Program-made: the position numbers and the translations under genes | The notes under the pieces: model-generated | Databases searched by the model: none | Told to the model about the DNA's origin: nothing | The model's input: only the letters and a program-made list of their open reading frames with translations | In this document: positions 1 to 64,000 of the stretch, one piece after another | Position numbering within the stretch: the first letter of the stretch is position 1 | How the letters are laid out: each line of letters starts with the position of its first letter | Source: Serratia oryzae | Lineage (GTDB): Bacteria; Pseudomonadota; Gammaproteobacteria; Enterobacterales; Enterobacteriaceae | Reading direction: 5' to 3' | NCBI RefSeq assembly: GCF_001976145.1 | Contig: NZ_MOXD01000001.1 | Span: 1-64,000, forward strand | DNA: 64,000 bases

Positions 1-3000
1 GCACGCTGCTGTTTACCACCTACGCCGGTGGCCTGTTGAGCACGTTGAACAACAGGCTGAGCGGGAGTGGAGACTGGACGCTGAGCGCGAGCCATCTTGA
101 CCTGAGCAACAGCAATCATGCCCAGGGTTTCAGCGGCACGGTGAATCTCACCGGTGGCAGCAGCCTGACCCTCGACAGTGGCACGGTGCTTAACAATGCC
201 ACGGTGATGAACGTGGCGGATGGCAGCAGTGCGCTGAACCTGAGCAGCAGCGGGGCATTGACCTTCAACAATGCGCTGCTGGGGACCGGGGACGTGAACG
301 TCAGCACCAATAATGCGGCGTTCAACTTTGGCGCGGCGGTAGGCAACAGCTTTGCCGGTAACGTGAATTTACAGGACACTCTGTTTGACCTGTCCGGCAC
401 CAACACCGCGGCGTTAACGCAAGCAACGCTGGCGCTCAATGCGGGAAGTAGTACCACCGTAGGCAACAGCGGGGTAAGCAGCAGCGAAGCGGTGGGTAAT
501 GTTGCTGTGAATGGCGGTACGTTGAAGTTTTATGCCGCGATCCCAGGTCAGCAGTCGGACGGTATGATTACCACGGATCATTTTACGGCCAGCAGCGGCA
601 TTGTGAATGTCTTGGGGAATATCACCATTGATAATACGCCTCCTAATGGTTCATTGTTGAATCAGATCTCTGCCAATAATGGTATTCAACTGGTGAGCGC
701 CAATACGGCTACGGGGGCCAGCCGTTTAGCCTTGCAGATTAATGGTAATGCGGTCGGGCAGGATACTGCCTACCAGATTGACCAAAGTGGTGTGCATGTA
801 GCAGACGGTATTTATGATTATGGTTTGAGCAATATTGGGCGCAATGGTGCGGGCCTGTACATGAGTTATGCCCTCACGGCCCTGCAACTGATTGAGGATG
901 GCCCAAATGCGCTGGTGATAGCCACCGACGGGGTGGCGGGCTCGAACACCAACCTGTCGGTCAACGTCTTCGGCAGTGGTGGTCTGGCGCTGGACGGCAC
1001 TAAGGCTGCATTGACTATCTCCAACAGCGGCAACAGCTACACCGGTACGACCACGATTAGGGGGGGGGACGTCCTGCTCGGGGGCAATAGTGCCTTAGGC
1101 AACACGTCTTTGCTGGCGGTTAACGGTGGCAGTCGCTTCAATCTCAACGGCTACAACCAGAGTGTGCAAAGCTTGATTAATAACGGGGCGATACTGTTAG
1201 GTGGCAGCACACTGACAAGTGGTGTGTTAACGAATATGGGCATCATGGATCTGGGAACGGGGACGCTGGCGCTGACCTCAGGCGGTACGTCCACCAGTAC
1301 TGGGGGGTTGATCGGTAACGGTTTGCTACATCTTCAGCAAGGCACCTTCACCGTCAGCGGTGCCAACGGTGATTTGGCTGGCAATACTGAGATTGATAAC
1401 GGGGCAGTACTGGAACTGAACGGTGCCGGTACGCTGGGCAGCAGTGAAGTGAATGTGGAAGGGAGCCTGAATCTTGCTCGTGATGGCAGTTTTGCCAACC
1501 CGCTAAGCGGTAGCGGCACTGTCAACACCCTGGCAGATGTGCAATTAGGTGGGGTTAACACCTTCACGGGTTCCCATAGGATTGCGGCGGATAGCCGTTT
1601 AACGGTTACCAGTGCCAATAATTTGGGGGCGCAAGCTGCGATGGTGAATTTGACCACGGGTAGCTCAGAACTGGTATTCAATGGGGTTCACGGGTTGGTA
1701 GCCAACGCGTTAACCGGAGTAGTGGGTTCCATAGTCGCGGTCAGTAATGGTGCAGAGATGTCGCTGATTGGGGATAACAGCAACTTCTTTGGGCAGTATG
1801 ATCTGGTGGGCAGCAGTCTCCTGACGGTGACGCAGGGCCTGAATCTGGGAAATGGCTCGGTGGCGATTGCCGGAGGCAGCAACTTGCTGCTCAGTAATTA
1901 TGCCAACGGCGCATTAAGTTCATTGAATAATGCGCTGAGTGGTGCCGGGGACTGGAGCCTGGAAGAGAGCCATATCGACCTGAGCAATAATAGCAATGCC
2001 CTTAATTTCAGCGGCATGGTGAATATTGCTAATGGATCCACCTTGATTATCGGCAGTAATACTCTCCTAAACAGTGCCGTCACCCTGAATGTGGCGGATG
2101 ATGGCAGCGATCTCAATATTAACACCAGTGCTCCTTTCACCTTCAACCATGCGCTGATTGGTTTAGGTGATGTGAATATCGATACCAGCAACACAGCATT
2201 TCACTTTGGGGCTGCGGTGGGTGGGGCTTTTGCTGGCAATGTGAAGCTGCAAAATACCCTGTTTGATCTTTCTGACCTCAATACCAGTGCGTTAACACGG
2301 GCGACACTGAATTTGGGAGATGGCAGTAACACCATGGTCGGTGATGGGAACCAATCCATAGGCGGCTTGGTGATGAATGGAGGGTTATTAACCTACGCCA
2401 ATCTCACGGAAAGCAACGGTGTGGTCACCAGCGAGGGCACTATTGTAGCGTCAACCATCGATACCCGCTCTGGCGGTTCGGTGAGTGTGAATCTGCCGCA
2501 AAATTTGTCGCCAAGTATCAAGGGATTGAATACCCTGGATTTGGACACCGGAGTGATTATTGTGGAATTGGCACAAGGTGTAGCCAAAGGAAGCGGCGAT
2601 GAACTTACGCTGACTGATGGTAACGATGTCCCGATTGTGAAGACTTATCAGCAAGGCATAACCAATCCTAATGACACGACTGTGGCAGCAATGGGAACCT
2701 TTAAATATGGGCTCAGCACTGGGGTTGACCAGGATGGCTTATATGTTAACTACGGCTTGAAACAGCTTGAATTGCTGACCAGCGGCACCGAAGCGTTGGT
2801 ATTGCAGGGCACGCTGGCCAATAACGGTACGCTGCATAATAACCTCAATGCCAAAGTCACTGGTAGTGGTGACTTGGCGATTGCTTCTCCCAATGATGGC
2901 ACCATCATTACCTTGTCTAACGGCAACAATGATTACACCGGGGATACGCTGGTTCGTTCCGGTATTCTGCAACTTGCGGTGGATTCAGCCTTGGGTGACA

Positions 3001-5135
3001 CGGCAAATCTTGCCATTAACGCCGGTGCCAGCGTGGATTTAAATTCCCATACCCAAACGGTTGGGGCATTAAATACAGACAGTAGTAGTACTTTGAAACT
3101 CAACAATGGCAGCCTGACGGTGAAAAATGGCGGGCAAGTTGACGGCGTGATGAGCGGCACGGGTGATTTGATACTGGACGCGGGCACTCTTAAGTTGACC
3201 AGCAACAGCCCAGACTACCTTGGCACGACGCACATCCACGCTGCGGCCAATGCGGAGCTGGCTCAAACTGCAGCCTTGGGGCAGGGAGCGATCGCCCTGG
3301 ATGGCAACCTGACGATGGTAAATGCGGTGGGGGATCTTGCCAATGGGCTAGATGGTGCAGGGCAAACTTACCTGACCAATGCAGCCGATGTTCGGCTGAC
3401 GGGGAATAACAGCCTGTACACCGGCACTTTTATCACGCAAGTGGGTACAACACTACAAGCCGGGGCCAGCGAGAATTTGGGTTCTGCCACCGTGGTCAAT
3501 GAGGGGAGTTTGGTTCTGGATCCCGACACCTTCTGGCAGTTTGAAACTCCAGTCAGCGGCAATGGCTCGGTGATTAAGGAAGGCAGCGGCACGCTGCAAA
3601 TAGCCAATAATTTGGTGAGTGCCAACAGCACAATCGTCAGAGCAGGCCGGTTATTGCTGAGCACTATTCCTGTTATACCCGCTAATCTGCAGGTCAGTAC
3701 CTTTGCTGCCAGTGGGATATCCCAAGCTGTTTTGAACAGTGACGTAGAGGTTGAGGAGAATGGTACCTTGGCCGGTGACGGCCAAGTGATGGGGAATGTG
3801 ACCAATGCGGGCAATATCAATGTCGGGCGTAATGCCACGGCGGCAGATTATGCGGATTTAACTATTAATGGCAACTATGTTGGCAATAACGGCAATATCA
3901 CTTTTGATACGGTGTTAGGGGATGATGCCTCTAATACGGATAGACTGGTAATCACCGGTAGCACCTCTGGCAATAGTCTGGTGACGGTGAATAACATCGG
4001 CGGTCAAGGGGCGGAAAATATCAAAGGTATTGAAATCATTCAGGTGGGAGGCGCTTCTGCGGGTAATTTTACATTAAATGGCCGTGCAGTGGCGGGGGCG
4101 CTGGATTACTTCCTTTACAAAGGAACTCCAGCCGATCCTAGCGATGGTAACTGGTATTTGCGCTCTAACTATGAAGATCCGGCCAAAGATACCTATCGTC
4201 CAGAAGCGGGCAGTTATATAGCCAACATTTCTGCCGCCAATAATTTGTTCAATACTCGCCTAGATGACATAAAACCCACTCTTAATGATGGTGAAAGCAG
4301 CCTATGGCTACGTCAGTTGGGATCGCGCACTAAGTTTAACGATGCCTCCGGCCAGCTTTCCAACAGCAGTAATAACTATGTTGTACAACTGGGAGGGGAG
4401 GTGTTTAAAGGCCAACTGACGGGAGAGGATGATTTTTCTGTGGGGGTTATGGCGGGATACGGCCAGAGCAATGGCAGCTCAGACTCGCGGGAAAGCCAGT
4501 ATCGTTCTGACAACCGTTTAAATGGTTATTCTCTTGGGGTATATAGCACTTGGTATCAGTATGCGAATAAGCGCAATAGCCCTTACCTACATGATTGGCT
4601 GCAATACTCCTGGTTCAACAGTTCCATCAAGGGGCAGGCAGAGGAGGGAGAGGATCAACGGTTGCGTGGTATTAGCGCCTCTGTGGAGGGGGGGTATCCG
4701 GTGCAGGTTTATCAACTCGCTGATAACACGGGGTATATCACGCCACAAGCTCAGTTAACCCTCAACGGTGTGAAAATGAACGATTTTACCGAGGCCAACG
4801 GTACCCGGGTACAACAAAGTCGCAGTTACAATCTACAATCCCGTGTCGGGGTGAAATTCTCCAATGATACACAGGTAGCGGGTGATAAAACCGGTAGCAA
4901 CCTCTTCACCACCTATGCTGCTCTTAATTACATCGCCAATAGCCACATGTCAGGGGTCACTCTGAATGGAACTACGTTACAACAGACGGGTAATCGCCAT
5001 TTGGTCGAAGTGCAGGTTGGTGCTGAAGGTAAGTTAAATAAAAATTTAACAGTTTGGGGAAACCTGACAGACCAGATTGGCCAGAAGGGATATGACAATA
5101 AGGCGGTGATGTTGGGGGTGAAATATTCGTTTTAA
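1..5135 (+). CDS. Autotransporter adhesin, 3' part of gene (5' end outside window)
   Basis: The frame is open from the first bases, so the true start and signal peptide lie upstream; the TTG at 36 is only the first in-window start-like codon. About 1,700 residues are visible. The passenger is Gly/Asn/Ser/Thr-rich with AIDA/pertactin-like beta-helix repeats (GxGDLxL, NxYTGxTxI). It contains two copies of a roughly 626-residue unit, the second starting near 1911 (period 1878 bp). Residues ~1290-1390 look like the autochaperone-type region ([12 protein letters not shown]). The last ~280 residues form the type Va outer-membrane barrel (WLRQLGSR start, final YSF with terminal Phe). It should be a surface adhesin or biofilm factor; the ligand cannot be told. 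The family call is firm, the role inferred. Confidence 0.93.
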
Positions 5136-5223
5136 CCGGTTGTTATCCAAGTGAAACGAGTTGCAAGGCGAGCGTTTCATATATTGATGACATCGTAGAA
5201 TCTCCGATTTTGGAGGGGCATTA

Positions 5224-5547
5224 TTAACGGCGTTGACGTGTCTGTATCAGCAACGTTTCCAGCGGATGGATTCGTTGCTGAGGTTTGACACCTTGCAGGC
5301 CCACGATCTGCCCGTCAGCGGCATCGCCCCTGGCTGGCGCAACACCGGAAAGTAAAAAATACCCTGCCAGAAACCTTCCCTGCACGCTGTCTTCTTTTGC
5401 TCTGTTGGCACGCAGTACTACGGAGCGAAGAGGATTGCGACAACATTCTGGCACCTCAACAAATTTGTAATTAGCCTCACTGAATACCATTGTTAGGATT
5501 AAGAATAAAGAAGCGTAAAAGATCTGCGTTATAAAGCCAAAGTTCAT
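5224..5547 (-). CDS. Hypothetical protein with N-terminal hydrophobic segment
   Basis: A 107-codon frame, not recognised. Residues 4-24 are strongly hydrophobic and end in a signal-peptidase-like Ser-Glu-Ala, so an exported or anchored protein is possible. The rest is basic, with a CC pair and no known motif. The ribosome binding site is poor: GAGAAG touches the ATG. It lies between the autotransporter and an acyltransferase gene, convergent with the former. It may be a real orphan gene or chance; the membrane-like start is the only argument for it. Confidence 0.35.
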   Translation of the reverse strand: MNFGFITQIFYASLFLILTMVFSEANYKFVEVPECCRNPLRSVVLRANRAKEDSVQGRFLAGYFLLSGVAPARGDAADGQIVGLQGVKPQQRIHPLETLLIQTRQRR

Positions 5548-5619
5548 CTTCTCATTGAAGAAAATATTTTTATAACATTTATCATGACGGCGTGGGTAAG
5601 ATTAATGGAGTATGAACGA

Positions 5620-5637
5620 GAACGCTAGCTAGCGTTC
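5620..5637. repeat. Perfect 18-bp palindrome
   Basis: GAACGCTAGCTAGCGTTC lies 35 bp beyond the stop codon of the first acyltransferase. It can form a hairpin, but no T-run follows on either strand, so it is either a weak transcript end or a protein-binding site. Confidence 0.5.
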
Positions 5638-5672
5638 TTAGTACTTTAATATCATGATGTTGTTATTTTTTG

Positions 5673-6767
5673 TCATTTTTCTTGATTTTCTGTGCGTTTT
5701 TTATGGAAACTATCCGTCATATAGGGTGGGATAAAGCCTTTTGTTATTTTCTTACCTAAAATTATCGATGGCTTTTCAATGCGCAGCCATGAGATTAATG
5801 CGATAATCATGGCGGTAACGATGGATAGGATAACGTTGGCGATGAAACTCAGTTCAAGATATTGTGAATAAATCTGCTGTATAGGAAAACCCCATAAATA
5901 AACACCGTATGAAATATCGTTATTAATTTTTATTTTCTTTACAATAGACAGAGAGGAAAGGCTAAAAGAAAAAAGACAGGCAGAAAAACAGATTAACAGG
6001 GATCTGATGCTGTTGTCTGAAAATAAGAACTGAGATGCAAATAGTATAACTGGCAATAACATTGTTGCCTTGTAAGAGTCTTTATTTATGGCAATTAAAA
6101 CGCCTAAGGCAAAGCAAGGTGCGAGTAAATAAATTGCATTGTTATCAGATGAGGCAAATAAGTATCCTTTCAACGGGCTTATCGGTTCCACAATAATTAT
6201 TGCGCAAACCAGTGATGATATTATTTTGTTTTTATTGACTCCGGTTAAAAATAACGCCAGTAATACGATATAAGCAATGACTTCATATCGTATAGTCCAT
6301 AGTGAACCATTAACTCCATATTTGTTGCTCTCTAACACTCCAGGTAAAAAGTACCTGGTGTCAAGAATTATATTGTTGAAGAAATAGCTATAAACCTCGC
6401 CTGATGAAATATAATCTCGAAAGGGGAGTGTGCTAAGAACGGGGCCGATTAAAAACGAACTAATAAAAAGAACAAACAGAAGGCCTGGAAATATTCTCAA
6501 GAAGCGAGATACAATAAAATGATAAATTGATTTTCTAGTTATTAAACTATTTGCAACCAAAATACCGCTAATAAAAAAGAATATCTTTACTGCCAACCCC
6601 CCAGTAGTTACATAACCAAATGTATTTTTTATTGGGTCAATAAGCCCCCATTGAGGATTCAAGGCAAAAGAGTGATATATAATGACTGAAATAGAGGCTA
6701 GTAGCCTGATTAGATCCAGGTTGTTTCCGTCTCTACTTATTATTTGACTCGCTGTTTTATACGTCAT
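5673..6767 (-). CDS. Acyltransferase family 3 (OafA/YrhL type) membrane protein
   Basis: 364 residues, about ten hydrophobic segments. The N-terminus carries the family signature around residues 16-33 (NLDLIRLLAS...IIYHS), with the conserved Arg and His of acyltransferase 3 proteins. These inner-membrane enzymes transfer O-acetyl or other acyl groups to O-antigen, exopolysaccharide or other surface sugars; the actual acceptor cannot be read here. The gene is AT-rich compared with the core genes, consistent with acquired surface-modification genes. A second, diverged family member lies upstream on the same strand with a matching upstream block. The SD is weak (GGA about 11 bases before ATG). 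Confidence 0.88.
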   Translation of the reverse strand: MTYKTASQIISRDGNNLDLIRLLASISVIIYHSFALNPQWGLIDPIKNTFGYVTTGGLAVKIFFFISGILVANSLITRKSIYHFIVSRFLRIFPGLLFVLFISSFLIGPVLSTLPFRDYISSGEVYSYFFNNIILDTRYFLPGVLESNKYGVNGSLWTIRYEVIAYIVLLALFLTGVNKNKIISSLVCAIIIVEPISPLKGYLFASSDNNAIYLLAPCFALGVLIAINKDSYKATMLLPVILFASQFLFSDNSIRSLLICFSACLFSFSLSSLSIVKKIKINNDISYGVYLWGFPIQQIYSQYLELSFIANVILSIVTAMIIALISWLRIEKPSIILGKKITKGFIPPYMTDSFHKKRTENQEK

Positions 6768-6805
6768 TATTAATTTCCATACCAGCCTTTTTCATCTTGT
6801 GAAGT

Positions 6806-6856
6806 ATTCTAACATAACGCCACAAACCTATCACCTAACTATTTCCGAGAAATAAG
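6806..6856 (-). promoter_or_regulatory. Conserved upstream block of acyltransferase gene, copy A
   Basis: This 51-bp stretch matches 8230-8280 at 41 of 51 positions without gaps, although the flanking DNA differs. It ends about 38 bp before the start codon. Read on the minus strand it ends in a plausible -10 (TAGAAT here, TAAAAT in the other copy). It is inferred to hold the promoter and a shared regulator site. Confidence 0.55.
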
Positions 6857-7099
6857 ACATGGACGGGTAGCAGAAAAGGTAAAAGCCGAATATGTCAAGG
6901 TAAAGATTGCTCTAGCCCATGATACAGTAAGTATCACGCTTGAAGAGTCAGAACTGATATCGCTGACTCCATCAGCACCATAGGCGGTCAGAGTGATGTT
7001 GAAAGTAATCTATATGCTACAGTAGCAATAGGCCATTATACTGGTAGTTCTAAGTGCTTATTATTTTCACGAAGTAGCCTTCTGCGATTTTTTAATTAA
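6842..7099 (+). pseudogene. Possible decayed coding remnant between acyltransferase genes
   Basis: Two overlapping open stretches in different plus frames, without start codon or SD, read as 'EYVKVKIALAHDTVSIT...' up to a stop near 6980 and then 'ISTIGGQSDVESNLYATVAI...' up to 7099. The composition resembles a beta-rich surface or fimbrial protein, but I cannot name a family. The rest of this ~350-bp gap holds only the copy A upstream block. Confidence 0.2.
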
Positions 7100-7124
7100 T
7101 TGGATGCGGGGACAATAGTTCCTT

Positions 7125-8186
7125 TTATCTTGGAATAAATTTATCTCGCAATGAGAGAACTTTTCTTTCAAATACTGAGTATACAAACCATGCGCTAAAT
7201 AAAGTGATAGAGATGAATAAAGTCCATTGAAATAAACATTCTGTCAATGATTCCGGGCGTTTTAAAAAATAACCTATGGAGCATAATACCGGGAGGTTTG
7301 TTAGATATGCAGCATAAGACCATCTGGCAACTTTCGATAAATAACGCATAATCGATGAGTTTATGTTTACGTAATACCATGAACAAATTAAGCAGGCGAA
7401 TCCTAAGTTAGCCATCGGGAATAGAAATATTTTCAGTGTCATGCTTTTGTCCATAAACGAGTCAGGCATTGATGCAATATATACGCATAGAGGAATAAGT
7501 AATACACCGATTTTTGTTAGTGTATTAGTGCCATACTTATTAAATAGAATGACGGATATTACCCCGATCATTATGGAATCAACCCTATACAATGCGGTTG
7601 ATCTTATTTCATTGAATGTCATCGATGTGAATATTGATGCGTGAATGCGTAATGCTAAAGGGATAGATATAAGGAGTAAAATAGTAACTGCAATAGAAAA
7701 TTTCTTATTTTTAGTTATGATATATAATAGCGATAGCAATACTGGAGTCACGAAATAGAAAACTTCCTCTACCGCCAGGCTCCATGCTTCGCCGAAAAAT
7801 GAAGGATGCGGTGTCAATAAGCTCTGAGTGAACGTCAAGAAACTAAACAGGTTTGGAAAAATATCCGGTCTAATAGTCGTGATAATTAAAATATTCAATA
7901 TTACAAAGAGCACATAACTTGGGTAAGTCCGCATCCAGCGTCTACCCCAAAAGCCCATAACCCAAGAGGTTGCAGAATTGGCATTGTTCATTTTTTCAAA
8001 AAGTATTCTGCCAATCAAGAAACCGGATAAAACAAAAAACAACTCGACTCCTAAGAAACCACCAAACTTTAAAAGTTGAGCTTCTGGGAAAGCTGGTGTT
8101 AAAAAAATTCTTCCATGAGACAGAAGAACTAACAGTATGGCGCAGGCCCGACAAACATCTAACCAAGAGTTTAGTTTATTTCCCAT
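7125..8186 (-). CDS. Acyltransferase family 3 (OafA/YrhL type) membrane protein
   Basis: 353 residues. The N-terminus has the family motif (WLDVCRACAILLVLLSHGR, residues 8-26), followed by about ten membrane spans; 'GVELFFVLSGFLIG' near residues 46-59 is the typical second signature. Predicted to acylate a surface polysaccharide from the inner membrane. It is a diverged relative of the 5673-6767 gene rather than a recent duplicate, yet the two share a 51-bp upstream block. SD-like GGAAATTAA precedes the ATG, as in the other copy. Specificity is unknown. Confidence 0.88.
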   Translation of the reverse strand: MGNKLNSWLDVCRACAILLVLLSHGRIFLTPAFPEAQLLKFGGFLGVELFFVLSGFLIGRILFEKMNNANSATSWVMGFWGRRWMRTYPSYVLFVILNILIITTIRPDIFPNLFSFLTFTQSLLTPHPSFFGEAWSLAVEEVFYFVTPVLLSLLYIITKNKKFSIAVTILLLISIPLALRIHASIFTSMTFNEIRSTALYRVDSIMIGVISVILFNKYGTNTLTKIGVLLIPLCVYIASMPDSFMDKSMTLKIFLFPMANLGFACLICSWYYVNINSSIMRYLSKVARWSYAAYLTNLPVLCSIGYFLKRPESLTECLFQWTLFISITLFSAWFVYSVFERKVLSLRDKFIPR

Positions 8187-8229
8187 TGTTACTTAATTTC
8201 CATCACCAATCTATCTCATTTTACTGAGC

Positions 8230-8280
8230 ATTTTAACATATAACCTCAAAGCTATCATCTAACTAATTCGGATAAATAAG
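8230..8280 (-). promoter_or_regulatory. Conserved upstream block of acyltransferase gene, copy B
   Basis: Partner of 6806-6856 (41/51 identical), placed at nearly the same distance (43 bp) from its gene. On the minus strand it ends with ATGTTAAAAT, a reasonable -10 region. Shared position and sequence suggest co-regulation of both acyltransferases. Confidence 0.55.
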
Positions 8281-8364
8281 GTATATCAACATAAGGATCT
8301 CTAGTAAATATTGTTGTCGGAACTAACGTCGAGTTTGATTCACGCAACATCGAGCAGTCAGGCG

Positions 8365-8513
8365 GGGCTTTGTTGAATAAATCAGAGTTAACTGACAGGA
8401 TGGCTTTCGCTGGCACTCCTGTTATGCAAGTTGGCGGCTTGCGGCATACCCAACAACGTCATCCGGTTTAGCGCTTTGACTATCGCCATTGCTTCACCCA
8501 CTTGCAACGTTTT
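8365..8513 (-). pseudogene. IS5-family (IS903-like) 3' end remnant
   Basis: The left edge carries an IS903-like terminal repeat (GGGCTTTGTTGAATAAATC from 8365). The minus strand reads a transposase C-terminus 'VGEAMAIVKALNRMTLLGMP...' ending at a TAA at 8388-8390, the typical IS5-family tail. Everything upstream of this tail is missing; the sequence passes directly into an IS110-like fragment at ~8514. Confidence 0.7.
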
Positions 8514-8523
8514 TCAGCTCTGC

Positions 8524-8778
8524 GAATTAAACCAGGCTGGCAAACAGATTTATACGAAACGCACTGGCCGAAAAGAATTACGCCAGACAGTAGCTAATAT
8601 TTCGGCCTGTCTGATTGGGAGCGAAGCATCCACTGGGGAATTTCACTGGCAGCGTGAGTTTGAGAATCTAGGGCATAAAGTAAAGATCATCAGTCCTCAG
8701 TATGTAAAACCCTTCGTCCGCGGACAAAAAATGACGGTAATGATGCACAGGCCATCTAAAGAGGTGGTTTATAGCTAA
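8524..8778 (+). pseudogene. IS110-family transposase fragment
   Basis: In a plus-strand frame the segment reads 'GRKELRQTVANI' and 'FENLGHKVKIISPQYVKPFVRGQK', the conserved N-terminal part of IS110/IS1111 transposases just before the NDxxDA region. There is no start codon, and the rest of the gene (catalytic Ser region) is absent. It is joined head-on to the IS5 remnant, so two elements have decayed together here. Confidence 0.65.
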
Positions 8779-8801
8779 AAAAATCGACCATATAGGTCGA
8801 T
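8776..8801 (-). terminator. Orphan rho-independent terminator (minus direction)
   Basis: Stem ATCGACC / GGTCGAT with a 5-base loop. Read on the minus strand it is followed by seven T. No minus-strand gene now lies immediately upstream of it, so it may have belonged to a lost gene. Confidence 0.5.
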
Positions 8802-9162
8802 AAGTAAAACAATGGAGGTAATAAATGATAGCCAGGGAAGTATATCTCCATTCTCAATCTCATTTTTAACTTAACGTGCTTATTTGTGATTGAAATAATC
8901 ATATGTAATTGAATTGCATGAATTAAATAATAAATTTGTTATTTAATGCTATATTTTTATGTGGGCATTAATTTATGTGACCTTACTAGCATTTATGATT
9001 ATAAAAATTTAATAACTTAAGTAATATATCTTTATGCTATTTGTCATTTCCATTTGGTGGTGTAACGTGATTGTCGTTGCCAGTATGGTAATGAACCTAT
9101 GCTTGGGTTAATAATTTCCAAGGGTTAGTTGTTGCTTTATATAAACCAAGAGGATTTTTGTG
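8802..9162. other. AT-rich porin upstream region
   Basis: About 360 bp, very AT-rich, with no gene. It must hold the porin promoter and probably OmpR/H-NS-type sites, but I can point to no single convincing operator. SD AAGAGGA sits at 9148-9154. Confidence 0.5.
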
Positions 9163-10266
9163 ATGAAATTACGTGTGTTTTGCAAGATTGTTCCTATTGT
9201 CATGACGATTGGCACTGCTGGTGCAGCAGAAATCTACAACAAAGACGGTAATAAATTACATTTGTTTGGAAAAATCGATGGTCTCCATTATTTCTCCGAC
9301 AATAGTAGCCAAGATGGCGATCAGTCTTACATGCGTTTTGGTTTGCGTGGTGAGACGCAAATTAACGAGCAATTGATTGGTTATGGCGAATGGGAATATC
9401 AAGTTCAGTTGAATAGGACAGAAAATGAAAATGATGCTTTCACGCGTGTTGGTTTCGCTGGTCTGAAATTCGGTGACTACGGTTCACTGGATTACGGTCG
9501 TAACTACGGCGTTATGTACGATATTGGTTCATGGACCGACGTACTGCCTGAATTCGGAGGTGACACCTATGGGGCAGACAACTTTTTGTTCCAACGTACG
9601 AACGGTGTTTTGACCTATCGTAACAGTAACTTCTTTGGTCTGGTTGATAGCCTGGATTTTGCCATGCAATTTCAAGGTAAAAATGGCAATGCCGAAGAAA
9701 CCAACAATAGCCGTGATGTTCTAGGTCAGAACGGTAATGGTTACGGCATGTCTATTTCATACGGTCTGGGCTATGGCATAAGTGCGGCTAGCGCATTTTT
9801 TATCTCTGACCGCACCAACGACCAGAATGGTAACTCTTCAATTTTGGGCCGTGGCGACAGAGCTGAGGCATACAGTGGTGGCCTGAAATATGATGCTAAC
9901 AACGTATACTTGGCAGCGATGTATACCCAGTCTTATAATGCGACTCGTTTCGGCAGCAGTAAAAGCACTGCCTATGGCTATGCTAATAAGGCACAGAATT
10001 TTGAAGTAGTAGCACAGTATCAGTTCGACTTTGGCCTTCGTCCTTCCTTGGCTTACTTGCAGTCTAAAGGTAAGGACATTGAACGCGGTTACAGTAATCA
10101 AGACTTGATGAAATATGTTGATATAGGTGCCACCTACCACTTCAACAAAAATATGTCGACCTATGTTGATTACAAAATAAACCTGCTAGATGATAATGAT
10201 TTCACTATGGCAACGGGTATTAATACTGACAACGTAGTGGCTATTGGTTTAGTTTATCAGTTCTAA
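9163..10266 (+). CDS. General porin, OmpC/OmpF family
   Basis: 367 residues. A signal peptide (residues 1-21, cleavage after GTAGA) precedes a mature start [11 protein letters not shown] typical of enterobacterial trimeric porins. Recognisable features are '[23 protein letters not shown]' followed by the loop 3 stretch with DVLPEFGG, then alternating beta strands and the terminal aromatic 'VAIGLVYQF'. It should form a 16-strand diffusion pore for small solutes. I chose ATG at 9163 over GTG at 9160 because the SD is 8 bases away. It is flanked by IS remnants and AT-rich DNA, so this is probably an accessory porin and not the main housekeeping ompC or ompF. Confidence 0.93.
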
Positions 10267-10589
10267 TACACCAAGATGACTCGGACATCCTGCACTCCCA
10301 ATACATGCTTGTCAGTTAAGCTTTTGAGGATACTACCACGTAACGCATTGTGGCTTGCGGTCTACAGAAAACCCAGCTAGGCTGCTGAATAATTCCTCAG
10401 TCATGTGCAGCTAAAAAAGATAGGCATAGAGTTTTTCGATCAACTGATTTGTGCAAGCAATTCCAAGAGGTCATATCTATGCCTGCTCTCCAAGTATGTC
10501 AGAATTTTTTCCTTGAACCGTCCCGGCTTTCTTGGTGAGTGTTTAATCCGTGAATTCAGGTTGCAGCACCTTATGTTCACCGATGCATA

Positions 10590-10988
10590 ATACGCTTTTT
10601 TTGCCTCAACCGGTGGCACATGCCAGCAGCCGACGGTTATTAAACCCGTAAACCCTGTCCAATGTGGCCAACTCAACGTCCTGCCTGTTTTTCCAGCTTT
10701 GTCGGTGGGTCACTTCTGCTTTGTATAACCTATTGATACTTTTGGCCAGTACATTATCGTATGAGTCACCCGCGCTACGCACTGACGCCATTACTTCCGC
10801 CTCTTTCAACCGCTGTGTGTACGCCAGAGAGACGTATTGGGAGCCGCAATCATTATGTTGGATAACGCCACTGCCAGGTCTTCTGGCCTACAAGGCCTGC
10901 TCTAGTGTATCCAAAACCAGTGGGGTTTCCATCGTCGATGATACCGATTCGACCCCATACTTAGCGCTAAGGTTGTGTATTAACGGCA
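10590..10988 (-). pseudogene. IS3-family OrfB (DDE transposase) remnant
   Basis: The minus strand reads 'KYGVESVSSTMETPLVLDTLEQAL', then after a stop 'GVIQHNDCGSQYVSLAYTQRLKEAEVMASVRSAGDSYDNVLAKSINRLYKAEV', then 'DRVYGFNNRRLLACA' and, in another frame, 'PPVEAKKAYYAS'. These are the start and the C-terminal integrase-core part of OrfB. The HTH-21 region and the first catalytic Asp segment are deleted; the second Asp and the last Glu region can be seen. Not functional. Confidence 0.8.
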
Positions 10989-11318
10989 TTATCTTTTCCA
11001 GTAGCGGTCGAATTCCGCCTGCGCAAAATAAGCTGATGTTTGGCGCAGAATATCGTTGCTGTGCCGAAGCTCACAAACTTCACGCTCCAATTCGTTTAAA
11101 CGCTGGCGCTCACTGATGGTAAGGTTGCTATCACTGGCACTGGTTCCAAAATTGCTTTCATGCTGGCGGACCCAGGCTCTGAGCGTGTCGGTATTACAGC
11201 CAATTTTAGGGGCGATGGACTTGAAAGCGGCGTGTTCTGATTTGTATTCACTGCGCTGCTCCAGAAGCATTCTTACTGTGCGTTCGCGTAACTTAGGCGG
11301 GTAGCGATTTGATGACAT
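10989..11318 (-). CDS. IS3-family OrfA (helix-turn-helix transposase subunit)
   Basis: 109 residues with a good SD (AAGGAG) 6 bases before ATG. The N-terminal HTH region ('RYPPKLRERTVRMLLEQR' to 'TDTLRAWVRQHE') is followed by a leucine-zipper-like stretch (residues ~67-95, LNELEREVCELRHSNDILRQTSAYFAQAEFDR). Length and ends are typical for OrfA, so it appears intact. With OrfB deleted it cannot make the OrfAB transposase but could still bind IS ends. Confidence 0.8.
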   Translation of the reverse strand: MSSNRYPPKLRERTVRMLLEQRSEYKSEHAAFKSIAPKIGCNTDTLRAWVRQHESNFGTSASDSNLTISERQRLNELEREVCELRHSNDILRQTSAYFAQAEFDRYWKR

Positions 11319-11473
11319 AAGGATCTCCTTTTTAAGTCATAGTGTAGTCTCTAGGATTACCGAAGCGGTTCTGTCGTGTCAGAGGCAAGCTCGTGGTAGA
11401 TAATTGGCCCTAATACCTCAGAGCCTGAACAACGCAACAAGTCGTTAATGTCCGTTGTCCGTCAACATTACCG

Positions 11474-11668
11474 CTATTCTATTACCCTCGCCCGCTCAGC
11501 CTGCTTTCGGTAGTGTTCGTATCGCCCCCGGAACCATGCTTGCTGTTCATCATTCATATTGCCGGTCACGGAATCGATATCAACTGGCTGGCCCAATGCG
11601 TGCATGCGGGCAAAACTACGCGCCAGAAAATCAAAATTCTTCAGTGTGTCTTTATCTTGTCGTTTCAT
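11474..11668 (-). CDS. Small basic hypothetical protein (64 aa)
   Basis: Starts at the second of two ATGs, because AGAGGG lies 8 bases before it and only 2 before the first. The sequence ([20 protein letters not shown], then '[20 protein letters not shown]') looks like a real, charged, mostly helical cytosolic protein. I do not recognise the family with certainty. It stands alone between an IS3 remnant and a permease fossil. Confidence 0.6.
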
Positions 11669-11879
11669 TAACATATCCCTCTAGTCATTATGTTTACTGT
11701 TCAAAGTTATATGCTTTTCTGATTTCAGTATCCGCCTGAAAAAGATCATTTTTTGTGCGATGCGTGCGCATCTATCTGCCTACTTTCACATTTCAGGAAC
11801 GACAGAATCGTCATTCCCGGTAATGATTTTCCTCTCCCTTTTATTACTTGTGCAGAAAAACTACCGACAATAATGCAGT

Positions 11880-12156
11880 AAGTTCGCCATGTATTCGGAA
11901 GGCGCGAATGCACAGGATACTCCAACCTTTCTGACGCTGAGTTTGTATCAGATAGAATCCAATACCCGCTCAGCTGCGGTGCTGGAGGGATCGGCCTGGT
12001 GTATGCCGAAAATATGCGCTTGTGGAACTGTGGGGTGTGATGTTTATCACCCTGATGTTGTTAGTAGTAGTGATGATCATGGATAAGATATCTTCGATTT
12101 TGCGCAACAAATACATCCTGGGAGAAGGGAACCCTCTTTATCAGAGAGAGAAGTAA
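11880..12156 (+). pseudogene. PhnE-type phosphonate/phosphite ABC permease fossil
   Basis: Three plus frames join to a PhnE-like C-terminus: 'SKFAMYSE', then after an apparent deletion 'PTFLTLSLYQIESNTRSAAVL', then (frameshift near 11980) 'GGIGLVYAENMRLWNCGV', then (frameshift near 12038) 'VMFITLMLLVVVMIMDKISSILRNKYI' with a stop at 12154. The ESNTRSAAVLG...GGIG block is the cytoplasmic coupling region of PhnE-family permeases. No ATPase or binding-protein gene is left beside it. The metallophosphoesterase follows downstream on the same strand. Confidence 0.7.
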
Positions 12157-12170
12157 AAGGCTTCAATAAC

Positions 12171-12195
12171 GCTATTCGGCTTGTGACCGAATAGC
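12171..12195. repeat. Perfect 9-bp inverted repeat downstream of permease fossil
   Basis: GCTATTCGG and CCGAATAGC are separated by 7 bases, 15 bp after the last stop codon of the permease remnant. No T-run follows. It could be the old operon terminator, decayed, or an operator. Confidence 0.5.
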
Positions 12196-12259
12196 CGTTG
12201 ACTCCACTGATTGAGCCACGGCATTGCCCACCTTGTTTATTTTAACGACATGTTTGTGT

Positions 12260-12293
12260 CGATCATTTTTCTGACATGTTGAAAGCTTACGAT
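12260..12293 (+). promoter_or_regulatory. Putative Pho box and -10 of the metallophosphoesterase gene
   Basis: CGATCAT-N4-CTGACAT are two half-sites 11 bp apart, matching the PhoB consensus CTGTCAT in 5/7 and 6/7 positions. Exactly 10 bp further lies TACGAT as -10, the spacing seen in known pho promoters. Transcription would begin near 12300, just before the chosen GTG start. Confidence 0.5.
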
Positions 12294-12329
12294 CGCTCGA
12301 AATTTTGTTTCATTTACATGGAGTTTCTT

Positions 12330-14534
12330 GTGAAAAAAGTGTTGTCAACTGGCGCGATCTTTATCTCAGCCTTACTTCTGGTGGGGTGTGGTGATACCGA
12401 CAGCAACAGCGAGCGGGTGCTGCCGTCCTCCCCAACAGAGAATCAGGTAACAGAAAAACCCATCACTGATCTCCCATCAGATAAGAGTCCGGTAACCGTG
12501 GCGTTTATGCCTGATGTGCATTTCCATGATGTTTACGGCACTTTCGAAGGTAACGCCTTTGCTGGCCTGATGAACGGTAAAAGCGGGCAGCCAGCGATGA
12601 TCCGCACCATGTATGCGCAACTGACATCAACCCGATTATTTAATGAGAACTATTTTGCCTTTTTGGCGGCGTTGGACGACGCGGCACAGCGTGGCATCAA
12701 GTTGATCGCGCTTCCAGGTGATTTCAGTGATGATGGTCAGCCGATCCATATGCGTGGGCTGAAAAAAGTGCTGGACGAGTATTCACAGCGCTATGGCATC
12801 GAATTTTTCGCCGCTCCGGGCAATCACGATCCGAATGTGCCGTTTGAGCGCCCCGGAGGGAAAAGCGATTTTCTCGGTGAAGAGGGTAAAGAACAACGCA
12901 TCTACAGCAAGGGCGCTGCTGAATGCCAAGGTTACAGCGAGGCCTGGGCGATTATTGATGCAGGATATGAACTACCTACCGTCTGTACGGAGGATATCCG
13001 CGAGTTGGGGTATAAAGGGGTGACCGCCGCGCTGGCCGACCACGGGTTTATGCCCAAAGCTTCCTATCTTTATTGGGAAACCCCTTACAGCAACTATTCG
13101 ACCGCGGCCTACCAACTTGATACCGCACGCCAGCAGGCCGATTGGCAGTATCGGCAATATGAAATTTGTGCCGAGGGTACCGGCGGCAGCTATAAGAAAA
13201 GTGGTTACACCCACTGTTTACAGGTCCCGGATGCCAGCTATCTGGTAGAACCTATCCCCGGTGTGTGGCTGTTGGCGATTGATGCCAATGTTTATATTCC
13301 CACGTCCTCAGCCAGTGACGCAGACCCCGCCAATCCCAAAAACTTTAGTGGCTCAGGCAATGCGGGGTATAACCGCATGTTGACGCACAAAACTCACGTG
13401 ATTGAGTGGATCAAAACTGTGACACAGCGTGCAAAAGAGCAGAATAAACAGTTGATCACCTTCAGCCATTTCCCGATGACCGAATTTTACAACGGGGCAT
13501 CTGACGATATTGAGGCACTGTTTGGCACCGGCAGCTTCCAGATGGCGCGTCGGCCCGCAGAGGACACCGCGCATGCATTGGCACAGGCGGGGATTAAGGT
13601 CCACGTCGGGGGGCACATGCATTTTAATGATACCGGTGTGCGAAAGTACGACGATGGTTTTCTGGTGAATATTCAGGCACCGTCGATGGCGGCTTATGTT
13701 CCTGCCTATAAACTGCTGACGCTTACCAGCGAAAGTGCCATAGAGGTGGAAACCGTGCGCTTGAGTCAGGTTCCGCGTTTCGATGAGCTGTTTGAGCATT
13801 ATCAGATGGAGCATCAGCACTTGGCCGCTCAAGGTTCGGCGAAGTTATGGAATGCAGACATCCTTGCCGCCAAGGATTACCATGAATTTAACAATATCTA
13901 TCTCTCTGAACTGACCCGCCTGCGGTTTTTACCTAGCGAATGGCCCTGTGAAATGCGCGAAATGCTGTTCAGTATGAGTGGCCGCGATATGCTGATCCTC
14001 TCTCAACTGGATACAGAAGTGACCTTGGCCCAATTGCAAGCTAACCCGGCATTGTCACCGGTGACAACACTTGCCAAGTGCACGACTGCTTCGCCTCAAG
14101 CGCCTCTCAGCGCAACGGCCGAAACGATTACCGCAGACTGGGAACGTGCGCAGACCAAGGCTGCGTCGTTAGCGAAAGCAAACCACCTCAAGCTGGATGA
14201 TTTTGCTTCATGGAGCGGATTTGATCTGGCCACCGATTTTTATCGCTTGGCTAACGCCGGGGATCTGGCATTGGACGACATCACGCCTGAGCGTATCGGT
14301 CAATACAGCGTACTGGCGGATGCCTTGGCCAATACCCAGGTCACCATTCATTTTGCTGATAAGAAAGTGCTGGATGAAAATAGCGTCAGCCAGGTATTTC
14401 AGAACCGTTTTGGTGCTCTGTTTACCATCCTGCGCAAGTTGGGTACCTCATTACCACCCAGCGATCACTTTATGATTAATCTTGAACAGCATGAGGTGAG
14501 CAACCTGAGTGATAAAACAGGTTTTGTAGAGTAA
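12330..14534 (+). CDS. Lipoprotein calcineurin-like metallophosphoesterase
   Basis: 734 residues from GTG 12330 (SD TGGAG; a start at 12276 would lie inside the promoter). Residues 1-20 form a lipoprotein signal peptide ending in LVGC, so it should be anchored by Cys20 to a membrane facing the periplasm. Metal-binding motifs are in order: D62xH64 (PDVHFHD), GD 130-131, GNHD 165-168, the FSHFP segment near residue 380, and GGHMH near 425. Predicted to cleave a phosphate mono- or diester in the periplasm. The C-terminal ~280 residues show no domain I can name. A Pho-box-like promoter suggests use under phosphate starvation; the substrate is unknown. Confidence 0.85.
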   Translation: MKKVLSTGAIFISALLLVGCGDTDSNSERVLPSSPTENQVTEKPITDLPSDKSPVTVAFMPDVHFHDVYGTFEGNAFAGLMNGKSGQPAMIRTMYAQLTSTRLFNENYFAFLAALDDAAQRGIKLIALPGDFSDDGQPIHMRGLKKVLDEYSQRYGIEFFAAPGNHDPNVPFERPGGKSDFLGEEGKEQRIYSKGAAECQGYSEAWAIIDAGYELPTVCTEDIRELGYKGVTAALADHGFMPKASYLYWETPYSNYSTAAYQLDTARQQADWQYRQYEICAEGTGGSYKKSGYTHCLQVPDASYLVEPIPGVWLLAIDANVYIPTSSASDADPANPKNFSGSGNAGYNRMLTHKTHVIEWIKTVTQRAKEQNKQLITFSHFPMTEFYNGASDDIEALFGTGSFQMARRPAEDTAHALAQAGIKVHVGGHMHFNDTGVRKYDDGFLVNIQAPSMAAYVPAYKLLTLTSESAIEVETVRLSQVPRFDELFEHYQMEHQHLAAQGSAKLWNADILAAKDYHEFNNIYLSELTRLRFLPSEWPCEMREMLFSMSGRDMLILSQLDTEVTLAQLQANPALSPVTTLAKCTTASPQAPLSATAETITADWERAQTKAASLAKANHLKLDDFASWSGFDLATDFYRLANAGDLALDDITPERIGQYSVLADALANTQVTIHFADKKVLDENSVSQVFQNRFGALFTILRKLGTSLPPSDHFMINLEQHEVSNLSDKTGFVE

Positions 14535-14757
14535 CCATGTGGGGCTATCTATCCCGAGGTGGAGACCGGTAGGTAGCCTACATGATATCGTGGCGGTGGC
14601 CTGGATTTTCAACGCTCCCGTATTGTTACGCTGAATAAAACCGACGACTACCGGGTCTGCTTCACTTCGACACTGAGATGAGAAAGCCCGGCGATACGCG
14701 GATACTACTGTGAATATGGGCTTATTGTGTGGAATAAACACCTATTCAGATAGGCTC

Positions 14758-15429
14758 TTAATCACACTTTCCGCAGCCCCAGCGATAAATAGGCCATCCT
14801 GCTGCCCTGGCATGTTGCAGTAAAGCAGCATCAGGATTCACCACACAAGGGGTGCCTACCTGCGACAAAAGCGGCAGATCGTTGTAAGAATCGGAGTAAA
14901 AGCTGGCGCGTTGTAATATTGAGGCATCGTTGCCCAGTTGCATCAACAGGCGAGTCACTTTACCTTCACGGTAAGTCATTACGCCCTGAGTCAAGCCGGT
15001 GTAGATTTCATTATCTAATTCGACGCCAATGGCCAGTGCATCGTCTACTTCCAAATAACGAGCAATGGGTGATACCAAGTGCTCTCCTGATGCGGAGACG
15101 ATCATGGTTCTGTCGCCACGAGCACGATGTCTGGCAATACATGCTCTGGCATCAGCATAAATACGCGGGCTGATAATCTCCTCGATATAGCGTTTAACCA
15201 TTTTGCTGACATTGTCCTGCGAACGACCTTTAAGTGGTGCCAACGTCAAATGCATATAGTCCTGCATATTCATTTTGCCTTGCGCATAGTCACTCATCAG
15301 TTCGGCTTCCCGCTGAAGAAATGCCTGTGGGTCGTGCACCCAGCCATGCTCTACCATAAACGACGACCATAGACTGGAGCAGTCCCCGTTTATTAACGTT
15401 TCATCGAGATCAAATAGCGCCAGATTCAT
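14758..15429 (-). CDS. HAD-superfamily phosphatase, subfamily IB (SerB-like)
   Basis: 223 residues. Motif I FDLDET (D7, D9) at the N-terminus, motif II 'MIVSASGEH' near 110-118, motif III Lys in 'YREGKVTRL', and motif IV 'FYSDSYNDLPLL' near 178-189 give a full HAD-IB active site. Such proteins remove phosphate from small metabolites; the substrate is not known. Its ATG overlaps the TGA of an upstream frame (ATGA), showing it once was the last gene of a coupled operon whose ABC transporter part is now mostly deleted. SD GAGG lies 5 bases upstream. Confidence 0.85.
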   Translation of the reverse strand: MNLALFDLDETLINGDCSSLWSSFMVEHGWVHDPQAFLQREAELMSDYAQGKMNMQDYMHLTLAPLKGRSQDNVSKMVKRYIEEIISPRIYADARACIARHRARGDRTMIVSASGEHLVSPIARYLEVDDALAIGVELDNEIYTGLTQGVMTYREGKVTRLLMQLGNDASILQRASFYSDSYNDLPLLSQVGTPCVVNPDAALLQHARAAGWPIYRWGCGKCD

Positions 15430-15766
15430 GCAACCTCACGTAATGTTAACAGGTCCAACCGTAGCCCAATAGCGGTGCCATCTAGATAGAATGTTTCAGT
15501 TGAACCGTTTAATACATCGACATACAGCTCTATATTTTGTGCCAGTACACGATATCACCGTGCTTAATACCATACTGAGTACTCAAATCCGACCAGGTGT
15601 CTTTCCAGTTAGCCCAAGTGTCAGGCATACCCACGCTGTTGATCTGGCCTTCCACTTTTGTTGCTCTCTCAAGGGCCGCTACGGATGTTTCTGCTGCGAA
15701 AGCGGCCGGGAAATTGAGCAGAATGGCGCTGGTTAATATAGAAGCGAATAACGGTTTCAACACTGA
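15426..15766 (-). pseudogene. Deletion-fused ABC importer operon: binding-protein start plus tail of last gene
   Basis: From GTG 15766 (SD GGAG 6 bases away) comes a signal peptide (LTSAILLNFPAAFAAE), then 'KVEGQINSVGMPDTWANWKDTWSDLSTQYGIKH', the N-terminus of a PotD/YnjB-like solute-binding protein. This breaks off after ~70 residues. Another frame, starting near the junction (~15555), reads 'YRVLAQNIELYVDVLNGSTE...GLRLDLLTLREVA' and stops in an ATGA overlap with the HAD gene. This is best explained by a deletion that removed most of the binding protein, the permeases and most of the ATPase. The tail being a TOBE-type ATPase end is inference. Confidence 0.65.
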
Positions 15767-15892
15767 ATACTCCGGATAAAAAGGCGAATATATAGTGGCC
15801 TAGTCCAATAATGACTCTGCTAATGTGACGAACATTTATGAAGGCGAGATGTCAGCGGGAGACAGTCAAAGAATAACGTCTCCCGCAAATGA

Positions 15893-17611
15893 TTATCCGT
15901 GGCGCCAACGCTGGGTTTTTCTCAATAGAGTGCGGCTGAGACCAAGCTGAATCAGTTTGACGTTGGCGGCGGTCAGCAGGATCAACGTAGCCATGGCAGC
16001 AGCAGCAGCGGTGTCTCCAGAATCCTCCATGTTAAGCACCGCAATTGAGGCCAGTACACTGTCGCTTGAGTAGAGGAAAATCACCGCCGATGTTGTGGTC
16101 ATCGCGTTGACGAACAGATAGATAAAAATCTCCAACAACGCGGGCAGCGAGGCTGGCAGCGTGATGCGCCAGAACGTCTTGAACTGTGAAATCCGCAGGG
16201 AGATAGCAACCAGTTCCAGCTCTTTGGGTAACTGTTTCAGGCTGGTCAGCGCCGTCATATGGCCCACCGTGTAGTAGTGGATTACGCAAGAAAGTGCCAT
16301 CAGCGGTAAGGTGCCGTAAAGGCTGCCAAGCAGGCTGTCGGGGCGGTTGAAAAAGAAAATGTAACCCAGGCCCAACACAATGCCGGGGACTGCTAACGAG
16401 AGCATGGCAAGCAGGTGTATCAACTGGCGCAACAGAGCAAAGTGATGCCCTTTTTCTTGCACCCACGCGATGATCACGATGATGGCCGTACCGCCGGTGG
16501 CAGTTAGCGCACCCAGTTTTAGCGTATTGATAAAGGGTAGCCAACCGTAAACGCTGTTACTGCTGAAAGCATAGTGATCCAGCGTCAGGGTGAGCTTATA
16601 AGGCCAGAATTGCACCAGTGAACCGTAGATGGCCATCCCAACCAGCGCCAGAAACAGCAGGGCCCACAGACTACACCACAACAGAGCCAGCAGATCCCGT
16701 AACCGATGGGGAGCCGGTTGGTAGGGGATCGCCCGGCTGTTGTTCTGTTCCTGCATTTTACTGCGTACCCGTTGTTCCAGGGCAAAACTGAGCAGAGCGG
16801 GCAGCAGCAAAACCACGCTGGTCACCGCTCCCAGAGAGAAGTTTTGCATCCCTACCACCTGGATATAAATATCCGTTGCCAGCACGCTGTACTGCCCCCC
16901 GATCACCTTGGCTACGCCAAAGTCACAAATCGTGAGCGTGAAGACGGCAATGGCGGCGCTGAGCAGGCCATAGCGGGCACCTGGCAATGTGACGATGAAA
17001 AAGGTACGCCAGGCGGGGCTGCCGAGCACCCTGGCGGCTTCATAGTGACGAGCATCACTGTGGCTTAGGGACGTGATCAGGATCATCAGGGCGTGGGGAA
17101 AACACCAGAAGCCGAGGCCGAGCGCGATACCGATTGGGCCATAGACCGTCTGATTGCCCAATAATCCTTTGGCGATCCCTTGGTTACCAAACCAGTAAAC
17201 CAGGCTGATGGCAGGCAGCAGCGACGGCATCAGCAAGGGAAGCAGAGCAATTAATCGAAACAGCGATTTACCGCGCATCTGGGTGCGAGTGAGGGCGTAG
17301 GCATAACCAAAAGCAATGGTGATCACCAACAGTGTGACAAGAAAACCAAGCCAAAGCGTATTACCGATGGTGCGTCCCAGCGAGGGGGCGGAAAGATAAT
17401 CGCGGAAGTTAGCGAAACCGACCCAGGCCCCCTCACTGTCCTGAAGGCTTTTTTGCAACATGCTGAGTACCGGGAGCAATAATCCACCGACGAACAGCGC
17501 GATCCCAAGCAACAGAAGTGCTAACTGGATACGCTTATCCAGGCTCCAGTTGCCACCCAACCGCTGCCAGATTGAATAACGTGCTGTCATTGTTTGGGGC
17601 AAATGTGTCAT
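15893..17611 (-). CDS. phnU: 2-aminoethylphosphonate ABC transporter, fused two-domain permease
   Basis: 572 residues from the ATG that overlaps the phnT stop (ATGA); an upstream extension of the frame lies inside phnT and is rejected. Two binding-protein-dependent transport permease domains occur in tandem, each with a coupling (EAA) loop: residues ~191-211 (EAARVLGSPAWRTFFIVTLPGA) and ~466-488 (ELVAISLRISQFKTFWRITLPAS). About twelve membrane spans. The chain joins what are separate PhnU and PhnV in Salmonella, as in the two-domain AEP permease family. It forms the inner-membrane channel for PhnS-delivered 2-aminoethylphosphonate, driven by PhnT. Confidence 0.88.
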   Translation of the reverse strand: MTHLPQTMTARYSIWQRLGGNWSLDKRIQLALLLLGIALFVGGLLLPVLSMLQKSLQDSEGAWVGFANFRDYLSAPSLGRTIGNTLWLGFLVTLLVITIAFGYAYALTRTQMRGKSLFRLIALLPLLMPSLLPAISLVYWFGNQGIAKGLLGNQTVYGPIGIALGLGFWCFPHALMILITSLSHSDARHYEAARVLGSPAWRTFFIVTLPGARYGLLSAAIAVFTLTICDFGVAKVIGGQYSVLATDIYIQVVGMQNFSLGAVTSVVLLLPALLSFALEQRVRSKMQEQNNSRAIPYQPAPHRLRDLLALLWCSLWALLFLALVGMAIYGSLVQFWPYKLTLTLDHYAFSSNSVYGWLPFINTLKLGALTATGGTAIIVIIAWVQEKGHHFALLRQLIHLLAMLSLAVPGIVLGLGYIFFFNRPDSLLGSLYGTLPLMALSCVIHYYTVGHMTALTSLKQLPKELELVAISLRISQFKTFWRITLPASLPALLEIFIYLFVNAMTTTSAVIFLYSSDSVLASIAVLNMEDSGDTAAAAAMATLILLTAANVKLIQLGLSRTLLRKTQRWRHG

Positions 17612-18672
17612 GCGGCTTCCCCATAAAACAGTTGCATGGCGTTGTTGGGCCACAGCAGGGAACAGGCCATGCCGCTGCGCCAGTCTTGGCCTGCGTCGTT
17701 GGAGAGTTGTACCAGCAATCGCTGGGGGCCCATCACTGTTTCTGCAATGCAAATCAGGCGTTGGGCGGAGCCGAGAAACTCCACCTGTTCGATCCTTGCC
17801 GGTAATCCTGGCTGTTCCGGCGAGGCAAGGCTGATCGCTTCGGGGCGGATAGCCACTTGCAGTGTACTGCCTGTGGCTGCCTGATTGGCCAGCTGCAGTG
17901 GGTGTTGGTCAAGCCGCACCTGGTGTGCATTCAGCACCAGAGTATCGAGAAAATTCATATTACCAACAAAACTGGCGACAAAGCGGCTGGCAGGATGGTG
18001 GTAGATCTCCTGTGGTGTGCCAATTTGCACGATGGTGCCGTGTTCCATGACCGCGATGCGGTCAGCTATGGTGAGTGCTTCTTCCTGATCGTGGGTAACC
18101 ATAATCGTAGTAATGCCCAAGCGCTGTTGCAGGGCGCGGATCTCGCTGCGCAGATGGGTACGCACCAGCGCATCAAGAGCGCTTAGCGGTTCGTCGAGCA
18201 GCAGTAATCCAGGGGACAGGGCCAATGCTCTGGCCAAGGCAACTCGCTGCTGTTGGCCACCGGAGATCTGGCTCGGATACTGGTGAGATTGCGCACTAAG
18301 GCCGATCAAATTCAGCCAATGCTCAACCCGCTCTTTGAGTGCCTTATTATTGATCCCCTGGTTTTGCAGACCGAAAGCAATATTCTCTGCAACCGTCAGA
18401 TTGGGGAACAGGGCATAGGATTGAAATACGATACCAAAATCCCGTCTCTGCGGAGGGAGTTGTGAAATATCGTGTCCTCCTTGCCAGATCTGGCCGCTGT
18501 CTGGCAGATCAAGCCCGGCAATAGCCCGTAACAGGGTGGTCTTGCCGCACCCTGAAGGGCCAAGAAAACAGATAAACTCGCCTTGTTCGATGCTCAGAGA
18601 GATATCTTTGAGAGCCTGAAAGGCCCCAAAGTGTTTATTAAGATGTTTGATATCCAGATAGGGCTGGCTCAT
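17608..18672 (-). CDS. phnT: 2-aminoethylphosphonate ABC transporter ATP-binding protein
   Basis: 354 residues from ATG 18672 (a TTG two codons upstream is less likely). Walker A GPSGCGKTT at 39-47, Q-loop region 'GIVFQSYALFPNLTV', signature SGGQQQR at 137-143, Walker B LLLLDEP at 156-162, switch His in 'VTHDQEEA', and a TOBE-type C-terminal domain (~270-350). It powers uptake of aminoethylphosphonates with the fused permease and PhnS. It is translationally coupled to the permease. The promoter carries a PhnR-type palindrome and phased Pho-box-like repeats. Confidence 0.93.
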   Translation of the reverse strand: MSQPYLDIKHLNKHFGAFQALKDISLSIEQGEFICFLGPSGCGKTTLLRAIAGLDLPDSGQIWQGGHDISQLPPQRRDFGIVFQSYALFPNLTVAENIAFGLQNQGINNKALKERVEHWLNLIGLSAQSHQYPSQISGGQQQRVALARALALSPGLLLLDEPLSALDALVRTHLRSEIRALQQRLGITTIMVTHDQEEALTIADRIAVMEHGTIVQIGTPQEIYHHPASRFVASFVGNMNFLDTLVLNAHQVRLDQHPLQLANQAATGSTLQVAIRPEAISLASPEQPGLPARIEQVEFLGSAQRLICIAETVMGPQRLLVQLSNDAGQDWRSGMACSLLWPNNAMQLFYGEAA

Positions 18673-18690
18673 AGTCAAACTCGCTGCTTG

Positions 18691-18704
18691 TTGGTCTATA
18701 CCAA
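18691..18704. promoter_or_regulatory. PhnR operator candidate, phnT copy
   Basis: TTGGTCTATACCAA, an almost perfect palindrome of GntR/HutC type. It touches the candidate -10 (TATTTT on the minus strand, 18703-18708), so binding here would block RNA polymerase. Confidence 0.75.
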
Positions 18705-18758
18705 AATAGCGTTAAGGGGTGACGAACAGATGAATAGAACATGACGGTTTGGTGACGA
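18703..18758 (-). promoter_or_regulatory. Pho-box-like repeats and -10 of phnT
   Basis: Minus strand: TCGTCAC-N4-CCGTCAT-N4-TATTCAT-N4-TCGTCAC (18758 down to 18719). All four units are in exact 11-bp phase and all keep the TCA core of the PhoB half-site (CTGTCAT). A 10-bp gap then leads to TATTTT as -10. This is the arrangement of PhoB-activated promoters with two tandem Pho boxes. Confidence 0.6.
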
Positions 18759-18819
18759 GTACTGCCAGAGACAAAAAGCAAAGGCTGATGGCGCTCAGCC
18801 TCTGCAGCAAATAAGCAAC

Positions 18820-19839
18820 TTATTGTTTAGCTTCTGATTTTCCATTGAAGCTGCTGGCCCACTGGGTCAAGATATTGTTGCGCTCGCGGGCAGCCCAGGC
18901 AAAATCATTCTTGATCATCTGACTGTTGATATCAGTTGGATAACCGGCCCGGGTTTTTGCCACTTGTGGGATGGCGACGACAGCAAACGACTTGTTATAC
19001 AGGGTGTTTGCCTGTTCAGTTGCTGCAAAATCAAGCAATTGCCGAGCGGCGTCGAGCTTTTTGGTGCCCTTGATGATAGCCGCCGCTTCCATATCCCAAC
19101 CCGAACCTTCGCTGGGGAATATCACTTCGATAGGAGCCCCTTTGGCCTTAAGGCTCGCAGCAGGGAAATCAAATGAAATACCGATCACCGTTTCGCCGCT
19201 GGCAGCCAGTTTGCAAGGTGCAGAACCCGAATGGGTGTAACGATCGATATTCTGGTGCAGTTTGTTCATAAACTGCCAGCCTTGCTGTTCCCCCATGGTT
19301 TGCAACCAGCCAGCCACGCTGAGGAACCCGGTGCCAGAAGAGGTGGGGTTTGGCATGATCACTTTACCCTTGTAGATAGGCTTGGTGAGGTCGGACCAAT
19401 GGGTTGGAGCCGGGATACCCTGTTTTTCAGCTTCTACTGTGTTAAAGCAAATAGCACTGAAAAAAGCGTCCAGCCCAATCCAGTGGGGTTGGGCCTTGTC
19501 GTCGCGAAAACGGCTGTCCAGTTTATCCAGCCCTTTAGGGGCGTAGCCTGCCAGCATCTGTTGCTGATCCAGTTGCATCAGACTGGTCGCAGCCAGCCCC
19601 CACACCACGTCGGCTTTGGGCTGGTTTTTTTCAGCCAGCAGCCGTGCCGTGATCACACCAGTGGAATCCCTCACCCACTTGATGTTGATATCGCGGTGTT
19701 GGCGCTCGAAGGCATTTTTCAACTCGGCAAGTTGTTCGGGTTCGAAAGCGGTGTAAACGGTCAGATCGGTGTTGGCCAGTGCGGGTACGGCGATGGTGGC
19801 CAGCAGGGCGGTGATAAGCAAGGAGGTTCCCTGTTTCAT
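18820..19839 (-). CDS. phnS: 2-aminoethylphosphonate ABC transporter, periplasmic binding protein
   Basis: 339 residues from ATG 19839 (SD GGAG); the longer frame upstream crosses the operator and lacks an SD. The signal peptide (residues 1-22, ending VPALA) is followed by 'NTDLTVYTAFEPEQLAELKNAFERQ', the start of iron(III)/AEP-type class II binding proteins. 'HWIGLDAFFSAICFN' and 'NPTSSGTGFLSVAGW' are conserved ligand-cleft regions. It captures 2-aminoethylphosphonate (and probably its 1-hydroxy form) in the periplasm for PhnT and the fused permease. It is separated from phnT by ~150 bp with a promoter of its own for phnT. Confidence 0.9.
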   Translation of the reverse strand: MKQGTSLLITALLATIAVPALANTDLTVYTAFEPEQLAELKNAFERQHRDINIKWVRDSTGVITARLLAEKNQPKADVVWGLAATSLMQLDQQQMLAGYAPKGLDKLDSRFRDDKAQPHWIGLDAFFSAICFNTVEAEKQGIPAPTHWSDLTKPIYKGKVIMPNPTSSGTGFLSVAGWLQTMGEQQGWQFMNKLHQNIDRYTHSGSAPCKLAASGETVIGISFDFPAASLKAKGAPIEVIFPSEGSGWDMEAAAIIKGTKKLDAARQLLDFAATEQANTLYNKSFAVVAIPQVAKTRAGYPTDINSQMIKNDFAWAARERNNILTQWASSFNGKSEAKQ

Positions 19840-19855
19840 TTTTTCTCCAGTGAGG

Positions 19856-19869
19856 TTGGTATAAACCAG
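19856..19869. promoter_or_regulatory. PhnR operator candidate, phnS copy
   Basis: TTGGTATAAACCAG, matching the palindrome found before phnT, phnR and phnW. It is 16 bp upstream of the phnS ATG, in the transcribed leader or promoter start. Confidence 0.75.
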
Positions 19870-19899
19870 ATTGTGCTGGAGAAAGGCTAGGAGATTATT

Positions 19900-19939
19900 G
19901 TGACATTTTTGTGATGAAAACATAACAACTTGATGAGTT
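19900..19939 (-). promoter_or_regulatory. Weak Pho-box-like repeats before phnS
   Basis: On the minus strand AACTCAT, TTGTTAT, TCATCAC and ATGTCAC follow each other in 11-bp phase. Matches to the PhoB half-site are 4, 5, 4 and 6 of 7. No strong -10 sits at the expected 10-bp distance; TAATCT 2 bp after the last unit, with TTTTCA as -35, is an alternative sigma70 promoter. Confidence 0.35.
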
Positions 19940-19960
19940 TAGCACCTACCCCAATCGGCC

Positions 19961-20668
19961 CTAATCCTGAGTGTCCACGTCAATTTCAAGGCTATCGTGA
20001 CGCCAGTATTCGAGATCGAAATCGAGTACCTGACCATGCTGATCGAAGTTGAGACGTTCCAGGCGTAGTGCAGGTAACCCGGCAGTGGCGCGCAATTGAC
20101 TGGCAACCTCGTCCGGCAGTGCAGTGGGATAAAAGGTGACCTGCATGCGAGCGTAATGGAGCCCGTAATGGCTTTGGTAAAGTTCGGTCAGGCTGCCATT
20201 GAGGTCAAGATCGAGCAGACCGGGAACGCGTTTGGGAAGGCAGTAGTTTTCGCAGTAACAGATCGCCCGATCGTTAGCAAAGCGCAGTCGCTTGAGCAGA
20301 AATACGCTGTCAAATGTCTTGAGCGATAACCGTGACAGTAAAGCAGGAGGGACGGCGATCCGGCTTTTTTCCAATAGCTCGGTGCGTGGTTTGCCCCCTT
20401 GTTCAGAGACTATCTGGTGAAAATTGGAAGTACGTCGCGGATTAAGACGAAAACGCGGGGGCGTCACAAACCAGCCACGGCGATCTTGCCGATAAATAAG
20501 CCCGTTGGCCTCTAACTGGACCAATGCTTCACGGATGGTGACCCGGGTAGTGCCATACAGCTCCCCCAACAACCGTTCGGAGGGAAGTTTGTCATGTGCG
20601 GTCAAACCCCCTGCCTTGATCTGGGTGATCAGAGCATCCTTGATTTGCAGGTATTGTGGTTTTGTCAT
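19961..20668 (-). CDS. phnR: GntR/HutC-family phosphonate utilisation regulator
   Basis: 235 residues. The N-terminal winged helix (residues ~1-70, 'LPSERLLGELYGTTRVTIREALVQLEANGLIYRQDRRGWFV') is the GntR signature, and the C-terminal UTRA-type sensor domain covers ~90-230. SD AAGGATC precedes the ATG. It lies between the importer and the divergent phnW operon. The palindromic sites in front of phnS, phnT, phnW and phnR itself fit a HutC-type dimer, so it probably represses all four units, with an aminoethylphosphonate or phosphonoacetaldehyde as effector. Effector and sign of control are inferred. Confidence 0.9.
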   Translation of the reverse strand: MTKPQYLQIKDALITQIKAGGLTAHDKLPSERLLGELYGTTRVTIREALVQLEANGLIYRQDRRGWFVTPPRFRLNPRRTSNFHQIVSEQGGKPRTELLEKSRIAVPPALLSRLSLKTFDSVFLLKRLRFANDRAICYCENYCLPKRVPGLLDLDLNGSLTELYQSHYGLHYARMQVTFYPTALPDEVASQLRATAGLPALRLERLNFDQHGQVLDFDLEYWRHDSLEIDVDTQD

Positions 20669-20682
20669 AATGATCCTTTATT

Positions 20683-20696
20683 TTGGTACAGACCAG
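20683..20696. promoter_or_regulatory. PhnR operator candidate, phnR copy (autoregulation)
   Basis: TTGGTACAGACCAG, 14 bp upstream of the phnR ATG. It is the least symmetric of the four copies, which would fit weaker autorepression. Confidence 0.65.
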
Positions 20697-20779
20697 TCTC
20701 TGTCGGCACGATGAGGGAAACAGATTACCCCATAATTGAGGATGAATATGAATTTTTTGTTGCACGATAGGGACATCCT

Positions 20780-20808
20780 TTGACGTTACGTGGCAATTTA
20801 CTCACAAT
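20780..20808 (+). promoter_or_regulatory. phnW promoter
   Basis: TTGACG (20780-20785), 17-bp spacer, CACAAT (20803-20808). The palindromic operator at 20818-20831 lies directly downstream, over the expected transcription start. Confidence 0.55.
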
Positions 20809-20817
20809 GACACTGTT

Positions 20818-20831
20818 CTGGTATATACCAA
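20818..20831. promoter_or_regulatory. PhnR operator candidate, phnW copy
   Basis: CTGGTATATACCAA with a perfect 12-bp palindromic core (TGGTATATACCA), the best of the four copies. It sits 12 bp before the phnW ATG and just after its -10. Confidence 0.8.
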
Positions 20832-20843
20832 AAGAGAGTCATT

Positions 20844-21986
20844 ATGACCCATATTCCTGCTGTATCTGCCTGTGTTGATTATCTGTTATTGACTCCCGGG
20901 CCTCTGTCGACCACGGTTTCCGTGCGTTCTGCCATGTTGCAAGACAGTTGCACCTGGGACACCGACTATAATCTGGGCGTCGTGGAGCCCATTCGCCGCG
21001 AATTGGTGCGCCTTGCGACAACTGAGGAGTTTGCCGCCGATTACAGCGCTGTTTTGCTGCAGGGGAGTGGCAGCTATGTAGTGGAAAGCGTACTGGGTTC
21101 GGCACTGCGGCCTGCTGATTGCCTGCTGATTGTCAATAATGGTGCCTACGGTGCACGCATGGTTGAGATGGCACACTGCCTGGGTCTGAACCATCATGTG
21201 CTGGATTGTGAAGAAACGGCTCGCCCGGAAATACAGGATCTGGAAGAACTGCTGATTAAGCACCCTGAAATCAGCCATCTGGCAATGGTTCATTGTGAAA
21301 CCACCACCGGCATGCTCAATCCACTGGAAGACGTGGCTGCCTTCTGTCAACAGCGAGGCATTCGTCTGATTGTGGATGCGATGAGCAGCTTCGGTGGTAT
21401 TCCTTTTGATATCGGGCGCCTTGGTATTGAATTTCTTATCAGCTCTGCCAACAAGTGTATTCAGGGGGTACCGGGATTTGGTTTCGTTATTGCCCGCCGC
21501 ACGGCTTTAGCGGCCTGTGCGGGTCAAGCACGTTCGGTATCGCTTGATCTTCACGCCCAATGGCAGACCATGGAGCAGCAGGAAGGGAAATGGCGTTTTA
21601 CCTCCCCAACTCACACCGTGCTGGCCTTTGCTCAGGCGTTGCGCGAATTGGATGACGAGGGGGGAATCACTGCTCGCCACCAACGTTACCAGGAAAATCA
21701 GCGTGCGCTGGTGGAAGGGATGCAATCTCTTGGTTTTACGCCGTTATTACCCGCGCAATGGCAATCGCCTATCATCACCGCCTTTTACTCCCCGGCTAAT
21801 CCAGAATATCGTTTTGCCAATTTTTATCAATGCCTTAAGGCGCGGGGATTTGTGATCTATCCCGGCAAGGTTTCGCAGACTGAGTGTTTTCGTATCGGTA
21901 ATATCGGCAATGTCACGCTGCAACAAATTCAGCAGTTGCTGGTTGCAATGAAGCAGGCTTGCTACTGGTTGGAAGGTAGCCGATGA
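20844..21986 (+). CDS. phnW: 2-aminoethylphosphonate--pyruvate transaminase
   Basis: 380 residues, class V aminotransferase fold. '[19 protein letters not shown]' at the N-terminus and '[17 protein letters not shown]' followed by '[16 protein letters not shown]' (PLP lysine Lys204) identify PhnW. It moves the amino group of 2-aminoethylphosphonate to pyruvate, giving phosphonoacetaldehyde and alanine in the cytosol. First gene of the phnW-pbfA-phnX operon; its stop overlaps the next start (ATGA). SD AGAGAG. Control is by the operator just upstream. Confidence 0.95.
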
Positions 21987-23359
21987 GACAGCATACAGCG
22001 CTACCCGGTGGTGGGCTGGCAGACACTGAAGGGGACATCAACCGAAGCGTGACAAGGGAGCATTGGTGGGCCGAGCAGAGTGAGGCTATTCGAGAGGATC
22101 TGGCGGAAGATAGCCGATATTTTCTTCATCAGGCGCTGTCGACCCCGTGCCTGGATGTGTTGGCCAGGGCCGAAGGGACTTATCTCACCAGCCAGTCTGG
22201 CAAGCAGTACCTTGATTTTCATGGTAATAGCGTACATCAACTTGGGCACGGTCACCCGAAGGTTGTGGCACGGGTGCAGCAGCAGTTGACGTCGCTGCCG
22301 TTTGCACCGAGACGTTATACCCATTCTGTTGCCATCAAGTGTGCCCGTACCTTGGCCAACTTGGCACCTGGCGATCTTAACCGGGTGTTATTTGCGCCCG
22401 GTGGCAGCGAAGTGGTCGGCATAGCCCTTAAGTTGGCCCGTTTTATTACGGGTAACAGCAAGGTGGTTTCTTTATGGGATTCTTTTCATGGGGCTTCTCT
22501 TGACGCCATCTCTGTTGGCGGTGAGGCTTGTTTTCGCGCTGGTATGGGGCCCTTGTTAGCGGGAGTTGAACGCATCCCACCACCGACCCGTTATCGCGGG
22601 GTTTGGTATCGCGGTGAGGGTGAAGATCTGCACTATGCCGATTACCTTGAGTATGTGATCGAAAAAGAGGGGGGGATCGGTGCCTTTATTGCTGAACCAA
22701 TCCGTAATACTGATGTACAGGTGCCATCCAAAGCCTATTGGCAGCGTATCCGCGAAATCTGCGACCGACACGGTGTGTTGTTGATCGCTGATGAGATCCC
22801 TAATGCACTAGGGCGTACCGGCCACTGGTTCAGTTTCGAACAGTTTGGTATCGAGCCAGACATCATCTGCCTTGGCAAAGGGTTAGGTGGCGGTATTGTT
22901 CCTTTTGCTGCTCTGATTACCCGGGATCGCTTCAATCAGGCGGCGGCTATCTCGCTTGGTCATTACACCCATGAGAAAAGCCCTATCGGTTGCGCAGCGG
23001 CGTTGGCGACTATTGAGGTGATCCGTGATGAGCGGCTTTTAGCCAAGGTACAGCATGATGGCCGCTTTATGGCGGATGAGTTGGCCAAATTGGCTCGACG
23101 CTATCCGTTGATCGGCCAGGTGCGAGGTACTGGCCTATTGTGGGCTCTTGACCTAGTGCGTGATCACCTGAGCCGTGAGCGGGCAACCGGGGAAGCGGAA
23201 CAATTGCTCTATCGCTGTCTGACGCTGGGGCTCAGTTTCAAGGTGTCGCAGGGCAATGTGATCCAACTTTCTCCGCCACTGACTATCAGCCGCGCTGACC
23301 TCGCGCGCGCCATTTCTATTCTTGATCTGGCATTGAGCCAGATTGAACCTACTGTTTAA
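21983..23359 (+). CDS. pbfA: PbfA-like (R)-1-hydroxy-2-aminoethylphosphonate ammonia-lyase
   Basis: 458 residues, class III PLP enzyme fold. '[19 protein letters not shown]' near 77-95, '[17 protein letters not shown]' near 137-153, Asp270 in '[15 protein letters not shown]' and the PLP lysine Lys299 in CLGKG. The family resembles aminotransferases. Its place between phnW and phnX, and the unusual [11 protein letters not shown] in place of DEVQTGFGRTG, fit PbfA, which eliminates ammonia from (R)-1-hydroxy-2-AEP to yield phosphonoacetaldehyde. This would widen the diet of the pathway to hydroxylated AEP. An ordinary omega-aminotransferase role is the alternative. Confidence 0.8.
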
Positions 23360-23372
23360 CAGGAGTATTCCT

Positions 23373-24182
23373 ATGTCTAGTGTACAAGCGCTGATCCTTG
23401 ATTGGGCAGGCACCGTGGTCGATTTCGGTTCGTTTGCGCCCACGTCCATCTTTGTAGAAGCCTTCGCACGAGCCTATGATTTCCCGGTTAGCCTGGATGA
23501 AGCTCGTCAGCCGATGGGGTTGGGAAAAAGGGAGCATATTGTCGCGTTGGGGCGTTTGCCATCGGTGGATAGCCGTTGGCAAGCACGTTTTGGTCACTCA
23601 ATGAGTAAAGAAGAGGTCGATCACATCTATCGCACCTTCATGCCTTTGCAAATTGAGGCTGTCACCCGCTTTGCCACCCCTATTGAGGGCGTTTTGCCTG
23701 TGTTGACAATGCTCCGCCAGCAGGGAATGCGCGTAGGCTCTTGCTCTGGTTATCCCCATCAGGTGATGGAGGCACTAGTGCCTGCTGCTGCAAAACTGGG
23801 TTATCAACCCGATCACTGGGTAGCGACCGACGACCTGAAAGCCGGTGGGCGCCCGGGACCCTGGATGGCGCTCGCCAACGTCATTGAGTTGGGCATTGAT
23901 GGAGTACATCGCTGTATCAAGGTGGATGATGCGGTACCGGGTATTACCGAAGGGCTTAACGCAGGCATGTGGACTGTAGGGTTGGCAGTTTCCGGCAACG
24001 AGTTTGGTGCCACCAGGGATGAGTATCAGGCGATGAGTGAAGCGGAAATTGCTGCTCGGCGAGCGCCAGCCCAGAAGAAACTGCATCAGGCAGGAGCACA
24101 TTATGTGATTGATACACTAGCCGATATTCTGCCAGTGATCGCTGATATCAATCAGCGTTTAAATAAAGGCGAGAGGCCTTAA
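23373..24182 (+). CDS. phnX: Phosphonoacetaldehyde hydrolase (phosphonatase)
   Basis: 269 residues from ATG 23373, with SD AGGAG 7 bases before; the longer frame overlaps pbfA. HAD superfamily with the phosphonatase-specific motif I '[12 protein letters not shown]' (nucleophile Asp10) and the cap lysine Lys52 in 'MGLGKREH', which forms the Schiff base with the aldehyde. '[15 protein letters not shown]' and '[12 protein letters not shown]' are motifs II and IV. It splits the C-P bond of phosphonoacetaldehyde to acetaldehyde and phosphate, the end point for PhnW and PbfA. Confidence 0.96.
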
Positions 24183-24443
24183 ACCTCTTGAGCTATTCAG
24201 GTTGCAGGAAAGCGGCGGTTATGAGGTGAGTCATAGAGCCTGCCTGCAACTTCAAGCCGTAAGTTCAATAAAACTCCATTTTCAGCGGCAGCATGGCGGC
24301 GCCTATTGCTGAGGCGTCTCCGCGAACACGCGTATACCGATCGGTGCGCCCATCGATGTACAGATGCGTGCGCTACGGGCGGAGCGGCATCAGCGGATCG
24401 GTTACGAGCGGGAGTTATTGGCGGCTAATGAGGCGTGTAGATA

Positions 24444-24459
24444 ATGCATAATTATGCAT
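24444..24459. repeat. Perfect 16-bp palindrome
   Basis: ATGCATAATTATGCAT reads the same on both strands. It lies near the 3' side of the tRNA pair, where integration and rearrangement are common. Its function is unknown. Confidence 0.6.
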
Positions 24460-24471
24460 GCCATGGATTTT

Positions 24472-24504
24472 ATCTTCTGAACATCTTCTGAACATCTTCT
24501 GAAG
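24472..24504. repeat. 11-bp tandem repeat, three copies
   Basis: ATCTTCTGAAC is repeated three times without spacing (last base of the third copy differs). It follows the 16-bp palindrome and precedes the tRNA terminator. Confidence 0.75.
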
Positions 24505-24519
24505 TGTGATTTAAGGCAC

Positions 24520-24542
24520 AAAAAAACCGCCCTGAAGGCGGT
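24520..24542 (-). terminator. Terminator of the tRNA-Cys/tRNA-Leu transcript
   Basis: Stem ACCGCC/GGCGGT with a 5-base loop. Read on the minus strand it is followed by seven T, 23 bp after the CCA end of tRNA-Leu. Confidence 0.8.
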
Positions 24543-24565
24543 CTGAATATCTTTACAAATCAATG

Positions 24566-24651
24566 TGGTACCCGGGGCGGGACTTGAACCCGCACAGCCA
24601 TAAGCCGAGGGATTTTAAATCCCTTGTGTCTACCGATTTCACCACCCGGGC
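24566..24651 (-). tRNA. leuZ: tRNA-Leu (anticodon UAA)
   Basis: 86 nt with encoded CCA. Acceptor GCCCGGG pairs with CCCGGGT, the anticodon loop TTTAAAA carries TAA, a long variable arm (CTCGGCTTATGGCTGTG region) marks class II, and GGTTCAAGTCC is the T loop. The same order (tRNA-Cys then tRNA-Leu) occurs in the E. coli glyW-cysT-leuZ operon. Confidence 0.95.
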
Positions 24652-24661
24652 TCGGGAAAAT

Positions 24662-24735
24662 TGGAGGCGCGTTCCGGAGTCGAACCGGACTAGACGGATT
24701 TGCAATCCGCTACATAACCGCTTTGTTAACGCGCC
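24662..24735 (-). tRNA. cysT: tRNA-Cys (anticodon GCA)
   Basis: 74 nt with CCA. Acceptor GGCGCGT / ACGCGCC, anticodon loop TTGCAAA (GCA), T arm GGTTCGACTCC. It is 10 bp upstream of tRNA-Leu. No tRNA-Gly precedes it, unlike in E. coli. Confidence 0.95.
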
Positions 24736-25045
24736 TTAATTCTGTTTGCCTTTTCAGGCCAAGACTCGTGATACACCAGCCTTATCAAACTTTACTAGGA
24801 TAAGCATTCATAATTATGACTTATCTCTATGAAAACACTAAACTTTCTTAACGATGTGTGCTTTCGATGTGCAGGATTATGGACTAATTAAAAAAGGTTG
24901 GCAACAAAAAATTGCGTAATCCAACTGGCGCTCTGCTCGTTTGCTCAAAACTTACCTTATCTGAGTATAATCTAATCAATTCAGTATCTTGGCGGCTATT
25001 TTACCGAACTATTTCTGGTTAGCCGCCAAGAGTGAAAACGCATTA
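24736..25045. other. AT-rich spacer between tRNA pair and trk gene
   Basis: About 310 bp holding the tRNA promoter region and the 3' flank of the Trk gene. GCCAAGA at ~24760 and TAGCCGCCAAGA before the Trk stop stand out weakly; no gene or clear hairpin is visible. Confidence 0.4.
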
Positions 25046-26506
25046 TCAGGAGCGCCAGAAGGTGCGTGAACACAGGATGAGGATAGGATAGATCTCCAAT
25101 CGGCCGAACAACATTGTGGCGCACATCAGCCACTTAGCCGGTGAACTTAAGGTTCCAAAGCCTGCTGCGGTTTCGCCAAAACCTAAGCCCATATTATTAA
25201 TACAGGCGGCGACAGTGCCGAAAGAGGTCATGAGATCGTAACCCATCAGGTTCAGCGCCCAGATGAAGAAACAACTGAAAAAGATATAGAGAAAGAAGAA
25301 ACTCCAGACGGAGCGCAATACCCGATCCTGAATAGGAGCACTCCCCACCTTGATGGTATACACCGCATTAGGGTGCAGCATCTGGTGCAGTTCACGTCGA
25401 CTTTGTTTGTACATGATCAGGAAACGTAATGCCTTGATCCCGCCGCAGGTTGAGCCGACACAGCCGCCAAAGAAACTGGAGGCGAGCAGGATTATCACCG
25501 TATGGGAGGGGAGGTTGGCGTAATCTGCGGTTGCTAAACCGTTGTCTGTCATCATGGAACTGGTGAGCAGGAATCCATGAACAAAAGCATCTTTAGCATC
25601 GTACATCTTTGAGCTGAAGAGTTGAATGCATACCAAGGCCATAACAATGGAAAGTGCCAACAGGAAGAAACGTAATTCTGGGTTTTTATATAAAGGTTTC
25701 AGGCTGCGGTGCTGAGCGGCGACAAAATAAAGCGTAAAGTTGACCGCTGCGAGTATGGAGAAAATCCCTCCCACCATTTCGACGGCGGCGCTGTCATAAA
25801 AGCCCAAACTCTCATTGCGGGTGGAAAATCCTCCTAACGAAACCGTCGAAAGGCCATGACACAGAGCATCGAACCACGGCATGCCCGCCAAACGGAACGC
25901 AAGAATACAAAGCAATCCCAGTAGCATATAGGTTGACCACAGGCTTTTAGCCGTATCGGCCAATCGTGGTGTCAGACGTTCTTCTTTAAATGGTCCGGGC
26001 ATTTCAGATTGATACAGTTTGGTGCCGCCGATGCCCAGTAGCGGTAATATTGCAACAGCCAGCACGATGACACCCAAACCACCAATAAAATTAAGCTGGG
26101 CACGGTAATAAAGAATAGACTTTGGGACACCGCTGATATCATTCAGTACCGAGGCTCCCGTGGTGGTGATACCGGAGACACCTTCAAAGACAGCATCTGT
26201 CAGGCTGATATTCAGGGTATCGTCTATCCATAGTGGCAGGGCGCTGATGAGAGAAAAGAATATCCAAAATAGTACGATGATTAAAAAACCATCTTGAGTA
26301 CGCAGTTGTACTTTCTTTTGACGCGAACTTTGCCAACAGATCCCCCCCAGCAAGCTAGCGATAATCAGGGTGTAGAAAAACGAAAACAGGCTCTTTTCTT
26401 TGTAAATAAGAGCTATTATCATCGGCGGCAGCATAGAGAGGCTATAAAGCAGAACCAGGAAACTGCAAAGATTGATAACGACTAACGTTTGTTTTTTATT
26501 GACCAT
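25046..26506 (-). CDS. Trk-type potassium uptake protein (TrkH/TrkG family)
   Basis: 486 residues with four M1-P-M2 repeats. P-loop filters visible: 'VSGITTTGASVL' (near 108-119), 'LSTVSLGGFSTR' (near 218-229), 'TSSMMTDNGLATA' (near 311-323) and 'ACINNMGLGFG' (near 435-445). The third loop reads TDNGLAT, unlike the TTGFTT-like sequence usual in TrkH. The protein moves K+ with TrkA/TrkE partners at the inner membrane. It stands alone next to tRNA genes, outside the hemG neighbourhood of the core trkH, so it is probably a second, TrkG-like copy. Confidence 0.9.
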   Translation of the reverse strand: MVNKKQTLVVINLCSFLVLLYSLSMLPPMIIALIYKEKSLFSFFYTLIIASLLGGICWQSSRQKKVQLRTQDGFLIIVLFWIFFSLISALPLWIDDTLNISLTDAVFEGVSGITTTGASVLNDISGVPKSILYYRAQLNFIGGLGVIVLAVAILPLLGIGGTKLYQSEMPGPFKEERLTPRLADTAKSLWSTYMLLGLLCILAFRLAGMPWFDALCHGLSTVSLGGFSTRNESLGFYDSAAVEMVGGIFSILAAVNFTLYFVAAQHRSLKPLYKNPELRFFLLALSIVMALVCIQLFSSKMYDAKDAFVHGFLLTSSMMTDNGLATADYANLPSHTVIILLASSFFGGCVGSTCGGIKALRFLIMYKQSRRELHQMLHPNAVYTIKVGSAPIQDRVLRSVWSFFFLYIFFSCFFIWALNLMGYDLMTSFGTVAACINNMGLGFGETAAGFGTLSSPAKWLMCATMLFGRLEIYPILILCSRTFWRS

Positions 26507-26662
26507 GTTGTTAAGCAGACTACGCTAGCGGCAAGCGGGCACCTTGGGTGAATTGTCATAGTAAAGAATAAAGCAAGTGGCATAAAAGCGTAAGATTTTA
26601 ATATCAAATTTGTCTTTTACCTTAGCGGCACTATGATTCAGGCTGAGCGTTAAATCAGGAGA

Positions 26663-27014
26663 ATGCAATAGAAGAGATTGAGCTTTTTAGGCGAGAACAT
26701 CTCTGTCACCAATGCACGATTTATGGTTGGCTACAAAACTTATGCCATGAACGGGGTCACCTCGGTTAGAAAAGGTGAAAGGATAAGGCCTAAAATAATA
26801 CCGATACTCTTTGTTCTGGCAGGGATCCTCCTTTTCTACGCCCATCATCACGTTTAGAACCCTTGCCTCTGCATTGCTGATTGCTTATAAGGCGATCAAG
26901 CCTGAATGCAGCGTTGTGCTTAATAGCGCGTCGGGCGAGAGTCAGAATGAAAAGTATATCAATACGGTTATTGATGCGTTAAATCAATCCATTGGCCATC
27001 GCGGCGAGTCATAA
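26663..27014 (+). pseudogene. DUF6232-family gene, inactivated
   Basis: ATG 26663 has a good SD (AGGAG), but codon 3 is TAG. The same frame then reads 'ENISVTNARFMVGYKTYAMNGVTSVRKGER' and a hydrophobic stretch until a stop near 26850. A second frame continues 'ASALLIAYKAIKPECSVVLNSASGESQNEKYINTVIDALNQSIGHRG'. Joined, these give the usual DUF6232 layout (beta N-terminus, one or two membrane spans, SASGE region). One nonsense and one frameshift change suggest recent loss. A sequencing error could explain only one of them. Confidence 0.65.
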
Positions 27015-27115
27015 ATCAGCGAGACCAAGGCCCGCGATTTCCCCTCCGGTTGCAGCGCGCTATCCTTTGCTAAACTGTAAACAGGTAGATGTGCTGCTCG
27101 GCAACAGGGGGTTAT

Positions 27116-27415
27116 ATGTCTGAGTCCGAACTTCTTCAGGCGTTGTTGCAACGTATTGCCGCTCTGGAGGCCAGAGAACAATCACTGACCGCGGCTTCAA
27201 ATGCCTATCAAGCCATTATCACGACCATTTTGGGTAATTTGGATAAAACTACGCGCGACAAAATTATCACGATGATCGAGCAGGCGCATGAAATCGCCTA
27301 CGTGCGTGCTGCACAGCGTTGTGATGAAGCGAAGAAACGTAAAATCAAACAGGCTGATGACGTTGCTCAACGCATGTTTATGGTTGCCCAGGGGAAAGCC
27401 TCACAATCGCGCTGA
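27116..27415 (+). CDS. Hypothetical coiled-coil-like protein (99 aa)
   Basis: Start ATG 27116 has GGGGG-type SD; a longer frame from 27089 lacks one. The sequence is fully helical in character: 'SELLQALLQRIAALEAREQSLTAASNAYQAIITTILGNLD' with heptad leucines, then a charged basic tail. No cysteines, no membrane segment. I do not recognise the family. It could be a cytosolic dimerising protein. It lies between the dead DUF6232 gene and ylaC, on the same strand. Confidence 0.65.
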   Translation: MSESELLQALLQRIAALEAREQSLTAASNAYQAIITTILGNLDKTTRDKIITMIEQAHEIAYVRAAQRCDEAKKRKIKQADDVAQRMFMVAQGKASQSR

Positions 27416-27539
27416 ACCCGAGATATAACAGTTTACGGTGGATAATATCGTAACTGATCTACCTCGCCAGACTGCCTCTGTGTTAGCGTGAACAGATGTG
27501 GGTGGAAGTAATGATGTGCTGATGCATAAGGTCATTGCG

Positions 27540-28043
27540 ATGGATGTGATCAAAAATATCTTGATGAAAGAAATCGAGCAAATTAACCAGCAAGAGGGGC
27601 GTGATGGCAAGCCTCGCTTCAACGGTGAATTTGCACGTAACCACCGTTATTTGTGCCTGGCGATGTTTGTTGGCTATTTGGCCGTGGTTGCGGTGATGTA
27701 TCCAGTGCCTTACATGGGGCTGCTGGCTTTCTTCGGTTTTACGGCTTTTGTACTGTTTATGTTTGCCATGCTGTTGCTTGAGATTAAACCGGTTTACCGC
27801 TTTGAAGATATCGGCGTGTTGGATTTACGCGTTTGCTATAACGGTGAATGGTATTTTACCCGTGCGTTATCACCACAGGCAGTGCAAGCGTTGCTTGATG
27901 AACCCTCTGTTAGCATGGCGCTAAAAGTGCGGGTACAGGAAATTATCGCTCACAAGGGTGAGATCGATTTTTACGATGTTTACGATCTGGCCTATTCAAA
28001 GAAGCTGGATAGCCCAGTGGCAACGCTAGCTGCGCTAAACTGA
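27540..28043 (+). CDS. ylaC: Inner membrane protein of the YlaC family
   Basis: 167 residues from ATG 27540, which gives the same N-terminal length as E. coli YlaC up to 'GRDGKPRF' (E. coli 'KRDNKPRF'); AAGG lies about 9 bases upstream. Two membrane spans (~38-80) are followed by a cytosolic domain with 'YRFEDIGVLDLRVCYNGEWYFTR' and 'GEIDFYDVYDLA', both conserved in the family. Function unknown; the fold implies a membrane-anchored cytosolic domain. Confidence 0.85.
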   Translation: MDVIKNILMKEIEQINQQEGRDGKPRFNGEFARNHRYLCLAMFVGYLAVVAVMYPVPYMGLLAFFGFTAFVLFMFAMLLLEIKPVYRFEDIGVLDLRVCYNGEWYFTRALSPQAVQALLDEPSVSMALKVRVQEIIAHKGEIDFYDVYDLAYSKKLDSPVATLAALN

Positions 28044-28112
28044 AGGGTTTGCGCCCGTGTGGATGTCGATTATAATCGCTCCCTGAACTAAGTGGGTTTT
28101 GAGGGTGTTGCG

Positions 28113-28244
28113 ATGAGTGATGATATTTTCGATTTTGATATTGATGCCGAATTAGCGAAAGCTGAAGAAAAAGCGGCGCAAAAAGCCAAAGAAGTCCCGG
28201 AAGTCCTTGAAGATGAGGCGGACTGCGAGGGTTGCAAAATCTGA
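28113..28244 (+). CDS. Small acidic protein with C-terminal CEGC motif (43 aa)
   Basis: Too short for most gene finders but convincing: SD GAGGG 8 bases before ATG, then 'MSDDIFDFDIDAELAKAEEK', a Lys/Glu-rich helix, and the end 'DEADCEGCKI'. A rho-independent terminator follows 20 bp after the stop. The two closely spaced cysteines may bind metal or form a disulfide. Family not recognised. Confidence 0.7.
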   Translation: MSDDIFDFDIDAELAKAEEKAAQKAKEVPEVLEDEADCEGCKI

Positions 28245-28263
28245 TCGTGATTCCAATCAAAAG

Positions 28264-28285
28264 ACCGCTGCGGCGGTTTTTTTTT
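28264..28285 (+). terminator. Terminator of the small CEGC-protein gene
   Basis: ACCGC/GCGGT stem with 4-base loop, followed by nine T on the plus strand. Confidence 0.8.
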
Positions 28286-28299
28286 GCCTATCAAAAGGT

Positions 28300-28326
28300 A
28301 AAAAAAAGCCCGTGCTTTAGACGGGC
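28300..28326 (-). terminator. Terminator for the minus-strand small membrane peptide
   Basis: GCCCGT/ACGGGC stem, 7-base loop, followed by eight T on the minus strand. It faces the plus-strand terminator 15 bp away. Confidence 0.75.
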
Positions 28327-28455
28327 ATAACACTTGAGTATGAGGGCAATTTATTGTTTTTATCAATCCTGTTAAGCATACGCTGAATGGGCATCTGATG
28401 ATGTAGGCACATTGTAACAAAATTGTTATTTTAATCTCTTGCCGTTGTTCACGGG

Positions 28456-28566
28456 CTAGTCCAGCATGAATCCCCAGATTAACAACCCCACAACGATGAC
28501 GGTGCACAATGCCGAAACCGTGAGCAAAATCTTTCCCAGAATGTCTTTTTCTTGTTGTTGTGCCAC
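28456..28566 (-). CDS. Single-span small membrane protein (36 aa)
   Basis: GTG start with SD AAGG 5 bases upstream. The peptide is a short charged N-terminus (VAQQQEKDILGK) and one hydrophobic helix (ILLTVSALCTVIVVGLLIWGFML) ending in Asp. It resembles the many enterobacterial small inner-membrane proteins, but I cannot match it to a named one. It has its own terminator at 28300-28326. Confidence 0.65.
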   Translation of the reverse strand: MAQQQEKDILGKILLTVSALCTVIVVGLLIWGFMLD

Positions 28567-28748
28567 GTTACCTTACCCAATCAATGTGTTATGAACCCAA
28601 TCGGCGATATTCAGAGCCAGCACAGCCACGCGATGACATGTATTATTATTGAGCATAACGCCAGGCTAAAGCCCGATACTGCGCAACCCACACCGATATT
28701 GCGACAGGCAGAATACCTGGTCTTTGATAATGACTATCGTTAAGAGTT

Positions 28749-28773
28749 TTCCGGGAAGGATAAGTTCCCGGAA
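28749..28773. repeat. Perfect 9-bp inverted repeat
   Basis: TTCCGGGAA and TTCCCGGAA with 7-base loop, 37 bp after the stop of the antiporter gene (minus strand). No T-run follows; it may stabilise or end the antiporter mRNA. Confidence 0.5.
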
Positions 28774-28809
28774 TGTTGTGACTAGCGTGGTTGCGGCGGG
28801 TACTTGAGG

Positions 28810-30531
28810 TCAATCGGTAACGATCTTTACACCTATCTTAATGATTTTATTGGCTTCCATCTCGGCGATAGTCCAGGTCAGGCCATCCCACTCAACCTGA
28901 TCGCCTAACACAGCCTCACCGCCGATCAACTCGGTAACAAACTGACCGAGCGTCTGTTGACTGTCGATACCTTCCTGCAGGTTGAGGCCATAGAGCTGAG
29001 AGATATCACTCAGGCGTGCATCAGATTGCAGAATGAAATCGCCGAAAAAGCGTTCATCGGGCGTAATGGGCGGTGCAGTGCTGAACAGTTTGCCGAGCAT
29101 GGGAAGATCGTGCTCGTGGCCGATAACGCACAGAATATCATCTTCAAGCAAACGGGTACTGCCGCTGGGGTGCAATAGCTCTTTGCCGCGGAACAGGGCA
29201 GCAATATGGGTACCTGGCGGCATTTTGAGTTCGCGCAGCGCGGCCCCAACGCACCAGTTTTCTGATGTCAGTTGATAGACGAACTGCTCCCACTGGTTTT
29301 CAGGATGAATATCCAACCCCACGCGGGAAATCGGCGTCGGTGCCGGTGGCACGACCACTTTGGCTTTTCTGGCTGCGAAAGAAAGGGTTGTGCCTTGCAG
29401 CAGCAGAGAAACCAACACCACAAAGAAAGCGACATTAAAAAACAGATTCGCATTCGGCAATCCTGCCATCATGGGGAATACGGCCAGGATCACCGGCACT
29501 GCGCCGCGTAACCCGACCCAGGAGATAAATACGCGCTCGCGCAAAGTAAAGTTGCGGAAGGGCAGCAGCCCGACAAATACCGAAAGTGGCCGTGCAAACA
29601 GGATCATCCACAGTGAAAGCAGCAGGGCAGGGATCGCAATCGGTAACAGGTCATGCGGATTAAGTAATAACCCCAGAACCAGGAACATACCGATCTGGCT
29701 GAGCCAAGCCAGCCCGTCAAAGGTTTGCACAATGCCGTGCCGGTTGCGGATTGGGCGGTTGCCCAGCAGCAGCCCGCACAGGTAAACCGCCAGAATGCCA
29801 CTGCCGTCCAACGCCGTGGTCAGTGCGAAGATCAGAATACCTCCGCTGACGGCCAGCAGAGGATACAGCCCTTCAGCCAGCTTGATATGGTTGATCAGTG
29901 TCAGCAATAACCAACCGCCTCCCAGGCCAAGAATAATCCCCATACCAAACTGCTGCAGCAGGTGGGCAAGGAACATCCAGCTCAGGGAGGTTTCCCCTGC
30001 GGCAATCATGGCGATTAACGTGACGGTTAAAAACATGGCCATGGGATCGTTGCTACCGGACTCAATTTCCAACGTGGCGCTGACGCGCTCGTTCAGCCCT
30101 TTCCCCCCCAGCAAAGAAAATACGGCTGCTGCATCGGTGGAGCCAATAATTGCGCCGATCAGCAAGCCCTGAATCAGATCGAGCTTAAACAACCAGGCAG
30201 CCGCCATGCCGGTTAATCCGGCGGTGATCACAACGCCAACGGTGGCCAATGATAATGCGGGCCATAATGCAACGCGGAATGAACTGACGCGGGTACGCAT
30301 ACCCCCATCAAGCAGGATCACGGCGAGAGCCAGGTTACTGACCAGATAGGCGGCTGGGTAGTTGTCAAAAGCGATCCCGCCAGGGCCATCCACGCCGGCC
30401 AGCATGCCGATTGCCAGAAATATCACCAGAATTGGAATGCCTAATCGTGAGGAGAAAGAACTGAGGAAAATGCTTGCCCCCACCAACACGGCACCGATGA
30501 TGAACAAGCTGTTGATCGTGCTGGCATCCAA
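28810..30531 (-). CDS. cvrA: K+/H+ antiporter (CvrA/NhaP2 type, CPA1 family)
   Basis: 573 residues. About thirteen membrane spans; the catalytic region '[37 protein letters not shown]' (near 127-163) carries the essential aspartates of CPA1 exchangers. The cytosolic C-terminus holds a TrkA-C/RCK-like domain ('[40 protein letters not shown]', near 425-465) and a CorC-type tail. In E. coli and Vibrio, homologues export K+ in exchange for protons. Length equals the family norm. Single gene, promoter in the 590-bp gap upstream. Confidence 0.93.
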
Positions 30532-31124
30532 AATAGCGATCTCCTATAGGCAGAATGAAAGGAAGGGGGCATCAGAGCATAAGCTTTGCGTAATAATAGC
30601 CTGTTTTTCTGGTAAAACGCTAAGGCTGATTGCCAAAAGAATTAAGCTATTATTGCTATTTCGGATGAGGTTTGTAGAAAAGTGAGGTAAAAGAGCGCTA
30701 TTTCTACCTTTTATCGCTATTAATCAGCTAATTGATTGATGGTTATTATAATAAACCCAGCAGCCAAAACGCGCCTGATACTGGAAAATCCTTAAATCTC
30801 CATCGAAGTTTAAAGGTTTTTCAATGGGTTCTAATGATCGAGGGATTGCAACGCTCGTTTGACCAACACTGTTGCCTTATTCTCAACCAACCGGATAAAA
30901 AATCTGTTAAGAGCTGCGCCAACCCTAGTCATTTCTTTGTGCGAACAAGTAAAGCATCACGTTGTTGAACCATCAAACTGTCAGTTCGCTTAGCGCTGCT
31001 CGTCAGAAGCGCAGCACTACTATCAACGCAATGATGCCAGATTGCTGCAAGCGAAAACGCATTAACTGAACCTCCGTTTAAGGCTGAGAGATATATGCTG
31101 CTTCTCACATCGACAGGAGGAAAA
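30532..31124. other. Long intergenic region between cvrA and a VOC gene
   Basis: About 590 bp. Must carry the divergent promoters of cvrA and the VOC gene. No conserved ORF, RNA structure or repeat could be recognised; the short frames in it have no SD. Confidence 0.4.
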
Positions 31125-31523
31125 ATGGATCTGGTGAATGCCGTATTACGTATTGCCCGCCCAACGGATAGGTTGCAGGAAATTGCGCAAATGTACTGCC
31201 GCGGGCTGAGTTTTGCGCGGTTGGGTGAGTTTGAGGATCATCAGGGGTTTGATGGCATCATTCTTGGCCATCCGCAGCATGCCTATCATCTGGAATTTAC
31301 CCATCATCGTGGGGTGCTGGTTGGGCATGCCCCTACGCAAGACAACCTGCTGGTGTTCTATCTGCCTGATTTGGCGCAGTGGCAAGAGCGGTGTAAACAG
31401 ATGTTGGCTGCAGGATTTCAGCGCGTGCCGGCTTATAACCCTTATTGGGACATCAATGGGCAAACTTTTGCGGACTTGGATGGTTATCGTGTGGTGCTGC
31501 AGCAGCGTGCATGGCCGATGTAA
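31125..31523 (+). CDS. VOC-superfamily (glyoxalase-like) protein
   Basis: 132 residues from ATG 31125 with strong SD AGGAGG. 'RIARPTDRLQEIAQMYCRGLSF' and 'HAYHLEFTHH' fit the first betaalphabetabetabeta module, and 'GFQRVPAYNPYWDINGQTFADLDGYRVVLQQ' the second. The metal ligand positions (His64-like, Glu67-like, C-terminal Asp/Glu) are partly kept. Similar to YycE-like proteins of unknown substrate. A hairpin terminator follows the stop at once. Confidence 0.85.
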   Translation: MDLVNAVLRIARPTDRLQEIAQMYCRGLSFARLGEFEDHQGFDGIILGHPQHAYHLEFTHHRGVLVGHAPTQDNLLVFYLPDLAQWQERCKQMLAAGFQRVPAYNPYWDINGQTFADLDGYRVVLQQRAWPM

Positions 31524-31525
31524 AA

Positions 31526-31548
31526 AAGCCAGCGATAGACGCTGGCTT
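31526..31548. terminator. Terminator hairpin, first copy
   Basis: AAGCCAGCG/CGCTGGCTT, 9-bp perfect stem, 5-base loop. A run of A precedes it, giving T after the stem on the minus strand, so it can end both the VOC gene transcript and minus-strand transcripts. A near-identical copy lies at 31671-31693. Confidence 0.7.
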
Positions 31549-31670
31549 GAGGTTGATGACAAAGTAGTTTTTGAACCCGAGATACTCGGGCCTAGCGCAC
31601 CGAGGGGCGCTCCGGCGGCTTACGCCGCTACGACCCCTTCGGCACGCTCTCCCTAATAACGGGCAGTCTG
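31549..31670. repeat. GC-rich structured insert between duplicated hairpins
   Basis: This 122-bp stretch contains GCGGC-TTAC-GCCGC and several other short inverted repeats, e.g. CCGAG/CTCGG. It has no coding look. With the flanking hairpin copies it resembles a small non-coding mobile or repeat element. Identity not known to me. Confidence 0.45.
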
Positions 31671-31693
31671 AAGCCAGCGATAGGCGCTGGCTT
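31671..31693. terminator. Terminator hairpin, second copy
   Basis: AAGCCAGCG/CGCTGGCTT again, with loop ATAGG instead of ATAGA, 145 bp after the first copy. It lies 20 bp beyond the stop of the minus-strand POT transporter and probably ends its mRNA. Confidence 0.65.
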
Positions 31694-31713
31694 GAAAGAG
31701 TCACTGAACACGA

Positions 31714-33249
31714 TTAAGCGTTTGCTTTACCCTGTGTATTCTCCAGCATGCGGCGAATCGGTACGATAAGCAGAATCAGCACCGCAGCGCAGATCACCAG
31801 CGCGATCGAGCAGCGAGCGAACAGGGTTGGCAGCAGTTCCAGCTTGTCTGCTTTCACATGGCCACCGATCAGGCCAGCCGCCAGGTTACCCAAGGCGCTG
31901 GCGCAGAACCACAGGCCCATCATCTGGCCGCGCATTCTGTCCGGTGCCAGCAGCGTCATCGTTGCCAGGCCAATCGGGCTCAGGCACAGTTCACCCAGCG
32001 TCAGCATCAGAATACTGCCCACCAGCCAAAGTGGTGATACACCCGCTCCGTTATTGCTCAGCACTTGCTCAGACGCCAACATCATCAACCCAAAGCCTGC
32101 GGCAGCAAACAGAATGCCAATAACAAACTTGGCGATGCTGCTCAGACGCACTTTATTGCGCACCAGAGCAGGCCACATCCAGCTAAAGATCGGCGCCAGC
32201 AGGATGATGAACAGGGCGTTGATCGATTGGAACCACACCGCCGGGATCTCGAAATCACCCAACATACGGTTGGTGTAATCGTTGGCGAACAGGTTGAATG
32301 AAGTAGGTTTCTGCTCGAAGGCAGACCAGAAGAAGGCGGCAGATACCAGCAGGATAAAACACACCAGCAGGCGCGCGCGCTCTTTGCGGTTCAGGCCAGC
32401 AAAAAAGAACAGGTAGATAAAGTACAGCGTAACGGCAGCGGCGATCACATAAACCAGCATGCTGGCTACGGCGACCGGGTTGATTTCGATGATCCCTTGA
32501 GAAATCAGACCCACGATCGCTGCAACACCCACGGCAAGCGCCAGCAACCAGGCTCCAACACCATTTTTTTTGCTGACTGGGCTATTCCAGGTGGAGTCCA
32601 GGCCAACTTCGCTGTCATAGCGTTTCATTGAGGGCACGACAAAAATGCGGAAGATCAGCAGTGCTACCAGCATCCCGATCCCACCGATACCAAAGCCCCA
32701 GTGCCAGCCGTGCGAGCGTACCAGCCAACCGGAAACCAACGGAGCGAGGAATGAACCCATGTTGATGCCCATATAGAACAACGAGAATCCGCCGTCACGG
32801 CGCGCATCGCCTTGCTTATACAGGGTACCAACCATCACCGAAATACAGGTTTTGAACAGGCCTGAACCGAGAACGATAAACATCAGGCCGATAAAGAACA
32901 GATCGTTCCCCATGATCGCCGACAGGGCGATGGACAGGTGGCCGAGTGCGATCAGAATCGAACCATACCAAACCGCTTTTTGCTGCCCCAGCCAGTTATC
33001 GGCCAACCACCCTCCGGGCAGTGCGGCCAAATACATGCTGCCAGCAAAGATACCCACGATCGCCGAAGCATTTTCGCGTGCTAACCCCATGCCGCCATCG
33101 TAAACGGTAGCGGCCATAAACAGGATCAGTAACGGGCGGATGCCATAAAACGAGAAACGCTCCCACATCTCGGTGAAAAACAGCGAGCCGAGCGGATAAG
33201 GATGGCCGAAGAAGGTTCGGTTTTCTTTTGGTGTAACAGAGGATTGCAT
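31714..33249 (-). CDS. Proton-dependent oligopeptide transporter (POT/PTR family)
   Basis: 511 residues, 12-14 membrane spans. The POT signature 'FFTEMWERFSFYG' (ExxERF, residues ~25-37) and the PTR2 motif 'FSLFYMGINMGSFLAP' (near 155-170) are present, as is 'FEQKPTSFNLFA' in helix 7. It imports di- and tripeptides with protons across the inner membrane. Closest in feel to the larger bacterial DtpT-like branch; I do not assign dtpA/B/C/D. Monocistronic, with the duplicated hairpin as terminator. Confidence 0.9.
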   Translation of the reverse strand: MQSSVTPKENRTFFGHPYPLGSLFFTEMWERFSFYGIRPLLILFMAATVYDGGMGLARENASAIVGIFAGSMYLAALPGGWLADNWLGQQKAVWYGSILIALGHLSIALSAIMGNDLFFIGLMFIVLGSGLFKTCISVMVGTLYKQGDARRDGGFSLFYMGINMGSFLAPLVSGWLVRSHGWHWGFGIGGIGMLVALLIFRIFVVPSMKRYDSEVGLDSTWNSPVSKKNGVGAWLLALAVGVAAIVGLISQGIIEINPVAVASMLVYVIAAAVTLYFIYLFFFAGLNRKERARLLVCFILLVSAAFFWSAFEQKPTSFNLFANDYTNRMLGDFEIPAVWFQSINALFIILLAPIFSWMWPALVRNKVRLSSIAKFVIGILFAAAGFGLMMLASEQVLSNNGAGVSPLWLVGSILMLTLGELCLSPIGLATMTLLAPDRMRGQMMGLWFCASALGNLAAGLIGGHVKADKLELLPTLFARCSIALVICAAVLILLIVPIRRMLENTQGKANA

Positions 33250-33712
33250 AAAATCTTCCCAATAAAATGCGCCACCATCAAGCGGCTGTACTGTGGTTGG
33301 TATGTGCGTTTAACAAGGCGCACGCACTTTGTGCGAGTGGCCTGACAAAACCCCAGCGTAACGAGAGTCAACCTTGCTGGCCCTTTGCTTCACTTGACCA
33401 GAATTTTAGCCCCGGTGTGATATTATTTAACCATCTGATTAATGGGCGATGATTTTGTCTGACACTTATATCCCATTTTTTAGACGAAAAGTCGACAAAC
33501 ATCTACTTTGCTAGTTTTTGTTTTGTCTAAAAGTAAATTTGCAGCAATTGATGATTTATTGATCTGATCTGCCTATAACCTTTTTATAAACAATATATTA
33601 ATGTTTATATTATAGGAATTAACTTATCTCAAAAAAAGACGTTTTCTAGCAGTAAAAGTGTGGGAAATAAGGCTTAACTAAGAATAGGTAGTATGAGAGG
33701 CGATAAAAACGG
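33250..33712. other. AT-rich intergenic region between POT transporter and mdtG
   Basis: About 460 bp. It holds the POT promoter and three related GTCTRA words (33455, 33474 on the minus side, 33525), perhaps a regulator site. The left part keeps ATT-rich DNA without ORFs. No RNA gene is recognisable. Confidence 0.35.
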
Positions 33713-34951
33713 TTATTGCTCTTCCTGTGGTTTGTTTTCGGGGATCTTGGTCGGCCGCCGTTGCAGACACCACCAAGAGTAGAAAACATTAAATAACACC
33801 ACCAGAGCGGTGACGCAGAAGACGGCACGGAATCCATAGCTTGCCGATACTGCCGCACCTAGCAACGGGCCGCTGACGTTGCCGACGTCGCGGAATGACT
33901 GATTGTAGCTGAATATCCGCCCGGCAACCTGATTGGTACAGTTATAAATCAGCAATGACTGTACAGCTGGCAACAGTGCACCGTCCGCAGCGCCAAGCAG
34001 GAAGCGCAGTATGCCAAGCTGCCAGGGTTCCTGAACAAAAGCCATCGGGATCAACAGGAGCACTGAAACAATCAGCATAAACACCAGAATGCGTTCAGGG
34101 CCGATTCTATCCCCCAGCTTGCCCAATTTGGGCGCACTGATCAGCGCCGCAACCCCAGGCACCGAGGCGATCAGGCCACTAATAAACGCCAGATTGTGAG
34201 TGTCGCCAGCCAAGTCGCGCACGTACAGCGTCAAAATCGGGGCAATCGAACCGGTGGCAATCTGGATGATCATTGAGGTCACAAACAGGCTAAGGATCAG
34301 TTTAGGGTTTTTCAGTGCAGCAAATACCTGACGCGCGTGCAGCATGTCTTTTTTCTTTACCGGCGTGAATTGCTCTTTCACACAGAATAATGTCAGCAGG
34401 AAGCAGATAAACAGCACGGTTGCGGTGATGAAGAATACCGGGCGTAAGCCGTATTGATCGGCCAGCAAGCCGCCGATCAATGGGCCGATCAAGGCACCGC
34501 TGACGCCGCCGGTGGAGAGGGTACCCAAGGCCCAACCGCTACGGTTGCGCGGAACCTGAGTGGCAATCAAGGCGTTGGCATTGGGAATGAAACCGCCCAA
34601 TAACCCCAGCAGCGCACGCAGCAGCAGAAATTGCCAAATATTCTGCGCCATCCCCATCAGAACCATCACGATCGCCATACCCAAGGCCGAGCGCAGCAGC
34701 ATCAATCTACGCCCGTGCCGATCGGCGAGGCCACCCCAGAAGGGGGAAGCAACGGCTGAAAACAGGAAGGTGATGCTGAAAACCAGGCCGGACCACATAT
34801 TCAGTTCTTGATGGCCGCTAACGCCAAGGGCTTCAACGTACAACGGCAGGAATGGCATGACCAGACTGAACGCAGAGCCTGTCAAAAAGCACCCAATCCA
34901 GGTGATAAACAGGTTTCGTCGCCAGTTAACGGGTTCTGATGCCAAAGCCAT
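33713..34951 (-). CDS. mdtG: MFS multidrug efflux transporter MdtG
   Basis: 412 residues, twelve spans, closely similar to E. coli MdtG throughout ('[21 protein letters not shown]' at helix 1, '[21 protein letters not shown]' as MFS motif A, '[20 protein letters not shown]' and '[18 protein letters not shown]'). Drug/proton antiporter of the DHA1 group; in E. coli it raises fosfomycin and deoxycholate tolerance and belongs to the Mar/Sox/Rob regulon. Upstream neighbour in E. coli is lpxL; here a YciI-like gene lies between. Confidence 0.95.
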
Positions 34952-35150
34952 AGGGTTCCGTGCTGAAAGTGAAAAGCCTTTTAATTACATAAAGTAAGTG
35001 CGAAAAGCTGTAATGGATAGCCCGAGAAGTATGCGCTTAATAACAAGGGTTATCAATTAACCCGAGGGGTAATTACGTGAAAATGAAATAAAGTTTTAAA
35101 AAATAACGAAAGGAGAGCCCCGCACACAGCGCCTGCGGGAATCCCAGGGT

Positions 35151-35435
35151 TTATATGCCAGCCAGTGCTTCAAATCCGGCAGAGGTCAGGGTGAGAGCCA
35201 CATCGGTAACTTCGTAATGGGCGATGGCGTTAAACGGGTCTTGCGCCAGGATGGCATCCAGGCGTGCCCGCTCGATCCCCTTCACCAGGATCACCCCACC
35301 GGTACGTGGGTTCTTACGGCCGGAAGCGATAAAGGTACCGTCCTGATAGTGCTGTTGTAACCAGGCGACGTGCCCTTCAAGGTGATTGTCGACTTCTTCG
35401 ATGGGACGATGATAGGTTAGGCTGACGACGTACAT
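35151..35435 (-). CDS. YciI-family protein
   Basis: 94 residues from ATG 35435 (SD GGGAG, 7 bases); a longer frame from 35453 has no SD. The compact alpha-beta fold shows 'MYVVSLTYHRPIEEVDNHLEGHVAWLQQHY', 'FIASGRKNPRTGGVILVKG' and 'LAQDPFNAIAHYEV', with the His and Asp typical of YciI-like dimeric proteins (putative hydrolase or dehydrochlorinase relatives). Role unknown. Inserted between mdtG and lpxL relative to E. coli. Confidence 0.85.
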   Translation of the reverse strand: MYVVSLTYHRPIEEVDNHLEGHVAWLQQHYQDGTFIASGRKNPRTGGVILVKGIERARLDAILAQDPFNAIAHYEVTDVALTLTSAGFEALAGI

Positions 35436-35502
35436 AATGGCTCCCTTTGCCAATAATAAAATCCTAGCCTCACAGGGTTAGGTCTGTTGTTCAAGCTTAC
35501 GT

Positions 35503-36423
35503 TCAATAAAGCGAAGCTTCACCCTCCGGGCGGGTTTTGAAGCGGCGATGCAGCCACATGTATTGATCCGGTGCCATCAGGATCTCCTTTTCTATCACTT
35601 TGTTCATAAATGCCGCGGCTTCCAGCTCGTTATCCAGTGGGAAGTTTTCTACTATCGGCTGTATGATCAATTCATATCCTTTACCTTGCGGCAGACGGCG
35701 AGGAGTGAAAGGAATAATGGCCGGTTTGCTCATCCGCACCAGCATGTAGCTGCCGGTGGTGGTCGCGGCTTTTTCGACCGCAAACAGCGGCACAAACACG
35801 CTGCTGCGCGGGCCGTAATCGTGATCCGGCGCGTACCAGATGATCTCACCCTGTTTCAGGGCGCGGATCATCCCTTTGACGTCTTTGCGATCCAGCATCG
35901 ATTTGTTGGAGCGCATACGGCCCCGGGTTTGCAGCCAATCCATCAGAGGGTTGTCATGTGGGCGGTAAACCCCGATGCCCGGATTATGGATGCCAAAAAT
36001 CCGTGCTCCCAGCTCCAGCGTCAGAAAATGCAGCCCGATCAGCAATACCCCTTGTTGGTTGCGGCGTGCCTGCTCAAGATGCTGCAAGCCGCTAATCTTA
36101 AACCAGCGTTCAATGCGCCAGTCTGGCCAGAACCAGGCCATACCGGTTTCGAACAGCCCCATTCCCACCGACTCAAAGTTCTTTACGATCAACGCATCAC
36201 GCTCCGCCTTTGGCATTTCTGGAAAGCACAGCTCGATGTTACGCTGCGCAATCGCGACCCGGCGTTTCAGAAAACGCATGGAGAAGCGCCCCAGCCCGGT
36301 CCCGAGAGAGTAAATAACTGGGTAAGGGAGCAGAACCAGCAGATACAGTAAACCGATGCCGAACCAGGTGAGCCAGTAGCGGGGATGCAGTAAAGATCGA
36401 TTAAAAGAAGGAACTTGAGTCAT
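35503..36423 (-). CDS. lpxL: Lauroyl acyltransferase of Kdo2-lipid IVA
   Basis: 306 residues. One membrane span near 18-40, then the LABLAT acyltransferase domain with catalytic HX4E (His132, Glu137 in 'LHFLTLELG'), the same positions as in E. coli LpxL, and '[21 protein letters not shown]'. It adds the secondary lauroyl chain to lipid A at the inner face of the inner membrane. Strong identity to LpxL in both ends ('HPRYWLTW', '[15 protein letters not shown]') and its neighbours mdtG and trhO separate it from LpxM and LpxP. Confidence 0.94.
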
Positions 36424-36716
36424 GTGTTCTCAGCTTAGAAGCAGTCATTTAACAGTAGTAACAGAGAAATTATCGGGGCAGCGATCCGAAGATTTTGCCT
36501 CATGTGATGATTTTCCTGCCGTTTATTACCCTCTATTGTGACATTTTTCTATTGCAACAGGAAAACCCACAGCATTAAAACATCATTTTTTGCCTTGAAC
36601 CGGGTAAGAATGATGGTTTTTTTAGCAAAACCAGTACTAAAAGACGCCAGGCGTCATAAACGGCTTCTGGCGAATGCTAGAAAAGGGCGGGCGCAATGGC
36701 CCGCTCCAGACAGCCT

Positions 36717-37814
36717 TTAATCATGCTTGAACAGGTCCTTTAGCCCGTGCGGCTCCGAACGCCAATATTGTGGTGGTGCCTGTACTTTAGCACCCAACTT
36801 GGCCGCCGCATGCCATGGCCAGCGCGGGTTATAAAGAATACCGCGTGCCAAGGCCACCATGTCGGCCTGGCCAGTGGCGACGATCGCTTCTGCCTGTTCA
36901 GGTTCGGTAATCAGCCCCACGGCGATAGTTGGCATGCCCACTTTCCGTTTAATGGTTTCTGCAAAAGGCACCTGGTAATTCGGGCCCAACGGGATCTGCT
37001 GTTGCGGTGATAAACCACCGCTGGAAATATGTATATAGTCGCAGCCCAAGGCTTTCAAGGCCGTTGCCAGTTCAACCGATTGCTGCTCATCCCAGCCACC
37101 GGCAACCCAGTCGCTGGCGGAAATTCGCACGCCTACAGCTTTTTGCACCGGGAAGGCCGCCCGCACGGCGTTAAAAACTTCCAACAGGAGTCGCATGCGG
37201 TTGGGTAACGAACCGCCATAGTGGTCGTCGCGCTGATTGGAAAGCGGTGAGAGGAATTGATGCAGCAGATAACCATGTGCGCCGTGCAGTTCAATCAGCT
37301 CGAACCCGAGACGATCGGCACGTTGTGCGGCGGCAACAAACTGTGCTTTTAATTGCTCAATTTGCGCCAGGCTCATCGCCTGCGGGGCTTGCTCGTGCGG
37401 GTTAAAAGGCAAGCTTGAAGCCGAAAGGGTTTGCCAACCCCCTTCCTCGTAGGAAAGCTGGCCCCCGCCTTCCCAGGGAATAGCGCAAGAGGCCTTACGG
37501 CCCGCATGCCCCAACTGGATGCCAAGCGGCATGGTGGCGTGTTTTTTAACGGCCTGCACCACCTCTGCCAACGCCTGCTCTGTGGCATCATCCCAGAGCC
37601 CTAAATCTCCCGGCGAAATACGGCCTTCTGGTGATACGGCGGTAGCCTCAACGATCAGCAAGCCCGCTCCTGATAGCGACAGGTGGCCAAGGTGCATGGT
37701 ATGCCATGCTGTAGCTTTACCGTTATCGGCAGAATACTGGCACATGGGGGCGATAATGATGCGATTGGGTAACGGCAGTTGCCCTAGCATGATTGGCGTA
37801 AAAAGCTGGCTCAT
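36717..37814 (-). CDS. NADH:flavin oxidoreductase, Old Yellow Enzyme family (YqjM/XenA-like)
   Basis: 365 residues, (beta/alpha)8 barrel. 'LPNRIIIAPMCQYSADNGKATAWHTMHLG' holds the Cys that tunes FMN in the thermophilic-like OYE subgroup; 'GIQLGHAGRKAS' and 'ELHGAHGYLLHQFLSPLSNQRDDHYGGSLPNRMRL' are FMN and substrate motifs, 'GLITEPEQAEAIVATGQADMVALARGILYNPRWP' the phosphate site. It reduces activated C=C bonds (enones, nitro-olefins, xenobiotics) with NAD(P)H. The natural substrate is unknown. It is not between lpxL and trhO in E. coli. Confidence 0.92.
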   Translation of the reverse strand: MSQLFTPIMLGQLPLPNRIIIAPMCQYSADNGKATAWHTMHLGHLSLSGAGLLIVEATAVSPEGRISPGDLGLWDDATEQALAEVVQAVKKHATMPLGIQLGHAGRKASCAIPWEGGGQLSYEEGGWQTLSASSLPFNPHEQAPQAMSLAQIEQLKAQFVAAAQRADRLGFELIELHGAHGYLLHQFLSPLSNQRDDHYGGSLPNRMRLLLEVFNAVRAAFPVQKAVGVRISASDWVAGGWDEQQSVELATALKALGCDYIHISSGGLSPQQQIPLGPNYQVPFAETIKRKVGMPTIAVGLITEPEQAEAIVATGQADMVALARGILYNPRWPWHAAAKLGAKVQAPPQYWRSEPHGLKDLFKHD

Positions 37815-38018
37815 AAGGTCTGGTCCATCAAAAACAGAGAGTAGGGTAATGATTAGGCTTATCGGGATTGACGAGTAACGTCAAGTTCTGTGTGAGCAGC
37901 GTACCTTTCGGGTTAATGCTGTGCTGCTGCCTACTTTCGGGTATGATGTGCGCCGCGCGCGGGCCTGCGGCCTGAACGCACTCAATCAGTCACCTCCCGA
38001 AAAACAGGAAAGTACACC

Positions 38019-39071
38019 ATGCCAGTGTTACATAACCGAATTTCTAATGAGGAACTGAAGGCGCGTATGTTGGCCGAAACCGAGCCACGCACCACAGTTT
38101 CTTTTTATAAATATTTTACTCTTGATGACCCTAAGGCGTTTCGCGACAGCCTGTATATCCAGTTCGATAAGCTGAAGGTCTTTGGCCGTATTTACGTGGC
38201 GAAAGAGGGCATCAATGCGCAGATCAGCGTGCCACAGAGCCACTTTGACGCTTTCAAGGCCACCCTATTTGCATCCCATCCCGCACTGGACCAGGTACGG
38301 CTTAACATTGCCTTGGAAGACGACGGTAAATCCTTCTGGGTGCTGCGTCTGAAAGTCCGCGATCGCATTGTGGCTGACGGTATTGACGATGCCACCTTCG
38401 ATCCGTCGCAGGTGGGGGAGTATTTGCAGGCTGAACGCGTCAACCAGATGATCGACGATCCGAATACCGTCTTTGTGGACATGCGTAACCATTATGAGTA
38501 TGAGGTCGGGCACTTTGAGCGCGCGATCGAAGTGCCTTCTGATACTTTCCGTGAGCAGTTGCCGATGGCGGTAGCAATGTTGCAGGAGCAGAAAGACAAG
38601 AACATTGTCATGTACTGCACCGGCGGCATCCGCTGTGAAAAGGCCAGCGCTTACATGCTGCATAACGGCTTCAAAAATGTCTATCACGTGGAAGGCGGTA
38701 TTATCGAGTATGCCCGTAAGGCAAAAGAGCAGGGTTTACCGCTGAAATTTATCGGCAAAAACTTTGTGTTTGATGAACGCATGGGGGAACGTATCTCAGA
38801 AGATGTGATAGCCCATTGTCACCAATGTGGCGAGCCCTGCGATACTCACACTAACTGCCTGAATGATGGCTGCCATCTGCTGTTTATTCAGTGCCCAAGC
38901 TGTGCGGCGAAGTTTGAAGGTTGCTGCAGCGAGAGTTGCCGCGAAGAGCTGAAGTTGCCGCGTGAAGAGCAACGTGCTCGCCGCGCCGGGCGTGAGAATG
39001 GTGTCAAAATATTCAATAAATCCAAAGGGTTGTTGCAGACTACGATGCAGATTCCTGAGCCTAAGAAATAG
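38019..39071 (+). CDS. trhO: tRNA U34 hydroxylase TrhO (YceA, rhodanese family)
   Basis: 350 residues, same length as E. coli YceA. N-terminal ferredoxin-like domain ('[16 protein letters not shown]'), rhodanese domain with active-site Cys200 in '[16 protein letters not shown]' (second Cys206), and a C-terminal Cys-rich zinc-like region ('[26 protein letters not shown]'). It catalyses oxygen-dependent 5-hydroxylation of uridine 34 in tRNAs on the way to cmo5U/mo5U. SD CAGGAAAG. Divergent from the oxidoreductase. Confidence 0.95.
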
Positions 39072-39128
39072 GGCCCGGTAAACTGGGCCCCGCTTATGGC
39101 AAGGGCGCGAACTCCGCGCCTTTGCCGC

Positions 39129-39707
39129 TTACTTCTCGCGCACACCTTCCACAGCGATAATCAGCTCAACGTCTTGCGAAGCTGGGCCGAGATCGGTCGT
39201 AATGCCAAAATCTTTCAGCTTGATTTTACCGTTGGCTTCGAAACCCGCACGGTAGCCACCCCATGGATCGTTACCTTGGCCAGTCAGTTTGGCATCGAGA
39301 GTAACTGGCTTGGTGACACCGTTCAGGGTCAGGTTGCCGACGATGGCGTAACCTTCGCCATCTTTCTTCACTTCAGTGGATTCGAAGGTAGCCTGTTTGT
39401 GTTTCTCTACGTTCAGGAATTCGGCGCTGCGCAGGTGCTTGTCACGCTCTGCATGGTTGGTGTCCACGCTGGCGGTGTTGATAGTGACGTTTACCTTATC
39501 TTTGGACGGATCTTTTTCGTCGAAGGTGAAAGCCCCATCAAAATCCTTGAAAGAACCATATAGCCAACTGTAACCCAAGTGCTGAATGCGAAACTCAATA
39601 AAGGCATGCTGCCCTTGTTTGTCGATCTTGAAGTTGGCGGCCAACGCCGAGCCAGCACTCAGCAGTAGTGCGCCAGCAGTGAGGCCTAATACGGTCTTTT
39701 TCAACAT
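39129..39707 (-). CDS. yceI: Periplasmic YceI-family protein
   Basis: 192 residues from ATG 39707 (SD GGAG). Signal peptide 1-23 (GSALAA), then the lipocalin-like YceI barrel: '[39 protein letters not shown]' and '[28 protein letters not shown]'. The family binds polyisoprenoid-like lipids; in E. coli it is high-pH inducible and secreted to the periplasm. It is the second gene of a yceJ-yceI operon (12 bp apart). Confidence 0.95.
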
Positions 39708-39731
39708 AGCAATCTCCATAATTCCAAGAGG

Positions 39732-40286
39732 TTAATCGGCGCTGCGACCCAGCATCCGTTTCAAAGTAACATCACCATCAATAAAGTGATGTTTAAGCGC
39801 AGCCAGGGCATGTAGTGCAGAAAGCACGACAACGACCCAAGCCAAGTAAAGATGAATAGCTCCAGCAGTATCAGCCTGTTGGGGGAGTCTGGTCAGGGTT
39901 GCTGGCACATCAAACCAGCCAAAAACGCTGATCGCTTGGCCATCGGCGGTGGAAATCAGATAACCACTGATCAGGATGGCAAACAGCACGGTATAGAGTG
40001 CGATATGAGCAAGTACCGCGCTTATGCGGGTGAAACGGCTATAGCTGGCCAGTGGCTTGGGGGGCGGAGAAATAAAGCGCCAAACAACCCGCACTAGCAT
40101 GACGATAAACAGCAGAACACCGACGGCTTTGTGGATCTCAGGCGCTGGGTGATACCAGGCATCGTAATAACCCAGCGTAACCATCCACAACCCGAGAGCA
40201 AACATCCCGTATACCGTTAGTGCAACTAGCCAGTGGATCAGAACAGAAACATGACCAAAGCGGTCCGCAGTATTTTTCCAGAGCAT
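39732..40286 (-). CDS. yceJ: Cytochrome b561 family protein YceJ
   Basis: 184 residues with four membrane spans and the haem-ligand histidines of b561 proteins: 'VSVLIHWLVALTVYGMFALGLWM' near the start, 'PEIHKAVGVLLF', 'LAHIALYTVLFAILISGYLISTADG' and 'IHLYLAWVVVVLSALHALAALKHHFIDGD'. It carries electrons across or within the inner membrane, probably to superoxide or ubiquinone. Operon with yceI. Confidence 0.93.
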   Translation of the reverse strand: MLWKNTADRFGHVSVLIHWLVALTVYGMFALGLWMVTLGYYDAWYHPAPEIHKAVGVLLFIVMLVRVVWRFISPPPKPLASYSRFTRISAVLAHIALYTVLFAILISGYLISTADGQAISVFGWFDVPATLTRLPQQADTAGAIHLYLAWVVVVLSALHALAALKHHFIDGDVTLKRMLGRSAD

Positions 40287-40716
40287 TAGGTTTCCTTACA
40301 TAACTCATTTTCTGGCAGCAATAATTAAACGTTAAAAAAAATAAAATCAATAATAAATTTAACTATGTTACTTCTTTATAATATTCATCAGTAGATTTGC
40401 GTGACTTAGCGATAACTTAGTCAAACGAATCGTTGAACTGTATATTTTTTTAGCAAAAATAAAATGCACTTTACTGGTTGAATTTATACGATTTTATTTA
40501 TTATTGTCAGGTTTTGTCATGTAAGGTAAATATTAATTAATAAGGGGGCTAATTAATGCGCTGGCAGCAATGATGATTATTTATTGTGCGAGGAAAAAAG
40601 TGATAATCTTATTTTTCATCGGTTTCAAATGATGATTTACCTGCGCCAGCACGGGAGAATTTGCTAACATAGTACTTATCCATGGCTTGCGCGCCTGTTT
40701 CACGTAAGGAAATCCG
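40287..40716. other. AT-rich divergent promoter region yceJ / tqsA
   Basis: About 430 bp, very AT-rich (40300-40550), with neither gene nor hairpin of note. E. coli has the short gene yceO near here; I found no equivalent. Confidence 0.45.
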
Positions 40717-41775
40717 ATGGGCAGTTTTGAATTTAATGACCGCAAGCTTCGCTTGCTCATGATGCTGGCGATGTTGGTGGTTATTCTGGCCGGAATCAAG
40801 GCTGCTTCAGAGATTGTGGTACCTTTTCTGCTGGCGGTATTCCTCGCTATTGTGCTCAATCCGTTAGTGGTATTACTGGAGCGTTGCCGGGTGCCTAGGG
40901 GCCTGAGCGTGATGTTGCTGGTTATTACCGTCATTGTTCTGTTAATGATGTTCGTTGGTATGTTGGGCTCTTCGTTAAATGAGTTTGCCCGCACTTTGCC
41001 ACAGTACCGCGGTGTGATGCTTGAGAAATTACGCGAGTTGCAATACTACGCCGAGCGTTTCAATATCGATATTACGTTTTCTGCCGAAGAGGTCGTTAAG
41101 TTTGTCGATCCGGGAGCCACCATGAATCTGGTCACTCGGTTGTTGAGCCATCTCTCCGGTGCTATGACCAGCATTTTTCTGCTACTGATGACGGTGGTAT
41201 TTATGCTGTTTGAAGTACAGATATTGCCTTACAAACTGCGGCGGGCGTTGGACAAGCCTAATGAAGGCATGGCCGCCATCCACCGCGCGCTGAAAGGTGT
41301 GACACACTATCTGGTGATCAAAACGGTTATCAGCCTGGGCACCGGGCTGATTGTCTGGGGCTTCCTGACTTGGGTGGGGGTTCGTTTTGCCTTCATTTGG
41401 GGAATGATGGCGTTTTTGTTCAATTTCATCCCTAACATTGGCTCGGTTATCGCGGCGATCCCGCCATTGATTCAGGCCCTGCTGTTCAACGGTTTTGGTG
41501 ATGCAATGGTGGTGGCGAGTGGATATGTTCTGATTAACCTGGTGATCGGCAATATGCTGGAGCCGCGGATTATGGGCCGTGGGCTGGGTCTTTCTACGCT
41601 GGTTGTTTTCCTCTCCTTGATATTCTGGGGATGGCTGATGGGGCCTGTGGGGATGCTGCTCTCGGTTCCCTTGACCATTATTGCCCGCATCACGCTGGAA
41701 ACGATGGACGGCGGGTATAAATGGGCGGTGATCCTGGGGGACGGACGGGGCACCGAGGAGGTCACCCGCGAGTAA
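40717..41775 (+). CDS. tqsA: AI-2E family transporter TqsA
   Basis: 352 residues, eight predicted spans. Conserved AI-2E blocks 'FIPNIGSVIAAIPPLIQALLFNGF' and 'NMLEPRIMGRGLGLSTLVVFLSLIFWGWLMGPVGMLLSVPLTI' match E. coli TqsA nearly word for word. TqsA exports the quorum signal AI-2 (pheromone transport) and affects biofilm formation in E. coli. Here it sits between yceJ and solA, a position it does not have in E. coli, where tqsA is near pntAB. SD AAGGA 8 bases before ATG. Confidence 0.9.
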   Translation: MGSFEFNDRKLRLLMMLAMLVVILAGIKAASEIVVPFLLAVFLAIVLNPLVVLLERCRVPRGLSVMLLVITVIVLLMMFVGMLGSSLNEFARTLPQYRGVMLEKLRELQYYAERFNIDITFSAEEVVKFVDPGATMNLVTRLLSHLSGAMTSIFLLLMTVVFMLFEVQILPYKLRRALDKPNEGMAAIHRALKGVTHYLVIKTVISLGTGLIVWGFLTWVGVRFAFIWGMMAFLFNFIPNIGSVIAAIPPLIQALLFNGFGDAMVVASGYVLINLVIGNMLEPRIMGRGLGLSTLVVFLSLIFWGWLMGPVGMLLSVPLTIIARITLETMDGGYKWAVILGDGRGTEEVTRE

Positions 41776-41912
41776 GTACATATTGCCCTGCGTTTTTTGT
41801 GATGTGCCCCTTGTGTACGTATACGGTATGAACGCTGATTTATAAGGCCATCTCCCTGGATTTTCGTCCTGCAGCCGACATGAATAATAAGCAAACTGCA
41901 GGAGGAAGGGGA

Positions 41913-43025
41913 TCAGAAGCGTTGCAAGCTAAAAGGGGTGATATCCCATGGTATGGTTTTGTTTTGGGCGAACAGGGCGGCAATTTCACCCAAGACGCTG
42001 GCAAACTTAAAACCATGGCCGCTTAAACCGGTGATCACCATCAGGTGTTGGCAGCCAGGAAGGGTATCAATGATGAAGTCTTCATCCGGGCTCATGTCAT
42101 AGCTGCAGGTTTCACCCTGTAAACAGACGCCGATCCCAGGCAGAAACTGGCGTAAAAAACCGAACACTTCTGCGCCATCTTCAGCGTTGCTGCCAAAAGG
42201 CCTGCCCTGTTCAGGGGTTTCAATCGGCTGACCACCATCGTGTTTACCCACTTTCAAGCCGTCTTTATCCGCTGGAAAACCGTAATAGCGGCCGCCATCC
42301 AAGGCTTCGACGGTAAAGGCGGGGAACTGATTATTTTCGCTGTAACGGCCATCGGCCTGATACCAGGAGAAAACTTTGCGCAGCGGGGTGAGTGGCAACT
42401 GAGGTAACAGGCTCTTCACCCAGGTGCCTGCGGTGATAACGGCCTTACGCCCCTGAAAGCGTCCTTCAGCCGTAGTCACCGCAACGCCTCCTTCAATAGG
42501 TTCTACCTCGCTGACGTGGCAGTTGAACAGTTGTGCGCAGCCTGCTTCTTTGGCCAATCTGATGTAGCTGGCGATAGCCAGTTCAGAAAGCAAAACCCCG
42601 GCATCTGGCTCGAATAGGCCGATATAGCCCTCGGGGGCATTAAATTCGGGCCAACGCTGTTTTATTTGCTCTGCATCTAGTAATTGCGTATTGAGGTTGT
42701 GGCTTTTTGCACTGTGTTGCGCAGTAGCGATAAATTCGCAGCCCGGTGGGCCCATATTGAGTACACAACAGGGGTGGAACAGCTTCTCACCGCTTTGTTG
42801 CTCCAGCCCGTTCCACAACGCTTGGGCGCGCAGGATAAGTGGCACGTATTGTTCACCTTCACCGTAAGCATGGCGGATGATGCGCGTAGTGCCATGATGA
42901 CTGCCGTTGCGATGCGGCGGTATAGCCTGGTCAATCATGAGCACTTTCAACCCGTTGCTGGTGGCATAATAGCCTGCCGCTGCACCCACCGAACCGCTCC
43001 CCACGATGATTAAGTCATATTCCAC
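41913..43025 (-). CDS. solA: N-methyl-L-tryptophan oxidase
   Basis: 370 residues from GTG 43025, which has AGGG 8 bases upstream and gives E. coli-like length; an ATG 5 codons earlier has no SD. FAD-binding '[31 protein letters not shown]' (GxGxxG), the '[17 protein letters not shown]' active-site region, and the Cys in '[16 protein letters not shown]' that binds FAD covalently. It oxidises N-methyl amino acids such as N-methyltryptophan and sarcosine, giving formaldehyde and H2O2. Precedes bssS in reverse, as in E. coli. Confidence 0.94.
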
Positions 43026-43115
43026 GCGCTTTACCCTCATTGTTATGTGTCTTATGGCATTATGATAAGAGTTTGCTGGCAGTAATGCACTTGCTGCACG
43101 AAAGCGATAACCAAA

Positions 43116-43146
43116 GAAAAAGGCGCCAGAATATTGCTGGCGCCTT
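43116..43146 (-). terminator. bssS terminator
   Basis: Stem AAGGCGCCAG/CTGGCGCCTT (10 bp), 7-base loop; TTTTTCTTT follows on the minus strand, 20 bp after the bssS stop. Confidence 0.85.
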
Positions 43147-43166
43147 AGAGGATGTTAATACCTAAA

Positions 43167-43421
43167 TCAGTGTTTTCTTCGGTCAAGATCGTGGTAGTCC
43201 GTTGATTCTATTTTTGCGATACCCGCCTCTAAGATATTGATCAATTGGCGGGCGACATCTGTGGTTAGCCAAAGCGTTCGATCGACTTGAGCTTCTTCGG
43301 CTGTTTGGTCTAGAGAAGACAGGTAATGAAGACGAATCATCATGGCATTATAAACATCGACGGTACTGATATCCCAGCCAACAAGCGGATGTGTCTGAAT
43401 AACTTCATCATTTCTGTCCAT
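43167..43421 (-). CDS. bssS: Biofilm formation regulator BssS
   Basis: 84 residues, same size as E. coli BssS (YceP). 'THPLVGWDISTVDVYNAMMIRLHYLSS' and 'VDRTLWLTTDVARQLINILEAGIAKIES' are the family-defining blocks. In E. coli it influences biofilm formation through AI-2 and indole signalling; the biochemical action is unknown. Single gene with its own terminator. Confidence 0.95.
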   Translation of the reverse strand: MDRNDEVIQTHPLVGWDISTVDVYNAMMIRLHYLSSLDQTAEEAQVDRTLWLTTDVARQLINILEAGIAKIESTDYHDLDRRKH

Positions 43422-43734
43422 AAAGACCCCTTATCAAGTAGTGACTGGCGTGAGTTACTAACGAGGATCAATGCGGCCCATTAATTATGAGGAGCTTTTA
43501 CAGTATACGCGTCCTGGCTCCTCTGTGTGGGTTTTCCTGCAAATTATAAAAAATAATTATTTGTTTGAACAATTATCAGGCAATAATGTAAATGAACGAT
43601 AAAATATTCTGTGCTGCTTTTATTTAAGACCGTGAGACGTCGCTTGATGAGGCGTATGGTTCTACCGTTCAGTGGTCAGATGAGCAAAGTATTTCTGGGT
43701 TTCAGCACCCCCGAAAGTACAACATGGCAGAAAC
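43422..43734. other. Intergenic region between bssS and dinI
   Basis: About 310 bp. It contains the bssS promoter region (AT-rich 43540-43600). An apparent plus ORF across 43611 onward is a shadow with no SD. Nothing else was seen. Confidence 0.4.
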
Positions 43735-43760
43735 AAAAAAGCCGGAGAGCGACCTCCGGC
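43735..43760 (-). terminator. dinI terminator
   Basis: Stem GCCGGAG/CTCCGGC, 6-base loop; six T follow on the minus strand, 19 bp after the dinI stop. Confidence 0.85.
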
Positions 43761-43778
43761 AATAACAGCATTACAATA

Positions 43779-44018
43779 TTATTCTGCACTGAACCAATCG
43801 TCGGCACTTTCCCAGGTTTCCTGGAGTATTTCCTCGATCAGATCTTTATCCGTTTTAGCGCCACCCAATACCGACAGCCCATTGGCCCCGGCATAACGTA
43901 CCTGCACGGTGGTATCTGGAAACTGGCGGTTTACCCGCTTGCTAAATTCGCCGGTCAGGGCTTCGATTGCCCCTGGTGGCAGTGGTTTGGTTTTATCGAT
44001 AGTGACTTCAATACGCAT
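43779..44018 (-). CDS. dinI: DNA damage-inducible protein DinI
   Basis: 79 residues. 'MRIEVTIDKTKPLPPGAIEALTGEFSKRVNRQFPDTTVQVRYAGANGLSVLGGAKTDK' and the acidic C-terminal helix 'IEEILQETWESADDWF', which mimics DNA to bind RecA. It stabilises RecA filaments and tunes LexA/UmuD cleavage in the SOS response. A clean LexA box lies 20 bp upstream. Located between bssS and pyrC as in E. coli. Confidence 0.96.
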   Translation of the reverse strand: MRIEVTIDKTKPLPPGAIEALTGEFSKRVNRQFPDTTVQVRYAGANGLSVLGGAKTDKDLIEEILQETWESADDWFSAE

Positions 44019-44037
44019 AATTGCCCCCGAAGCTGTT

Positions 44038-44057
44038 TACTGTTTATTTATACAGTT
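44038..44057 (-). promoter_or_regulatory. LexA (SOS) box of dinI
   Basis: CTGTTTATTTATACAG (44040-44055) fits CTGT-N8-ACAG with the usual AT-rich centre. Placed 22 bp before the dinI start. Confidence 0.9.
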
Positions 44058-44093
44058 AATCGCAGGCGGAGGCAAGTACTGGCGTAAAAAAGA

Positions 44094-45143
44094 TTAGCAG
44101 GCCGTTACAGACCAGTTAATGCTTTCACCGGCCAGGAACGGCACGAGTGACTCATTGCCCAGCGCGATCTCTTCCGGCTGCGTCACCGCGACACGCTGCA
44201 ATTCGATAAAATCTTCGTTAACCGGCAAACCATAGAATCGTGGGCCATTGAGTGAGCAGAAGGCTTCGAGATGCTCCAGCGCGCCCAATTGCTCGAACAC
44301 GGTAGCATAAGCGGGCATGGCGCTCGGTGCGTTGAATACTCCGGCACAACCGCAACTGGATTCTTTGCGATGCTTGGCATGAGGCGCTGAGTCAGTGCCC
44401 AGGAAGAAGCGTTCGGAACCGCTGGCCACCGCTTTGCGCAGAGCCTCTTGGTGTATGTTACGTTTCAGTATCGGCAAGCAGAACAGATGCGGACGGATGC
44501 CGCCAACCAGCATATGGTTGCGGTTGAACATCAGGTGCTGCGGAGTAATCGTTGCTCCCAGGAAATGGTTGCCTTCTTGCACATATTGGGCCGCTTCTTG
44601 AGTGGTGATATGTTCGAAAACAATTTTTAGCTCAGGGAAATGACGGCGGATAGGCTCCATGACCTGATCGATAAAACGCGCCTCACGGTCGAAAATATCA
44701 ATAGCTGAATCCGTCACTTCACCGTGGATCAACAGCGGCATGCCTATTTTTTGCATCTGCTCAAGCAGCGGATAAATTCCTTTGATATCGCTGACGCCGT
44801 GGCTGGAGTTGGTCGTTGCATTGGCTGGATACAGTTTGGCGGCGGTAAATACCCCCTGTTCAAAGCCATTAACCAACTCTGTGGCTGCCAGTGAGTCGGT
44901 CAAATAGCAGGTCATCAGTGGCGTAAATTTATGATCCGCAGGAATTGCCGCCAGAATACGCTCGCGATAATGGATAGCGGCGGCGATGGTGGTGATTGGC
45001 GGAGCCAGGTTTGGCATCACAATCGCCCGGCCAAATACCTGACTGGTATAAGGCAGAACCGTTTTCAGCATGTCATCGTCACGCAAATGGATGTGCCAAT
45101 CGTCAGGGCGGCGGATTTTCAGGGCTTGAGGTTGTGCGGTCAT
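44094..45143 (-). CDS. pyrC: Dihydroorotase
   Basis: 349 residues, class II dihydroorotase. The zinc motif '[13 protein letters not shown]' (HxH near residue 17), the carboxylated lysine region '[18 protein letters not shown]' near 100, '[10 protein letters not shown]' and '[16 protein letters not shown]' define the binuclear metal site. It closes carbamoyl aspartate to dihydroorotate in pyrimidine synthesis. In enterobacteria it is controlled by a CTP/GTP-sensing leader hairpin; the leader here (45144-45180) is short and I did not establish the hairpin. Directly precedes rne, unlike in E. coli. Confidence 0.96.
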
Positions 45144-45289
45144 GTTGCAAAGCTCCGGCGGTCAGAAAAATATCGTAATAAAAGCGAATAATTGAGGGTT
45201 ATTCACGCCGGGGTGTAAGGATAAGCGGAAAGCGTTCTGGATGCATCTGTTTGTTAATGGTGAGTTGAAATCAGTTGTGAAGGCGCAAT

Positions 45290-45315
45290 AAAAAACCCGC
45301 CAGAGGCGGGTTTTA
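45290..45315. terminator. Bidirectional terminator after rne
   Basis: ACCCGCC/GGCGGGT with 3-base loop, A-run on one side and T-run on the other. It ends rne (minus strand), 20 bp after its stop. Confidence 0.85.
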
Positions 45316-45334
45316 TTTATCGGAGCAGAGCCAC

Positions 45335-48300
45335 TTAATCGTTAACTGGCTGTGGCTTAGTGGCCGGGGCTGTGGCTTGATTCGCCGCTGCATGCCCACC
45401 AGCGGAACCTTTGCCTTCGAAGTTGAAGGAAGGGCGCTGCCAATCACTGTGCTTCGGTGCTTCCGGCTCGTAGCTAGGGGCTGGAGCTTTGGTCATCGGC
45501 GCGGTAGCAATATGCTTATAGAGCACTTCTGGTGCCTGTTGAACAGGAGCTGGCAGTGGCTGTTCAACCTCTGGCTTTTCCTGCTCAGCGGCTGCAACCG
45601 CTTCTTGCATCACGTGAGCAGATTCGGTGTCTACTGCTGGCTGCACGGGCAGTTCCTCTACAGGAACTTCAACGAATGCCGGTGATTCGACTTCTGCTTG
45701 AGCAGTTTCAACAACGCTAACCCACGTTTCTGCAATCGCTTCAACCGGCGCTTCTGCCGCTGGGGCAACATCTTCAACCACAGGGTTGCTGATAGCGGCC
45801 TGAACGGCTGCGATTTGTGGCTCGGCGACATACTCAGCAACGGCTTGAGCCTCAACTACTGGCACTTGCTCCGTCACTACTGGCTGCGCTTCCTGCATTG
45901 CTTCAGCAATAACGGGTACAGCAATACTGGCTACCGTTACGATTGCTGGAGAGGCTGCGATTTCAACTGACTCTACCGGAACTTCTGCTTGCTCAGTCAC
46001 TTGTGTTGCCTGAGTGACAGGGTAACTTACCCAAACCTTACCTGATGCCATTTCTGGTGAGGCAAAAGCACCGGCCAGCGGCATTGGCGAATGGTTAGGG
46101 TAACGCTCGTCACGGTAACGGCGGCGGCGCTGGCCGCTAACACGGAGGTGGCGCGGTGAGCGGCGTGAACGGCGTGGCATGCCGTTTTCACCGTTATTAC
46201 GGTCTGCCTGTGCATTATCTTCAGAAGACACAGCAACAGCTTCAGGCAGCAGTTTCACGCTTTCTGCCACTGCGGCAACCTGAACCACTTCAGCTTTCAC
46301 TGGGAGTGTTTTCGGTGCCAACAGTTCTTCAGCTGCGCGATGCAGTTCTTCTTCCGCAGACAGTACGCGAACTTTCTGTGCTAACGGGCGGCGCTGACGG
46401 CGCTGCATTGGCTGCTGATGACGCTCTTCCTGCTCTTCATCGTTGCCAGCAACATCACTGTCGTTTTCCAGTGCTTTAACGTCTTGCGGAGCTTGGCGTT
46501 TCTCTTCCTGGCGGCGGCGTTGACGTTCAGCGCGCTGATCGCGACGTTGCTGCTGCTCATCACGTTGTGCTTTCGCAGCTTCTTCAGTTTGCACTTCATC
46601 AGCAACAGGTGCCGCTTGCTGCGCGTTGCGGCGGTTGTTACGACGCTGATCGTCACGGCCTTCACGTGATTCGCGGCCCTCGCGATTTTCGCGTGGCTCA
46701 CGGTTATCACGGCTTTCGCCACGTTCTTTACGATCGCCTCGTTCACCACGCTCTTTACGGCCAGAACCCTGGCGGCGTTGGCCACGGCGATCCTGACGAC
46801 GGTTGTCGCTGCTTTCTGTCTGAGCAACCTCGGCTTGTTTAGCCTCAACTTTTGGCTCTTCTTCGCTGGCGAAGAAGGTTTTCAGGCCACCGAACAGACG
46901 GCTTAACAGACCAGGCTTGGTTTCCACTGCGACTGGTGCTGCCGGTTTGACGGCGGCTACAGGTTTGGCAACAGCAGGTTCTTCGTCCGGCGGTGGGGCA
47001 TCTGCACCCAAGGAGAAGGAAGCCAAAGCCGGTTGTTCAGGACGTTTGCGCTCCATCGGCGCATCTTCCTGCGGTTGTGCCATTTCTTCTTCGTGCAGCT
47101 TCGGCAACAGATAGCTCAGCGTTGGGGTTTCTTCACCCTTACGCACGCGCAGTACCGAATAATGCGGAGTTTGCATCTGATCGTTAGGCACGATGATCGC
47201 TTTCACGCCACCCTGACGCTTTTCGATCGCACTGACAGATTCACGTTTTTCGTTCAGCAGGTAAGACGCTACTTGAACAGGAACGATGGCATGAACTTCT
47301 TTGGTGTTCTCTTTCAGCGCTTCTTCTTCGATCAGGCGCAGAATAGACAGTGCCAGCGACTCGTTATCACGAATGGTCCCAGTGCCGCTACAGCGTGGGC
47401 AGACGTGATGGCTGGATTCACCCAGTGACGGGCTGAGACGTTGACGCGACATCTCCAGCAAGCCGAAACGCGAGATGCGGCCAATCTGAATACGGGCACG
47501 ATCCTGGCGGACCGCATCACGCAGGCGGTTTTCCACTTCGCGCTGATGGCGCACTGGCGTCATGTCGATAAAGTCGATCACGATCAGGCCACCCAGATCG
47601 CGCAAGCGTAACTGGCGGGCAATTTCGTCTGCCGCTTCCAGGTTGGTATTAAATGCGGTCTCTTCGATATCGCCGCCGCGGGTTGCGCGTGCGGAGTTGA
47701 TATCGATAGCGGTCAGGGCTTCGGTGGTGTCGATAACGATGGAGCCACCAGAAGGCAGACGCACTTCACGCTGGAAGGCAGATTCGATCTGCGATTCGAT
47801 TTGATAATGGCTGAACAGTGGGATCTCACCGCTGTACAGCTTGATTTTGCTGCTGAAATCCGGGCGGCCCAAAGCAGCGATATGCTCTTTGGCCAGATCG
47901 AGAACTTTTGGGTTGTCGATCAGGATTTCACCGATGTCCGGACGCAGGTAATCGCGGAAGGCACGTACGATAACGTTACTTTCCTGATGGATCAGGAATG
48001 GCGCAGGGCGGCCTTCAGCGGCTTTTTTAATCGCTTCCCAGTGCTTCAGGCGGAAAGAGAGGTCCCATTGCAGCGCGTCAGCGGATTTGCCGACGCCCGC
48101 GGTGCGGACAATCAGGCCCATGCCATCGGGTAACTGCAGTGAAGAGAGTGCTTCTTTCAGTTCGGTACGATCATCCCCCTCAATACGGCGGGAAATCCCC
48201 CCGGCGCGCGGGTTGTTTGGCATCAGCACCAGATAACTACCGGCCAGGCTGATGAAGGTGGTCAAGGCTGCGCCTTTGTTACCACGTTCTTCTTTATCAA

Positions 48301-48610
48301 CCTGAACGATGACTTCCTGGCCTTCGCGCAGCACATCTTTGATGTTCGGGCGACCATGAGAAGAGTAATTGCTGGGGAAATATTCGCGAGCGATTTCTTT
48401 CAGAGGGAGGAAACCATGTCGTTCTGCGCCGTAGTCCACAAACGCTGCTTCAAGACTGGGTTCAATTCGGGTGATTTTGCCTTTGTAAATATTCGCTTTT
48501 TTCTGTTCGTGACCCGGGCTTTCAATATCCAGATCATACAGCCGCTGTCCATCTACAAGGGCAACACGCAACTCTTCTTGCTGAGTTGCGTTAATCAACA
48601 TTCTTTTCAT
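45335..48610 (-). CDS. rne: Ribonuclease E
   Basis: 1091 residues. The catalytic half is complete: S1 domain (~35-125), 5' sensor and RNase H-like regions, DNase I-like site with Asp in '[12 protein letters not shown]' (~303) and '[10 protein letters not shown]' (~346), and the Zn-link CPRC (~404-407, '[12 protein letters not shown]'). The C-terminal half is disordered, with the arginine-rich RNA-binding stretch (~600-700) and Ala/Val/Glu/Pro-rich repeats up to the end where enolase, RhlB and PNPase bind in E. coli. It initiates mRNA decay and processes rRNA and tRNA at the inner membrane. The tail is the variable part. Confidence 0.97.
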
Positions 48611-49165
48611 CTTAACTTACTCGTTATTTTTACATTATCGACAAAGCTGCGGGCAAAATAACCTCATGGCCGGGTTAAAAACCGAAAACCCCGTGTCTTC
48701 TCGCAAAGTCGTCAACCTCACGGTTGTCGCCTGCATAGGGGCGCATTATCTCGGTAAGCCTGTATTTCTTTGTGAAAACAGCGCTTTTTGACTCAGGGAA
48801 TAGCCTCTGATTTACGTCGACAGATCTGATTCCATTTGCCGGCCAAGCTGCAACCCGCAGCCCGCTAATTGTTTGATTTCACATTACGTCTTACGCCATT
48901 GCTGCGTTTTTGTGCGACCAGACAAACTGTATAATTCCACACTTCTCCTTGTTTTAACGAGGATCAGCACGGAAAGTCACTTCATTATTCCATTGCTGAC
49001 ACCGTTATAGCAAGGTGACTTTTCCTTAACTGCGGAAGAAATCGCAAACGTTCAAACCGGCTTGCTGCCTTATTGTTCGCTGTGATTTACCCTGCAGCCA
49101 GAATCACAGTTAAGCACATAAAAAGAGGTGGCGCTATTTACTCGCTCTATTTAGAATCCCGCCTC
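48611..49165. promoter_or_regulatory. rne 5' leader and rne/rluC divergent promoter region
   Basis: About 550 bp without a protein gene. In E. coli rne has a ~360-nt structured 5' UTR by which RNase E limits its own mRNA; the length and gene order are the same here. A TATAAT at 48930-48935 on the plus strand is the likely -10 of rluC (-35 poor). Secondary structure of the leader was not modelled. Confidence 0.6.
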
Positions 49166-50125
49166 ATGAAAACGAACAATCCCGCAGTACAATTAATCAC
49201 GATTTCTGACGATGAAGCCGGTCAAAGAATCGACAACTTTTTGCTGGCCCGTCTTAAAGGCGTACCAAAGAGCATGATCTATCGCATCGTGCGTAAGGGC
49301 GAGGTGCGGGTGAACAAAGGCCGTATCAAGGCCGAATATAAACTGGCCGCCGGTGATGTGGTGCGTGTGCCGCCGGTACGCGTGGCCGAACGTGAAGATG
49401 CACCGGTTTCTGCCAAGCTGGATAAAGTCGCGGCGCTGGCTGATTGCATCCTTTATGAAGACGACCATCTGTTGCTGCTGAACAAACCCTCAGGTACTGC
49501 GGTGCATGGCGGCAGCGGCCTGAGTTTTGGCGTGATCGAGGGGTTGCGTGCGCTGCGGCCAGAGGCACGTTTTCTGGAGTTGGTTCACCGTCTGGACCGT
49601 GATACCTCTGGCGTGCTGATGGTCGCCAAGAAGCGTTCCGCGCTGCGTTCGCTGCATGAGCAACTGCGCCTTAAAGGGATGCAGAAAGATTATCTGGCCT
49701 TGGTGCGTGGCCAGTGGCAGTCGCACTGCAAGGTGGTTCAGGCACCGCTACTGAAAAACATCCTGCAGAGTGGGGAGCGTATTGTGCGCGTCAGCAGCGA
49801 AGGCAAACCCTCGGAAACCCGTTTTAAGGTGGAAGAGCGCTTTGAGCATGCCACGCTGGTGAAAGCCAGCCCGATTACCGGGCGTACTCACCAGATCCGC
49901 GTACATACTTTACATGCCGGGCATCCGATCGCGTTTGACGATCGTTACGGTGACCGTGAATTTGATCGTCAATTGGCCGGTACGGGTCTGAAACGCCTGT
50001 TCCTGCATGCGGCGGCATTGCGCTTCGAACACCCGGCCACTGGCGAAACGATGCGTATCGAAGCGCCGATGGACGATGAATTGCGGCATTGTTTACAGGT
50101 TTTGCGTAAAAAAACCGCAAAATAG
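49166..50125 (+). CDS. rluC: 23S rRNA pseudouridine(955/2504/2580) synthase
   Basis: 319 residues from ATG 49166, matching the E. coli start (MKT); no strong SD, and the longer frame from 49073 runs through the leader. S4 domain (~17-75, '[36 protein letters not shown]') and RluA-type catalytic domain with '[18 protein letters not shown]' (catalytic Asp) and 'GRTHQIRVH'. Isomerises three uridines of 23S rRNA near the peptidyl transferase centre. Divergent from rne as in E. coli. Confidence 0.96.
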
Positions 50126-50127
50126 CC

Positions 50128-50709
50128 TTATACCAGCGGGTTGATCCCTTCAGCCCGTAGCATTTCCAGCAGTGCAATCAGCGGTAAGCCAATCAGTGCA
50201 TTCGGATCGCGCCCTTCAAGGCGATCAAACAGCGCAATACCCAAGCCTTCACTTTTAAAGCTGCCAGCACAGTTGAGCGGCTGTTCCAGACGCACGTAAG
50301 TGGCGATCTCGTTCTCGCTCAGTGAACGGAAATGGACATGGAATGGCTCGCACAGCGCCTGCAGATGGTTGCTGTGGCTATTATAAAGCGCCAACCCGGT
50401 ATAAAAAGTCACTTTCTGGCCGCTGGCTTGGCGCAGTTGTTCGCGAGCGTTTTCCTCGCTATGCGGTTTGCCGGTGATATTTCCGTTGATGACGCAGACT
50501 TGATCGGAGCCGATAATCAGGCGATCGGGATAAGCCATGGCAAGAGCCTGGGCCTTTGCCACCGCAAGCCGTAATACTAATGCTTCAGCATTTTCACCGG
50601 GTAATGGCGTTTCATCCACTTGTGGCGCTGCGCAAATAAAAGGCAGCCGTAACTTCTCCAGCAGCATTTTTCGGTAGGTTGATGTTGAAGCAAGTAATAT
50701 TCTTTGCAT
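50128..50709 (-). CDS. yceF: 7-methyl-GTP pyrophosphatase (Maf-like, YceF)
   Basis: 193 residues from ATG 50709; the frame reaches further up, but only this start gives the Maf N-terminus '[18 protein letters not shown]'. Further motifs: '[23 protein letters not shown]', '[18 protein letters not shown]' and '[29 protein letters not shown]'. Hydrolyses m7GTP (nucleotide house-cleaning). Convergent with rluC, 2 bp between stops, and divergent from yceD. Confidence 0.95.
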
Positions 50710-50850
50710 AATTTTTTTCGTAAACCGTAGCGTAAATAAGGCGACCATTTTAAACTGTCGGCCGCTGTGGAAGCGAATATTGGTGAAAGGTGCCGTTTTA
50801 CGGCCTTTTTCTTTGACTCTATGTCGTTACAAAGTTAATATGCGCGCCCT

Positions 50851-51372
50851 ATGCAAAAGGTAAAATTACCCTTGACCATTGATGCGGTACGTACCGCTCA
50901 GAAACGCCTGGACTATGTTGGTGTCTATACGTCTGAGCAGGTAACACGTGTTGCCGACTCCGTGGTCAGTGTGGACAGTGATGTTGAGGTCTCGTTGTCG
51001 TTTGATATCGATAACCAGCGCCTCGCGGTGATAACAGGGCAGGCAGATGTTGCGGTAACGCTGATGTGCCAACGCTGTGGAGTTCCGTTCGCGCATCACG
51101 TTCATACAACGTATTGTTTTAGCCCGGTCGTCAATGATGAGCAGGCTGAGGCATTACCGGAAGCGTACGAACCGATCGAAGTTGACGAGTTTGGCGAAGT
51201 CGATCTGTTGGCAATGATTGAAGATGAAATTATTCTCTCACTGCCTGTCGTTCCGGTACATGAATCTGAACACTGTGAAGTGTCCGAAGCGGACATGGTC
51301 TTTGGTCAACTGCCTCCCGAGGCGGAAAAACCAAACCCGTTTGCCGTATTAGCCAGTTTAAAGCGTAAGTAA
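50851..51372 (+). CDS. yceD: 23S rRNA accumulation protein YceD (DUF177)
   Basis: 173 residues. '[24 protein letters not shown]' start, '[16 protein letters not shown]' with the CxxC of DUF177, and '[28 protein letters not shown]' near the end. In E. coli and plants the family is needed for normal 23S rRNA levels. It forms the head of the rpmF-plsX-fab operon, 16 bp before rpmF. Confidence 0.95.
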
Positions 51373-51388
51373 TTGAGGAGTAAGGTCC

Positions 51389-51556
51389 ATGGCCGTACAA
51401 CAGAATAAACCAACCCGTTCCAAACGTGGCATGCGTCGTTCACATGATGCGTTGACCACCACCACTTTGTCTGTAGATGCGACTTCTGGTGAAACTCATC
51501 GTCGTCACCACATCACTGCCGACGGTTTCTACCGCGGTCGCAAGGTTATTGGCTAA
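51389..51556 (+). CDS. rpmF: 50S ribosomal protein L32
   Basis: 55 residues: '[20 protein letters not shown]', then the Ser/Thr/His-rich middle and '[16 protein letters not shown]'. SD GAGGAG 11 bases before ATG. Missing from simple ORF lists because it is short. Component of the large subunit; cotranscribed with yceD and plsX, linking ribosome and lipid synthesis. Confidence 0.97.
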
Positions 51557-51568
51557 GTTAGCGATACC

Positions 51569-52603
51569 TTGAATCGTCTAACCCTGGCGTTAGATGCTAT
51601 GGGCGGGGACTTCGGTCCCTGCGTCACAGTGCCTGCTTCTTTGCAGGCACTGGCCTCTAATTTACAGCTTCATCTCTTGCTCGTCGGCGATCCCGACATC
51701 ATCTCTCCTTTACTTGCCAAAGCCGATCCACTGCTGTTGGAACGTTTGCAGGTTGTGCCTGCTGAGTCGGTTATTGCCAGCGATGCTAAACCTTCACAAG
51801 CGATCCGCGCTAGCCGTGGGACTTCCATGCGCATTGCGCTGGAACTGATTAAAAGTGGTGATGCGCAGGCTTGTGTCAGCGCAGGCAACACCGGGGCTTT
51901 GATGGGGCTGGCCAAGCTGCTGATCAAGCCGCTGGCCGGCATTGAGCGCCCGGCACTGATGACGGTGCTGCCTAATCAGCGCCGCAGCAGGACCGTGGTG
52001 CTGGATCTGGGGGCCAACGTGGAGTGCGACAGCACAATGCTGGTGCAGTTTGCGGTAATGGGCGCGGTGATGGCGGAAGAGGTGCTGGGTATTGCGCAGC
52101 CCCGTGTGGCGCTGCTCAACATTGGTGAAGAAGAGACCAAAGGTCTGGATAATATCCGCGAAGCAGCGGTCGTACTAAGAAATACTCCGGCAATCAACTA
52201 TATTGGTTATCTGGAAGGAAACGATCTGCTCACCGGTAAAACCGATGTCATGGTCTGCGACGGCTTTGTGGGTAACGTCACCCTGAAAACCATGGAGGGT
52301 GTGATAAGGATGTTCTTATCACTGCTGAAGTCTTCCTCTGAGGGGGGCAAGCAAGCATGGTGGTTGAAATTGTTGGGCCGATGGTTGCAAAAAAGGGTGG
52401 CAAAGCGTTTCGGTCATCTGAACCCCGACCAGTATAATGGTGCATGTCTGTTAGGATTGCGGGGCACCGTAATCAAAAGCCACGGCGCGGCGAACCAAAG
52501 TGCGTTCGCGGTTGCCATCGAACAGGCTGTGCAGGCGGTGCAGCGGCAAGTTCCCGACAGAATTGCTGCGCGCCTTGAAGCTGTATTACCCAAGAGTGAC
52601 TGA
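51569..52603 (+). CDS. plsX: Phosphate acyltransferase PlsX
   Basis: 344 residues with a TTG start: '[27 protein letters not shown]' begins exactly where the family starts and no ATG is better. '[18 protein letters not shown]' and '[16 protein letters not shown]' are signature segments. Makes acyl-phosphate from acyl-ACP for phosphatidic acid synthesis, at the membrane face. Its C-terminus ends in 'AVLPKSD', shorter than the tail of E. coli PlsX. Followed by fabH after 7 bp. Confidence 0.96.
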
Positions 52604-52610
52604 ATCGTTC

Positions 52611-53564
52611 ATGTATACAAAGATTCTCGGTACGGGGAGTTATTTACCCGTACAAGTGCGCACCAACGCTGACTTAGAAAAAATGGTGGATACCTCTGAC
52701 GAGTGGATCGTCACGCGTACCGGTATCCGCGAGCGTCGTATTGCTGCCGCAGATGAAACTGTGGCAACCATGAGTTTCCAGGCCGCGGCTCGCGCCATGG
52801 AAATGGCCGGTGTGGCTAAAGAAGATATTGGTCTGATTGTTGTGGCGACCACAACCTCAAGCCATGCGTTCCCAAGTTCTGCCTGCCAGGTGCAGCAAAT
52901 GTTAGGTATTGCAGATTGTGCTGCTTTCGATATTGCTGCGGCCTGTGCTGGCTTTACTTACGCGCTCAGCGTTGCCGATCAATATGTGAAAAATGGTGCG
53001 GTAAAACATGCGCTGGTGATCGGCTCAGACGTGCTGTCACGCACGCTGGATCCTGAAGATCGCAGCACTATCATCCTGTTTGGGGATGGTGCCGGTGCGG
53101 TGGTGCTGGGGGCATCCGAAGAGCCTGGGATTATCTCAACGCATCTGCATGCCGATGGTCGTTATGGCAATCTGTTGGCATTGCCGAATAAAGATCGTCA
53201 GGATCCCGAGCAACCGGCCTACGTCACCATGGCGGGTAATGAAGTCTTTAAAGTGGCAGTAACTGAACTGGCACATATCGTTGATGAAACACTGAAAGCC
53301 AATGAGTTGGATCGCAGCGAACTGGATTGGCTGGTACCGCACCAGGCCAATCTGCGGATCATCAGCGCAACAGCAAAAAAATTGGGTATGGGGATGGATA
53401 AAGTGGTGGTGACACTCGATCGTCACGGTAACACCTCTGCTGCCTCCGTACCGTCGGCGCTTGATGAAGCCGTGCGCGATGGGCGCATCCAACGTGGTCA
53501 ACTGGTGTTGCTGGAAGCGTTTGGCGGCGGCTTTACCTGGGGTTCGGCGCTGGTTCGTTTTTGA
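52611..53564 (+). CDS. fabH: Beta-ketoacyl-ACP synthase III
   Basis: 317 residues from ATG 52611. Thiolase fold with catalytic Cys112 ('[13 protein letters not shown]'), His in '[11 protein letters not shown]' and Asn in '[10 protein letters not shown]'. Condenses acetyl-CoA with malonyl-ACP to start fatty acid chains. Part of the fabHDG-acpP-fabF cluster. Confidence 0.97.
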
Positions 53565-53582
53565 TTTAACAGGAAGATAAAA

Positions 53583-54512
53583 ATGACGCAATTTGCTTTT
53601 GTTTTCCCAGGTCAGGGATCGCAGACCGTTGGCATGTTGGCCGATTTGGCCGCGCAGTTTCCGATCGTGGAACAGACTTTTAGCGAAGCTTCTTCGGCTT
53701 TGGGTTACGATCTCTGGCAACTGGTGCAGCAAGGGCCGGTAGAAGAACTGAACAAGACCTGGCAGACCCAGCCAGCCCTGTTGGCGGCGTCGGTGGCGAT
53801 TTTTCGCGTCTGGCAACAGCAGGGCGGTAAAGCGCCTGCAATGATGGCGGGCCATAGCCTGGGTGAATATTCAGCGCTGGTGTGTGCCGGTGTGCTGGAG
53901 TTTGCTGCCGCAATCCGCTTAGTGGAATTGCGTGGCAAACTGATGCAGGAAGCCGTGCCTGAAGGTACCGGTGCAATGTATGCCATTATCGGTTTGGATA
54001 ACGAATCTATTGCCAAAGCCTGTGAAGAATCTGCCCAAGGGCAGGTGGTTTCGCCGGTAAACTTCAATTCGCCGGGGCAGGTGGTTATTGCTGGCAATAA
54101 AGAAGCTGTTGAACGCGCAGGGGCGGCCTGTAAGGCAGCCGGTGCCAAGCGTGCGCTGCCATTACCGGTAAGCGTTCCTTCGCATTGTGCACTGATGAAG
54201 CCTGCTGCCGATAAACTGGCGGTAGCGCTGCAGAGCGTGACGTTCAGTGCGCCGCAGGTGCCGGTGGTCAATAACGTCGATGTGCGTGCAGAAACAGCGC
54301 CTGAAGCCATTCGCAGTGCGCTGGTGCGCCAGCTGTACAGCCCGGTGCGCTGGACAGAAAGCGTGGAATTTATGGCGGCAGAAGGCGTGACATCGCTGCT
54401 GGAGATTGGCCCAGGGAAAGTCCTGACCGGTCTGGCTAAACGCATTGTTGATACCCTGACGGCTGCGGCTGTCAATGACACCGCCACCTTGTCAGCGGCG
54501 CTTGAGCAATAA
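53583..54512 (+). CDS. fabD: Malonyl-CoA--ACP transacylase
   Basis: 309 residues. 'VFPGQGSQTVGML' at the start, nucleophile Ser in 'AGHSLGEYSAL' (~92), Arg in 'VELRGKLMQEAVP' (~117) and His in 'SVPSHCALMKP' (~201). Loads malonyl groups on ACP for chain elongation. SD AGGAAG. 12 bp before fabG. Confidence 0.97.
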   Translation: MTQFAFVFPGQGSQTVGMLADLAAQFPIVEQTFSEASSALGYDLWQLVQQGPVEELNKTWQTQPALLAASVAIFRVWQQQGGKAPAMMAGHSLGEYSALVCAGVLEFAAAIRLVELRGKLMQEAVPEGTGAMYAIIGLDNESIAKACEESAQGQVVSPVNFNSPGQVVIAGNKEAVERAGAACKAAGAKRALPLPVSVPSHCALMKPAADKLAVALQSVTFSAPQVPVVNNVDVRAETAPEAIRSALVRQLYSPVRWTESVEFMAAEGVTSLLEIGPGKVLTGLAKRIVDTLTAAAVNDTATLSAALEQ

Positions 54513-54524
54513 AAGAGGAAAACA

Positions 54525-55259
54525 ATGAGCTTCGAAGGAAAAGTTGTTCTGGTGACCGGTGCCAGCCGTGGCATTGGCCGGGCTATCGCAGAATCATTTG
54601 TTGCACGTGGTGCGAAGGTAATCGGAACTGCCACCAGCGAAAGCGGTGCGCAGGCCATTAGCCAGTACCTGGGTGAGAACGGCAAAGGGTTCATGCTGAA
54701 CGTTGTTGATGCTCAATCTATCGACAGCGTACTGAAATCGATTCGTGAAGCATTTGGTGAAATCGACATTTTAGTGAATAATGCCGGCATTACGCGTGAT
54801 AACCTGCTGATGCGAATGAAGGATGATGAGTGGCAGGATATCCTGGACACCAATCTGACCTCGGTATTCCGTCTGTCAAAAGCGGTAATGCGAGCTATGA
54901 TGAAAAAGCGGTTTGGCCGTATCATCACCATAGGTTCTGTTGTAGGTACCATGGGTAATGCAGGGCAGGCTAACTACGCGGCGGCTAAAGCCGGTCTGAT
55001 AGGTTTTAGTAAGTCTTTGGCACGTGAAGTTGCTTCACGTGGCATTACGGTCAACGTCGTGGCACCTGGCTTTATTGAGACGGACATGACACGGGCGTTG
55101 ACAGAAGATCAACGCGCAGGCATTTTGGCCCAGGTTCCGGCTAGCCGGCTTGGGGATGCTAAAGAAATCGCCAGCGCTGTTGCATTTTTAGCCTCTGATG
55201 AGGCTGGCTACATCACCGGTGAAACGTTACATGTCAATGGCGGCATGTACATGATTTAA
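54525..55259 (+). CDS. fabG: 3-oxoacyl-ACP reductase
   Basis: 244 residues, SDR fold: 'VTGASRGIGRAIAESF' (NADPH site, 12-20), 'VNNAGITRDNLLMRMKDDEW', catalytic Ser138-Tyr151-Lys155 in 'GSVVGTMGNAGQANYAAAKAG'. Reduces 3-ketoacyl-ACP to 3-hydroxyacyl-ACP. Strong SD AAGAGGAAA upstream. Confidence 0.97.
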   Translation: MSFEGKVVLVTGASRGIGRAIAESFVARGAKVIGTATSESGAQAISQYLGENGKGFMLNVVDAQSIDSVLKSIREAFGEIDILVNNAGITRDNLLMRMKDDEWQDILDTNLTSVFRLSKAVMRAMMKKRFGRIITIGSVVGTMGNAGQANYAAAKAGLIGFSKSLAREVASRGITVNVVAPGFIETDMTRALTEDQRAGILAQVPASRLGDAKEIASAVAFLASDEAGYITGETLHVNGGMYMI

Positions 55260-55283
55260 AAAATGTGAAAACCATTTGCGTTA

Positions 55284-55303
55284 TTTGCGGTAAAAACCGC
55301 AAA
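55284..55303. repeat. Perfect inverted repeat between fabG and acpP
   Basis: TTTGCGGT-AAAA-ACCGCAAA in the 154-bp gap where acpP has its own promoter. No T-run follows, so it may be an attenuator or operator more than a terminator. Confidence 0.5.
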
Positions 55304-55413
55304 ATAGCGTAAAATCGTGGTTTGACCAGCCGGGATTTAGTTGCATCTTTTTCAACATTTTATACACTACGAAAACCATCGCGAAAGCGAGTTTTGATAG
55401 GAAATTTAAGAGT

Positions 55414-55650
55414 ATGAGCACTATCGAAGAACGCGTTAAGAAAATCATTGTTGAGCAACTGGGTGTTAAACAGGAAGAAGTTTTAAATAACGCTTCTTTC
55501 GTTGAAGATTTGGGCGCTGATTCTCTTGACACCGTTGAGCTGGTAATGGCTCTGGAAGAAGAATTCGACACCGAAATTCCAGACGAAGAAGCTGAGAAAA
55601 TCACTACTGTTCAGGCAGCTATTGATTTCATCAACGCTAGCCAGCAGTAA
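55414..55650 (+). CDS. acpP: Acyl carrier protein
   Basis: 78 residues, acidic: '[20 protein letters not shown]' and the phosphopantetheine serine in '[20 protein letters not shown]' (Ser37 counting the initiator Met). Carries growing acyl chains on 4'-phosphopantetheine. A terminator just after it allows high separate expression. Confidence 0.98.
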
Positions 55651-55661
55651 GCGAACATATC

Positions 55662-55691
55662 TAGGCGGTCACTCGACCGCCTAAGTTTTTT
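55662..55691 (+). terminator. acpP terminator
   Basis: TAGGCGGT/ACCGCCTA stem with 6-base loop, then AGTTTTTT. 11 bp after the acpP stop; partial read-through into fabF is likely, as the gene order requires. Confidence 0.85.
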
Positions 55692-55731
55692 CTATTCCTA
55701 GTGTCATATTTTCCCTCCTTGGAGGACAAAC

Positions 55732-56973
55732 GTGTCTAAGCGTCGAGTAGTTGTGACCGGACTGGGCATGTTGTCTCCTGTCGGCAATACGGTAGAGTCC
55801 ACATGGAACGCTCTTCTTGCCGGTCAGAGTGGCATCAGCCTGATCGACCATTTCGATACCACTGCCTATGCAACCCGTTTTGCAGGCTTGGTAAAGAATT
55901 TTAATTCTGAAGATTTCATCTCGCGCAAAGATGCGCGCAAGATGGACGCCTTCATTCAATACGGCATCGCCGCCGGCATGCAGGCCATGCAGGATGCGGG
56001 GCTGGAAATCAACGAGCTCAATGCCACCCGCATTGGTGCCGCTATCGGCTCCGGTATCGGTGGCTTGGGTTTGATCGAAGAGAACCACAGCTCACTGGTT
56101 AACGGTGGCCCACGGAAAATCAGCCCGTTCTTTGTGCCTTCCACCATTGTGAACATGATTGCTGGTCATCTGACCATCATGTACGGCATGCGTGGCCCAA
56201 GTATCTCTATTGCCACCGCTTGTACCTCAGGCGTGCATAACATCGGCCATGCGGCGCGTATCATTGCCTACAATGATGCTGAGGTGATGCTGGCCGGTGG
56301 GGCAGAAAAAGCCAGTACCCCGCTGGGCGTAGGCGGCTTTGGTGCTGCTCGTGCACTCTCAACCCGCAATGATAACCCGCAGGCGGCAAGCCGCCCTTGG
56401 GACCGAGACCGCGATGGTTTCGTGCTGGGTGATGGTGCCGGTATGATGGTGCTGGAAGAGTACGAGCACGCGAAAAAGCGCGGCGCGAAGATTTACGCAG
56501 AAGTCGTTGGCTTTGGTATGAGCAGCGATGCCTACCATATGACGTCACCACCAGAAAACGGTGCGGGCGCTGCGTTGGCGATGGAAAATGCGCTGCTTGA
56601 CGCAGGCGTGACGGCGTCACAAATTGGCTATATCAATGCGCATGGCACTTCGACGCCGGCCGGTGATAAAGCCGAAGCCGAAGCGGTGAAATCCGTGTTT
56701 GGCAGCGATGCCAAAAGCGTGATGGTCAGTTCCACCAAATCGATGACCGGCCACCTATTGGGTGCTGCAGGGGCGATTGAGTCGATCTTTACCGTACTGG
56801 CATTGCGCGATCAGGCCGTGCCACCAACCATCAACCTGGATAATCCGGATGAAGGTTGCGATCTGGATTTTGTGCCGCACGAAGCACGCCAGACAAAAAA
56901 TATGGAGTACACCCTGTGTAACTCCTTCGGCTTTGGTGGAACTAACGGCTCGCTGATTTTCCGTCGCGTGTAG
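55732..56973 (+). CDS. fabF: Beta-ketoacyl-ACP synthase II
   Basis: 413 residues. Catalytic Cys in '[16 protein letters not shown]' (~164), His in '[16 protein letters not shown]' (~304), Lys-His in '[15 protein letters not shown]' (~341). GTG start with SD GGAGG 7 bases away. Elongates fatty acids and controls the temperature-dependent cis-vaccenate content. Confidence 0.97.
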
Positions 56974-56995
56974 TGAATTCACTGTAAAGCTGATG

Positions 56996-57026
56996 AAGCC
57001 CGGTTTAATCACCGGGCTTTTTTTAT
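56996..57026 (+). terminator. fabF terminator
   Basis: AAGCCCGGT/ACCGGGCTT stem with 6-base loop, followed by TTTTTAT. It closes the fatty acid cluster before pabC. Confidence 0.88.
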
Positions 57027-57102
57027 CGTACTGACGCATTCGGCATGTGCGCTCTGCTGTTATCGTTTTATGCTGTGGTGCAACTCAGCGGGAGGGGAGA
57101 CT

Positions 57103-57900
57103 ATGTACTGGATCAATGGGCAACAGCATGATGCTTTGGCACCGAGCGATCGCGGTTTGCAGTTTGGTGATGGCTGTTTCACCACGGCAAGGATCGTGGA
57201 AGGGAAAATCGATCTTTTACCCTGGCATATTGAGCGGATGCAGCAGGCGGCTCAACGTCTGCTCATGCCCGCCGCTGACTGGTTGGCGCTTGAACGTGAA
57301 ATGGTGCATGCGGCAGAATCTATCACGCTGGGCGTAGTCAAAGCGATACTCACGCGCGGCAGCGGTGGGCGCGGATACAGCCCGCACGGTTGTGAGCATC
57401 CTACCCGAATTATTTCGCGCAGTACTTACCCACAGCACTACCTGCAGTGGCGTGAGCAAGGGATCCGTCTGGCTGTGAGCCCAGTGGCGTTAGCCCGCAA
57501 TCCGCTATTGGCCGGGTTAAAACACCTTAACCGTTTGGAGCAGGTGCTGATCCGTGCGCATCTTGACCAGACTAATGCCGAGGAGGCGCTGGTGCTTGAC
57601 ACTAGCGGTATGCTGGTGGAATGCTGTGCGGCCAATTTATTCTGGCGTAAAGGGAAAGCGGTCTTTACGCCGAATCTGGATCAGGCGGGCGTTGCAGGGC
57701 TGATGCGCCGACGGGTGATTGAGTTACTGGCAGGCAGCGAATATCAGCTGCATTCTGTCAGTGAACCGCTGGCAACGCTGGCTGACGCCGATGAAGTGCT
57801 GGTGAGCAATGCGCTAATGCCATTGCTGCCGGTGAACGAGGCCCACTCATGGCGCTATCACTCGCGTCAGATGTATGACTTTTTGCGTCCACATTGTTAA
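57103..57900 (+). CDS. pabC: Aminodeoxychorismate lyase
   Basis: 265 residues from ATG 57103 with SD GGGGAG; a longer frame has no SD. Class IV PLP fold: '[29 protein letters not shown]', PLP lysine in '[15 protein letters not shown]' region and '[14 protein letters not shown]' (Lys~140). Releases pyruvate from 4-amino-4-deoxychorismate to give p-aminobenzoate for folate. First of pabC-mltG-tmk-holB-ycfH. Confidence 0.95.
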
Positions 57901-57913
57901 TGATGGCAGATTG

Positions 57914-58939
57914 ATGAAGAGAAAAAAGCTCAAGATTATTTTGCTGGTTGCAGCCCTGATTGTCGCTCTGCCGTTTTGGGGGCACCAGCGCGTTGAACGC
58001 TTCGCCGATACGCCATTGGCGATCCAGCAGGAAACTCTGTTCAAATTGCCCGCCGGTACCGGACGGGTGGCACTGGAAGGGCTATTGGTGCGCGATAAAC
58101 TGATCCACAACGGCAGATGGTTCCCTTGGTTGCTGCGGCTGGAACCGGAATTGGCCGAGTTCAAGGCAGGTACTTACCGTTTTACACCGGGGATGACGGT
58201 ACGTGAAATGCTGAAACTGCTGGCAAGCGGTAAAGAAGCGCAGTTCAGCGCACGTTTTATTGAAGGCGCGCGCCTGAGTGATGGGTTGCAGGCGTTACAG
58301 CAAGCCAAATATGTCAAACACACCCTGGCGGGGAAAAGTGAAGCTGAGATTGCGCTGGCGCTGGGGCTACCCGCTGGTAGCAGTCTTGAGGGGCGCTTGT
58401 ATCCTGATACTTATCTTTATACCGCCGGAACCAGCGATCTGGCGCTGTTGAAACGTTCACACCTGCGCATGAACAAAACGCTACAAGAGATCTGGGATGC
58501 GCGAGATACCACTCTGCCATATAAAACGCCGGATGAGTTGCTGATCATGGCGTCGATCGTCGAGAAAGAGACTGGCGTAGCGGAAGAACGTGGCAAGGTC
58601 GCTTCGGTGTTTGTTAACCGGCTGCGCTTGGGGATGCGATTACAGACTGACCCCACGGTGATTTATGGCATGAAGGATAGCTATACTGGCAACATCAGCC
58701 GTAAAGATCTGGAGACCCCGACGCCCTATAACACGTATGTGATCAGCGGCCTGCCGCCAACGCCGATTGCGATGCCTAGCCGGGCTTCATTAGAGGCAGC
58801 GGCCAATCCAGAAAAAACGTCTTATCTTTATTTTGTTGCCGACGGTAAGGGTGGGCATACCTTTACCACTAATCTGGCCAGCCACAATGAGGCGGTGCGC
58901 ACTTACCGCCAGGCGTTAAAGGAAAAGAATGAAAAGTAA
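57914..58939 (+). CDS. mltG: Endolytic murein transglycosylase
   Basis: 341 residues from ATG 57914 (aligns with E. coli MltG; SD weak). One N-terminal membrane anchor (~6-20), LysM-like domain, then the YceG catalytic part with Glu in '[26 protein letters not shown]' (~218) and '[11 protein letters not shown]'. Cuts nascent glycan strands and may set their length. Overlaps tmk by 11 bp. Confidence 0.95.
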
Positions 58940-59567
58940 ATTCGTGGTTATCGAAGGGCTGGAAGGCGCAGGCAAGACCACTGCACGTAATACGATCGTC
59001 AGCGTACTGAATGAGCGGGGTATCAATGATATCGTTTTCACCCGCGAGCCTGGTGGCACGCCGCTGGCGGAAAAACTCCGCGATCTGTTTAAACGCGGGA
59101 CTGATGGTGAACTGCCTACCATCAAAGCAGAAGTACTGATGCTGTACGCCGCCCGTGTCCAGTTAGTTGAAACCGTGATTAAACCGGCGTTAGCACGCGG
59201 TGCCTGGGTGGTGGGCGATCGCCACGATCTCTCGTCACAAGCCTATCAGGGCGGTGGAAGAGGGGTTGATCCGCAGTTGATGGCGTCGCTGCGCGATATC
59301 GTCCTGGGTGATTTTCGTCCCGACTTGACCGTGTATCTCGATCTGCCACCGCTGGTTGGATTACAGCGCGCGCGGGCACGTGGTGAGCTGGATCGTATTG
59401 AACAGGAAGCGTTACCGTTCTTCGAACGCACCCGTGAGCGTTATCTGCAACTGGTGGCGCAAGACAATTCCATTGTGACCGTTGATGCGGCACAGCCTTT
59501 GGAGCAGGTGACCGCCGATATTCGCCAGGCGGTTGCGCAGTGGTTGCAACAGCAGGAAGAAGCGTAA
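58929..59567 (+). CDS. tmk: Thymidylate kinase
   Basis: 212 residues. P-loop '[15 protein letters not shown]' (9-16), DRX motif '[19 protein letters not shown]', lid region '[12 protein letters not shown]'. Phosphorylates dTMP to dTDP. Coupled to both neighbours: starts inside mltG and its stop shares one base with the holB start (TAATG). Confidence 0.97.
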
Positions 59568-60574
59568 TGAACTGGTATCCGTGGCTCAACGTCCCTTATC
59601 GCCAACTGGTGGGGCAGTATGCGGCTGGTCGCGGCCATCATGCCTTGCTCGTGCATGCTTCACCGGGCAATGGTGACGAGGCGTTACTTTATGCATTAAG
59701 CCGCTGGCTGATTTGCCAACAGCGCAACGGTGAGAAAAGCTGCGGGGAATGCCATAGCTGCCGGCTGATGCTGGCGGGTAACCACCCGGATTATCACGTG
59801 CTGATGCCGGAAAAAGGCAAAAACAGTTTGGGCATTGAACCTATTCGCCAGGTGATAGAGACCCTCTATTCACACGCCCAGCAGGGCGGAGCGAAGGTGG
59901 TTTGGCTGCCGCAGGCCGAACTGCTGACCGAGGCCGCTGCCAATGCGTTGCTGAAAACCTTGGAGGAGCCGCTTGCCAATACCTTTTTTCTATTGGCTTG
60001 CAATGAACCTTCGCGCCTGATGGCAACGCTGCGCAGCCGTTGTTTCTACTGGCACTTAGCCAGCCCTGACGAAGCGCTTAGCCTGCAATGGCTGAATCGC
60101 CAGGCACCGGGTAACCCGGTCGATCGTCTTACGGCCTTGCGCCTATATGACGGCGCGCCAATTGCCGCCGAGCGGTTACTGCAACCGCAGCTCTGGCAGC
60201 AGCGTAGCGCGCTGTGTACGGCGCTGAATAACGCTTTACCGCAGCGCGATATGCTGGCGTTACTCCCGGTTCTTAATCATGACGACGTCGCTGAGCGGCT
60301 GCACTGGCTGTGCGCTTTGCTGGTCGATGCGATGAAATGGCAACAGGGGGCGGCAGGTTATGTTTTGAATCAGGATCAGCAACCGCTGATACAGCAACTG
60401 GCCAGTCGCCTGAGCAGCACTTCATTGCAGCAGATCGTGCAACAATGGCTGAAGTGCCGCCAACAGTTGGTCAATATTGCTGGTGTCAACCGCGAGCTAT
60501 TGCTCACCGAACAGTTACTTAGCTGGGAGCAGATGTTAGGTTCCACTGGCTATTCACAATCTCACTCGTTGTAA
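59567..60574 (+). CDS. holB: DNA polymerase III delta' subunit
   Basis: 335 residues from ATG 59567. Clamp-loader AAA+ fold without a working P-loop ('SPGNGDEALLYALS', lacking the GKT), four-Cys zinc module 'CQQRNGEKSCGECHSC', and SRC motif in 'TLRSRCFYW'. Works with delta, gamma/tau to load the beta clamp. Variable C-terminus, as in other enterobacteria. Confidence 0.95.
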   Translation: MNWYPWLNVPYRQLVGQYAAGRGHHALLVHASPGNGDEALLYALSRWLICQQRNGEKSCGECHSCRLMLAGNHPDYHVLMPEKGKNSLGIEPIRQVIETLYSHAQQGGAKVVWLPQAELLTEAAANALLKTLEEPLANTFFLLACNEPSRLMATLRSRCFYWHLASPDEALSLQWLNRQAPGNPVDRLTALRLYDGAPIAAERLLQPQLWQQRSALCTALNNALPQRDMLALLPVLNHDDVAERLHWLCALLVDAMKWQQGAAGYVLNQDQQPLIQQLASRLSSTSLQQIVQQWLKCRQQLVNIAGVNRELLLTEQLLSWEQMLGSTGYSQSHSL

Positions 60575-60588
60575 AAGAGTTTATTACT

Positions 60589-61365
60589 ATGTTGTTAGTT
60601 GATTCGCATTGCCACCTCGATAGCCTGGATTTTGATGCCCTGCATCAGAACGTTGATGATGCCTTGGCAAAAGCCAAAGCGCGCGATGTGGGCTATGTGT
60701 TGGCGGTGGCTACCACACTGCCGGGCTATCAGGCCATGACCCAACTGATCGGCTCGCGTGCCGATGTGGCTTTCTCCTGCGGCGTTCACCCGCTGAACCT
60801 GGAAGGGGGGTACGATTATGCGGAACTGCGCCGTCTGGCGGCGGCAGAACAAGTGGTCGCATTAGGGGAAACCGGGCTGGATTATTTCTACCAGAAAGAC
60901 AATATCCCACTGCAGCAGGCTTCTTTCCGCGAGCATATCCGTATTGGCTGCGAGCTTAACAAACCGGTGATTGTGCACACCCGCGATGCCCGCGCAGATA
61001 CGTTAGCTATTCTGCGTGAAGAGAATGCGCAGGAGTGTGGCGGGGTGCTGCACTGTTTCACCGAAGATCTGGCTACCGCTCAGGCGCTGCTGGATCTCGG
61101 TTTCTACATTTCGTTCTCCGGAATTGTCACCTTCCGCAATGCAGAATCATTACGTGAGGTGGCACGCTATGTGCCGCTGGATCGCATGCTGGTGGAAACC
61201 GACTCTCCCTACCTTGCACCAGTGCCACACAGGGGCAAAGAAAACCAACCTGCTTATGTACGTGATGTTGCTGAATATCTTGCCGTCTTAAAAGGTGTAA
61301 GCCTGGAAACGTTGGCAGAGGCGACCACGAGCAACTTTTCACGTTTATTTCATCTCAAACTCTGA
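60589..61365 (+). CDS. ycfH: TatD-family metal-dependent hydrolase YcfH
   Basis: 258 residues, seven shorter than E. coli YcfH at the C-terminus. Metal ligands 'DSHCHLD' (5-11), Glu in 'ALGETGLDYFY', His in 'KPVIVHTRDA' and 'GGVLHCFTED', Asp in 'LVETDSPYLAP'. Probable 3'-5' DNase or related phosphodiesterase. Last gene of the pabC operon. Confidence 0.94.
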   Translation: MLLVDSHCHLDSLDFDALHQNVDDALAKAKARDVGYVLAVATTLPGYQAMTQLIGSRADVAFSCGVHPLNLEGGYDYAELRRLAAAEQVVALGETGLDYFYQKDNIPLQQASFREHIRIGCELNKPVIVHTRDARADTLAILREENAQECGGVLHCFTEDLATAQALLDLGFYISFSGIVTFRNAESLREVARYVPLDRMLVETDSPYLAPVPHRGKENQPAYVRDVAEYLAVLKGVSLETLAEATTSNFSRLFHLKL

Positions 61366-61703
61366 TCTTTCGCCTAGGCTTAGGGGGCGGTCGATAAGAG
61401 TATAATTCTTTTTAAGCTCGTAATTAATCGCTGAAACGGGTATTGTTCGCACCCGTTTTATGGCGATAGTGGGTCTCTTTTTCATCGAAAAATACAAAAA
61501 GTAGACGATTTAGAGAAAAACCCGCGCTCTTATTCATTGAAACGTGACTGCCATCAAACATTACCCAGGGTATTTATTTTACTCTGCGTAAAAATTCAAG
61601 GGGTGCTCAGACACCCCGAATTGTAAGGGTTTTTCTCCCCCCCTTGCAGCGCGAAAATTCGCGAGAAGTAGCAAAGCACCATTACTCAGGAGCACACTCA
61701 ACT
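61366..61703 (+). promoter_or_regulatory. ptsG promoter and 5' leader
   Basis: About 340 bp upstream of ptsG. It includes the hairpin GGGGTG-CTCAGA-CACCCC (61600-61617), equivalent in place to the E. coli ptsG leader hairpin, a C-rich run (61636-61643) and a small GCGCGAAAATTCGCG hairpin. CRP and Mlc sites are expected here but I could not pin them down. Confidence 0.6.
61674..61700 (+). promoter_or_regulatory. SgrS small-RNA target over the ptsG ribosome binding site
   Basis: AAGCACC and ACTCAGGAGCAC lie right before the ptsG ATG, matching the E. coli ptsG segment that pairs with SgrS, including the SD (AGGAG). SgrS with Hfq would block translation and trigger RNase E decay during sugar-phosphate stress. 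The sgrS gene itself is outside the window. Confidence 0.75.
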
Positions 61704-63137
61704 ATGTTCAAGAACGCATTTGCAAACCTGCAAAAAGTAGGTAAATCGCTGATGCTGCCGGTATCCGTATTGCCTATCGCAGGTATTCTGCTGGGCGTCG
61801 GTTCCGCCAACTTTAGCTGGCTACCGATGGTAGTCTCCCACGTGATGGCAGAAGCTGGCGGGTCAGTCTTCGCCAATATGCCGTTAATTTTCGCCATCGG
61901 TGTGGCCCTGGGCTTCACTAACAATGACGGTGTTTCTGCATTGGCCGCTGTAGTGGCTTACGGCATTATGGTGAAAACCATGGCTGTGGTTGCTCCGCTG
62001 GTGTTGCATCTGCCACCCGAAGAGATTGCAGCGAAACATTTGGCCGATACCGGTGTGCTCGGGGGGATTATCTCCGGCTCCATCGCTGCCTATATGTTCA
62101 ACCGCTTCTTCCGCATCCAACTGCCAGAATATCTGGGCTTCTTTGCCGGTAAGCGTTTTGTGCCGATCATCTCCGGCCTAGCCGCGATCATGATGGGCGT
62201 GGTCTTGTCCTTTATCTGGCCACCTATCGGTACCGCTATTCAGACCTTCTCACAGTGGGCTGCGTACCAGAACCCAGTATTGGCATTCTTTATTTATGGC
62301 GTCGTTGAGCGTGCTCTAGTGCCGTTTGGTCTGCACCATATCTGGAACGTACCGTTCCAAATGCAAATCGGTGAATTCACCAACGCAGCGGGCCAAGTGT
62401 TCCATGGCGACATTCCTCGCTATATGGCGGGTGACCCAACTGCAGGTATGCTGTCTGGTGGTTTCCTGTTCAAAATGTATGGTCTGCCCGCCGCTGCGAT
62501 TGCCATCTGGCATTCGGCTAAGCCGGAAAACCGCGCCAAAGTTGGCGGTATCATGATCTCCGCTGCGCTGACCTCGTTCCTGACCGGTATTACCGAGCCA
62601 ATTGAATTCTCATTCATGTTCGTTGCACCGATCCTGTACGCGATTCATGCGCTCCTGGCGGGCCTGGCATTCCCAATCTGTATTCTGTTGGGCATGCGTG
62701 ACGGTACCAGCTTCTCACACGGTCTGATCGACTTCATTGTACTGAGCGGTAACAGCAGCAAAATCTGGCTGTTCCCAATCGTTGGGGTTATCTACGGTCT
62801 GGTGTACTACACCATCTTCCGTGTGCTGATCGCGAAACTGGATCTGAAAACGCCTGGTCGTGAAGATACGAGTGCTGATCAGGTTGCTCAGGGCGGTTCT
62901 GAAATGTCTGCAGCTTTGGTTCAGGCATTTGGTGGTAAGGAAAACATCACTAACCTGGATGCTTGTATTACACGTCTACGCGTCAGCGTGGCCGACGTAT
63001 CCAAGGTTGACCAGGCTGGGCTGAAGAAACTGGGTGCTGCGGGGGTGGTAGTTGCAGGCTCTGGTGTTCAGGCCATCTTTGGTACCAAATCCGATAACCT
63101 GAAAACAGATATGGATGAGTACATCCGTAACAACTGA
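61704..63137 (+). CDS. ptsG: Glucose-specific PTS enzyme IIBC
   Basis: 477 residues from ATG 61704, the E. coli length. EIIC domain with ten spans ('[20 protein letters not shown]', '[17 protein letters not shown]', '[14 protein letters not shown]'), linker, and EIIB with phosphocysteine in '[13 protein letters not shown]' (~421). Imports glucose with phosphorylation from EIIA-Glc. Regulated after transcription by SgrS (site above). Confidence 0.97.
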
Positions 63138-63156
63138 TTCAGGCTGGGGAGCTTGC

Positions 63157-63185
63157 AAGGGAGGCGAAAGCCTCCCTTTTTTTAT
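63157..63185 (+). terminator. ptsG terminator
   Basis: AAGGGAGGC-GAAA-GCCTCCCTT, a 9-bp stem with tetraloop, then TTTTTTAT; 20 bp after the ptsG stop. Confidence 0.92.
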
Positions 63186-63409
63186 GGTTTTCGGTAACGC
63201 ATTGAGCTGCTGCTATTACAGGTACTTTATCGTGAAGCGTTTGTCACTGCGGTGGCGAATGGTGAATTTAGAGAGGGGGGAGGCGTGTTAATCTTGTCAT
63301 GGCTGAATAATTCTGCATCACTCAATGCGGAAAATGCGCAATCCGGTTGAAAGCGGTAGAATTTGTCACTCATACTGCGTAAATCTTTTATGTTCACAAG
63401 GAGCTCGAG

Positions 63410-63760
63410 ATGGCCGAAGAAACTATTTTCAGTAAAATTATCCGCCGTGAAATCCCTGCTGATGTGGTTTATCAGGATGAGTTGGTCACCGCATTTCGTG
63501 ATATCTCTCCGCAGGCACCCACCCATGTCCTGATTGTGCCGAATGTGCTGATCCCCACCGTGAATGATGTCACCTCCGCCCATGAAGCGGCATTGGGGCG
63601 TATGATCACCGTGGCGGCTAAAATTGCCGAGCAGGAAGGGATTGCGGAAGATGGCTATCGCCTGATCGTCAATTGCAATCGCCACGGTGGGCAAGAGGTT
63701 TACCATATTCATATGCATTTGGTCGGTGGGCGTGTCTTGGGCCCGCTGCTGCCACGTTAA
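63410..63760 (+). CDS. hinT: Purine nucleoside phosphoramidase HinT (HIT family)
   Basis: 116 residues. '[22 protein letters not shown]' start, '[21 protein letters not shown]' with the HxHxH triad (His~101-105). Hydrolyses AMP-lysine type phosphoramidates. In E. coli fhuE separates ptsG from hinT; here only 225 bp with the hinT promoter lie between. 12 bp to ycfL. Confidence 0.96.
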
Positions 63761-63772
63761 TTGAGGAGCTCC

Positions 63773-64000
63773 ATGCGCTATCCCCAAACCTTGCGTTGCC
63801 TGATGGCGCTTGTTTTACCTGCCGTGATGCTGATGGGGTGCAGTAGCCCACAAGGCATTGCGGTGAATGAGAGGCAAACGGTGGTGATGGATTCGTCGGT
63901 GCTGACTGCGGGCATTGTGACCGATCACCCGTCGATAACCACAACTTCAGCTGGCGTGCGGGCGGCTTCGGTAGTAAGCAATAGCCAAAATACCCCGGTG
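63773..64000 (+). CDS. ycfL: YcfL-family lipoprotein (3' end outside window)
   Basis: 76 codons to the window end, SD GAGGAG. Lipoprotein signal with 'VMLMGCSS' (Cys~21), then 'NERQTVVMDSSVLTAGIVTDHP', the YcfL start. In E. coli it follows hinT and precedes lpoB. Outer-membrane lipoprotein of unknown role. The remainder is not visible. Confidence 0.85.
   Translation, partial: MRYPQTLRCLMALVLPAVMLMGCSSPQGIAVNERQTVVMDSSVLTAGIVTDHPSITTTSAGVRAASVVSNSQNTPV

Follow-up and report, generated by a model that had tools for sequence, protein, structure and literature searches.

Among the closest described relatives of the system treated here is that of Salmonella, in which a TIGR03337 regulator, PhnR, accompanies phnSTUV and phnWX, so that uptake of 2-aminoethylphosphonate (2-AEP) is joined to its breakdown by PhnW and PhnX; in the accessible text of the report, expression of both gene sets depends on PhoB (PMC10715179). 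The name PhnR is also borne by an unrelated LysR-type regulator of P. fluorescens, and one review, in its searchable parts, has substrate control of such pathways acting via LysR-type regulators (PMC10574752). Operators of the HutC subfamily usually have the layout GT-N4-AC, as the available text of one study puts it (PMC4494728), and the dre-sites of NagR and DasR are of this GntR/HutC kind. The accessible part of the dre-site work describes native Bacillus dre-sites as imperfect palindromes and has two operator guanines read by R38 and R48 of NagR (PMC4333415).

The window (the whole stretch of 64,000 nucleotides that was analysed) holds a locus of similar content, whose genes PhnR very probably switches, as far as can be read from the DNA, through four palindromes. 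On the minus strand lie, in this order, phnR (19961..20668), phnS2 (18820..19839), phnT2 (17608..18672) and phnU2 (15893..17611), and on the plus strand phnW (20844..21986), pbfA (21983..23359) and phnX (23373..24182). All seven products pass curated NCBI family cut-offs: TIGR03261 for the substrate-binding protein PhnS2, TIGR03265 for the ATP-binding protein PhnT2, TIGR03262 for the fused permease PhnU2, TIGR02326 for the 2-AEP:pyruvate aminotransferase PhnW, NF049939 for PbfA and TIGR01422 for the phosphonoacetaldehyde hydrolase PhnX. An earlier, sequence-only reading of this DNA had named the transporter genes phnS and phnT; that naming has to be corrected, as the cut-offs passed are those of PhnS2, PhnT2 and PhnU2 (one fused permease) and not those of PhnS, PhnT, PhnU and PhnV, and we keep the short names below only for convenience. 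The regulator belongs to PhnR, with 379.4 bits against a TIGR03337 cut-off of 296.75 and a neighbourhood of 2-AEP uptake and phnWX genes, and to GntR/HutC, with an N-terminal GntR and a C-terminal UTRA domain that both exceed their Pfam cut-offs and with the GT-N4-AC core of that group in four conserved sites. It does not reach membership in PhnF (TIGR02325; 92.3 bits against a cut-off of 156.8). The GntR-type PhnR already has its name in databases. As in NagR and DasR, a HutC-type palindrome is paired with the two arginines that read the two guanines, R32 and R42 of PhnR aligning with R38 and R48 of NagR; a difference is that the inducers of NagR and DasR are amino sugars.

Four 14-mers, one each before phnT, phnS, phnR and phnW, had been proposed as operators, and all are present exactly where they were placed: O-T (18691..18704, minus strand, TTGGTATAGACCAA in the phnT direction), O-S (19856..19869, minus strand, CTGGTTTATACCAA in the phnS direction), O-R (20683..20696, minus strand, CTGGTCTGTACCAA in the phnR direction) and O-W (20818..20831, plus strand, CTGGTATATACCAA). 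The TGGT-N4-ACCA layout claimed as common to them is indeed the ordinary GntR/HutC operator form; this core is common to HutC-type regulators generally. The perfect palindrome ascribed to the phnW copy holds over the inner 12 bp (TGGTATATACCA) and fails over the full 14. The 12-bp cores stop 13-19 nt ahead of the start codons. The core of O-T is identical to TGGTATAGACCA, which is reportedly the site of PhnF in Mycobacterium smegmatis; an exact-text literature search for TGGTATAGACCA returned one unrelated match only.

The loose motif TGGTN4ACCA (TGGTNNNNACCA) occurs seven times in the window against 0.86 expected, a number reached in 0 of 100 shuffles, and four of the seven are these sites. 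Genome-wide, where the searches were by pattern matching, it is found at 175 places, against 109 for a reversed-pattern control; for the 2,141-bp stretch holding the four sites the expectation is 0.075 and the Poisson probability of four or more is 1.2e-6, the stretch having been chosen post hoc. Of the strict form YTGGTNTANACCAR the 5.01-Mb genome has three copies, all of them in this locus, ahead of phnT, phnS and phnW. The copy at phnR deviates from it at the centre by one mismatch, and with one mismatch allowed there are 43 places in the genome, the phnR site included, and 20 for the control. A motif common throughout the genome and unenriched at phn promoters is therefore not what the search reveals, as three of three exact matches lie in this locus. 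A scoring matrix built from 31 distinct sites of four more distant groups of relatives (f1, f21, f2 and f12), with the window and its nearest group, f25, kept out of training, ranks the four sites first to fourth within the window: O-W at 22.5, O-T at 20.9, O-S at 18.9 and O-R at 18.8, followed by the next match at 14.8. The graded site quality suggested earlier is borne out, and more sharply than it had been put, both by these scores and by the classes of operator centre described below.

The positions of the sites relative to predicted promoters also agree with the earlier description, in which the phnW copy comes just after the -10 and the phnT copy overlaps it. O-W starts 9 nt past the -10 (20803-20808) of a predicted phnW promoter, TTGACG-17-CACAAT (20780..20808, plus strand); since the promoter scan yields three promoter-like sites in the stretch and 3.0 in shuffles, this promoter rests on conservation, its hexamers being largely kept in f25 and f1, and not on the scan. 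O-T shares 2 nt with a -10-like TATTTT at 18703-18708, as judged by eye. A possible phnR promoter with weak hexamers, TTCATA-17-GGTAAT (20724..20752, minus strand), was picked out by eye on the alignment, and O-R begins 27 nt after its -10. Between phnS and phnT lies a terminator-like hairpin with a T-run (18778..18805, minus strand), whose 11 pairs make it the longest of the 10 such hairpins found (3.6 expected in shuffles).

We put the probability at roughly 0.75 that PhnR, encoded within the locus, binds the four operators and represses four units, namely phnW-pbfA-phnX, phnR, phnS and phnT-phnU2, and that together with Pho-box-like sites this likely makes an AND gate; that PhnR is the binder, that it represses and that PhoB acts here we infer. 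With O-W immediately downstream of the phnW -10 and O-T at that of phnT, bound PhnR would be expected to block RNA polymerase there, and O-R, probably in the phnR leader, would serve as a road-block. PhnR would be released once its UTRA domain binds a phosphonate or a product of its breakdown, the pathway suggesting 2-AEP, hydroxy-AEP and phosphonoacetaldehyde as candidates. The hairpin at 18805-18778 should end the phnS unit ahead of the phnT array. The gate would open when PhoB is on (phosphate starvation) and PhnR is off (substrate), a combination that seems likely since phnS, phnT and perhaps the phnR-phnW region carry Pho-box-like sites as well. The predicted sites are arranged as one would expect where repression is superimposed on activation by PhoB.

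To follow the sites among relatives we used f25, the nearest group, f1, the window's own family, and further groups. A TIGR03337 search at E <= 1e-60 matched 38 of 198 genomes of the family, 18 of them over the cut-off (the window's own genome included), and 97 of 394 genomes of the order, with 60 over the cut-off. Leaving aside the window's own genome, there were 75 over-cutoff PhnR places, of which 74 were fetched (the one left out, G545, is on a short contig), along with 20 hand-chosen sub-cutoff loci. Clade counts omit 13 of the 30 fetched f21 loci, in which the phn cluster is incomplete or is truncated at the end of the stretch or contig, as well as both f10 loci; the four f12 entries include one sub-cutoff locus (L173), and per-gene counts take sites up to 150 nt from the aligned gene start.

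All four operators are kept in each of the 11 fetched f25 loci, which share 77-88% identity with the window over the seven proteins and the same gene order where the stretch reaches. In f1, where PhnR is 55-62% identical to that of the window (17 loci), the phnW operator is present in 17/17 loci by direct count (the clade count gives the phnW site of L093 to phnR through a long alignment start), and a second site follows phnR in 11/17 and is missing in the other 6. An operator of phnR's own is absent from these 17 loci and was found only in the window and f25. The f21 loci with a phn cluster have sites at phnT (16/17), phnS (11/17) and phnW (5/17), those of f2 at phnS (10/11) and those of f12 at phnW (4/4) and phnS (3/4). 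Edwardsiella hoshinae (L020) and Paraglaciecola hydrolytica (L023) both carry TTGGTCTATACCAR before phnW; in a Pseudomonas locus (L022) phn genes are lacking, and so is any site near phnR. When 256 half-sites were combined with spacers of 0-14 (256 x 15), TGGT-N4-ACCA came first in f25, f1, f21 and f12 and tied for first in f2. The earlier claim that PhnR controls four units including itself is supported: local control by PhnR is well supported by the rarity and conservation of the predicted sites and by their link to the phn cluster, and self-control is supported for the window and its 11 nearest loci but not for f1, whose loci lack a phnR operator.

The same sampling argues that the sites go with phn genes and not with a PhnR-like protein as such. 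Where the fetched stretch of an over-cutoff PhnR locus includes phnW, 58/59 loci contain YTGGTN4ACCAR (119 sites per Mb), the single miss, L129, having the core with a different flank, against 2/15 of the over-cutoff loci without phnW (8 per Mb), and in both of these (L142 and L143) phnW is cut off at the edge. Sub-cutoff loci contain it in 3/3 cases with phnW and 6/17 without (21 per Mb); in 14 of the 17 sub-cutoff loci scored, a variant palindrome is among the two best matches in the 250 bp ahead of the regulator gene, and in nine it is CTGGTCTAGTCCAG. In 16 hand-chosen PhnR genomes (11 of f25 and 5 of f1), YTGGTNTANACCAR occurs at 57 places, 42 of them in phn loci (33 in f25 and 9 in f1), and the 15 outside equal the summed reversed-pattern control of 15. 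Eleven of these 15 were inspected and 8 lie inside an ORF of at least 100 aa, and some of these ORFs may be spurious. In G084 one exact copy stands 13 bp ahead of an ORF resembling another GntR regulator.

The account first proposed is incomplete, for it leaves out Pho-box-like arrays at phnT and phnS. The aligned upstream regions of these two genes show CTGTCAT-like heptamers every 11 bp, which we scored with a matrix of heptamers derived from the Pho boxes of E. coli, starting from a seed consensus. The array before phnT (18719..18758, minus strand; four heptamers with an 11-bp period) stops 10 nt before TATTTT and is the best four-heptamer array in the window, scoring 15.7 against 11.5 for the next among 127,922 positions scanned; that before phnS (19900..19928, minus strand) has three heptamers and ranks 7th of 127,944 three-heptamer positions. 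Among relatives, three-heptamer arrays (per-position tail < 0.001, with about 120 positions tried per region) occur before phnT in 11/11 f25, 17/17 f21, 10/10 f2, 0/4 f12 and 6/14 f1 loci, and before phnS in 11/11, 6/16, 10/10, 3/4 and 2/2 loci, respectively. As regards membership in the Pho regulon, we count a Pho box (CTGTCAT repeats with an 11-bp period) as present before phnT and phnS.

Between phnR and phnW a conserved 18-mer, ATGAATTTTTTGTTGCAC (20748..20765), may be a diverged Pho box if read on the minus strand. It is identical in 11/11 f25 loci and matches at 15 or more of 18 positions in 16/17 f1 loci, has no second exact copy in the genome (6 places when up to 3 mismatches are allowed), and lies 70-72 bp ahead of the phnW TGGT where both were measured. 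The 18-mer of the window and f25 has a Pho-box score of 0.6, which is at background, so that its reading as a Pho box rests on position: a Pho-like match (scores 9.2-17.1) stands 71-75 bp ahead of O-W in each of the five f21 loci where that operator is intact. In 10/17 f1 loci the 18-mer ranks first or second among Pho-like matches. The best Pho-like match that the window has upstream of phnW is a different 18-mer, which is not conserved (8.6). A role for 20748-20765 as the -35 of phnR was considered and rejected, no good hexamer at the right spacing being seen by eye among the rows listed in the f1 alignment; this, together with the fixed distance to O-W, makes a protein site the likelier explanation.

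The centres of the operators fall into two classes. A central TA is found in 37/37 phnW sites and 30/30 phnT sites (67/67 together), and in 12/12 phnS sites of the window and f25, against 0/36 sites on the far side of the phnW divergent region, which belong to phnR in the window and f25 (12; the TA step is absent from O-R and from all its f25 counterparts) and to phnS in f21 (11), f2 (10) and f12 (3). The f1 loci have no far-side site, and their sites after phnR are TA-centred in 11/11 cases. Loci within a clade are not independent, so the pattern amounts to a handful of lineages. O-R and O-W are 135-136 bp apart in the window and f25, where O-R is found 15 to 114 nt away from the start of phnR, and far-side sites lie 188-199 bp from O-W in the 7 f21 and f12 loci with both measured. 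The operator-pair distances (135-136, 188-190 and 196-199 bp) are in part near whole helical turns, which is a lead only. It is conceivable, though we would give it slightly less than an even chance, that the phn units work as AND gates, with a PhoB heptamer array and a PhnR operator as inputs, and that the operators are of two fixed classes, TA-centred at phnW and phnT and non-TA, presumably weaker, at the far-side position regardless of the gene there. If so, the weaker site would govern the sequence of release or pair with O-W in a repression loop.

The alternative of most weight is that the sites are operators of PhnR as sole controller, the TGTCA-like repeats being chance or the sites of another factor. 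The arrays are degenerate, neither of those in the window being within the top eight of the two-heptamer scan, the phnT array is missing from all four f12 loci and the 18-mer scores at background; against this, the phnT array is the best of its length in the window and recurs in every f25, f21 and f2 locus scored, and Salmonella phnSTUV and phnWX require PhoB, in the accessible text of that work (PMC10715179), so that we regard sole control by PhnR as unlikely. Much less probable still is that the main binder is another HutC-type regulator of the host. The genome does encode five further UTRA proteins and GT-N4-AC is shared by HutC-subfamily operators, in the available text at least (PMC4494728), yet matrix matches within about 1.5 kb of the five other UTRA genes reach at most 9.3, against 18.8-22.5 here, and the sites track the phn cluster across genomes.

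Equally improbable is activation, instead of repression, by PhnR through some of the sites; some GntR-family members do activate, but O-T sits at its predicted -10 and O-W beyond its own, the usual position for a repressor. A chance cluster, which the 175 places of the loose motif might bring to mind, has next to no probability given the figure of 1.2e-6 for four sites in the stretch and their matrix ranks of 1-4, and is rejected by the conservation of 4/4 sites in 11/11 f25 loci. Repression by PhnR through the four operators, with PhoB as the likely second input, thus remains our preferred reading.

The switch probably travelled with its genes, to judge from sequence comparison, since the window's proteins are closer in identity to those of f25 than to those of f1 and no PhnR match at E <= 1e-60 appears in G078, the single genome of the same genus that was searched. 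The phn genes have a G+C content of 53.4%, against 60-64% in four f25 loci, so any transfer would be either an older one or one from a source other than these loci. An att site in the form of a repeat of the tRNA-Leu 3' end was tried and rejected, no repeat of at least 14 bases being present within the window.

For the GntR-type PhnR, no operator or inducer was found in the accessible portions of the literature searched, which included PMC5351497, PMC10574752, PMC9311074, PMC10715179 and PMC8154272, with RegPrecise and most subscription papers outside its scope. The parts of the locus are of known kinds, and their combination, PhnR with Pho-box-like wiring, was not found described in the papers that could be searched. 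With the operator kept in five families, a direct test of the bacterial decision to use 2-aminoethylphosphonate becomes possible, and pbfA (hydroxy-AEP) appears to be placed under the same switch as phnW and phnX. Among other regulators, PhnF of M. smegmatis (phnDCE) is alike in being a GntR repressor with two sites in a divergent promoter region, according to the accessible text (PMC7866108), and differs in controlling a phosphate transporter. The AepR-controlled phnWX of Pseudomonas putida likewise layers substrate control with general starvation control for 2-AEP, in the parts of the sources available (PMC10574752, PMC9311074), although AepR is of the LysR type. Compared with the f1 loci, which have one site before phnW and, in 11/17, one after phnR, and with the Salmonella system, which shares its kind of regulator, the window stands apart from the latter in having a PhnS2-T2-U2 transporter, pbfA, a separate phnT unit and an operator for phnR.

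The four TGGT-N4-ACCA operators of the window, the predicted PhnR sites before phnT, phnS, phnR and phnW, are not fully symmetric when read along the direction of transcription, as three of the four take the form CTGG..CCAA, which is also that of every one of the sites (44/44) in the nearest group of loci (f25). An exact copy of TTGGTTTAAACCAG lies at position 1392 of L218, a locus of G084 (one of the 16 chosen PhnR genomes searched for this motif), 13 bp upstream of an ORF that, judged by eye, resembles another GntR regulator. This operator may be common to PhnR and a second regulator.

On either side of the phosphonate genes, the window carries features of a different kind. Downstream of phnU2 and on the same strand lies a HAD-IB hydrolase gene (14758-15429), the top match of which is a histidinol-phosphatase model, under that model's cut-off, and which was not found in any of the 11 f25 loci fetched. 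Beyond phnX, at a distance of about 0.4 kb from its end, are tRNA-Leu and tRNA-Cys genes (24566-24735). The corresponding place in G078, a genome of the same genus in which PhnR (TIGR03337) has no match at E <= 1e-60, holds tRNA-Gly, tRNA-Cys and tRNA-Leu; the tRNA-Gly is absent from the window at that place, and similarity between the two stops at 24792. This tRNA region is a possible point of insertion or rearrangement; no att repeat of at least 14 bases was found in the window.

In another family, f21, the full phn cluster is missing from some loci whose PhnR scores over the TIGR03337 cut-off (L116, L135, L137-L141, L154, L156 and L158), and their fetched stretches contain no TGGTN4ACCA. 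G520 carries a complete locus along with one extra over-cutoff copy, the latter with neither the full cluster nor TGGTN4ACCA. Below the cut-off, PhnR-like proteins are encoded without phnW in L161-L165 and L169-L172, where a variant palindrome, CTGGTCTAGTCCAG, lies ~190-220 bp upstream of the PhnR-like gene; at 4-5 kb from the latter is a gene for a PhnT2-like ATPase. These proteins probably represent a sister regulator of shifted specificity.
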